From the NCBI GenBank assembly GCA_903831045.1, contig CAIKWG010000038.1:1-42006 (forward strand): DNA of 42,006 bases, given 5' to 3'. Within the stretch, counting starts at the first letter, position 1; the number at the start of each line of letters is the position of its first letter. Shown here one piece after another: positions 1 through 42,006 of this stretch. Origin of the DNA: an uncultured archaeon. Its GTDB lineage: Archaea; Nanobdellota; Nanobdellia; Pacearchaeales; GW2011-AR1. Under the pieces are notes generated by a model. It was not told the DNA's origin. It did no database searches and was given only the letters and a program-made list of their open reading frames with translations. A program made the translations under genes and the position numbers.

Positions 1-2142
1 GAAAAAGAAGAGATAGAAGAGCAGATTCAAAAGAGAAACAAAGAAATAGAAAAAATACAGAAAACAATTCTAACACAAAAGACAACAATTGAAAATTTAG
101 AAGAAAAAATTAAACAAATAAATTCAACTATTCAGCAGTCCACAGGTTTGGAACAAGAGAAGCTGAACAACGAAATTGCAAATCTAAGAGCAGATTTAGC
201 CGGATTAAAGGTTCGTCAGGATAACTATGAAAGAAAAATTAGTTCCATTCAAAAGCAAAAAGTAGATATGCAGAATTCAATAAGAGATACGGAGCTTTCA
301 GTAAAAGAATTGCAGAAAGATTCTCCAACAATCGAAAAGAATCAAAAACAATTGATAAGCAAAAAACAAGAATTAGAAAAATTAGAAGAGAAAAGAAAAA
401 AGTATTATACTACTAAATCTGAATTTAGAGCAATTAAGGACAGAATAAGTGATAAACAAACTATTCTCCAAAGCTATGTTAATGAATCAGAATTTTTAAT
501 AAAACAAATTCAATCTTTGGGTGCAGAACTCTTTGACAAAAAAACCGATGAAAAAAAAGTAGAAGAATTAAAACATTCACTTGCGGATAAAAGACAATTT
601 TTAGAGAATACTAACAAAAGAGAAATTGATTTAGAAAAATTAACCAATAGAAATGAGTTTGAAATCTCAGAACAAAATAAGCTAATAGAGAAAATATCCA
701 AAATGGATGTTTGCCCTGTATGTAAAAGTCATATTACTGATGATCATATTCATCACATTAGAGATGAGGTAATGCCCAAGATACAAGCCTTAAAATTGCA
801 AATTGAAAACTCGGATAAAGAATTAAATGATATTTATTCTAAAAAAAGTTTTCTGAAACAAACTATAGATTCCACAACAGAAGAAATTCAAAAGAGACAA
901 TCAGACCTTTCTAAGCTTTCAGCAATTGAAGATAAAAAAAATCAAATAAAAACTTTACAAGAAAAGATTCAAATTTCCAAGAGTGAGTTAGTGGAATTAG
1001 AAAAGATAAGAGCAGGGTTAGAATCAACCTTTGAAGAAAATTCAAACATTGAAGAAAAGTACGAATCTGCAAGAATAGAAGTTCAGGATATCTCTCTAAG
1101 AAGCAAGGAAAATTTAACTTCTGAAATATCCTTCAAACAAAGAGAATTAGAAAGAATAGAAGCTACAATAAAGCAATTAAATCAAGAGCAGAAAGATGCA
1201 GAAGAAGAATTAGTCTCAATCAAGAAGACTGTTGCTCAAAAAGAAACAATCCTGGATAAGAAAAGAAAAGATGAAGAAAAATTAGCAGAAAGATTTAAGG
1301 TATTAATTTCTGAAAGAGATAATACTCAATTAAAGATAAGAGAAACTGAAGGTCAATCTTCTAGAGACAAAAATGTAGTTTATAACATCGAACAAGGAAT
1401 AAATAATTTTAAGATTGATATTGCTAAGACAAATGCAGAAATAGAAAATTTAGAAACAGAAATACTAGAGTTTTCTAATGTGGAAATAATAAGAACTGCA
1501 AACAAACAAGGATTAACAGAGAGATTAACTAAAACCCAGGAATCTCTAATGAGACTTGGTTCAGTAAACATGAGGGCTCTTGAAACCTACGAATCTATTA
1601 AAGAAGAATATGATCGAGTAAGTGAGAAAGTCGAAATAATTTCAAAAGAAAAAGAAGGGATTATGAAGATTGTCCATGAAATTGATATAAAGAAAAGAAA
1701 AGCATTCCTCTCAACTCTTGAAGCATTGAATCTAATCTTTGGAAGAAACTTTATGCAAATTTCAACAAAGGGGGAAGTTTATCTAGACCTAGAAAATAAA
1801 AAGGATCCTTTTGAAGGAGGAGTTAATATAATTGTTAAGACTGGTCACGGAAAATATTTTGATGTTAAATCTCTTTCTGGAGGAGAGCAAACAATGGTAG
1901 CTCTCTCATTGATATTTGCAATTCAGGAGTTAAAACCCTACTGCTTCTATATACTAGATGAAATTGATGCAGCTCTAGATAAAAGAAATTCTGAGCGTTT
2001 GGCAGGTCTTCTAAAGAAGTATATGCAGAAAGGTCAATATTTGGTAATAACCCATAATGATGAGATTATAACCAATGCAACTAATCTGTTTGGAGTTTCA
2101 ATGCACGAAGGAATAAGTAAGATTGTTAGTCTGAAGGTTTAA
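1..2142 (+). CDS. SMC-like chromosome segregation ATPase, C-terminal part with Rad50-type zinc hook (5' truncated by window edge)
   Basis: Frame +1 is open from base 1, so the ORF start at 148 is an artefact of truncation. Long coiled coil; CPVCKSHITDDH hook at 712-723; SMC-type C-terminal head: GSVNMRALE, KSLSGGEQTMVALSLIFAIQ, FYILDEIDAALD. Confidence 0.9.
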   Translation, partial: EKEEIEEQIQKRNKEIEKIQKTILTQKTTIENLEEKIKQINSTIQQSTGLEQEKLNNEIANLRADLAGLKVRQDNYERKISSIQKQKVDMQNSIRDTELSVKELQKDSPTIEKNQKQLISKKQELEKLEEKRKKYYTTKSEFRAIKDRISDKQTILQSYVNESEFLIKQIQSLGAELFDKKTDEKKVEELKHSLADKRQFLENTNKREIDLEKLTNRNEFEISEQNKLIEKISKMDVCPVCKSHITDDHIHHIRDEVMPKIQALKLQIENSDKELNDIYSKKSFLKQTIDSTTEEIQKRQSDLSKLSAIEDKKNQIKTLQEKIQISKSELVELEKIRAGLESTFEENSNIEEKYESARIEVQDISLRSKENLTSEISFKQRELERIEATIKQLNQEQKDAEEELVSIKKTVAQKETILDKKRKDEEKLAERFKVLISERDNTQLKIRETEGQSSRDKNVVYNIEQGINNFKIDIAKTNAEIENLETEILEFSNVEIIRTANKQGLTERLTKTQESLMRLGSVNMRALETYESIKEEYDRVSEKVEIISKEKEGIMKIVHEIDIKKRKAFLSTLEALNLIFGRNFMQISTKGEVYLDLENKKDPFEGGVNIIVKTGHGKYFDVKSLSGGEQTMVALSLIFAIQELKPYCFYILDEIDAALDKRNSERLAGLLKKYMQKGQYLVITHNDEIITNATNLFGVSMHEGISKIVSLKV

Positions 2143-2492
2143 ATTTTTTTAGCAAGAGTTTTTCCTCTTTCTGTTTCATCAACAAATTCTGAGATATAAA
2201 ATTGTGGAAGAGTAGAACGTACAATTTCAGTTAATCTTTTTTTTGTATATTCATAGGCTTTTCTTTCTGCTTCTTCCGAAGAAAGAGCTATTGCTACTGG
2301 ATTAAACTGTCTATTAAAGTATGCATTAACACTTGGAGGACTTAAGATAACATATCCTCCATCAACTTTTTTTATTTCAGCAGATATAAAACATCCAGTC
2401 ATTCCCACACCTGCAGTATATCTAACTAGTCCTTCTAATTCCTCTTCCTCATAGGGCATTTGAGAAATATATCCTCTAACTTTGTTATCCAT
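2139..2492 (-). CDS. hypothetical protein (117 aa)
   Basis: Complete ORF; 4-bp tail-to-tail overlap with the SMC-like gene; TATA-like AT-rich sequence upstream. Confidence 0.7.
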   Translation of the reverse strand: MDNKVRGYISQMPYEEEELEGLVRYTAGVGMTGCFISAEIKKVDGGYVILSPPSVNAYFNRQFNPVAIALSSEEAERKAYEYTKKRLTEIVRSTLPQFYISEFVDETERGKTLAKKI

Positions 2493-2539
2493 TATATTCT
2501 AATTAAAATATTATTTATAAGCATTATTGCTTTGTATCC

Positions 2540-2899
2540 CTAATTTTCCCAGGTTCTTTCACCTTCAATGACCTTGGGATGGCCTTCAAGTTGAGTTTCA
2601 TCAATAATGTTCCCAACTCTCATTGCATTTTCTTCTAGAAACTGCTGTACGAGCTTTAATAGATGATTCTTGGCATCTTCATAGAGAGCCTTCTCTGTTT
2701 CTTCTAAATCTTTCTCTACTCTAAACGGCCTTTTTATTCTTGAATAAACATCCGTATGATGTGTTAGAACATATACTCCATTCACATAGTCATATTCGTT
2801 TACAACTGCTCCTGCAACACAATCAGGAATTACAACATATCCTCTCTTAGTTTTGCCAAAGCTAAACTTTTTTATGTGTATGTTCTGCATATAGAACAA
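2540..2899 (-). CDS. hypothetical protein (119 aa; start may be internal Met at 2890), possible distant paralog of the 2139-2492 product
   Basis: Complete ORF; upstream TTTATAAAA; similar C-terminal helix pattern E-x-E-x(2)-x-Y-E ... DET. Confidence 0.65.
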   Translation of the reverse strand: MFYMQNIHIKKFSFGKTKRGYVVIPDCVAGAVVNEYDYVNGVYVLTHHTDVYSRIKRPFRVEKDLEETEKALYEDAKNHLLKLVQQFLEENAMRVGNIIDETQLEGHPKVIEGERTWEN

Positions 2900-2940
2900 T
2901 CTACAGCGAGTCTATTTATAAAAATAATTGTCCTATAGAA

Positions 2941-3144
2941 TTAAGGTTTCTTTTCAAAGGTTATTTCACCAGTATCAAGGTTTATTGTCTCAGTCCCCAA
3001 TATTTTATAATCTACTCCTTCAACAAGATTTTCAATCTGTGAGGGTTCACGAGAAGGATAATAATCTGTTTCTCTTTCTGTGCCATGATATGCATCATAT
3101 CCTATTAACCTCTCAAGTTTTCTAGAATCTGAATATACACTCAT
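2941..3144 (-). CDS. hypothetical protein (67 aa)
   Basis: Small ORF collinear with minus-strand neighbours; charged soluble composition; preferred over the overlapping plus ORF 2928-3125. Confidence 0.5.
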   Translation of the reverse strand: MSVYSDSRKLERLIGYDAYHGTERETDYYPSREPSQIENLVEGVDYKILGTETINLDTGEITFEKKP

Positions 3145-3183
3145 AGATGTTAAAATAATTTTTAGTTTAAAAATTGTTCTAAA

Positions 3184-3252
3184 AAAATAAAGGGGTTGAT
3201 TTGGGTCCCCCGCCCCTCTTTCATTAAAAAATAAAAATAAAAAAATTAAATG
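3184..3252 (-). terminator. tandem U-rich and GC-hairpin transcription terminator downstream of the surface-protein gene
   Basis: Minus-strand reading: TTTTTTTATTTTTATTTTTT, then GC-rich AGGGG...CCCCT inverted repeat (3191-3217), then TTTATTTTTTT. Confidence 0.5.
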
Positions 3253-3257
3253 TTACT

Positions 3258-4472
3258 TTAGTAGTAACTTTCGCCGAAGTCTTCTGTTTTTTGAGGTTTC
3301 TTACCAAGCAATACAACTAGTACTACTAATAGTACTAAGAAAATAATTGCTAGGATTACTGTCAATACAACAGTCGCATTCAAAGTTTTACCTTCAACGT
3401 TAAGTTCAAGGTTTGCTGTACTAACTTGGTTTTCACCAGTTAGAACATTAACTAAGAAATTGTATTTTCCTTCTTTAGCTGCTTCTGCAGAGATTGTTAC
3501 TTCCACGCTTGAACCAGCAGGAACAGCAACAACAGTCTTGTCGGCAGTTATAGTAAGGTCTTTTGAAGCTTCTGGTATAATTGTGTAAACTCTTACATTA
3601 TTTGTAGGATTTACAAGTAAAATCTTATACTCAGCAGCCTTTCCTTCAGCAACTGTCTTTTGAGCAGATGTAACAATTACATTGCTTGCATAGTCATTCT
3701 TCACAACAAATTGCTTAGTCTGAGTTGTTTTAGTATCATCGTTGTACACTATAACATCTATAGAATAAGCTCCAGCTTTAACTTCGTAAGGAACTTTCAA
3801 GTATAGTCTTCCAGCAACTGTGTCTTCTTTATCACAATCATCAGTACAGTTTTCAATCTTAACCAAGTCTCCAAACCATGTTGGACCTTGAGAAAGACCT
3901 AATTCTGTAGATCTAACTGTAACATAAAGATCATCTAAGTTGTTGTAACCCATGTTCTTCAGAACAATATCAACTGATAATGTTTCACCAGCAGATATGT
4001 AACTTGGAACAGTGATTGACTTAACTACTGCGTTATATGAAGGTCTTTGAACCCTTAAAGTAATATCGTTAAGAACAGTTTTGTACTCTTTACCGTCAAG
4101 TTCAATGCTAAGAATCAAATCATCAGAAATTGAATCTTTAAGTTCGAAAGGAACTTTTAGAGTCAAAGTTTGTCTGTATGCTTTTCCTGCTTCAACATCG
4201 AAAACTTCAGTTTGAGAACTTGTCTTAAGTTTTTCACCATCAAGTTCAGCATCAATAGTAACATCAGTATCGCTTACGTTGGCAGTGAAATAAACTTTAA
4301 CAGTTATGTCTTCGCCAGCAACAACACTTACGTAATTACTGTATGCATCTAAACCTTCTACTGTAACAGCATAGTCATTAGTAATTTGAGTTGCACTTAC
4401 ATTTACTGTGGCAACTAAAGCTAATGCGAAAAATACTGCGCAGAAAGAAACCAATAGGTTTTTAGTTTTCAT
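3258..4472 (-). CDS. secreted, C-terminally membrane-anchored protein with CARDB-like beta-sandwich repeats (surface/S-layer-like candidate)
   Basis: N-terminal signal peptide MKTKNLLVSFCAVFFALALVATVNVSA; repeated beta-rich domains (AGETLSVDIVLKNMGYNNLDDLYVTV); C-terminal TM helix TVVLTVILAIIFLVLLVVLVVLLGKK. Confidence 0.75.
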   Translation of the reverse strand: MKTKNLLVSFCAVFFALALVATVNVSATQITNDYAVTVEGLDAYSNYVSVVAGEDITVKVYFTANVSDTDVTIDAELDGEKLKTSSQTEVFDVEAGKAYRQTLTLKVPFELKDSISDDLILSIELDGKEYKTVLNDITLRVQRPSYNAVVKSITVPSYISAGETLSVDIVLKNMGYNNLDDLYVTVRSTELGLSQGPTWFGDLVKIENCTDDCDKEDTVAGRLYLKVPYEVKAGAYSIDVIVYNDDTKTTQTKQFVVKNDYASNVIVTSAQKTVAEGKAAEYKILLVNPTNNVRVYTIIPEASKDLTITADKTVVAVPAGSSVEVTISAEAAKEGKYNFLVNVLTGENQVSTANLELNVEGKTLNATVVLTVILAIIFLVLLVVLVVLLGKKPQKTEDFGESYY

Positions 4473-4499
4473 CTTTTGTTTTTTGTTTTATTTAATTCC

Positions 4500-4518
4500 C
4501 AGAAAACATTGTTTTCTG
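4500..4518 (-). repeat. perfect palindrome CAGAAAACA-T-TGTTTTCTG in 5' leader of surface-protein gene
   Basis: 9-bp arms, 1-nt spacer; about 25-30 bp downstream of TTTATAAAC (4541-4549). Confidence 0.8.
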
Positions 4519-4606
4519 TAAAATAACATCATTATTATCGTTTATAAACTTTGTCATTATACAGTTACACCGCATTTACTTCATGTCTGAACATAAAGTG
4601 AAAGAA

Positions 4607-5392
4607 CTATTTTTTGGCTAATTTCTCGTATATTTTGAGGCCTTCAGCAGCATCTCTAATCATGTCAGGAGATTCGTTTACAATAAAAATCTTCTTATCC
4701 TTTGGTAAGGATTCAATGAGCTCTTTCCAATCAGATGTAGGAGTCTTTAGGTGATTTCTTTCCCCTTTATCTCCATACTCAATACCTGAGAAGTGGATGT
4801 GAAATTCCTCTAGACTTTTGAATAATCTAATTGTCTCTTCAAATCTATAATCTCCATGACTCCTTGCAAGGATGTGTGCAAAATCAATACATGCGTGGCA
4901 TCCAGTGTCTCTAACCAATTGTGCTATTTCTTCAATACTCCCAAAAACATTTATTTTTCCCATTGTTTCTGGAGCTAGTTTAGGAGTATATTTTTTTTCT
5001 TTTCTAATCTTTTCCAATTCAATAATTTCTTCTTTTATTTTTTCATAGGTTTTTTCTTTAGAATCTTTACCATAAAATCCAGCGTGGAAAACAACGTACT
5101 TGGCTCCAAGGTAAGTTCCAATTTCTAAGCATTTCAATATTCTCTGTTTACTTGCTTCTATCTTGGGCTTTTCAGCTGAGTTCAAATTAATATAATATGG
5201 AGCATGAATTGATAATTGAATACCTAACTTTTTAGCGACGTCACCTATTTTCTTTGCATCCTGTTCCTTTATGTAAACACTATAAGTGAATGCAATTTCA
5301 CATGCACCAAAACCCAGCTTGTGAAAATGTTCAAGATTGGATATCGCTTCATCAACAGGTCCCAATGATGCTGGTCCAAATTTAATTGTCAT
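4607..5392 (-). CDS. nfo: endonuclease IV-like AP endonuclease / TIM-barrel protein
   Basis: IQLSIHAPYYINL, AKYVVFHAGFYG, APETMGK, HACIDFAHILAR, FHIHFSGIEYG. Confidence 0.85.
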   Translation of the reverse strand: MTIKFGPASLGPVDEAISNLEHFHKLGFGACEIAFTYSVYIKEQDAKKIGDVAKKLGIQLSIHAPYYINLNSAEKPKIEASKQRILKCLEIGTYLGAKYVVFHAGFYGKDSKEKTYEKIKEEIIELEKIRKEKKYTPKLAPETMGKINVFGSIEEIAQLVRDTGCHACIDFAHILARSHGDYRFEETIRLFKSLEEFHIHFSGIEYGDKGERNHLKTPTSDWKELIESLPKDKKIFIVNESPDMIRDAAEGLKIYEKLAKK

Positions 5393-5422
5393 AAATATTA
5401 GAATAAAGAAGGTTTGATAAAT

Positions 5423-5725
5423 TTATCTTTTTGAAGTTATATCTAGTAATCTTCCAATTTGTTTTAAAACAAGTCTGTCTAAAGAAAGATGACCTTGTTC
5501 ATTGTTCTCTGGAATTTCTTTGTAAGAATCAAGAATCTTTTCAATTGTTACATATTCGGAACTAATCTTTGAATTCAAAAATAAGCTGATTATTCTTTCA
5601 TTTTTAAGCTCACTAATAATATTAACACAATTCTCATTTAGTTGTTCTAGTACAATTCCATACAGGGTTCTTTTGAATCCTATTTCTTCTTTGTATTTTA
5701 TTATTGTGCCAGGAGAGTATTGCAT
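5423..5725 (-). CDS. hypothetical protein (100 aa)
   Basis: Complete ORF in collinear run. Confidence 0.55.
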   Translation of the reverse strand: MQYSPGTIIKYKEEIGFKRTLYGIVLEQLNENCVNIISELKNERIISLFLNSKISSEYVTIEKILDSYKEIPENNEQGHLSLDRLVLKQIGRLLDITSKR

Positions 5726-5797
5726 TACAATCTAAGAAATGTATAGTATAATTAATTTTCTCTAATAACAGGATTAAATTTAATTAAAAAAGAATTC

Positions 5798-6112
5798 TTA
5801 TTGAATGTTGTAACTTTCATAATTTTCTAAAAGGAATTTTTCTATACGATCAAAATCTGTACTACCAGAGGCATATTCTGCTTCTAGATAAGATCTACTT
5901 TCGGGTTCTGGGGAATGGCATACTTTTTCAATATTACACCAAAACGTAAGACTGTTTTCTAAGGATTTTGGCTTGAAATGAGGCAAGATTATTTGATCTC
6001 CCGGGGAGATGGGATTTGTAAATACTAAATCCTCAATATAAATTTGTTTTTCAATTAATCCCTTATAAATAGGATTACGCATTGTCAATCGTATATCATA
6101 GTGAAAAGCCAT
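5798..6112 (-). CDS. hypothetical protein (104 aa)
   Basis: Complete ORF with upstream TATA-like TTTATAAGG. Confidence 0.6.
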   Translation of the reverse strand: MAFHYDIRLTMRNPIYKGLIEKQIYIEDLVFTNPISPGDQIILPHFKPKSLENSLTFWCNIEKVCHSPEPESRSYLEAEYASGSTDFDRIEKFLLENYESYNIQ

Positions 6113-6187
6113 AACTAATTTGTATTAATATTAATTTATAAGGTTTATCGTTCTAAGAGGATATATTCCTTAAGGAGAAACTTGATT

Positions 6188-6463
6188 TTACCCAAACAGC
6201 TTTCCAAAGAAAGACTTCTTTTTAGGAGGTTCAGCGATAACTTCTACCTTTTGAGTATTTCTTGCCTGTTCAGCCATTCTTGCAGCTTCAACTTCTTTTC
6301 GTGCTCTAGATTTCCTCTGAACTTCTTCATAGGCTACATTAACCATAGATTTCAAATATCCTTGTGTAAGAAGTGTTTGATAGACATCCTCAATAGTCAT
6401 TCCTCTTGCTAAGCAATTTTCTATATAATTCACCATCTCTTTTTTACTTTCTATGTCTCTCAT
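6188..6463 (-). CDS. hypothetical protein with C-terminal basic/aromatic tail (KKKSFFGKLFG)
   Basis: Complete ORF; upstream TATA-like element. Confidence 0.65.
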   Translation of the reverse strand: MRDIESKKEMVNYIENCLARGMTIEDVYQTLLTQGYLKSMVNVAYEEVQRKSRARKEVEAARMAEQARNTQKVEVIAEPPKKKSFFGKLFG

Positions 6464-6519
6464 GAAAGAAATATAATTGTGGGGTATATAAATATTATTG
6501 TTATAAAAAAGTAAAAAGA

Positions 6520-6552
6520 ATAAAAAAAAGAAAAAGCCCTAAAAAAGGGCTT
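6520..6552 (-). terminator. intrinsic-like terminator after dnaG
   Basis: Minus strand AAGCCCT-TTTTT-AGGGCTT hairpin (6534-6552) followed by TTTCTTTTTTTTATTC. Confidence 0.7.
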
Positions 6553-6555
6553 AAT

Positions 6556-7785
6556 TTACAAACTTAATAATTTGATTTTTGTATCAGTTGTCTTGAAGTT
6601 GTTCGCAACAATTGTTTGAACACCAACAGCCTCAGCTGCATCTAAGATTGAACCTGTTACAGCCCCATCCATTACAATTACAACTGTGTCTGGTGATCTT
6701 TCAAGACTTCTGCTTAAAGCTTTTGAAGAAACAGTTTTGATTTCTTCTAGTCTGGAATTTAAAAGAACTGCCTTTTCTGAATCCTTAAGTTCATGAGAAA
6801 GTTTTTTTAATTTTTCTTTTTCATTTGCTCCTATTTCCAGCTGAGCTTTCTCAGCCTGTTTAGGAACTTCTCTTGATTCATTTCTATAGTCTCTAGAATT
6901 ATTTCTATAATCCTTAGGTCCAGAGTTATAAGATCTTTGTTCAAAGTTTCTTCTTTGTCCATTAAAATTATCATTTGCGAAAAATTCTTTTGGAGTAACT
7001 CTCTTTCTAAGATTCATTAAAATTTCTTTGCTTGGAAGTTCTTCAACTTCTTTTCCATCCGGTGCCATTGCGATATAATTAATGTCTGCATTTTCACAAA
7101 CATTTTGAGCGATTAATCTTCCACCCCTATCTCCATCTACAAATAATGTAACAATTTTGTTTTTGCTCAATTCTTTAATTTCATCTGGCATCTTTGTTCC
7201 GTTCATTCCAATAACATTGTTAACACCAGCTCTAACCAGGTTAACAACATCAGCACGACCTTCCACTACAATAAGTTCTTCTCCAGAAATGTCTCCACAT
7301 GCAAGCTTACTAGTTCCATACTCTTTAACCCCTGCAATCTTTGCAGAGTCTTTGATTTCGTTTGAAATCTCTCTTGAGTCTGTTGAGCCTTGAATTTCCT
7401 GCATAAGCTTTTTAGCTCTGTCAAGAATATAGTCTCTCTTGCTTCCTCTCACATCTTCGATTTTAGTAATCTCGATTTGAGCATCACAAGGTCCTACTCT
7501 TTCAATAGTCTCAATAGCAGCTGCTATTAAAGTGGTCTCGGACTGGTCTAAAGCAGTAGGTATGTGAATAACTCCAACAGTTCGTCTGTCTTGTTTTTCA
7601 ATTTCTACTTCAATTCTACCAATCTTTCCTTCTTTCTGAAGCTCCCTCATTTCAAGGTCTGCTCCTAGCAATCCTTCTGTTTGTCCAAATAAAGCTCCAA
7701 TCACATCAGGTTTTTCTAAACTACCTTCTGCTGTGATATTTGCATGTATCATATATTTGATTGATACTGGACTAACTTTTGCCAT
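6556..7785 (-). CDS. dnaG: archaeal DnaG-type primase (TOPRIM; exosome-associated)
   Basis: VKYMIHANITAEGSLEKPDVIGALFGQTEGLLGADLEMRELQKEGKIGRIEV-type N-terminus; TOPRIM LIVVEGRADVVNLVRAGVNNVIGMNG ... TLFVDGDRGG. Confidence 0.93.
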   Translation of the reverse strand: MAKVSPVSIKYMIHANITAEGSLEKPDVIGALFGQTEGLLGADLEMRELQKEGKIGRIEVEIEKQDRRTVGVIHIPTALDQSETTLIAAAIETIERVGPCDAQIEITKIEDVRGSKRDYILDRAKKLMQEIQGSTDSREISNEIKDSAKIAGVKEYGTSKLACGDISGEELIVVEGRADVVNLVRAGVNNVIGMNGTKMPDEIKELSKNKIVTLFVDGDRGGRLIAQNVCENADINYIAMAPDGKEVEELPSKEILMNLRKRVTPKEFFANDNFNGQRRNFEQRSYNSGPKDYRNNSRDYRNESREVPKQAEKAQLEIGANEKEKLKKLSHELKDSEKAVLLNSRLEEIKTVSSKALSRSLERSPDTVVIVMDGAVTGSILDAAEAVGVQTIVANNFKTTDTKIKLLSL

Positions 7786-7970
7786 TTTTTTTGTTTTGTT
7801 TCCGTTTTAATTTTTTGAAATCTAGGATTTCATTTAGAAAAATACTTTTGAACTAATTCACGAGTCCAACCCGATAAAATGAGTGTGATGATGAATGATA
7901 ATTTGAACGTATCTTTCTAATGTCTAAGAAAGTTGATTTGGGTTTTTAAAGGTTTTGGGAAGAAAAGGCA

Positions 7971-8243
7971 TTATCCTAGCTTGGGTAAGGGTAAATCAAG
8001 CGGTAAATCTACTGCATAAGCGCATGGAATCTGCTTAAGTTCAGAAGCAGAGCAATATTGTCCATGTCCGCCACAGTTATACTTGCACTCTGAAACATCA
8101 GTAGAAATTATATCGCTTCCAGGACGTTTGTATACATTGATTATAACTTTTATAGCTGGGCTAAAAACCTTATTTCCATCCTCATCTCTTCCTCTGCATT
8201 CAATGGGAAAGCCCTTTTCAACATAATCATCAATTCCAGTCAT
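7971..8243 (-). CDS. hypothetical Cys-containing protein (90 aa)
   Basis: Complete ORF; CKYNCGGHGQYC cluster. Confidence 0.6.
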   Translation of the reverse strand: MTGIDDYVEKGFPIECRGRDEDGNKVFSPAIKVIINVYKRPGSDIISTDVSECKYNCGGHGQYCSASELKQIPCAYAVDLPLDLPLPKLG

Positions 8244-8282
8244 AGTTTTTCAAGAATTATTGAGTTTATAAAATTTTATATC

Positions 8283-8588
8283 CTAATAAAGTATATCTGG
8301 TTCTTGATATTCTTCTTTCCCAAGATCCTCTTTTCTTAACCTTTTTAGATAAGATGCATTGTCTTCTTTTGCCTTAATCTCTTGGATGCTGTTGTACATT
8401 CTCATATATTCATCTGCTAGTGCTGGGCAATGAAAATTTAACTGTCCTATTGTTTTATGAAACTTTTCATCCGCTTCAGTCTTAATTCTTTCTTTAGGAT
8501 TTTCTTCAGCCAAAATTTCAACAAGAAGTTCTGAAGCTCTCTCGCTGAGAATAATTAATTTAGTTTTTTCTTCCAGAGATAACTTCAT
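8283..8588 (-). CDS. hypothetical helical protein (101 aa)
   Basis: Complete ORF with upstream TTTATAAG. Confidence 0.65.
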   Translation of the reverse strand: MKLSLEEKTKLIILSERASELLVEILAEENPKERIKTEADEKFHKTIGQLNFHCPALADEYMRMYNSIQEIKAKEDNASYLKRLRKEDLGKEEYQEPDILY

Positions 8589-8670
8589 GAATAATTAATA
8601 ATAAACTTATTTATAAGAATTTATATTCTAGTCCCATAATAGCTTTAAACTCAATATTACTACATACGTC

Positions 8671-9156
8671 ATGAATCTTCTATCTGGAACTGAAAAAGAA
8701 AGTGCTCTTGAGTTCTTAATTAAAACAGCTGAAGTGGCAAGGAGTTCAACTTGCGATAGAGCGCATTGTGGTTCAACCATCGTAAAGAATAATGAGATAA
8801 TTGGAAGAGGGTTTAATAGTCCTCCAGGAAACGACGAAAATTCTAGAAGATGTTCTTGTGAAAAAACTTCTTATAATCAAAAGATTACAGATAAAACCTG
8901 TTGTGTTCATGCTGAGCAAAGAGCAATAATTGATGCGTTAAAAAATAATTCAGATAAATTAATTGATTCAAGATTATATTTTATACGTCTTGACGAAGAA
9001 GATAATCCTACATATTCTGGTAAACCCTATTGCACTATTTGTAGTAAAATGGCTCTAGATGTAGGAATAAAAGAATTTGTTCTTTTTCATAAAGAGGGAA
9101 TTTGTGTTTATGATACTAAAGAATATAACGATTGGTCTTTTAATTATTCAGAATAG
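8671..9156 (+). CDS. cytidine/deoxycytidylate deaminase-like protein
   Basis: Zn-deaminase motifs HAEQRAI and PYCTICSKMALDVGIKEFV; additional Cys insertion CSCEK...TCC. Confidence 0.8.
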   Translation: MNLLSGTEKESALEFLIKTAEVARSSTCDRAHCGSTIVKNNEIIGRGFNSPPGNDENSRRCSCEKTSYNQKITDKTCCVHAEQRAIIDALKNNSDKLIDSRLYFIRLDEEDNPTYSGKPYCTICSKMALDVGIKEFVLFHKEGICVYDTKEYNDWSFNYSE

Positions 9157-9165
9157 AAAAAAAGT

Positions 9166-9717
9166 TTAAACACCCTTCAATAATCTAGCTTCATTCATCT
9201 TACCGAGCTTTTCGTAAATCTTTATCAGAACAGCTTTAACTTCTTCTTTTTCTACTTTATTCAGATCCATTCTTAAAAGTCTTTCGTAGAATAACGCAGC
9301 TTTGCTAGTCTTATTTGTTCTAGCAAGAAAATCTCCTTGCTGTCTGTAAAAAACTCTCAGTTCTGCAAGAACATTTGCTTTTTGTACACTATTTGTATCT
9401 GTAAATGCTCTTCTAATAGCTCTATCAGCATCTTCAAAATGTGCTCCCTTTGCAAGTTCTTTTGCTTCAAGAACAAGATATTCTATTTTTTCTGAAAAAG
9501 TAAAAGAACTAATTGAAATATCGTTGTATGCTTTTGCAGCGTCCTTATACATCTCTTTTCTATCATAGATTTCAGCAAGTTTCAATAATGCAAATTTTTT
9601 CATGTCTGTTGCAGGCATTAGATTTAGAAATCTTTGTAGATGGTCTATTTGAACAAAATCCCCCTTGCCAGCAATTTCATCCTCCAACTCTTTTTTATGC
9701 ATGAACTTTGTTATCAT
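9166..9717 (-). CDS. TPR-like helical repeat protein
   Basis: Repeated helical pattern (FALLKLAEIYDRKEMYKDAAKAYNDI; KAALFYERLLRMD). Confidence 0.65.
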   Translation of the reverse strand: MITKFMHKKELEDEIAGKGDFVQIDHLQRFLNLMPATDMKKFALLKLAEIYDRKEMYKDAAKAYNDISISSFTFSEKIEYLVLEAKELAKGAHFEDADRAIRRAFTDTNSVQKANVLAELRVFYRQQGDFLARTNKTSKAALFYERLLRMDLNKVEKEEVKAVLIKIYEKLGKMNEARLLKGV

Positions 9718-9757
9718 TAAAAATAAAATACTCGAGGGTTTTTAAGTATTTGGGAAA

Positions 9758-10204
9758 TTATTTTCTTTTTAGAGTGTCATATAACTTAGCATAATGACTT
9801 CTCCAAAATTCCACATAACTTTCTCCAAGTTTTTTCCCCCTATTAAAATCATGTAAATTTAATGCAAGGAAAATATCTGCCTTAGCATATTCTTGAGGAT
9901 TTCTTTGATAAACTTCTGGATACTTTTCAGGATTATTTTGGATATCTTCAACATACCCTTTTAAAAATTCCCTTAATTCACTTTTTTTATGAATACGTGT
10001 TAATGCTCGCCCTATCCAGTCTTCTTGCAAATATTCTTTTTCAGGGTCACAGCAATAGGCTTCTTGTTCTTGAAAATAGCTTCCACCCGATTCTCGCACT
10101 TTTTCTATTCTCTCAGAAATTTTTCCAAAATATTCTTTTATTTCCTTTTTTATCTGTGCACTAAGATGTGCTGGCCTTGTTCTTTTTTCTAAATCCATGT
10201 TCAA
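9758..10204 (-). CDS. hypothetical protein (148 aa)
   Basis: Complete ORF. Confidence 0.6.
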   Translation of the reverse strand: MNMDLEKRTRPAHLSAQIKKEIKEYFGKISERIEKVRESGGSYFQEQEAYCCDPEKEYLQEDWIGRALTRIHKKSELREFLKGYVEDIQNNPEKYPEVYQRNPQEYAKADIFLALNLHDFNRGKKLGESYVEFWRSHYAKLYDTLKRK

Positions 10205-10330
10205 AAGAATTTTAAGGAATATTTAAAGATTTATCTCTTCGAATAACTACTTCAATGAAGATAACTTCTAAGAAGAGACCATGCACTATTAACTAGTTGG
10301 ATAAGCCACAACATTTTATTTTTTTAGAAT

Positions 10331-10630
10331 TTATTTAAATATTTCTTCAAGTTTTACTTGAATTATTTTTTCAATATCTCTTTTCATGAGATTAGCGGGG
10401 AAAGGTAAATCCCCCTGAAGAACTAATCCTTCATTGTAAAGAGCAACATTTCCAGTAATATTCATCCCACCCATTTCAAATTCAAAATTCATTTCTTCGT
10501 TCTTATCATTCCATTCTTTAATTGGGTGAGAAATCATTTGAGCGTAGTCTTTAGTCAGATTTTCTAAAAAATTGTTCATTCTGGTATAAGCTTCATTGAT
10601 TCCACAAGAATATTTATGAACTATTTTCAT
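10331..10630 (-). CDS. small protein resembling PHA_gran_rgn-type polyhydroxyalkanoate-system family (tentative)
   Basis: LQGDLPFPANLMKRDIEKIIQVKLEEIF resembles the C-terminal pattern of that family; by-eye similarity only. Confidence 0.5.
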   Translation of the reverse strand: MKIVHKYSCGINEAYTRMNNFLENLTKDYAQMISHPIKEWNDKNEEMNFEFEMGGMNITGNVALYNEGLVLQGDLPFPANLMKRDIEKIIQVKLEEIFK

Positions 10631-10684
10631 TTTAGTTTTTAGAATTTATTTATCAAAATTATTTTAGAATCTCTAAGAAAAAAT

Positions 10685-11971
10685 TTAAGCCTTTCTCTTT
10701 ACAATTTCAGTACACATACCAGCTGCAACAGTTGCACCGGCATCTCTTACTGCAAATCTACTCATGAAAGGGTTATCTTTTTGAGTTTCTAAACATAAAT
10801 GTCCTTGAGGTCTAATTCTTACTTTTGCTGTATCCCCATTCTTCAGGAAATCAGGGTTATCTTTGATAGATTGACCTGTTCTTGGATCAATTTGAGAAAT
10901 TAATTCTGTGAATTGACATGGAACTTGTGCAGTATGAACGTGGAATACAGGTGTATATCCTTTAGCTAATACAGTTGGATGGTTGATTACAGTGATTGTA
11001 GCAATAAATTCCTCTACAACTGGGATTGGGTTAGATGCTTCACAAATTACATCTCCTCTAGCTAAATCTTTCTTTCCAATTCCTCTAATATTAACACCAA
11101 CATTATCTCCTGCAGGTGCTTCTGGTAATGATTCGTGATGAGCTTCAATAGTCTTAACTTCTCCGTTAACACCTTTACCAGTTCTTCCTGGAAGGATTAT
11201 AACTTTTTGACCAATCTTCATAATTCCTGTTTCAATTTTTCCAACGGGAACTGTTCCAATACCTGTAATTTCATATACATCTTGGATTGGCATTCTCATT
11301 GGTAAATTTGTAGGCGGTTCTGGAGCAGGGAATATATCAAATTGCTCAAGAATTGTAGGTCCAGTATACCAAGGCATCTTAGTAGATTTCTTGTGGATGT
11401 TATCTCCTTGTAAACCTGAACATGGAATAAAAGCAGTTTTATCTGGGTCAATACCAACACCCTTTAATAATTTTCCAACTTCTTCTTTAACTTTTTTATA
11501 GCTTTCTTCTTTATACTCAACTGCATCCATCTTATTAACTGCAATTGCTAGGTTTTTTACACCCATTGTTCTTAATAACCATAAATGTTCTGTTGTCTGA
11601 GGTTGAACTCCAGCAGGAGCAGCAATTACTAAGAAAGCGCAATCTGCCTGTGAAGCACCAGTAATCATATTTTTAACAAAATCTCTGTGTCCCGGAGCAT
11701 CAATAATTGTAATTTGATATTTGTTAGTCATTAATTTTTTATAAGAAAGATCAATTGTAACTCCTCTTTCTCTTTCTTCTTTAATATTATCCATAACATA
11801 AGCGAATTCGAAACCAGCTTTACCGTTTTTAACAGCTTCTTCTCTTAATTTTACCATTTGCTGTTCACTAACTGCTCCACCGTCGAACATCATTCTACCA
11901 ATACAAGTAGACTTACCAGCATCAACGTGTCCTACGAACACAACATTCATGTTTGGTTTTTCTTTTGCCAT
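10685..11971 (-). CDS. tuf: translation elongation factor 1-alpha
   Basis: GHVDAGKST, DAPGHRDF, NKMD, ERGVTID, FAVRDAGATVAAG. Confidence 0.97.
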   Translation of the reverse strand: MAKEKPNMNVVFVGHVDAGKSTCIGRMMFDGGAVSEQQMVKLREEAVKNGKAGFEFAYVMDNIKEERERGVTIDLSYKKLMTNKYQITIIDAPGHRDFVKNMITGASQADCAFLVIAAPAGVQPQTTEHLWLLRTMGVKNLAIAVNKMDAVEYKEESYKKVKEEVGKLLKGVGIDPDKTAFIPCSGLQGDNIHKKSTKMPWYTGPTILEQFDIFPAPEPPTNLPMRMPIQDVYEITGIGTVPVGKIETGIMKIGQKVIILPGRTGKGVNGEVKTIEAHHESLPEAPAGDNVGVNIRGIGKKDLARGDVICEASNPIPVVEEFIATITVINHPTVLAKGYTPVFHVHTAQVPCQFTELISQIDPRTGQSIKDNPDFLKNGDTAKVRIRPQGHLCLETQKDNPFMSRFAVRDAGATVAAGMCTEIVKRKA

Positions 11972-11993
11972 GTTTAATTAATAAAAAACTAGG

Positions 11994-12001
11994 TTTATAA
12001 A
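11994..12001 (-). promoter_or_regulatory. TATA box of EF-1A
   Basis: TTTATAAA (minus), about 25-30 bp upstream of ATG at 11971; leaderless or near-leaderless. Confidence 0.6.
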
Positions 12002-12016
12002 TATTTCGGTTAAGAT

Positions 12017-12613
12017 TTATCTTTTTCTTTCAAAAAGGAATAAAATGAAATTTAAAACAAAAAATCCGAGGGTAAATCCTCCAACAACATCACTTAACCA
12101 ATGGGCATTAATGTATATTCTACTAAATCCTATGAATAAAATTAAAAATATATTCGCTGCAATAAACCAATTTTTTCTAATTTTATCTTTTATTTCATCT
12201 TTGTAAAAATAGATTAACAACGAGAATAAAATTATTGCAAATGTTGCATGCCCACTTGGAAAACTATTTTCTAAATCTTGTATTAATTGTGTAGCTGGTC
12301 TCTGTCTTTCAAATAAAAATTTAATGATTTTTTCAATAGTAAACCCACAGGCAAGTGCAATTGCAAATGTCCATGCTTGTTTTTTCTTTTTCATTGAAAT
12401 GAATATACCTAAAAAAAGAAGAGCAATTGCAATCATAATAAAATTAGAATATTGCCCCAAAAACATAAATAATGAATTAAGATAAATGGTATTAATATCA
12501 TTCATACCCTCGCTGATTTTCACATCAATTGTGTGATTACTAAAAATAACTATTGCAAAAATTGCAAGAAAAATAATTAATGAGCTAACAGCGTAAATTA
12601 ACTTTTTATTCAT
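12017..12613 (-). CDS. PAP2-family membrane phosphatase
   Basis: KFLFERQRP ... SFPSGHATFA ... SRIYINAHWLSDVVGG; multiple TM helices. Confidence 0.9.
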   Translation of the reverse strand: MNKKLIYAVSSLIIFLAIFAIVIFSNHTIDVKISEGMNDINTIYLNSLFMFLGQYSNFIMIAIALLFLGIFISMKKKKQAWTFAIALACGFTIEKIIKFLFERQRPATQLIQDLENSFPSGHATFAIILFSLLIYFYKDEIKDKIRKNWFIAANIFLILFIGFSRIYINAHWLSDVVGGFTLGFFVLNFILFLFERKR

Positions 12614-12650
12614 AAATTAGATTAGAATTTTTAATTTATATAATCTTTTG

Positions 12651-13403
12651 TTATTCAATCCTTGGTCTTCCAATTTCTAAATCATCTTCCCTATCATAAA
12701 TTGTTCCAATAATTCCAGCAAACCTTGCCCAGGGATAATAATCATCTAGCATTCTTTCATAATTTTTAGTAATGCTCTGAGCAATCAATCTCATACCAGA
12801 AGATTTCTTATCACGCATCATAGTATCATATCTTTTTCTAGTGCCAAGACGAATTGCTTTATAATTTTCTTCCTCATCCTTAAACAATTTTCTTTCAATG
12901 CTTGTTAATACTAGCTCTGGATCTTCAAGGATGCTCGCTCCAATAAAATTTAATCTAGCAGACTCTTTATCTTGAGTCATCGCTTGATAATTTCCAGATG
13001 CAAGAAATCCTGCAAGCCTATAAATCCAAAAATTACTTTTAATTAATTTATCTGGATTATCAAAAACATTTTTCACAACCCAAAAAGAAAATTCATCGGG
13101 TGCATTTTTAACAATGTTCTCAACATCCTGCTGCCCAATTAGTTTTAACATTCCATCGAGGTTTCCGCAATTCCACTCTTCTTTAATTTCAGGAGGGATG
13201 TTCCCATTCCAAAAGTTCTTATTTCTCTGATAATTTAAATCAGAACTTCCAAGATTGTGGTATTGCCTAACTGCTTCATTGCTAAGAGCAAAGTCTGGAG
13301 TTGGATTTGTTTTAACATCTTTCCATTTTTCAGAATTAATATCTTTGTCAGTTAGAAAATAATCTTTTCCATTAGATTCAATCCAAGAGATGAATTGTCC
13401 CAT
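12651..13403 (-). CDS. hypothetical protein (250 aa)
   Basis: Complete ORF; no family recognised. Confidence 0.65.
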   Translation of the reverse strand: MGQFISWIESNGKDYFLTDKDINSEKWKDVKTNPTPDFALSNEAVRQYHNLGSSDLNYQRNKNFWNGNIPPEIKEEWNCGNLDGMLKLIGQQDVENIVKNAPDEFSFWVVKNVFDNPDKLIKSNFWIYRLAGFLASGNYQAMTQDKESARLNFIGASILEDPELVLTSIERKLFKDEEENYKAIRLGTRKRYDTMMRDKKSSGMRLIAQSITKNYERMLDDYYPWARFAGIIGTIYDREDDLEIGRPRIE

Positions 13404-13454
13404 ATCAAAAGAGAAGGTGATGGAATATATAAGGATTATTGATGTTGAAAAGAA

Positions 13455-13844
13455 TTAATGACCTTGATTTTTTCTTTGCATGGCCGCTTTTGTGTGTGCT
13501 AAATTATCCGGCATTCTATGAGCTATAGCTCTAGCTTGATTTCTTTTATGCTGAGAATTCTTTGCAATAATTTTTTGAACTCCATAAAGCTTTCCAAAAA
13601 CTTCCCTATCAACTTCTTCCAACATTTCAGGATTTTTTCCAGGTTTAGAAATATAATATCTCTCAGGAATTTTAATCTGTTCAAGAATGTTATCTGTAAA
13701 AGTAATTCCTCCCTGATTATAGTAAACCCATCTAAGATATTGATTTTTACCTGCATTCAAGAGGTCTCCAACAGTTGAGTCAGAATATTGTCCAAACTTC
13801 ATAGGAGATTTTTCAGTTAATTTTCTTAATAATGGAACATCCAT
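13455..13844 (-). CDS. small protein with MKFGxY...YLRW motif (ExoX C-terminal/DUF3820-like, tentative)
   Basis: SPMKFGQYSDSTVGDLLNAGKNQYLRWVYYN. Confidence 0.6.
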   Translation of the reverse strand: MDVPLLRKLTEKSPMKFGQYSDSTVGDLLNAGKNQYLRWVYYNQGGITFTDNILEQIKIPERYYISKPGKNPEMLEEVDREVFGKLYGVQKIIAKNSQHKRNQARAIAHRMPDNLAHTKAAMQRKNQGH

Positions 13845-13894
13845 AGTCTATAAAAGAATAAGAAGTTTTTAAATTTTGCTTGAGAAGAATTATT

Positions 13895-14494
13895 TTACTT
13901 CTTCTTTATAATTAATAATTCTGGTATCGCAGCATAAAATGCTAGCAAAAAGGTATCGTAATCAATAACTTCACTTTTTTCAGTGCTTGGGTTTAAAATT
14001 TTGAATCCTTTTTTATTATATCCTTCAATAATTACCTTATGATTCATACCCAAAGAAACTGTATTCCAAATAAAAGCAGGCTTTAGATTAATTATTACAA
14101 ATTTATTTTTATCAATTATTTCTTTCAAGGCCTTAAGAGTTAATTTTTTTATTGTTACTTTTCCTCCAAGCTCTAAAAATTCTAATGTTTTATCTACGCT
14201 AAATTTTCCAAATTCAATGTAAGTTTTTAATTTTTCTTGAAGAGACTCTTTGAGATTTTTCTTACCTATCTTAAAAATTAGGGGGTTATAACCAATATAT
14301 TCTGCTTTGAATCCAAACTTCAAGGCAGTTATGCCAAGGCTAATAATTGGATTAATTATTCCATTGGATGTTTTGTATACTTCATTTTTTTCCCAAATTT
14401 CTTTTTCAGAAAAAGTTTTTCTATGATAATTAAAAATGCTTCTCAAACAAGCCACACCACAAGATTTGTTTGTTTCTTGCTTAAATATTTTCAT
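13895..14494 (-). CDS. peptidase C39-like cysteine protease domain protein
   Basis: FKQETNKSCGVACLRSIFNYH (Cys), MNHKVIIEGY (His), ILNPST. Confidence 0.7.
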   Translation of the reverse strand: MKIFKQETNKSCGVACLRSIFNYHRKTFSEKEIWEKNEVYKTSNGIINPIISLGITALKFGFKAEYIGYNPLIFKIGKKNLKESLQEKLKTYIEFGKFSVDKTLEFLELGGKVTIKKLTLKALKEIIDKNKFVIINLKPAFIWNTVSLGMNHKVIIEGYNKKGFKILNPSTEKSEVIDYDTFLLAFYAAIPELLIIKKK

Positions 14495-14532
14495 GCATTA
14501 CTAAAGAATTCTCTTTATTTAAAAGATGCTAC

Positions 14533-14916
14533 TTACTTTTTTCTTGCAACAGGAAGACCATAAACTATTTCATCTTTAGATTCTTTTCTTCCTTGTGCGT
14601 ATGAAACTGAAAACTCATTATTAGAATAATGACAATTAATTATTGCTTCAATGCCTTTTTCCACCAATTTCTTTTGACGTTGATCCTCTTCCCAGGCATA
14701 CCATCTCTCTGAATGTTGACTAATATAATAAACTCCAATGTCTCTATCTTTTGTATCAATTATTTCAACTTCGTATCCAACCATTGATTCATATTCTGAC
14801 TTAGAACCAGGAAAGAAACGTACTTTATTCATGTGTTCACTAACTTTCATTAATTCTATTTCTTTTCTCACGTTCTCTTCTCCTTTCGTGATTAATTTTC
14901 CAAGTCCTCCTGCCAT
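14533..14916 (-). CDS. hypothetical protein (127 aa)
   Basis: Complete ORF with upstream TTATAAACGAT element. Confidence 0.6.
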   Translation of the reverse strand: MAGGLGKLITKGEENVRKEIELMKVSEHMNKVRFFPGSKSEYESMVGYEVEIIDTKDRDIGVYYISQHSERWYAWEEDQRQKKLVEKGIEAIINCHYSNNEFSVSYAQGRKESKDEIVYGLPVARKK

Positions 14917-14968
14917 AGTTTTTTTATCTAAATATCGTTTATAAGAATTACTGTTCTGAAGAATACAC

Positions 14969-17164
14969 TTACTGATTCTCTGACAACCCTTTACGTTCTC
15001 TAATCTTTCTAATTACATCCGCTTGTAGAGATTGAGGCATTCTTTCAAATAACTGATCTTTCAATGAACTTGTTCCTCTACCTTCAGTTGCACTTCTCAA
15101 ATCACTAGACCATCCAATCATTTCAGCAACGGGTAATTTAGCTTCAAGTTGAACCATAGCTCCTTCTTGATTCATATTAATCATCTGACCTCTCTTAGTG
15201 CTTACAAGTTTTGTAGCTGCACCCATGAATGATTCTGGAACTTCTATAACATGTATCTGTAATGGTTCTAGGATAGAAGCATTTGCTTCTTTCATAGCTT
15301 CCTTAATTGCATCTCTAACTGCGGGATAAACCTGAGCAGGACCTCTGTGAATTGCATCTTCATGTAACTTAATATCTACAAGAGTAATCTTCATGTTCAT
15401 ACATGGTTCTCTTGATAATGGTCCTTGATCCATAACCATCTCAAATGCATCCATAACCATTTCCATTACTTCTCCAATATGAACTTCTCCTCTTGTTTCA
15501 TCGAATAACATGTTTCCTTTGTAAACTTCCTTAACATTTCTAATTTCATCAGAACCCCAACCAATTCCAGAAAGTGTTTTTGTAACCAAATCGCTTTTTT
15601 TCTTTATTCTTCCTTCAGGCAATTCTCCCTTTTCAATTAATAACCCTAATTGGGCATCCAATGGTTCAACCTTGATGAAAAAACTATTGTGCTTGTTTGG
15701 GCTTCTTCCTTCGCAAGGGGGGGAAGCTTTTCCAACTGTTTCTCTATATACAACAATTGGTGAAGAAGTTTTAATCTCTAAACCTTTTTCTGTTCTGATT
15801 CTATTTTCAATAATTTCTAAATGTAATTCTCCCATTCCTGAGATTAAACTTTCACCAGTTTCTTCGTTAATTGTAACTTTAATTGATGGATCTTCCTTAG
15901 AAACTTTTCTAAGAATTTCAATTAATTTTGGTAAATCTGCAGTCTTTGTTGGTTCAATTGATTTTGTAATAACCGGTTGAAACAGGTGTTTAATTTCTTC
16001 AAATGGAGTTTGTTCAGTAATAGTAATTGTCTCTCCAACATCCACATCAAGTCCACTTACAGCAAGAACATTTCCTGCAGGAACAGTTTCCAGTTGTTCT
16101 GGTTTAATACCATTGTAAACTAGAACCTGTTGAATTCTTGCTTTTTTCTTTGCCATATTACAATAAACTTCCATTCCACTTTTCATTGTTCCAGAATAAA
16201 TTCTTCCAGCAGAAATTTCTTTTCCAGATCTTGGATCAATTACAATTCGAGTAACTACAAATCCCAATTCCCCATTAGGATTACAAGTCAATAAATCTTT
16301 TCCAAAAGCAGAATCCTTATCCCCGTGCCAAATTTTAGGAATTCTATATTTTTGTGCTTCTAACGGATTTGGTAAATGTTTAACTGCCATATCTAGAATA
16401 ACTTCATTTAGGGGAGCATTTTCCCAGACCCATTTGTCTCTTTCTGCAGAGGTCATACTTCCATCATATAATCTATAAATATCCTTAAAACTAACGCCCT
16501 TCTTTTTCATATAGGGAATTGAGAGTGCCCAATTTTCTCGTGCAGATCCAAACGCAACACTTCCGTCGAGAACATTAACTTTCCATGCATCAACAAATTC
16601 TTTTTCAGCAAGTTGTTCAATTAAATGATTAAAATTTTCAATTAATTTCATAAATCTTTCTTGCATTTGTTCGGGAGTTACTTTTAATTCATTGATTAAT
16701 CTGTCAACTTTATTAATGAACAGAACAGGTTTTACTCTTTCTCTAATTGCTTGTCTAAGAACAGTTTCTGTTTGCGGCATAATTCCTTCAACAGCACAGA
16801 TTAATACAAAAGTACCATCGATAGCCCTCATAGCTCTTGTTACATTTCCTCCAAAATCTACATGACCAGGAGTATCAATTAAATTAATTAAATATTCTTC
16901 TCCATTAAAACTATGAACCATAGAGACATTTGCAGCATCTACAGTCATTAGTCTTTCTTGTTCATCTGAATGTTGCCAGGTTTCCATTCCGCCTTCTAAA
17001 TTTCCTGCATTTTTTGCAGCCATCAATCCTGCTGCTGCCAAAAGGTTATCTGTGAATGCAGTTTTACCGTGGTGAATGTGCGCAGATGTTGCAACATTAC
17101 GAATAGTATCTTGTTTAGAAGTCAATCTTTGAATCTTGTGTAAGCTTGTTTCCTTTTCTACCAT
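14969..17164 (-). CDS. fusA: translation elongation factor EF-2
   Basis: NLIDTPGHVDFGGNVTRAMRAIDG, FINKVDR, diphthamide-loop sequence LHEDAIHRGPAQVYPAVRDAI. Confidence 0.97.
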   Translation of the reverse strand: MVEKETSLHKIQRLTSKQDTIRNVATSAHIHHGKTAFTDNLLAAAGLMAAKNAGNLEGGMETWQHSDEQERLMTVDAANVSMVHSFNGEEYLINLIDTPGHVDFGGNVTRAMRAIDGTFVLICAVEGIMPQTETVLRQAIRERVKPVLFINKVDRLINELKVTPEQMQERFMKLIENFNHLIEQLAEKEFVDAWKVNVLDGSVAFGSARENWALSIPYMKKKGVSFKDIYRLYDGSMTSAERDKWVWENAPLNEVILDMAVKHLPNPLEAQKYRIPKIWHGDKDSAFGKDLLTCNPNGELGFVVTRIVIDPRSGKEISAGRIYSGTMKSGMEVYCNMAKKKARIQQVLVYNGIKPEQLETVPAGNVLAVSGLDVDVGETITITEQTPFEEIKHLFQPVITKSIEPTKTADLPKLIEILRKVSKEDPSIKVTINEETGESLISGMGELHLEIIENRIRTEKGLEIKTSSPIVVYRETVGKASPPCEGRSPNKHNSFFIKVEPLDAQLGLLIEKGELPEGRIKKKSDLVTKTLSGIGWGSDEIRNVKEVYKGNMLFDETRGEVHIGEVMEMVMDAFEMVMDQGPLSREPCMNMKITLVDIKLHEDAIHRGPAQVYPAVRDAIKEAMKEANASILEPLQIHVIEVPESFMGAATKLVSTKRGQMINMNQEGAMVQLEAKLPVAEMIGWSSDLRSATEGRGTSSLKDQLFERMPQSLQADVIRKIRERKGLSENQ

Positions 17165-17205
17165 TTGAAATAAATTCCATTGATAATTATTTACTGAAAA
17201 ATCGG

Positions 17206-17213
17206 TTTATAAA
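17206..17213 (-). promoter_or_regulatory. TATA box of EF-2
   Basis: TTTATAAACCGAT (minus), same 13-mer as tRNA-Lys promoter. Confidence 0.6.
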
Positions 17214-17239
17214 TCTTTTTAGAAAAAGAAAATTGTCAC

Positions 17240-17569
17240 TTAGAATTTAAGGGAAAGAATTAGCTTTTCTTCTCGAGACAACCCATAGCCAGAAACCATG
17301 ACCAATTCACCATTTCTATTTAGGCATATATTTTCTTTACTATTAAACTTGATTGCCTTGGGCAGTTTTATTAACCCTCCTTCAACAACCATATCTTCTA
17401 ATTTCTCTCTTTCATATTTGATTTGAGTATTCAATCCCAAATAAAATTCTGAGAACAATTCTCCAATGCAAGTATAATATTGTAATGCTTTGAACCCTTT
17501 TTTTGGTGCAGCCTCAGATACAACATAATGGATAAAGAACTCTTTTTCTCCTAAATTATTCGCCTCCAT
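17240..17569 (-). CDS. hypothetical protein (start reassigned to internal Met MEANNLGEKEF)
   Basis: ORF 17240-17665 overlaps rps7; internal Met at 17569 removes the overlap. Confidence 0.6.
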   Translation of the reverse strand: MEANNLGEKEFFIHYVVSEAAPKKGFKALQYYTCIGELFSEFYLGLNTQIKYEREKLEDMVVEGGLIKLPKAIKFNSKENICLNRNGELVMVSGYGLSREEKLILSLKF

Positions 17570-17634
17570 AATTAGTCTAGGAAATTTTTGTTTAAAAATA
17601 AATCTGTTGTTAAGAGTATATTTGAAAATTAAAT

Positions 17635-18246
17635 TTAACGAGCAGAATCTGCTTGTGCTTCGCATTCTTTTTTCTTCTTAACAGACATGCTTTCTCCGTT
17701 ATTATCTGCAGCAAGCATGATTTCTTCAGCAAGTGCTTGAGCAAACTTCTTTTTCTTTCCAAAAGATTTATCCGAAGAACCATGAACAAGATGTTTCAAT
17801 GCTTGGTTTACTCTTCTAATTGGAGAAACATCAACAGCCTGGGGGTATCTTGCACCACCATATTCAATAATTGTAACTTCATCTCTTGGTGCTGAATTTT
17901 CTACAGCATCAACCAGAACTTGAACCGGATTTTTCCCAGTTTTCTTCTCAATTACTTCAAATGCTTCAAGAACAATTCCCATATTTCGAGTATATTTTCC
18001 AGTAGATGTTCCAAGTTCAATTCTGTGTTTCTTGTTTCTGTGTCCACCAACTGCAATTTTGTTCATTAATCTTTCAACAATATTAACCTTGACCTGCCCG
18101 AATTTAGAAACATTTCTTCCGCTACTTTTTAAAATTAATTTTGGTTCTAAATTGATTGCTGATTGAAGTCCAAGATCTTTTACTGTAACTTCTGAAATAT
18201 CATACTTATCAAAAATCTTAAATTTTGGAGTTATTGTTTCTGCCAT
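17635..18246 (-). CDS. rps7: ribosomal protein S7 (uS7)
   Basis: KVNIVERLMNKIAVGGHRNKKHR, NPVQVLVDAVENSAPRDE, RRVNQALKHL. Confidence 0.95.
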   Translation of the reverse strand: MAETITPKFKIFDKYDISEVTVKDLGLQSAINLEPKLILKSSGRNVSKFGQVKVNIVERLMNKIAVGGHRNKKHRIELGTSTGKYTRNMGIVLEAFEVIEKKTGKNPVQVLVDAVENSAPRDEVTIIEYGGARYPQAVDVSPIRRVNQALKHLVHGSSDKSFGKKKKFAQALAEEIMLAADNNGESMSVKKKKECEAQADSAR

Positions 18247-18247
18247 T

Positions 18248-18493
18248 TTATTTTATTAATTTTAATAATCCCCTCTTTAATTCTGAAAGTTTAACATCTG
18301 AGTTTAGTCTGGGAGAACAATGCACAGTTCCTTCCTTAACATTTAATGAAATAAATCCTCTTCCATCTTTTGAAAAATAAACATGATTTCTTGTGTCAGA
18401 TGGTTGTGTTGCAGGATTAAGATCTTCTGCATGATCCAAGTAATACTTTACTTTTTCAATATTTGTAGTTTTATAATCTGTTGATTCTGTCAT
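18248..18493 (-). CDS. hypothetical small protein between rps12 and rps7
   Basis: Complete ORF; start at MTESTDYK (18493) fits directly downstream of the rps12 stop. Confidence 0.65.
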   Translation of the reverse strand: MTESTDYKTTNIEKVKYYLDHAEDLNPATQPSDTRNHVYFSKDGRGFISLNVKEGTVHCSPRLNSDVKLSELKRGLLKLIK

Positions 18494-18494
18494 T

Positions 18495-18917
18495 TTATCT
18501 TCTACCCTTTTCAATCTTACCCAACCATAATCTTTCTAGAGATTGATCATTTACTTTAAGAACTCTATAACGAACACCTGGAATATCTCCTTTTGATCGT
18601 CCCTGTTTTCCACCAATTCTTTCAATCATAACTTCATCATGTTCATCAATAAACTTTTGTGCTAAATTTCCGGGGATAAATACAGAAACCTGTTTTCCAT
18701 TTTTAGTCAATTGTACTTTGCAACATTTTCTCATCGCTGAGTTTGGCTGTTTTGCTTCTTTTTGGAATTTTGAAAGAACAATTCCTTTTGCTTGATTTGC
18801 TCCACCCAGTGGATCAGACTTTGCATAAAGGTCTAAAGCTTTCGCTTTGTAATTCTTATCTTTCCATCGGAATTTCTTCCGATCCTTCATTTTCTTTTTA
18901 GCACTTTTTAATCCCAT
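18495..18917 (-). CDS. rps12: ribosomal protein S12 (uS12)
   Basis: [42 protein letters not shown]. Confidence 0.96.
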
Positions 18918-18943
18918 TTGATATGAATATTTAATGAAATTGG

Positions 18944-18951
18944 TTTATAAA
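18944..18951 (-). promoter_or_regulatory. TATA box of rps12
   Basis: TTTATAAACCAAT (minus), about 27-34 bp upstream of ATG. Confidence 0.55.
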
Positions 18952-18959
18952 GATTCCTA

Positions 18960-19289
18960 TTATTCTTCTAATAAGTTAGGATTTCCCAGGAATTTGCCAT
19001 CAGCATTGGAGCAAATCTTCTTTATTAAGCCAAAATGAAACTTTATTTCTTTTGGATTTGATGAATTCACTCTATAAAGTATTCTTTTATCATTAAAATA
19101 AATTCTTTGATGCATATCTCCAAAATGATTTGACGGATCATAAATATTTTCTAAATTTTCAAGGTCACTTTTAATTTGGCCTTTAAAACATTCTGCCCAA
19201 TCATCAAGGATAAAATTAAGTTGTGTTCTTAATTCATCAGGTGTTCCAAAATATTCAATAGCAAAGTCAGGAGTTGTTGTCTTTATCAT
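18960..19289 (-). CDS. hypothetical protein (start reassigned to MIKTTTPDF)
   Basis: Complete ORF downstream of nusA; alternative start removes overlap. Confidence 0.6.
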   Translation of the reverse strand: MIKTTTPDFAIEYFGTPDELRTQLNFILDDWAECFKGQIKSDLENLENIYDPSNHFGDMHQRIYFNDKRILYRVNSSNPKEIKFHFGLIKKICSNADGKFLGNPNLLEE

Positions 19290-19290
19290 T

Positions 19291-19713
19291 TTAGATAATT
19301 CTGAAATCAACGTCAAAGAAATCTTTTACAATGCTTTGCATTTCGAGTAATCTTCTTTTATTTCTTCCAAGAAGTGCAGCTTTACTTTGCATTCCTGCAG
19401 TTAAAATTATTTCGTTCTCTTTAATTTCCAAATCCTTAAACTCAACTGGAGCAACAACTGCTTGAATAAATGTTCTAGCATCTTGTATGCTATTTGGTTT
19501 TGCAATAATTCTAACTCTCTTTTTTATAATGTCACTTATTCGTTTAAGATTAGAACCTCTATCTCCAAGAGCCATTGGAATTTCAGATTTCTCGACGCAG
19601 AACATTAAAGTTTCATTATAAGTAAAGCAGAATCTAGTTCTTACGTGAGTAATCTTTTCAAAAAGACTTAAATTTCTCATGTCTTGCATATCGATAGTCT
19701 TTATCATTTTCAA
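19291..19713 (-). CDS. nusA: archaeal NusA-like KH-domain transcription factor
   Basis: GDRGSNLKRISDIIKKRVRII, AALLGRNKRRLLEMQSIVKDFF; located directly downstream of rpoA. Confidence 0.9.
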   Translation of the reverse strand: MKMIKTIDMQDMRNLSLFEKITHVRTRFCFTYNETLMFCVEKSEIPMALGDRGSNLKRISDIIKKRVRIIAKPNSIQDARTFIQAVVAPVEFKDLEIKENEIILTAGMQSKAALLGRNKRRLLEMQSIVKDFFDVDFRII

Positions 19714-19755
19714 ATCTTTTAAATTAGTTCTCTTTATAAAAATTATTATTCAGAA

Positions 19756-22700
19756 CTACTTATTAACCTCTTCTACTATTTGAGAACTTGCAGTTTTCTT
19801 TTCGCTTTCTTTCTTTGTTAATGGTCCAATAACATTTACAAGTAAGCCCGGAAGACCAGTACCCACAGGAACAGGTTGGTTTAAGATTATGTTCTCAATA
19901 ACACTTGAAAGCTTATCGTGTTTGCCCTTTACAATCGCATTTACGAATTGTTTGATTGGAGTTTCGAATGTTGCTCTTGCTAAAATAGAAGCTTTCTGTG
20001 CAATGATTCCCATTCTTGTTACACCCTTAATTTCTCCAGTATTAGTCATAGCGTCGGCAGCAAGTCTTAAATGTCTTTCATTAATATCAAGACCTTGAGA
20101 ATTAATAACTTCTTTAATTTCATTAATAATTAACTGTCTTGCAACTTCAATTCCGTAGGTAGCACAAACTTCGTGTAAATCGTTTGAAATTGTTTTTTCA
20201 GGATCAACTTCTTTCATCTTTGTGATTTCTTTTAAGTTTGTTCCAAGAGTTATAACAACAAAGTCTTTTCCTCTTTTTACAATTAAAATTTGTTCAACAC
20301 CCTTAATACCAGATATAATTGTTGTCTTTAATTTTTCCTTTAATTTGTAAATCTCCTTGAAATTATAAGCATTAGCATCAAGAACAATCAAACCACTTTG
20401 TTCTTTAACTTCGAATCCAAGTTCATTTAATCTACCAACAACTGTTGGAACTGTTGTATGTGTTCTTCTTAATCCTTCTCTATCTATTTTTATTTCAATC
20501 TTTTTTGAACCAAAATCTAAATTAATTTCTGAAGAAATTTCTTTTAATGTAACTTCTTTAATCTTTTCAGCAAATACTTTTGCGTGGTCTTCATCATTGT
20601 AATCTTTATTCAGATAAATTTCCATCTTCGGAGTTGAAGGTTTCTTTCTAGCATCGAAGATTTCAATAATTCTTGGTAAACCAGTAGTTACCTGCATTTC
20701 TTCTACACCTGCCATATGGAAAGTATTCAAAACCATCTGTGTTGAAGCTTCACCAAAAGATTGTGCGGCCACAAGTCCAATGGCTTCACCGGGGCAAATC
20801 TTTCCTCCAATGTGCATGTTTGTAACTTCAATTCCGTCTCCACCATAAATGAATTGGATAATATTATTTCCACTATCTCTAACTGTTCCATCATATTCCA
20901 CTCTAATATCTTGGAATGCATTTGCTAATCTTCTATACAAGTATCCTGATTTTGGAGTTCTCAAAGCAGTATCCATCATTGAATCTCTTCCTGTTATAGA
21001 CTGGAAGAAAAATTCTTCTGGTTTCAACCCTTTAATAAACGCACTTCTAATAAATCCTCTTGCTGCTGGAGATAAATCTCCTTTTTTGAAAAATGATAAT
21101 GTTCTATCTGTGTATCCAAAGTCAATTCTTCCTCCTGCGAAAGCCTGTTGACCAATACAAGAAGCCATCTGAGCAATATTAACAATATTACCTTTACTTC
21201 CGGAATTCATTAATGCACTAGCCTGATTTGATTCTGGGAAATTTTTCTTAATCTTCTGACCAATCAATGTTCTTGCTTCATTCAAAGCTTTCAAGATATA
21301 AGTTTCTCTTGATCTTTCAGCTGTTTTACCTGGAATTAATTCTAATGTGTCTTCTGCTTCTTTCTTTAATATTTCTTCTACTTTGTGATATGAATCTTTA
21401 ACAATCTTATCACATTCTTTAAGTAATTCTTCATCCAAATCAAAATCTTCAATTGATAAAGATAATCCGTAATCTGTTAAGAAGAATCTTCCTAAATCTG
21501 AAACTTTCTTAATTATTTCAAATGCTTCAGTTCTTCCGAATTTTTTATCAATTAATTTGATAACTTCTCCATCTTCACCACCGAATACGTTCTTATCAAT
21601 AATTCCACTCTTAATCACACCATTATCAATATCTATTGTTTCAGTTTTATAATCAATCTTAGGCAGGAATGTTGAAAATATTTCTAATCCTGTAACATTT
21701 TTCTTAACTTCAGCATCAATTCCAGATCTATATAATAATTGGTTTGCTTCTTCTTTTGTGAATTTCTTTAATCCTAATAAATAATTTCCTGTAACTGCAT
21801 CAATTGCACATCCAATAAGGTTTGTATTATTCTTTGGAGACATTAAATTTTCTTTAACATCTAAAAGTATTTTTGCTTCAGCTCTTGCTTCTTCAGTTTG
21901 AGGAGAGTGAATATTCATTTCATCACCATCAAAATCCGCATTATACGGATTACATGCAGATGGATGCATTCGGAAAGTTCTTCCTGGAAGTACCTTAACG
22001 AAATGTGCCATCAAACTTCCTCTATGAAGTGATGGGTGTCTGTTGAATAAAACAATATCTCCGTTTTGTAAATGTCTTTCTACTTGATAACCTACTTTTA
22101 ATTCTGCAATAATTTCTTCTTTTAATTCGTTTGAAATCTTTTTCTTTCTTCCATCTGGTCTGATAACATAATTTGCTCCAGGATATTCTGCTCCCATCTG
22201 GATTAATTTCTTTAATTTATTCATATTGATGTCGTTTACCATTTCAGCAACAGTTACTACTCTTGCAATTTCAAATGGAATTCCAACTTCGTTAATTTTT
22301 AAACTTGGATCTGGACTAATAACAGTTCTACCGGAATAATTAACTCTTTTACCTGCAATATTCTTTCTAATTCTTCCTTCTTTACCCTTAATTCTTTCAG
22401 TAATTGTTTTCAAAGGTTGACCACTTCTATGTCTTGCTGGAGGAACTCTAGCAACTGCATTATCAAAGAAAGTTGTAACATGATATTGTAATAAATCCCA
22501 AAGATCTTCAATAATAACTTCTGGAGCACCAGCGTTTAAGTTTTCCCAAAGTCTTTGATTCGCTCTAATAATATCAGAAAGTTTATGTGTTAAATCATCT
22601 TCTGATCTTTCACCTGTTTCTAAAATAATAGAAGGTCTTACTGTAACTGGAGGCACAAGTAATGAAGTTAAAATTGCCCATTCTGGTCTTGAAGTTCTAG

Positions 22701-23244
22701 CATTAACTCCAATCTTTTTTAATTCTTCATCAGGAATTCTAACCAGATGTTCTCTAATTTCTGTTGGGAAAATTCTTGTTTTACCCTTATAGAAACTTGT
22801 TGGTTTATCCAATTTCATTCTTTCTTGAGGTTCATGACAATGAGGACATTTTTTTGCATCTTTTGCTCTTTTAGCTCTTTCACTAGGAGTATATTTTTCT
22901 AATTCTTTTTCAGTAATCATTAATTTTCCACAATGTTGACAGAAACATCTTAATCCCATTTCAATCAAAGGAACAAACTTCAGATGAATTACTGACTTAG
23001 CCAGGTCAATGCTACCAGGGTGTCCTAGACATTCTTTTACTCTTCCACCACAAGTTCTACATCTAACACCCGGATCAACAGCTCCGAGTCTTAAATCCAT
23101 TAATCCACCATCTACTGGATAACCATCAATATCATAAAGTTCTGGAGTTACAACTTTTGCAACTGAAATTCTTTTGATTTGGTCTGGACTAAGTAAACTG
23201 AATCTAAGTTCTCCGATTTTTTTTCTTATTGGTTTTTTTGCCAT
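19756..23244 (-). CDS. rpoA: DNA-directed RNA polymerase largest subunit, A' and A'' fused in one ORF
   Basis: NADFDGDEMNIHSPQ, Zn motifs CRTCGGRVKECLGHPG; A'' motifs GLVAAQSFGEASTQMVLNTFHMAG and MTNTGEIKGVTRMG in the same 1162-aa frame. Confidence 0.97.
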   Translation of the reverse strand: MAKKPIRKKIGELRFSLLSPDQIKRISVAKVVTPELYDIDGYPVDGGLMDLRLGAVDPGVRCRTCGGRVKECLGHPGSIDLAKSVIHLKFVPLIEMGLRCFCQHCGKLMITEKELEKYTPSERAKRAKDAKKCPHCHEPQERMKLDKPTSFYKGKTRIFPTEIREHLVRIPDEELKKIGVNARTSRPEWAILTSLLVPPVTVRPSIILETGERSEDDLTHKLSDIIRANQRLWENLNAGAPEVIIEDLWDLLQYHVTTFFDNAVARVPPARHRSGQPLKTITERIKGKEGRIRKNIAGKRVNYSGRTVISPDPSLKINEVGIPFEIARVVTVAEMVNDINMNKLKKLIQMGAEYPGANYVIRPDGRKKKISNELKEEIIAELKVGYQVERHLQNGDIVLFNRHPSLHRGSLMAHFVKVLPGRTFRMHPSACNPYNADFDGDEMNIHSPQTEEARAEAKILLDVKENLMSPKNNTNLIGCAIDAVTGNYLLGLKKFTKEEANQLLYRSGIDAEVKKNVTGLEIFSTFLPKIDYKTETIDIDNGVIKSGIIDKNVFGGEDGEVIKLIDKKFGRTEAFEIIKKVSDLGRFFLTDYGLSLSIEDFDLDEELLKECDKIVKDSYHKVEEILKKEAEDTLELIPGKTAERSRETYILKALNEARTLIGQKIKKNFPESNQASALMNSGSKGNIVNIAQMASCIGQQAFAGGRIDFGYTDRTLSFFKKGDLSPAARGFIRSAFIKGLKPEEFFFQSITGRDSMMDTALRTPKSGYLYRRLANAFQDIRVEYDGTVRDSGNNIIQFIYGGDGIEVTNMHIGGKICPGEAIGLVAAQSFGEASTQMVLNTFHMAGVEEMQVTTGLPRIIEIFDARKKPSTPKMEIYLNKDYNDEDHAKVFAEKIKEVTLKEISSEINLDFGSKKIEIKIDREGLRRTHTTVPTVVGRLNELGFEVKEQSGLIVLDANAYNFKEIYKLKEKLKTTIISGIKGVEQILIVKRGKDFVVITLGTNLKEITKMKEVDPEKTISNDLHEVCATYGIEVARQLIINEIKEVINSQGLDINERHLRLAADAMTNTGEIKGVTRMGIIAQKASILARATFETPIKQFVNAIVKGKHDKLSSVIENIILNQPVPVGTGLPGLLVNVIGPLTKKESEKKTASSQIVEEVNK

Positions 23245-23245
23245 T

Positions 23246-26200
23246 TTATTCGTATTTATTCTTTAAAGTAAATTGAGTATTCATATGTAAGCCTTGCAAT
23301 TCCTCAATTAATAATTTAAATGCATATGAAACTTCAACAGGTTCTGTTTCTTCTGAATTACACATTGGACAGATAATCTTATTTCTAATTGTATCTTCAA
23401 GTGCGATTGTTCCACATTTTGAACAAATGTATAATGTTACTTTATCTGAATCATATCTTTCTTTTAATAATAATGAAGCTCCGTGAGCAACAAGTGCTTG
23501 CTGTTCCATTTCTCCAAGTCTTAATGCTCCTCCTCTTGCTCTTCCTTCGATTGGTTGTCTTGTTAATAATGCAACTTTACCTGAAGCTCTTCCGTGCATT
23601 CTATTTCCTACCATATATTTCAACTTTAGATAATATAAACTTCCAACGAAAATCTTTGCAGGAATCTTTTTACCAGTGATTGCGTTGTACATTGTTTCTT
23701 TTCCATCAAATCTAAATCCATATTCTTCTAATTGATCTTCAAGACTATCTTTACTTTCATTATTGAATGGAGTTCCATCAACAACGCTTCCTCTAATTGC
23801 GGCAGCTTTTCCACCAATCAATTCTAATAAATATCCTACAGTCATACGACTAAGTAACCCGTGTGGATTGAAAATTACATCTGGTTTCATACCAGAAATA
23901 GAAAATGGAACATCCTGTTCTGGAATAATTGCTCCAACAACTCCTTTCTGTCCGTGTGGATTTGCATATTTATCCCCTAGTTCTGGGATTCTTTGATCTC
24001 TTGTTTTAACCTGAACAATTTTATTTCCTTCATCATCAATTGTAACAAAAACAGCCTCGGCAATTCCCTTTTCTTCTTGTCTCAGTGTAACACTTGATTC
24101 TTTCTTTGTTCTAACTGAAATTTCTCTTGCTTCGGATAAGAATTTAGGTGGAGAAAGTTTACCAATTACAACATCTCCTTCATTAATATCAGCTTCTGGA
24201 TAAATAATTCCATCATCTTCTAATAGTCTATAGGCTTCTTCTGTTCTATATCCTGAAGTATCTTTTTCTGGAACAACAATTTCATCTTTTAATCCCCCAG
24301 CATAGTTCATTTCAACTGCAGAATATGGTCTGAAATAGAAACTTCTTCCAACACCTCTATCTAAACTTCCTTTATTCAATACAATAGCATCTTCCATATT
24401 ATAACCTTCATAGGTCATAATTGCAACAGTCAGATTTTGACCAGCAGGATAGGTATTAAGAGTATCATAAACAAAACTTCTTACTAATGGTTTTTGAGGA
24501 TATTGTAAAATAGAAACATCTGTATCTAATCTACATAAATAATCTGCAGCATAAAGTCCCAATGACTGTTTCTGTGTTTTTCCTCCCTTAAGAAGTCTTG
24601 AACTTGGATCGTGATTTGCGTATGAAACAATTGCAATTGAAAGTCCTAGAGAACCAATTGGGTCAATTTCTAAATGAGTATGTTCAGCATCTATTTCTTC
24701 TTCTTTTAGTGCAATATAAGCTTCTTCTTCTTCCGCAGCGTCTAAATATTCAACAATTCCTTTGTTTACAAGGTCAATCCACTTTAAACTTCCTTGTTCT
24801 AATTGTACCATGTGTTCATTTTTTAACTTTGAAGAACCATTGTCTACAACAATAAGAGGTCTTAGTGTTCTACCGGGTTCAGTATAAATAGAAACTGTAC
24901 TTAATCCATCATCTTTTCTTACGTTCATTTGAACTGGGAATTGTCCAGCTCTTCTTTTTTCTCTTATATTTTTTACAAATTTACTAGCATCCTTAACATT
25001 TCCAACATATCCTCCGTTGAAGAAAACTTCCATTCCTTCTGTTCCTTCCTTTTCCAGTCCAATTGATTCTAATTCTTTAATGAATTTATCCAAATCTAAT
25101 TCAACTCTTGTAGAAACTTTAGCTAATACAGCAAGGTTTTTTCTCAGACCAATTTCAGTTCCTTCTGGAGTTTCAATAGGACAGAATCTTCCATAATGAG
25201 TTGGATGTAATGTTCTTGCAGCAAAATTTTCTTGTTCACTTTCAAGCATACTAGAAACTCTTTGTAATTGAGAAATCATTGCTAGATAGTTTGTCTTATC
25301 CATATTCTGAGTAACTCCGCTTCTTTCTCCGGTCCAAGAACCAGTAGCAATAGCAGATTCAACTCTGTGTGAGAATAATGTTGATTTAGCTAAAATTTTG
25401 ATAGATAAATATTTTTTTCTCTTTGAAGATTTTTGTAATGAATATTGAATATCTCTAATTAAAATTCCTAGGTTTACTCTGAATAGAGTAGCAAGCAAAT
25501 CTCCAGAAAGTCTAACTCTCTTATTTGCATAATGATCTTTATCTGTTCTTAAATCTGGATTTTCTTTTGCAGTTAAATACTGCTTAATTAGTTTGCATAA
25601 TGTTATTGCTTTTTTTGTTCTATCTTCTTTAGCTTGACCAATGTGAGGAAATAAATATGAATCAATTCTTTGTTTTACTCTATCCATAATTTCTTTTTTT
25701 GTTCCTTGAAGATTTGTTTTTTCAGCAATATACATCATTGCATCTTCTTTTGTTGCTAAATCTACAAATTCATATAGGTTTACAATAACACTGTCTGTTT
25801 CTTTACCAATATATTTAGCAATATCCGATTCTTTAACAAGACCAAGTGCTTTTAGTATTACCACAGCTGGAACATCTTTGAATCTACTAAATGAAACATT
25901 GAAAATTCCTTCTTTGCTTTCACTGATAGTCATTGGAATTCTATAGGTTCCCTTAAGTGAGAATAATTTTAAAGTCAATTCTTTCTTTTTATTTTCTTCA
26001 ATGAATGGTTGGTTTTCTGCAAGGTCTTCAGCCATTACCATAACTCTTTCATTTCCTTTAACAATGAAGTATCCACCTGTATCCAATGGATCATTATATC
26101 TTTGAACAAGTTGTTCTTTTGTTAATCCAGCAGTGTTACAAGCTTTACTCTTAACCATAACTGGAATTCTTCCAATTTCAACAACTTCAGAATCTACATT

Positions 26201-26515
26201 TCCATCTTTCTTAATTGTTAATTCTAATTTAACTGGAGCTGAATAGGTTAAATTTCTTAATCTAGCTTCATATGGTGTAATTAATGCAGAACTTCCATCT
26301 GCTTCAGTAATGTCTGGTCTACCAACTTCAATTTTTCCTAATTTTATTTCAAATTCCTCATTTTCAATTGTTCCGTTGATTTCATCAACAATTTCTTGCA
26401 TTCTATGCTCGATAAACTCATTAAAAGAAATAATATTTGATTCAACAATAGAATGATCTTCTAGATATCTTTTTACAATAAGGTGTTTGTTTGATTGAAT
26501 CATTTTAGACAACAA
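23246..26515 (-). CDS. rpoB: DNA-directed RNA polymerase subunit B (unsplit)
   Basis: FCPIETPEGTEIGLRKNLA, GQKGVVGAIIPEQDVPF, MVGNRMHGRASG, C-terminal Zn finger CSKCG...CPMC. Confidence 0.97.
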   Translation of the reverse strand: MLSKMIQSNKHLIVKRYLEDHSIVESNIISFNEFIEHRMQEIVDEINGTIENEEFEIKLGKIEVGRPDITEADGSSALITPYEARLRNLTYSAPVKLELTIKKDGNVDSEVVEIGRIPVMVKSKACNTAGLTKEQLVQRYNDPLDTGGYFIVKGNERVMVMAEDLAENQPFIEENKKKELTLKLFSLKGTYRIPMTISESKEGIFNVSFSRFKDVPAVVILKALGLVKESDIAKYIGKETDSVIVNLYEFVDLATKEDAMMYIAEKTNLQGTKKEIMDRVKQRIDSYLFPHIGQAKEDRTKKAITLCKLIKQYLTAKENPDLRTDKDHYANKRVRLSGDLLATLFRVNLGILIRDIQYSLQKSSKRKKYLSIKILAKSTLFSHRVESAIATGSWTGERSGVTQNMDKTNYLAMISQLQRVSSMLESEQENFAARTLHPTHYGRFCPIETPEGTEIGLRKNLAVLAKVSTRVELDLDKFIKELESIGLEKEGTEGMEVFFNGGYVGNVKDASKFVKNIREKRRAGQFPVQMNVRKDDGLSTVSIYTEPGRTLRPLIVVDNGSSKLKNEHMVQLEQGSLKWIDLVNKGIVEYLDAAEEEEAYIALKEEEIDAEHTHLEIDPIGSLGLSIAIVSYANHDPSSRLLKGGKTQKQSLGLYAADYLCRLDTDVSILQYPQKPLVRSFVYDTLNTYPAGQNLTVAIMTYEGYNMEDAIVLNKGSLDRGVGRSFYFRPYSAVEMNYAGGLKDEIVVPEKDTSGYRTEEAYRLLEDDGIIYPEADINEGDVVIGKLSPPKFLSEAREISVRTKKESSVTLRQEEKGIAEAVFVTIDDEGNKIVQVKTRDQRIPELGDKYANPHGQKGVVGAIIPEQDVPFSISGMKPDVIFNPHGLLSRMTVGYLLELIGGKAAAIRGSVVDGTPFNNESKDSLEDQLEEYGFRFDGKETMYNAITGKKIPAKIFVGSLYYLKLKYMVGNRMHGRASGKVALLTRQPIEGRARGGALRLGEMEQQALVAHGASLLLKERYDSDKVTLYICSKCGTIALEDTIRNKIICPMCNSEETEPVEVSYAFKLLIEELQGLHMNTQFTLKNKYE

Positions 26516-26711
26516 CCCTGTAATATAAATTTATTTTTTCATCTTCTTTTCTTTCGATTTTTATAACTTCACCAATGTTTGCACCTTCAGGAATTGCAAG
26601 ATCAGTTAAAAGCATCTTCGGTAATTGTGATTTAGATAGGTTTAAAGAATTAAGAATTTTTTTTGTTTCTTCTTCACTTAACTTTGTTTGTTTTGGTTGT
26701 AGAACGTGCAT
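26505..26711 (-). CDS. rpoH: DNA-directed RNA polymerase subunit H
   Basis: LPKMLLTDLAIPEGANIGEVIKIERKED...YYRVVV; immediately upstream of rpoB. Confidence 0.92.
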   Translation of the reverse strand: MHVLQPKQTKLSEEETKKILNSLNLSKSQLPKMLLTDLAIPEGANIGEVIKIERKEDEKINLYYRVVV

Positions 26712-26727
26712 TTTTGGGTTTATCGTC

Positions 26728-26777
26728 GGAATTTAATTCCAGAGTCATATATTTGCTAACATTATGTTAGTGACTCT
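26728..26777 (-). repeat. two adjacent inverted repeats in the rpoH-rpoB-rpoA leader
   Basis: GGAATT-T-AATTCC (26728-26740) and AGAGTCA(N8)CTAAC-ATTAT-GTTAGTGACTCT (26741-26777). Confidence 0.75.
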
Positions 26778-26827
26778 ATAATAATAAATGAAAGTGATTT
26801 TTTTGGTTTTTAAATGTTTCTATTTAA

Positions 26828-26866
26828 TAAAAAAACTGTGAAAATCTAGGTTTTAACCCTAGTTTT
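26828..26866 (-). terminator. intrinsic-like terminator after the 26882-27283 gene
   Basis: Minus strand AAAACTAGG...CCTAGATTTT hairpin followed by TTTTTTT. Confidence 0.55.
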
Positions 26867-26881
26867 AATCAATTTCAACTT

Positions 26882-27283
26882 TTATTCTGTTTTTCCTGTA
26901 ATCAAATAATTATTTAGCCTATTTATATCTAACAGTCTATCTCTGTTTAGAGTTTCATCCCCATAAATGACTATCTTTAGAATGGGATGAATTACTCCTT
27001 TTGTTAAAAATAACTCTCTGTCCGAGTCATAATAATGATTTCCCGGACTTATCTCATGGGTAAAAAATGAACCTTCAGATTCAATAGTTTTTCTAGAAGA
27101 TAATTCTAATCCCTCTACTTTTATTAGATATCTTTGAATTCTGTCTGGTTTGTTATAATTCATTCTCTTAAATATTTCCAATCTCTTACCATAAAATTCT
27201 TCCATATCAAATAATACTTCTAACTTTTGTTTCTTATTCCCAGAACTATCAATAAGATGCGGGGTAAACCTTTGTTCTATCAT
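26882..27283 (-). CDS. hypothetical protein (133 aa)
   Basis: Complete ORF. Confidence 0.6.
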   Translation of the reverse strand: MIEQRFTPHLIDSSGNKKQKLEVLFDMEEFYGKRLEIFKRMNYNKPDRIQRYLIKVEGLELSSRKTIESEGSFFTHEISPGNHYYDSDRELFLTKGVIHPILKIVIYGDETLNRDRLLDINRLNNYLITGKTE

Positions 27284-27338
27284 TGATTTTTAATAATTAA
27301 ATCATTTATATTATTTTATATATTCAAATGAAAGAATA

Positions 27339-27413
27339 TGGCCCCGAGGGGAGTTGAACCCCCGACACCCGGATTAAAAGTCCGGTGCTCTAACCAGGCT
27401 GAGCTACGGAGCC
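27339..27413 (-). tRNA. tRNA-Lys (anticodon UUU), no encoded CCA, no intron
   Basis: Minus strand GGCTCCG TA GCTCAGCCTGGTTAGAGC A CCGGA CTTTTAA TCCGG GTGTC GGGGG TTCAACT CCCCT CGGGGCC A folds as a cloverleaf. Confidence 0.96.
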
Positions 27414-27437
27414 ATTAAATGAAATAGAAAGAATCGG

Positions 27438-27445
27438 TTTATAAA
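27438..27445 (-). promoter_or_regulatory. TATA box of tRNA-Lys
   Basis: TTTATAAACCGAT (minus), 25 bp upstream of the mature 5' end. Confidence 0.65.
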
Positions 27446-27497
27446 ATTATCCTCTAGATAGCATAATTAATTTAAAGTTCATGTCAATAAACAGTTT

Positions 27498-28079
27498 ATG
27501 GAATTAACTAAATTATTTCTAACAAAAGACGAAATACCAATACTTCATGATAGTTGTTTTCAAATTCCAATTCATCCAAAAATTTTAGACCCTGCTATTA
27601 ATATAAGGCCTGAAATTGCAAAAGAAATATTTCCCAAGGTGGCACAAGATTGGTATAACGATCTAAGAATCTATGCCAATATAGAAAAAGATTTGGACAA
27701 AAAAATGTGGTATGAAGAAGTTTTTCTAAAGAAGGAACCAAGCATAGTCAATCATTTGAATCATCAATTTTTAAATGAGACTTGGAGAGATGATATTGAT
27801 ACTTTAGATAATGGATTTGTTAATAATTTCTCTATAAGTAGAAATGCGGGGGGAAGTCTTTATTTTTGGCAAGATGAGGTAAATTGTGAATCTATAGTTC
27901 CAAATGTTTATCTTAGACTTTCAGAAGAAAAGATCAATGAATTTGTTTTTAAGAAAATGAATAATTATAACCTTGGGTTTGTGTATGCGTCTCACAACAT
28001 TGATAATCTTCCAGGAGCTTTATTTTTAAGAAATTGGGCAATAGAATATATGAATCAAGTCTTTAAAGAAGTCTTCTAA
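27498..28079 (+). CDS. hypothetical protein (193 aa)
   Basis: Complete ORF; no family recognised. Confidence 0.65.
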   Translation: MELTKLFLTKDEIPILHDSCFQIPIHPKILDPAINIRPEIAKEIFPKVAQDWYNDLRIYANIEKDLDKKMWYEEVFLKKEPSIVNHLNHQFLNETWRDDIDTLDNGFVNNFSISRNAGGSLYFWQDEVNCESIVPNVYLRLSEEKINEFVFKKMNNYNLGFVYASHNIDNLPGALFLRNWAIEYMNQVFKEVF

Positions 28080-28408
28080 ATATATCCTCTAATCACATTT
28101 TCAATTTCTTCTTGAGGCATTGCCCCAATAATCTGTTCTACAATTCTTCCATCCTTAAACATAATCAAATTTGGAATAGAGCTAACTCCAAATTTTTCCG
28201 CTATTTCAGGACTATCTTCAATGTTTACCTTCCCTACCTTTAATTTTCCTTTAAAATTTTCACTGATTTCTTCCATTACTGGAGTCATCATAACACAAGG
28301 CATACACCATTCAGCAAAAAAATCTATTAAGACAACCCCCTGTTTAGTAAAAGATTCAAATTCTTTTTCACTTAATTCAGGAACTTCGTTGTTATTTACC
28401 ATCTTCAA
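28076..28408 (-). CDS. trx: thioredoxin (active site WCMPC)
   Basis: VLIDFFAEWCMPCVMMTPVMEEI, FGVSSIPNLIMFKDGRIVEQIIGAM. Confidence 0.93.
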   Translation of the reverse strand: MKMVNNNEVPELSEKEFESFTKQGVVLIDFFAEWCMPCVMMTPVMEEISENFKGKLKVGKVNIEDSPEIAEKFGVSSIPNLIMFKDGRIVEQIIGAMPQEEIENVIRGYI

Positions 28409-28469
28409 CCTAAGGAAATAAGTTTTATAAGTTTTTAGATAATGAATCTCCAGAAGAAATCCTAGTTTA

Positions 28470-28485
28470 TATCTTCCAGAAGATA
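28470..28485. repeat. palindrome TATCTTC-CA-GAAGATA upstream of thyA
   Basis: 7-bp perfect arms, immediately upstream of thyA TATA-like TTTAAAAA (28490-28497). Confidence 0.75.
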
Positions 28486-28519
28486 GATGTTTAAAAAGAA
28501 ATTTATTTTATTCTAACTA

Positions 28520-29386
28520 ATGCAAGCTTATTTAGAGATAGTTGATAAAATTTTAAAAGAAGGTGAATGGAAAAATAATCGTACTGGTGTTGATACATTA
28601 GCTATTGCCGGAGCAATGTTTGAACACGATATGTCTAAAGGTTTTCCTCTTTTAACAACAAAAAAGATGGCTCAAAAGGCTATTAAGGTAGAACTTGAAG
28701 GATTTATCAAAGGTATTACAGATAAAAATTGGTATCAAGAAAGAGGCTGTACAATCTGGGACGAATGGTGTAATCCTCAAAAAGCTCCATATGGGACTGA
28801 TGAAGAATCTAAATCTAAAATGAAAGCAGAAAGAGATTTAGGTCCAATATACGGTTTTCAATGGAGACATTGGAATGCAGATTATGAAAGTTTTAATACA
28901 GATTACGCTGGAAAGGGAATAGATCAATTAGCAAAGATTGTACAAACACTAAAGAAAAATCCAAATGATCGAAGAATGATTGTGAATGCGTGGAATCCTG
29001 AAAAATTATCTCAGATGGCCTTACCGCCCTGTCATTATGGTTTTCAAGTTACAGTAATTAATAATAAACTTAATCTTCTCTGGAATCAAAGATCTGTAGA
29101 TACAATGTTGGGACTTCCATTTAACATAGCAAGTTATGGAACTTTACTTCATCTATTGGCTAAAGAATCTGGATTTGAAGAAGGAAAATTAATTGGATTT
29201 TTAGGCGATGTTCATATTTATGAAAATCATCTTGATGGAGCAAAAGAACAACTAACAAGAACCCCTCTTGCATTGCCTCAAGCGGAGACAGAAAATTTTA
29301 GCTCTATTTTTAATTGGGAATCTTCGGATACAAAATTCAAGGATTATCTTCCTCATGATAAAATAAATTTTCCAATTGCAATCTGA
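28520..29386 (+). CDS. thyA: thymidylate synthase (ThyA type)
   Basis: PPCHYGFQV active site, NQRSVDTMLGLPFNIASYG, GDVHIYENHLDG. Confidence 0.96.
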   Translation: MQAYLEIVDKILKEGEWKNNRTGVDTLAIAGAMFEHDMSKGFPLLTTKKMAQKAIKVELEGFIKGITDKNWYQERGCTIWDEWCNPQKAPYGTDEESKSKMKAERDLGPIYGFQWRHWNADYESFNTDYAGKGIDQLAKIVQTLKKNPNDRRMIVNAWNPEKLSQMALPPCHYGFQVTVINNKLNLLWNQRSVDTMLGLPFNIASYGTLLHLLAKESGFEEGKLIGFLGDVHIYENHLDGAKEQLTRTPLALPQAETENFSSIFNWESSDTKFKDYLPHDKINFPIAI

Positions 29387-29391
29387 TTAAA

Positions 29392-30321
29392 ATGGAAAGA
29401 GGTAAATTTTTAGATTTAGTTATAGCTGGTCCAGACATGAGTGGAACAAGCACGCAGATTGGGGATATTGTTAATTATTTTAAAAAGAAAAATTTAGCTG
29501 TTAGAGATTTAAGAGGAACCGAGATAGATGCATTATTTCATGCTGAAATATTTAGATTATTAAATTCTAAATTTTCAAGTGTTTCGGAGTTGCCAGAACA
29601 TATCCGAAATTATTTTTTATTTAAAACTTATAAATTAATGTCTGGAGGAGGAACAAATCAAGACTTACAAATTGCTTCTTGTGTTAGAAATAATGTGACT
29701 ACCTATATTGATCCTAATTCTGCAGATGTATGGATTATGGAAGAGCCAACAAAAAGGGGGGCAGGACAATTAAATAGAACAATCGAACAAAACAGATCTC
29801 AATTCGGAGATGAAATGAATCCAATCGCAGCAGCATTAGCTCATCAAGCCTATAGAACAGATGAATTTCTTAGATTCAGAAAAGCCTTTAGAGGGAATAA
29901 CAAAATAATTATTCGTAGTCGTAGTGAAGAATCTGCATGTTATCAAATCCTTGATTCCCAATTTTTACAAAATGGAATAAGCATGGAAGATTATCTTAAT
30001 TTGCCCGGGCATAAAATAGCTTTTAAAAATTCTCCCACAAATATTTTTGTAGTGTGTGGTCCAGAAGATTGGACAACTCAGGATTATCTTAAACTAAAAT
30101 CGCAAAGAAGTAACGGGCGTGCCATTGATGATTATGAGAGTAATGCTGAATATCAAGTTTTAGTAAATAAGAGATATGCTTCTAATTGGATAGATGAGCT
30201 TTATGAGAAAGGATGTGCAATACATGGAGGGATTGTTCCAGAAATTACGCGATTTAATATTTATGATTCAAAAGGGCAAATAAAAGAAAAAATTATTTCA
30301 AAATTAGAAACTATTCTTTAA
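29392..30321 (+). CDS. divergent thymidylate kinase-like P-loop protein
   Basis: N-terminal LVIAGPDMSGTSTQIGDIVNYF resembling the Tmk P-loop; immediately downstream of thyA. Confidence 0.6.
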   Translation: MERGKFLDLVIAGPDMSGTSTQIGDIVNYFKKKNLAVRDLRGTEIDALFHAEIFRLLNSKFSSVSELPEHIRNYFLFKTYKLMSGGGTNQDLQIASCVRNNVTTYIDPNSADVWIMEEPTKRGAGQLNRTIEQNRSQFGDEMNPIAAALAHQAYRTDEFLRFRKAFRGNNKIIIRSRSEESACYQILDSQFLQNGISMEDYLNLPGHKIAFKNSPTNIFVVCGPEDWTTQDYLKLKSQRSNGRAIDDYESNAEYQVLVNKRYASNWIDELYEKGCAIHGGIVPEITRFNIYDSKGQIKEKIISKLETIL

Positions 30322-30746
30322 TTCAATCCACTGCTTCCAAAAGCTTTTTTTCCACGTACGCTATCGCTAAGATTTTCTGTTTCTTCTATTTCGGCTGTTT
30401 CAATTTTTTGAATTAATAGTTGAGCAATCTTTTGTCCTTTTTTTATTTCATAATCTTTAGAAGATAAGTTTACTAGGATTACCTTATATTCTCCTCGGTA
30501 AGTATGTTCAATAACTCCCCCCATTGTTTTAATTCCATTACTTGCAACTCCGCTTTTATCCCAAATCAGAGAAACAAATCCAGGGGGCAATTCTATTGAA
30601 ATTCCTGTTCCAATAAGCTTTCTATAATTTGGTTTTAGAATAAAATCTTCTTCATTTGAAAATAAATCGAGACCCGCATCGCCTTCATGAGCATAGGAAG
30701 GAAGTTTAGCTTCTGCATTTAATTTTTTTATTTTAAGCTTTACCAT
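30318..30746 (-). CDS. dut: dUTPase (trimeric type)
   Basis: Five motifs: DAGLDLFS, DKSGVASNG, GGVIEHTYRGEYKV, KGQKIAQLLI, RGKKAFGSSG; start likely internal Met (MVKLKIKK). Confidence 0.93.
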   Translation of the reverse strand: MVKLKIKKLNAEAKLPSYAHEGDAGLDLFSNEEDFILKPNYRKLIGTGISIELPPGFVSLIWDKSGVASNGIKTMGGVIEHTYRGEYKVILVNLSSKDYEIKKGQKIAQLLIQKIETAEIEETENLSDSVRGKKAFGSSGLN

Positions 30747-31026
30747 TTTCCCCCTCAATCATCTTGATGATGTTTTCTTCGATGTGAGGAAAAGTACAAT
30801 TACTACAATCAAGAATTTTTTTACCAAGAGAAGTTGTCACATATTTTATAGAAGGAGAATTAATTTTGCAAGTTTCTCCATAATAAGGGCAATAGCAAAA
30901 ATAACAGTTTAAACTTTCTAAATCGTGGCATTTTTTATCTTGCTCATAGCAGATACATTTTTCTTTTTGAACTTTCATTCTTTCAAAATTAAACTCTTCC
31001 AAAACGGCCTTGGTTCTTTTTTCCAT
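30733..31026 (-). CDS. cysteine-rich small-domain protein
   Basis: CICYEQDKKCHDLESLNCYFCYCPYYG...LDCSNCTFPH pattern; start Met overlaps nrdJ stop (TAATG). Confidence 0.75.
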   Translation of the reverse strand: MEKRTKAVLEEFNFERMKVQKEKCICYEQDKKCHDLESLNCYFCYCPYYGETCKINSPSIKYVTTSLGKKILDCSNCTFPHIEENIIKMIEGENGKA

Positions 31027-33704
31027 TATCCGCAACTAACTCCATTGTCGTGTCCGCACTTTTTGCACTTTGGACTATGACAACCCGATTCAAATAACGG
31101 GTCAGTGCCTCCGCACTTTTTGCATTCAAATTTAGTATCCAGCTTTCCATTTGTTCCGCTAGCTTCTATTTCTATTTCATCAGCTACTCTTACCTGAGAT
31201 ATTATTTTAGAATATTCTTCGGTTCCTCTTTCAATTTTTCTTAAATCTTTTTTATTAATTAAATTGATTAGCTTTCCAGAATTTTCATCCCTTCCAATAA
31301 TTCCATTCCTTAGAAGATAATCTTCAAAAATTAATCCTGCTGCATGTTCTATGGATTTAATTCTTCTTGGTCCAATTCCCTCATCTTCGCTAGACACAGG
31401 GGATTGTAATCTTGAAACAAATTCTGCATAATTAGGGTTCTGCCCTCTCAAAATTTCTGTTCTATCCATTCCCGCTTGAGCAAATGTTACACTTGTGGCT
31501 GCCCCATGAGGAGCTCTAACTTGAAAATCTTCATCTGGAATAAAATAAGCTTTTTTATTTTTATCATCAACATATAAATCGCTTGTTAAGGTAACATGTA
31601 AACTATCTTGATTTTCAAACCGTTTTATTTTATATTTCATTGCTTGAGGTTTAATATCCAACAGCGGATGTGGCTTAATGTTGTGTTGGACTAATTCAAC
31701 TTTTTTTTCTAAATTTTCTCTAGGTTTTAATACTCCTTCTCTTGAGCCTTCTCTATAAACAGTAACCCCCTTGCATCCAGCTTTCCAGGCTTCTTCATAA
31801 ACTTTAGCAACCATATCTTCAGAAATATCTTTTGGTAAATTCACGGTAACGCTAATAGAATGGTCTACCCACTTTTGCATTTCTCCTTGCATCTTAACCT
31901 TTTCAACCCAATCCACGTCGTTACTTGTGGCTTTGTAGTATGGAGACTGACTAACCAATTCATCCAGTTTTTCTTTTGAATATCCTTTTACTTCTTCTGG
32001 ATTGTATCCCTGTACTTTTAACCATTCCTCAAATTTATGATGAAATACATTAAATTCTTCCCAGGAATCTCCCTGTTCATCTACAAAAGCAACATTAACA
32101 TTTTGATCGTTCGAATTAATTTTTCTTCTTCTCATATAAGCGGGCAAAAATACTGGCTCAATTCCAGATGTGGTTTGAGCCATCAGACTAACTGTTCCAG
32201 TTGGGGCTATAGTAAGAAGAGATATGTTTCTCCTTCCATGTTTAACCATTTCTTCATAGAGTACAGGGTCTTCATTTTTAATTCTATTAATAAAAGGATT
32301 ATCTTTTTCTCTTTGAGCGTCATATATCTCAAATGCTCCTCTTTCTTTTGCCAATTCAACTGAAGATCTATAGGCTTCAATGGCAAGGGTCTTTTGTACT
32401 TCAACTGCGAATTTAGTTGCTTCTGGGGTTCCATAGGTTAATCCAAGCGCAGCAATCATATCTCCCTCGGCAGTTATTCCAAGACCCATTCTTCTTCCTT
32501 CTTGTGCTTTGTGAGTTATTTTTTCCCATAAAAGTTTTTCAGTTCTCTTAATCTCTTCGTCTTCTGGGTCATTGTCAATTTTTTTCATTATTGCATCAAT
32601 TTTTTCAATTTCTAAATCAATTATATCATCTGAAATTCTTTGAGCATAATGTACATGCTCTTTAAATTTATCAAAATTGAATTTTGCTTCTGGAGTAAAA
32701 GGATTATCCACATATCCATATAGATTCATAGATAATAATCTACAACTATCATAAGGACAAAGAGGTATTTCTCCACATGGATTTGTTGAAACTGTTTTAT
32801 ATCCCAGGTCAGCATAACAATCAGGAATTGATTCTTTTATTATAGTATCCCAAAATAAAACCCCTGGTTCAGCACGCTGCCAAGCATTATGAATTATTTT
32901 TTTCCATAATCCTCTTGCCTCAATTTCTTTTTCAAAAGTTGGTTCCTCTGAATTAACAGGATATTGCTGAGTATATGTTTTATTATTGATAACCGAATTC
33001 ATGAATTCATCGTCTATTTTTACAGAAATATTTGCATTTGTTACTCTTCCTTTATCCATTTTAGCATCAATAAACTTTTCAGCATCGGGGTGTTTAACCG
33101 AAATACTAAGCATTAATGCTCCTCTTCTTCCGTCCTGGGCAACTTCTTTAGTTGAATTAGAATATCTTTCCATAAATGGAACAACTCCTGTGGAAGTTAA
33201 TGCACTGTTATTTACTTCGCTCCTATCTGGACGTATGTGAGATAAATCATGTCCTACTCCTCCTCTACGTTTCATCAGCTGAACCTGCTGTTGGTCTATC
33301 TGCATAATTCCTCCATAGGAATCTGCTTCGTTTCCAATAACAAAACAATTAGACAAAGATGCAATTTGAAGAGGATTTTCAACCCCGGTCATAGGTCCTC
33401 CCTGAGGAATTATATAACGAAATCCATCCATCAGTTCAAATAATTTTTCTTTAGTGAGGCCATTATCATATTTTGATTCAATTCTAGCAATTCCATTAGC
33501 CAATCTCTGGTGCATTTGTGTGGGGGAAGATTCATATAAATTTTCTTTAGAATCCTTTAGAGCGTATTTATTCATCCAAGTGCTTGCAGCCATTTCATCT
33601 CCATTGAAATATAATAAAGATTTTTTATAAACTTCATCTGCAGAATAAATTATTCTTCCTCCAATTCCTAAACTTCTTGCTTTATCATCCAAACTTTTTG
33701 TCAT
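31026..33704 (-). CDS. nrdJ: adenosylcobalamin-dependent (class II) ribonucleotide reductase
   Basis: SLSNCFVIG, MKRRGGVGHDLSHIRP, STNPCGEIPL, APTGTVSLMAQTTSGIEPVF, C-terminal CKKCG...CKKCGHDNGVSCG. Confidence 0.94.
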   Translation of the reverse strand: MTKSLDDKARSLGIGGRIIYSADEVYKKSLLYFNGDEMAASTWMNKYALKDSKENLYESSPTQMHQRLANGIARIESKYDNGLTKEKLFELMDGFRYIIPQGGPMTGVENPLQIASLSNCFVIGNEADSYGGIMQIDQQQVQLMKRRGGVGHDLSHIRPDRSEVNNSALTSTGVVPFMERYSNSTKEVAQDGRRGALMLSISVKHPDAEKFIDAKMDKGRVTNANISVKIDDEFMNSVINNKTYTQQYPVNSEEPTFEKEIEARGLWKKIIHNAWQRAEPGVLFWDTIIKESIPDCYADLGYKTVSTNPCGEIPLCPYDSCRLLSMNLYGYVDNPFTPEAKFNFDKFKEHVHYAQRISDDIIDLEIEKIDAIMKKIDNDPEDEEIKRTEKLLWEKITHKAQEGRRMGLGITAEGDMIAALGLTYGTPEATKFAVEVQKTLAIEAYRSSVELAKERGAFEIYDAQREKDNPFINRIKNEDPVLYEEMVKHGRRNISLLTIAPTGTVSLMAQTTSGIEPVFLPAYMRRRKINSNDQNVNVAFVDEQGDSWEEFNVFHHKFEEWLKVQGYNPEEVKGYSKEKLDELVSQSPYYKATSNDVDWVEKVKMQGEMQKWVDHSISVTVNLPKDISEDMVAKVYEEAWKAGCKGVTVYREGSREGVLKPRENLEKKVELVQHNIKPHPLLDIKPQAMKYKIKRFENQDSLHVTLTSDLYVDDKNKKAYFIPDEDFQVRAPHGAATSVTFAQAGMDRTEILRGQNPNYAEFVSRLQSPVSSEDEGIGPRRIKSIEHAAGLIFEDYLLRNGIIGRDENSGKLINLINKKDLRKIERGTEEYSKIISQVRVADEIEIEASGTNGKLDTKFECKKCGGTDPLFESGCHSPKCKKCGHDNGVSCG

Positions 33705-33757
33705 TTTATTTATTTCTTTTTCCTCTTTATATTGTTTTCTCCAATTGAAAATATACT

Positions 33758-34198
33758 TTATTCAAGTTCTTCCAATTGTTGTTTAAAGTCTTCTAAATCT
33801 TTGAAATCTCTATACACTGAAGCAAATCTTACATAGGCTACTTTATCTATTTTTTTTATCTTTTTCATAATCATCTCTCCAATCATCGAACTTTTTATTT
33901 CTCTTTTCCCACGCTTTCTAATCTGTTCTTCAATATCCTGTGCAAGCTGTAATATCTTTTCTTTTGAAATCTGCCTTTTCTCAAACGCTCTCTCCAACCC
34001 ACGAATAATTTTTTGAATATCAAATTTTTGTCTTGTATTATTCTTTTTTATTACATAAACATCCGATTCAGCAATTTTTTCATAGGTAGTAAATCTTTTT
34101 TTACATTTCAAGCATTCTCTTCTCCTTCTCACTCCTTCAGGAGAAATTCTTTTGTTTGTTACACTTGATTTTGTATGTGAGCAAAATGGGCACTTCAT
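33758..34198 (-). CDS. nrdR: transcriptional repressor NrdR (start reassigned to MKCPFCSH)
   Basis: Zn ribbon MKCPFC...RRRECLKCKKRFTTYE plus ATP-cone (VIKKNNTRQKFDIQKIIRGLERAFEKR). Confidence 0.95.
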   Translation of the reverse strand: MKCPFCSHTKSSVTNKRISPEGVRRRRECLKCKKRFTTYEKIAESDVYVIKKNNTRQKFDIQKIIRGLERAFEKRQISKEKILQLAQDIEEQIRKRGKREIKSSMIGEMIMKKIKKIDKVAYVRFASVYRDFKDLEDFKQQLEELE

Positions 34199-34210
34199 TA
34201 TTTGATTAGT

Positions 34211-34257
34211 ATACAATATGTTGTATAGTATTACCTCTTTATTACTGATTATGGTAT
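34211..34257 (-). promoter_or_regulatory. candidate NrdR-box pair upstream of nrdR-nrdJ operon
   Basis: ATACAATATGTTGTAT (34211-34226; 13/16 to recalled ACACWATATATWGTGT) and weaker TTACTGATTATGGTAT (34242-34257), start-to-start 31 bp. Confidence 0.6.
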
Positions 34258-34354
34258 ACAAAACGAAATATTCTATTTAAATTTTCGTCATAACTAAAAT
34301 TTACAACAAGAAAAATTTAAAAATAAGTTTTTCTTCATTGGTATGGAGGTGCTA

Positions 34355-34636
34355 ATGGAAGGATATTTATCAACAATTGCAACACAACTTGGAATGTCTG
34401 TTGGTTTACTCGCAATAGTAATTATCTGGACACTTGTCTGGAAATTAATTGCGTTATGGAAATCAGCTAGAAATAATCAACCTGTATGGTTTGTGATTCT
34501 AGGTATTGTGAATACAATGGGGATACTTGAAATCTTATACATCTTCGTATTCCATAAACTTGGAATTAAAGAAAAGTCAATAGAACAAGTAAAACCCAAA
34601 GCTGCTAAGAGAAAAGTTTCAAAGAAACGAAAATAA
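34355..34636 (+). CDS. small membrane protein, DUF5652-like (tentative)
   Basis: Two TM segments; WKLIALWKSARNNQPVWFVILGIVNTMGILEILYIF; GGAGGTG Shine-Dalgarno favours start at 34355 over 34343. Confidence 0.75.
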   Translation: MEGYLSTIATQLGMSVGLLAIVIIWTLVWKLIALWKSARNNQPVWFVILGIVNTMGILEILYIFVFHKLGIKEKSIEQVKPKAAKRKVSKKRK

Positions 34637-34646
34637 GCGGCAACAA

Positions 34647-34670
34647 TTTTTATTTTTATTTTTATTTTTT
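34647..34670 (+). terminator. U-rich terminator (TTTTTA repeats)
   Basis: TTTTTATTTTTATTTTTATTTTTT right after stop of preceding gene. Confidence 0.55.
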
Positions 34671-34726
34671 AATCTAGTTTCTGGATTACAATAGTCTTTA
34701 AATAGAAGAAGAACAATTCTTCTATT

Positions 34727-34951
34727 ATGAAAGAATTAGACAAAGACTTTATCGATAATTTACAATTGAAAGCAGGAACTTGCTATGGTTGTCCAGCCTA
34801 TCCTGGAGGGGATTTCAAGTTATGTGACGAATTCCACAACATTAAAAAAATGCAAAAAATAAATTCTCCTTGCTATAATGAAAATGTTCATGTCATGAAT
34901 AATGTTGACGCTCACGATGAATATGGTAATATAACCAAGATATCTTTCTAA
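34727..34951 (+). CDS. hypothetical four-Cys small protein (74 aa)
   Basis: TATA-like TTTAAATAG about 25-33 bp upstream; CYGC...C...C pattern. Confidence 0.65.
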   Translation: MKELDKDFIDNLQLKAGTCYGCPAYPGGDFKLCDEFHNIKKMQKINSPCYNENVHVMNNVDAHDEYGNITKISF

Positions 34952-34996
34952 TTTTCTAATAGTTAACTTTTTATTCTAATTTCTTCTTGATATTTC

Positions 34997-36187
34997 ATGA
35001 AAAAACGCTATGAATTATTGGCCCCAGCAGGAGATTTTCCAATGTTAAGTGCAGCTGTAAAAGCAGGAGCAGATGCAGTTTATTTTGGATTGAAAGAATT
35101 TTCTATGCGTCAAGCTGCAAAAAACTTTTCAATTAAAGATCTAGATAAAATAAATAAGATTTGTGGCAAGAATGTAAAGAAATATCTTACAGTGAATGTA
35201 ATAGTTTATGATAATGAATTAAAAAAACTTGAAGAAACAATAAAAAAAGTAAGAGGCAAAGTTGATGCAATAATTTGCTGGGATTTATCGGTAATAGAAT
35301 TATGTAGAAAATACAAAATTCCTTTTCACATCTCAACTCAAGCTTCAGTTTCAAATGCAAAAGCTGCCAAATTTTACAAATCTCTTGGAGCAGAAAGAAT
35401 TGTTCTCGCAAGAGAACTAAATTTAAAGCAGATAAAGGAAATATCAAAAATAATTCCAATTGAAACTTTTATTCATGGAGCAATGTGCGTATCTGTTTCA
35501 GGAAGATGTTTTACTTCTCAATTTTTGTTCAACTGCTCTGCAAACAGAGGAGTTTGTCTTCAGCCCTGTAGAAGATCTTACACCATTAAGGATGAAGATG
35601 GAAATGAATTGAAGCTAGAGAACAATAGAGTAATGTCCGCAAAAGACCTCTGCACACTTCCATTTATTGAAAAATTAAAAAATGCAGGAATAACCTGTTT
35701 TAAAATTGAAGGAAGAAATAGAGACCCTCGTTATGTGGACACAGTTGTAAAAGTCTATAGAAAAGCGTTAGATAAAAAATTAACTTCAAAAGAAATTCAA
35801 GAATCTCTTGAAGAACTTGAAAAAGTTTACAATAGAAAGTTTTCTTCTGGATTTTATATCAAAATGCCAACCTCGGACGATTTCACAAACATTGAACACA
35901 GTGCTTCAACAGAACAAAAAAAGTTTGTTGGTAAAATTTTAAAATATTATACTAAACCTGAAGTTGGAACAATTCAAATTCAAGCAGGAGAATTAAAGGT
36001 TGGAGATGAAATTAATGTTATTGGTAACACAACCGGAATAGAAAAAATAAAAATATCTTCCATGGAAATAAAGAACCAGTCGGTTCAAAAAGCAATAAAA
36101 GGTCAAGAAGTTGGAATTAAACTTCCAAGAGTTAGAACCAATGACGAAGTATACCTAATTAAGAAGCGAGTTGCGGGAATTAGATAA
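34997..36187 (+). CDS. peptidase U32-family protein
   Basis: ELLAPAGDFPMLSAAVKAGADAVYFGL, FIHGAMCVSVSGRCF...NRGVCLQPCRRSY, FKIEGRNRDPRYV. Confidence 0.93.
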   Translation: MKKRYELLAPAGDFPMLSAAVKAGADAVYFGLKEFSMRQAAKNFSIKDLDKINKICGKNVKKYLTVNVIVYDNELKKLEETIKKVRGKVDAIICWDLSVIELCRKYKIPFHISTQASVSNAKAAKFYKSLGAERIVLARELNLKQIKEISKIIPIETFIHGAMCVSVSGRCFTSQFLFNCSANRGVCLQPCRRSYTIKDEDGNELKLENNRVMSAKDLCTLPFIEKLKNAGITCFKIEGRNRDPRYVDTVVKVYRKALDKKLTSKEIQESLEELEKVYNRKFSSGFYIKMPTSDDFTNIEHSASTEQKKFVGKILKYYTKPEVGTIQIQAGELKVGDEINVIGNTTGIEKIKISSMEIKNQSVQKAIKGQEVGIKLPRVRTNDEVYLIKKRVAGIR

Positions 36188-36252
36188 TTCTTCAGTATTC
36201 ACTAATATCCAAAAAAATAAGAAATAGAAAAATAAAAAAAAATAAAATAAAT

Positions 36253-36711
36253 TTAGTTACCTATTGCCTTGAAGTTATAAACTGTTTCAGGACATCTTTG
36301 CTTTTCACCCTTAGTATCTGTGAAATAAGCTGAAACTATTGCTCTACTAACATTCGCTAATCCTAGTTTATATATTGAAAAAGTCTTAACCTTCATTGGT
36401 CCGAAAGCTTCTTCAAAAGTAGTCACATCACTAGCATCGGTATCACTTTGAAGTACAATTTCAACACCCTCAATTATATCTTCTCCACCTGAAGTTCTAG
36501 CCACAGTAACACTGTAGTTTCCAGCTGAATTATTTATAACCTTTGTAGCTTGAATATCAATTTCTAAGCACCTTGTACTTTTATCAATTGTAGAACTACT
36601 ACTATCAAGAAGGCCCTTAACAACTCCCCAGATAATCATAATAGCAACAATTGTTAATAGGATTATAATCAATGTTGTCACAACAGCAGATAAACCTTTG
36701 TTGTTTTTCAT
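36253..36711 (-). CDS. archaeal type IV pilin-like protein
   Basis: Class III signal peptide/N-terminal helix MKNNKGLSAVVTTLIIILLTIVAIMIIWGVV; Shine-Dalgarno AAAGGAGGT at 36721-36729. Confidence 0.85.
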   Translation of the reverse strand: MKNNKGLSAVVTTLIIILLTIVAIMIIWGVVKGLLDSSSSTIDKSTRCLEIDIQATKVINNSAGNYSVTVARTSGGEDIIEGVEIVLQSDTDASDVTTFEEAFGPMKVKTFSIYKLGLANVSRAIVSAYFTDTKGEKQRCPETVYNFKAIGN

Positions 36712-36742
36712 ATCTTTTTAACCTCCTTTCAATAATTGGAAC

Positions 36743-36759
36743 GAATTAAACTTTAATTC
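36743..36759 (-). repeat. perfect palindrome GAATTAAA-C-TTTAATTC in pilin leader
   Basis: 8-bp arms, 1-nt spacer, about 25 bp downstream of TATA-like TTTTTATAG (36780-36788). Confidence 0.8.
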
Positions 36760-36793
36760 AAAATAATATAGTTAAACCCCTATAAAAAGCTTA

Positions 36794-38020
36794 TTATTCT
36801 CTAGGCTTAGTTAGCTCTTTAGTGAAATTTTCAATTATTTGAAAAAAATCCTTAGAAGACATTACTTTATCCACATCTGTCAATCCTCTTTGCTCTGAAA
36901 ACTTTGCAAATGCTTTTGGACTGAAATTTCTCTTCCTCAAAGAAGCAATTGTTGGAAGTTTTTCATCTTCAAAGCCGGTGTATTCCCCTTCCTCAATTTT
37001 CTTCATGATATTTCTTTTAGATAATACCAAATCATTAAACTTGATCCTTCCCATAAAAAATGCCCATGGATATTTCTTATCAAATACTTCAAAAATCATT
37101 TCTTGCCTCTTGGCATTATCCATATGGTCCTTTCCTCTAATAATATGAGTCATTCCCAGTTCAATATCATCCACTGGAACAGCTAAATTCATCAGAGGCC
37201 AAACTCTGTACTTTTTTCCCTGTCTTGGGTGTTCAGTTAGATTAATTCTAGCAAGAGGGAAATCTCTCATTGCAGGATTTGGATGTTTCATGTCTGATTT
37301 AAATCTCAGAACAGCTTCTCCTTCCTTGAAACCTTTTTTATCAAGCATTTTTTCCCAATCTTTAATATTTGCTTTCACCGTTTTTTTTCTACAAGGGCAA
37401 TCTTTTTTGCTTTCGGATATTTTTTTAAAATCTTCCTGAGAACAAGTACAGATGTACCCTTTAGACTTTTCAATTAAACTTACTGCATATCCATAGTATA
37501 AATCCATTCTATCTGAAGAAGCCAAATATTCTGTAACATTTCCAAAAATCCAATCAAAATCTTTTTTTACATTTTCATAGGATTCAGGTCTGGCGGTCGT
37601 AGGATCAGTGTCATCCATAATTGAGTAAAATTTTCCTCCATATTTTTTTACATAAAGTGAAGTTGGCATTGCAGAAATAATATGCCCAACATGTAAAGGT
37701 CCAGAAGGTGCAGGTCTGAATCTCATAATAACTCCAGACTTAGGAACATCTGGTAATTCAGGTAAGCCCTCACGATGCTCACGTTCAGAAACAGCATCTT
37801 TCAATTTTTCAAATTCTTTTTCTTGCTTATCCAAACTTAATTTTGAAATTTCTTTTATAATCTCATTAATTTTTGGCATAATTTCTTTAACTTCTGATTT
37901 CTCAAGTCCTTCATTAAATAATGCAGAAAGCACAGCTCCAGGATTAGCTTTTCCTTCATAGTGAATTGCATTCTTCAAGGCATAGGCTTTAATTTTTTTA
38001 TCTAAATTTTTTATTACCAT
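36794..38020 (-). CDS. gltX: archaeal-type glutamyl-tRNA synthetase, short form
   Basis: RFRPAPSGPLHVGHI (HIGH), LVLSKRNI (KMSKS-like), CTCSQEDF...CPCR Zn site; ends at 408 aa just after the catalytic core. Confidence 0.9.
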   Translation of the reverse strand: MVIKNLDKKIKAYALKNAIHYEGKANPGAVLSALFNEGLEKSEVKEIMPKINEIIKEISKLSLDKQEKEFEKLKDAVSEREHREGLPELPDVPKSGVIMRFRPAPSGPLHVGHIISAMPTSLYVKKYGGKFYSIMDDTDPTTARPESYENVKKDFDWIFGNVTEYLASSDRMDLYYGYAVSLIEKSKGYICTCSQEDFKKISESKKDCPCRKKTVKANIKDWEKMLDKKGFKEGEAVLRFKSDMKHPNPAMRDFPLARINLTEHPRQGKKYRVWPLMNLAVPVDDIELGMTHIIRGKDHMDNAKRQEMIFEVFDKKYPWAFFMGRIKFNDLVLSKRNIMKKIEEGEYTGFEDEKLPTIASLRKRNFSPKAFAKFSEQRGLTDVDKVMSSKDFFQIIENFTKELTKPRE

Positions 38021-38050
38021 AGTTTTCTATAGAAAAAATAGTTTATTAAT

Positions 38051-38413
38051 TTAATCATAACTTCCAGAATTCTTTTTTTCAAGAACTTCTATTCTTTGTT
38101 GTAAATGATAAATCTGATTTGATAAATCTTCAATTTTGTTTGTCATGTCCAGTAATCTTCTACCAAGTCTTTGTCTTTTTTCTTCGGGGGTTAGAGTGCT
38201 TGCTCCTTCAGAACTATCACTTGTGTAACCAGAAGAACTTGCTGAACTTGGCATAGCTCCTCCAAATATACTAAATTGAGAAGAATCACTAGAACTTGTA
38301 GAATTAGAAGTAGCTACAGGGGCTTCTTCGTAAACCTTACGTCTTGGGGTACCAAGATTTCCCTCTGCTTTTCCAGTCCAATCAACAACTTTCTTTTTTC
38401 CGAAAATAGCCAT
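38051..38413 (-). CDS. hypothetical Ser-rich protein with C-terminal coiled coil
   Basis: MAIFGKKKVVDWTGK N-terminus, Ser-rich linker, heptad-like MTNKIEDLSNQIYHLQQRIEVLEKK. Confidence 0.7.
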   Translation of the reverse strand: MAIFGKKKVVDWTGKAEGNLGTPRRKVYEEAPVATSNSTSSSDSSQFSIFGGAMPSSASSSGYTSDSSEGASTLTPEEKRQRLGRRLLDMTNKIEDLSNQIYHLQQRIEVLEKKNSGSYD

Positions 38414-38487
38414 GGTTTATCTAGGAGAAGGATATTTTTAAGGATATTGGTAGAACAATTTTTAAATAGAATTTCCTTTAATTTATC

Positions 38488-40056
38488 ATGGCTACAGTGC
38501 AACAAATCATAGCCGCAATCAATCCAGATTTGTACTATGATTCAAAGGGTGATAAAAAAAATTTAAATGACTTCAAGGAATTAATAAAAAAAGAGGGAGT
38601 TATTACTGCTGCTGAAAAAGCAAAACCCAAACCAATTAGTTTTAGAAAAATTGATCCAACCTTTAGAGATACAAGTGCAGGAGATATGCTCAAAGGAGAT
38701 TTGAAAGCAACTCATAATCTAGTCTATGACTCTTCATCAGAAGCACTTGAGCCAGTTTATTTTTTCTTACTTGACCTAATGAATGATTTTGGGCTTGCAC
38801 CAGAAAAACTTTATGATAACTTTTCTTCTTCAGAAGGTTCGGGGCACTTTGGAGATATGGGTCAAAGAAAAACTATGATGCAAAAAACAGCATCAGAATA
38901 TCTTGCAAATATTAACACAGTATTAAGAAGCATTCTTAATCTATTATATGACCTTCGTGATTTTGAGATAAGACTTCAAGCTTACAAGGAGTTACATAGT
39001 GATAAAAAAGATATTCGTGATGGAGCATTGTTAGCATTAAAACAAGTTTGGATGGATAAGGTAGATGCAGTTCAAAAAGGAAATTCTAGTATAAAGGCAA
39101 TGGCTCTTGGTCAAGGGGGATATTTTTCAACACTTATTGATGCTTTTCTTGCCGCAGAAGATGCTTCAAAGGTAGAAAGTTTAGATTTGAATCAAATTGT
39201 AAAAAGAATCATCAAACAACGTCTAGTTGAATTTGATGGATGGATAAAACTTTCTGAAAAAGAATTGGATAAAAGATACAAATTAGAAAGAAGTTATCTA
39301 AAAAGTCAAGTGAACAGTTTGAAGCTCTATGCAAACTGGGCAAAACCTTATCTTAAAGCAGCAAAGACTTTAGAAATGAAAGATGCAGGAAGAAATCCTG
39401 CTTTGGTAAAATCTTTTGATACGATGATTTTAGAACTTACTCTTTTCGGAAAGAATAGAATTGATCCAGTTTCTCTTGCTAAAGAAGGAAAGCTTCCAAA
39501 GAATTTTGTCAAAATGAAATTGAAAAGGGATTATTATGCATGTATTCTTGTTGATTTAAATTTTAGAAGTATCCCTCAGAGAGTGCAAGGACAATCTCAC
39601 TATGCTTTTGGAGGAAGAACGGAATTTTCTGTTTGGGCCTATGCTCTAAGTGGAGATGAACTAAAGCAATTGGACGAAATTCTTAAGAAAACAGAACTGG
39701 ACGATGTTTTGGGTCTAATTGAGGGTGCCACAACAGACAGTTTAGATTTTATGAAAGAAGAACTGGATAAATATCTTAATGATGAAGACTCTGAAGAATC
39801 AAAAGCAGCAAAAAAAACAAAGGACCAATCAAATCCTTTCCTTGCTTTGTTTGGAAAATATGATTCCTCTGGAGAAAAAAAGAAGGATGTAAAAAAAGAT
39901 GCAAAACCTAAAGATTTTACAAAAGCTCCAGTTGAGAAAGATAACTGGTATGAAAAAGAGTATATAAGAAAAATGGCTGCCGCAGCTGCAATTGATAGCG
40001 CATTTAGTATTTTTGATATCTACAAAAAGGCACATCAAATGCCAAGTTATACCTAA
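38488..40056 (+). CDS. uncharacterised 522-aa soluble protein
   Basis: Long complete ORF; TATA-like TTTTTAAATAG 20-30 bp upstream of ATG. Confidence 0.85.
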   Translation: MATVQQIIAAINPDLYYDSKGDKKNLNDFKELIKKEGVITAAEKAKPKPISFRKIDPTFRDTSAGDMLKGDLKATHNLVYDSSSEALEPVYFFLLDLMNDFGLAPEKLYDNFSSSEGSGHFGDMGQRKTMMQKTASEYLANINTVLRSILNLLYDLRDFEIRLQAYKELHSDKKDIRDGALLALKQVWMDKVDAVQKGNSSIKAMALGQGGYFSTLIDAFLAAEDASKVESLDLNQIVKRIIKQRLVEFDGWIKLSEKELDKRYKLERSYLKSQVNSLKLYANWAKPYLKAAKTLEMKDAGRNPALVKSFDTMILELTLFGKNRIDPVSLAKEGKLPKNFVKMKLKRDYYACILVDLNFRSIPQRVQGQSHYAFGGRTEFSVWAYALSGDELKQLDEILKKTELDDVLGLIEGATTDSLDFMKEELDKYLNDEDSEESKAAKKTKDQSNPFLALFGKYDSSGEKKKDVKKDAKPKDFTKAPVEKDNWYEKEYIRKMAAAAAIDSAFSIFDIYKKAHQMPSYT

Positions 40057-40123
40057 TTTCTCTCAAATTTTGGCCAATTTTACCCCTCCGTAGCTTTTTA
40101 AACGCAATTTTCTTCGATATTGG

Positions 40124-41902
40124 ATGGCAAAGGAAAAAAACCCCATATTTAAACTATTTTCTGAAGAATGGAAGAATCTTGGAACAAAAAAGCGAAAAAG
40201 GCTCTTTGTTGGCTATATGTTTCTGTTTTTAATAGCCGGAGCCATAAATCTTCTTCAACCTCTTTTAATTGGGTTAATTTTTAATTCTATTCAGCAAAAT
40301 ATTACTTCTCACGCAGACTTTACAAGATTGATTTTTCTAATTTCCAGTTTACTTCTAGTAACAATAGGTTTTTGGATGTTTCATGGAGTTGGAAGAGTTT
40401 TAGAAGAACTTACGGGATTTCAAGTTAATAGGAATTATATTAATAATAAAATAAAAAAAGTTTTGGAACTTCCAATAAAATGGCATAAGGACAATCATTC
40501 TGGGGATACAATAGATAAAATAAATAAAGGAAGTGACGCTCTTGCAAATTTTGCAAATGCCACAACCTATGATATAGTCTATGCAATTACAAATCTTTTT
40601 GGTTCAATAATTGTCTTGTTTTTCCTAGATTGGAAAATTGCGATTTTCACACTTGGATTTTCAATAGTATGCCTGACTGCAATAGTTTTGATTGATAGAA
40701 GATTGATTAGATATTACAAAGAACTGAACACCTATGGAAATAAAGTTTCTTCTACAATATTTGATTATATTAGCAATATAATTACTGTGGTTACGCTAAG
40801 ATTAAAGAAAGTAGTATCACGAGATGTTGATAAAAAACTTTCAGATAGCTATGATCTTAATAAAAAAACGGTAATCCTAAATGAAATTAAGTGGGGGGCA
40901 GTAAGTATTGCAATTTCCCTTATGATTGTTCTAGCTTTAATATTCAGAGCAACAACGGATTACAATACAACTGGAATAATCCTAATTGGAACACTCTACA
41001 TGCTCTACGGATATCTAAGTAATGTGGGACAAACATTTTATGGATTTGCTTATCTTTATGGAAGATTAGTAAAATATAGTTCAAGAATTTCAAATGCAGA
41101 ATCAATAGAAAAAGCCTATGATGAAATTCCTTCTGAATCTGGAGGAAAGCTTCCAGAAAATTGGAGAGAAATAAAACTAAAAGACGTTTCTTTTGCCTAT
41201 GATGTTAATGGAAAAAGACAACACATAGATGGAATTAATCTAAAGTTTAGAAAAGGTCAAAAGATTGCACTTGTGGGAGAAAGTGGTTCAGGAAAGAGTA
41301 CTGTACTTTCACTTTTAAGAGGATTGTATACTCCAAGCAGAGGAGAAATCAAATGCGACGGAGAAAAATTAGAAGGTGGACTTTCTAAATTAAAGTCCCA
41401 TGTAACTTTAATTCCTCAGGATCCAGAATTATTCAACAATACAATAAGATATAACATTACCTTAGATCAATCTGTGAAAAAAGATGAACTTAACAAAATA
41501 ATTTCAATGGCTCAGTTTAGTCAGATTGCTCAAAGATTGGAAAATGGATTAGATACAAATGTTCTAGAAAAGGGAGTTTCTCTAAGTGGCGGAGAAAAAC
41601 AAAGATTAGCACTAGCGAGGGGATTGCTAGCTGCACGAGATAGCGATATTGTTCTTCTAGATGAACCAACAAGTAGTGTTGATAGTATGAATGAATTGAA
41701 GATACATGAAAATGTTTTCAAAGAATTCAAAAAGAAAACTATTATCTCTTCAATCCATAGATTACATCTGCTTGAAAAATTTGATTATATCTATTTCTTT
41801 GAAAAAGGAAAAATAATTGCAGAAGGAAGTCTAAATCAAATGAAAAAGAATGCAAAATTCAAGGTTCTCTGGGATAAATATTCTACAACAAAACAAAAAT
41901 AA
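40124..41902 (+). CDS. ABC exporter with fused TM and ATPase domains
   Basis: N-terminal TM domain; Walker A GESGSGKST; LSGGEKQRLALARGLL; VLLDEPTSSVD. Confidence 0.95.
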   Translation: MAKEKNPIFKLFSEEWKNLGTKKRKRLFVGYMFLFLIAGAINLLQPLLIGLIFNSIQQNITSHADFTRLIFLISSLLLVTIGFWMFHGVGRVLEELTGFQVNRNYINNKIKKVLELPIKWHKDNHSGDTIDKINKGSDALANFANATTYDIVYAITNLFGSIIVLFFLDWKIAIFTLGFSIVCLTAIVLIDRRLIRYYKELNTYGNKVSSTIFDYISNIITVVTLRLKKVVSRDVDKKLSDSYDLNKKTVILNEIKWGAVSIAISLMIVLALIFRATTDYNTTGIILIGTLYMLYGYLSNVGQTFYGFAYLYGRLVKYSSRISNAESIEKAYDEIPSESGGKLPENWREIKLKDVSFAYDVNGKRQHIDGINLKFRKGQKIALVGESGSGKSTVLSLLRGLYTPSRGEIKCDGEKLEGGLSKLKSHVTLIPQDPELFNNTIRYNITLDQSVKKDELNKIISMAQFSQIAQRLENGLDTNVLEKGVSLSGGEKQRLALARGLLAARDSDIVLLDEPTSSVDSMNELKIHENVFKEFKKKTIISSIHRLHLLEKFDYIYFFEKGKIIAEGSLNQMKKNAKFKVLWDKYSTTKQK

Positions 41903-41943
41903 GAAATACCAAGCCTTAAATATTTCTAAAACCTAAGTTTAAT

Positions 41944-42006
41944 ATGATAAAAACTAAAAAAGAAAAGGAAGAAACAATTGAAGAAATAGAAGAAGAACTT
42001 GATGAA
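41944..42006 (+). CDS. start of an acidic protein, truncated by window end
   Basis: Open frame MIKTKKEKEETIEEIEEELDE; TATA-like CTTAAATATT upstream. Confidence 0.45.
   Translation, partial: MIKTKKEKEETIEEIEEELDE

Follow-up and report, generated by a model that had tools for sequence, protein, structure and literature searches.

Replacement of the hinge by a Rad50-type zinc hook in an archaeal SMC protein

Introduction

What kind of ATPase has an SMC-type head but a zinc hook of the Rad50 type, and which machine does it belong to? The question is raised by the open reading frame at the start of the 42,006-nucleotide stretch of archaeal DNA analysed here (the window), which runs from base 1 of contig C38 (G000:C38) of a Pacearchaeales genome that is 83% complete. 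SMC proteins are ring-shaped motors that organise chromosomes, and the hinge is the domain by which they are normally joined. Engineered chimeras have so far supplied the arguments on whether the hinge takes an active part in the motor, binding DNA and opening as a gate, or is a mere clasp. The original prediction, made from the letters of the window, was of an SMC-type head carrying a Rad50-type zinc hook instead of the hinge; every test that we ran supports it, and in our view the protein very probably belongs to an archaeal Smc-ScpA condensin, as an SMC subunit in which that hook has replaced the hinge.

Results

The frame encodes 713 residues and begins at the contig edge; as it is already open at base 1 of C38, the smc gene is truncated (Table 1). 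SMC_N is the sole Pfam match in this fragment at the default limit, and the NCBIfam models rank SMC (TIGR02169, 252 bits over profile positions 701-1164) above ASRP (92 bits) and Rad50 (79 bits). The SMC signatures that had been read in the C-terminal head were all found. CPVC sits at 712-723, where the hook had been placed, but the 12-residue CPVCKSHITDDH extends beyond this, to 747. The observation that no Mre11 gene lies nearby downstream agrees with the lack of any Mre11 domain in the window proteins scanned, a set that leaves out some small open reading frames. Elsewhere in the window, RNA polymerase subunit A appears to be encoded by a single unsplit gene with Rpb1 domains 1-5 (19756-23244, minus strand), which adjoins that of subunit B (23246-26515).

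Table 1. Features of the truncated smc gene in the window.
Feature	Position	Strand	Evidence
C-terminal 713 aa of the hook-bearing SMC (distal N-arm, hook, C-arm, C-terminal ATPase head)	1..2142	+	PF02463 4e-22; TIGR02169 1e-74
N-terminal coiled-coil arm, distal part	1..693	+	Alignment, SMC profile match; helix in model of a relative
Apex ISKMDVCPVCKSHITDDHIHHIRDEV, Rad50-type zinc hook between two arm helices	694..771	+	PF04423 match, profile against Rad50 hooks, AlphaFold2 apex model, 1L8D match
CPVC; full 12-residue CPVCKSHITDDH	712..723; 712..747	+	Motif positions
C-terminal coiled-coil arm	772..1557	+	SMC profiles, model of relative; hook-to-head stretch without globular insertion
SMC-specific GSVNMRALE motif, arm/head neck	1558..1584	+	Motif position; conserved in relatives
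ABC signature LSGGEQTMVALSLIFAIQ	1873..1926	+	Motif position
Walker B / D-loop FYILDEIDAALD	1945..1980	+	Motif position

A PF02463 search of the order recovered the complementary SMC N-terminal head in the same genome, where it is cut short by the end of contig C34 (G000:C34:16880-17284). This piece comprises 237 residues from MTYIKRLVIHGFKSF (L101:7875-8585), contains GPNGSGKS and matches TIGR02169 profile positions 1-234; a ribonuclease HII-like gene, recognised by eye, lies upstream of it (L101:7085-7756). The two contigs have no sequence overlap, and by alignment on relatives about three codons are absent between them, where the sequence is A-rich. Insertion of three residues gives a joined protein of 953 residues, like full-length relatives; its N-terminal arm of 302 residues is the modal value of 84 hook-bearing SMCs, and its C-terminal arm of 385 is one residue off the mode. 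We infer that the C34 and C38 pieces are two parts of one smc gene, and together they supply a bipartite SMC head, with Walker A (GxxGSGKS) at the N-terminus and LSGGE and Walker B at the C-terminus. The globular hinge, reported missing between hook and head, is absent also from the recovered N-terminal half and from every full-length relative. A hinge encoded upstream of base 1, which the original prediction had named as evidence against itself, did not appear; since nothing else lies at the junction in any relative, a hidden hinge is ruled out as far as the draft genome allows.

The named relatives come from Candidatus Pacearchaeota and Nanoarchaeota genomes, and those of the same family have about 950-960 residues, with Walker A near residue 32, the hook near 478 and the signature near 864. 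Every one of the 81 distinct SMCs recovered from the order with 900 residues or more has CPxC at its apex, which makes the hook more than a chance occurrence. The spacing between N-arm anchor and first cysteine is 301-305 residues in 76 of the 84 hook-bearing SMCs; that between second cysteine and signature is 383-385 in 76/84 and exactly 384 in 65. When 15 SMCs of the class that have a hinge are made into a profile, it aligns to the window protein at 709 bits in two blocks (positions 2-462 and 687-1124) and gives a Rad50 of the order -6 bits; because it fits both flanks and skips the hinge part, we conclude that the hook replaces the hinge together with some adjoining coil. The NCBIfam equivalog models score a full-length relative below their cut-offs (522.9 against 729.4 bits for TIGR02169, 505.5 against 567.35 for TIGR02168), a shortfall in line with the loss of some 230 profile positions, and an SMC model is still the best-scoring of all models. 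The protein thus has an SMC-family head, arms in SMC register and a CPxC apex in the hinge's place. Some f1 members (L103, L124, L133, L142, L138, L143-L145) have extra C-terminal tails beyond the SMC head, with totals of 988-1034 residues against 952.

The likeness of this apex to the Rad50 zinc hook was seen by several routes. PF04423 is the best Pfam match on the window's 82-residue apex, at 23.3 bits just below the cut-off of 24.3 (17.2 bits on the whole 713-residue fragment). Compared as profiles, the order's SMC hooks and its Rad50 hooks reach an hhalign score of 115.8, against 17-53 for control pairings of arm segments, and share a gapless 43-column similarity around the motif (score 66.8) that takes in I-6, S-5, V/I+7, H+11, I+15 and I+23. 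The best PDB sequence for a 12-sequence apex profile is 1L8D, the Pyrococcus furiosus Rad50 hook, a weak match at E 0.006. An AlphaFold2 single-chain model of the apex (pLDDT 93.6) consists of two helices and a 13-residue loop with the cysteines, and its best fold matches are both chains of 1L8D (E 0.005 and 0.008). Coiled coils match each other easily, and these E-values alone would be thin; we accept a Rad50-type hook because four methods are concordant. An AlphaFold model of a full-length relative, used for arms and apex only given its poor heads (pLDDT below 50 in parts, pTM 0.30), likewise fits a picture in which neither the relatives nor the models have a globular domain at the apex.

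A hook of this kind could also have arisen convergently from a coiled-coil loop of the SMC itself rather than by transfer from Rad50. The hook is short, no donor clade can be identified, and the f1 SMC hooks CPLCKSKITEEH differ from the Rad50 hooks of the same family, CPTCLQNVDxxY; against this, the 43-column similarity runs without a gap, the SMC hooks of f2 and f4 have the Q typical of Rad50 hooks, and it is 1L8D that the apex matches best. We regard convergence as rather unlikely, while granting it some weight.

The clear similarity of the CPxC apex to Rad50 hooks invites a further reading, in which the protein is a divergent or second Rad50 that kept its hook while its head drifted towards SMC and that works with Mre11 in DNA-end repair. 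A head tree of SMCs of the order, hinge SMCs of the class, Pyrococcus and Bacillus Smc, and Rad50s places the SMCs of the order in one clade (99/98) beside the class hinge SMCs and Pyrococcus/Bacillus Smc, and splits off the Rad50s of the same order at 100/100; a position inside Rad50 beside mre11, the other outcome that the original prediction had held against itself, did not occur. The source genome has its own mre11 (388 residues) and rad50 (682 residues, hook CPTCLQNVDAVYR) side by side on contig C3. Across the order, Rad50 matches are found in 107 and Mre11 matches in 106 of 109 genomes, the separate Rad50s being about 680-690 residues long and as a rule adjoining Mre11, and no hinge SMC remains that could do the SMC job. 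Head tree, profile scores (709 against -6 bits) and the separate mre11-rad50 operon lead us to reject Rad50 identity, which is the most improbable reading that we considered.

Membership of the archaea-specific SMC-related proteins (ASRPs, such as ClsN/coalescin and Sph), zinc-hook proteins whose role is not that of a condensin, had been suggested as well. ASRPs do combine a zinc hook with SMC-like heads (PMC9389158), and their model matches, weakly: a full-length relative scores 111 bits on NF045487, where the cut-off is 300, against 523 for the SMC model. None of 38 close-relative genomes holds a protein over the ASRP cut-off, which two control genomes pass, and the heads group with SMCs of the same class in a tree of SMCs and Rad50s only. 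The suggestion is not supported; on the model score we reject membership, and rate the ASRP reading very unlikely. Haloarchaeal plasmids searched for true ASRPs yielded an SMC (L206) and Rad50-like ATPases (L207-L209), two of which sit beside metallophosphoesterase genes, and no confirmed ASRP.

Searches of 109 and of 200 genomes of the order yielded no PF06470 hinge above the Pfam cut-off, whereas 10 of the 14 controls were positive. The two weak matches in the order lie in open frames of 316-321 residues with neither CPxC nor an SGG motif, and a second, hinge-bearing SMC was sought and rejected, with none over the cut-off among the 200 genomes. In a sample of the class, 167 of 234 genomes have a hinge over the cut-off. 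A renewed search of 17 hinge-negative genomes outside the order gave no SMC match in any of the eight from family f13 of the class (G145, G154, G161, G168, G175, G180, G186 and G191), and fragments, weak matches or none in the rest. SMC_N matches occur in 108 of 109 genomes of the order. The hinge has thus been neither duplicated nor moved; none came to light in the order.

In keeping with this, the hook-bearing protein is the only SMC found in the source genome, and our check for other SMC and Rad50 genes returned the mre11-rad50 operon and ScpA encoded elsewhere, with no canonical hinge SMC. The kleisin ScpA lies on contig C41 (PF02616, 45.8 bits) and a ScpB homologue on C45, and homologues of both are retained in most genomes of the order. 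Other archaeal ScpAs that have been tested do not bind ScpB (PMC7055376), and for that reason Smc-ScpA is the safer claim as to partners.

Hook and hinge are both missing from SMCs of about 800 residues in families f4, f6 and f7. These proteins (L034, L036-L040, L043 and L045; 781-809 residues) are some 160 residues shorter in total, or about 80 per arm. The tree calculated from heads and proximal arms supports the order at 100/99. It rejects one common origin for the hook-less forms (AU p 0.003) and likewise one for the hook forms (AU p 0.012), so that the order of hook gain and loss is not fully settled. The apices of f4 and f6 are alike (hhalign 96%) and that of f7 is different. The simplest account is that the hinge was lost at the base of the order, and that the hook was gained early and lost repeatedly, though other orders of events are possible.

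Loss of the hook in at least two lineages could mean relaxed demands, and hence that the protein is an SMC-derived tether, for instance in the handling of DNA ends or plasmids, in small-genome cells that no longer need condensin. That SMC_N is near-universal in the order, that the heads are strongly conserved and the arm lengths almost invariant, that ScpA and ScpB homologues persist in most genomes, and that a hook chimera supports growth of Bacillus subtilis (PMC5344682) all speak against such a tether, which we consider improbable.

Discussion

The condensin reading suggests a model for the activity of the hook-bearing SMC. We propose that two chains, each contributing two cysteines, would share one zinc ion and so join their arms at the apex, as in Rad50. 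The zinc-joined apex would close the Smc ring, with the kleisin ScpA bridging the ATP-driven heads, and the resulting Smc-ScpA ring would organise and segregate the chromosome. Functions specific to the hinge, namely the doughnut-shaped dimer, DNA binding at the hinge and hinge opening, would then be absent or be performed otherwise. In this model both the zinc-mediated dimerisation and the chromosome function are inferred.

The precedent closest to this arrangement comes from the laboratory. When the P. furiosus Rad50 hook stands in for the hinge of B. subtilis Smc, the cells grow normally on rich medium, with a similar dependence on arm length, and Buermann et al. (2017) claim that the arm is constrained more than the fold of the apex (PMC5344682); the near-invariant arm lengths of the order fit this claim. 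In those constructs the hinge was carried as residues 487-684 (PMC5344682), and the segment replaced by the hook in the order is close to the segment exchanged there. In the reverse swap, bacterial hinges are functional in yeast Rad50 (PMC6969161). The engineered Smc(Zn-hook) has an identical architecture, in that a Rad50 zinc hook connects the arms of an Smc, but is a bacterial laboratory construct, whereas the pacearchaeal form occurs in nature, has become fixed across most of an archaeal order and shows further turnover of the apex. In a search of open-licence papers, none described an SMC with a hook from Pacearchaeota. On our best reading, the Smc(Zn-hook) engineered in B. subtilis, a swap known before only from the laboratory, has its natural equivalent in this protein.

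Comparison with other members of the superfamily places the protein among the SMCs. With canonical Smc (TIGR02169/TIGR02168, for example Pyrococcus Smc with ScpA) it has in common the head sequence and phylogeny, the arm register, the Walker A, signature and Walker B motifs, and a ScpA in the genome; it differs in having a zinc hook instead of the PF06470 hinge and its adjoining coil, about 225 profile positions. The zinc hook at the arm apex is common to Rad50/SbcC, which acts with Mre11, but here the head is that of an SMC, a separate rad50-mre11 operon exists, and the arms are longer than those of the Rad50 of the same genome. The ASRPs ClsN and Sph are the described hook-bearing SMC relatives in archaea (PMC9389158); in contrast to them, the present protein falls below the ASRP cut-off, has heads that go with canonical SMC and about 950 residues against a model of 593 positions, and replaces SMC rather than accompanies it. 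Hinge loss is shared with a marine actinobacterial SMC, reported without CXXC (Sussfeld et al., 2025, PMC12153180), but that protein is bacterial and compares rather with the hook-less pacearchaeal forms of 800 residues.

Taken across the order, we lean towards a scenario in which all its members run a hinge-less SMC. A hook derived from Rad50 would have taken the place of the hinge early, and at least two lineages would then have lost the hook and about 80 residues per arm, leaving 800-residue SMCs without a recognised dimerisation domain. Nature would thus have made the change from hinge to hook across an order and in more than one step. If this is true, the SMC apex is an evolutionarily exchangeable clasp, and DNA binding and opening at the hinge lie outside the core SMC mechanism. 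The order and its class offer a natural set, with hinge, with hook and with neither, for comparing arm length, dimerisation and loop extrusion.

Automatic annotation, with its SMC equivalog cut-offs and PF06470, overlooks the hook-bearing group. Genome G095 has, besides L122, a second SMC (L061/L121, an 879-residue frame with a run of N before the signature) that may be contamination. Several genomes, both of the order and of the class, have probable inteins in the SMC P-loop (GPNGSGK(S)/C...HN/SN), with frames of about 1490-1690 residues (L033, L021, L025, L027, L146/L058 and L192); the hinge SMCs L086 and L090 have them too.
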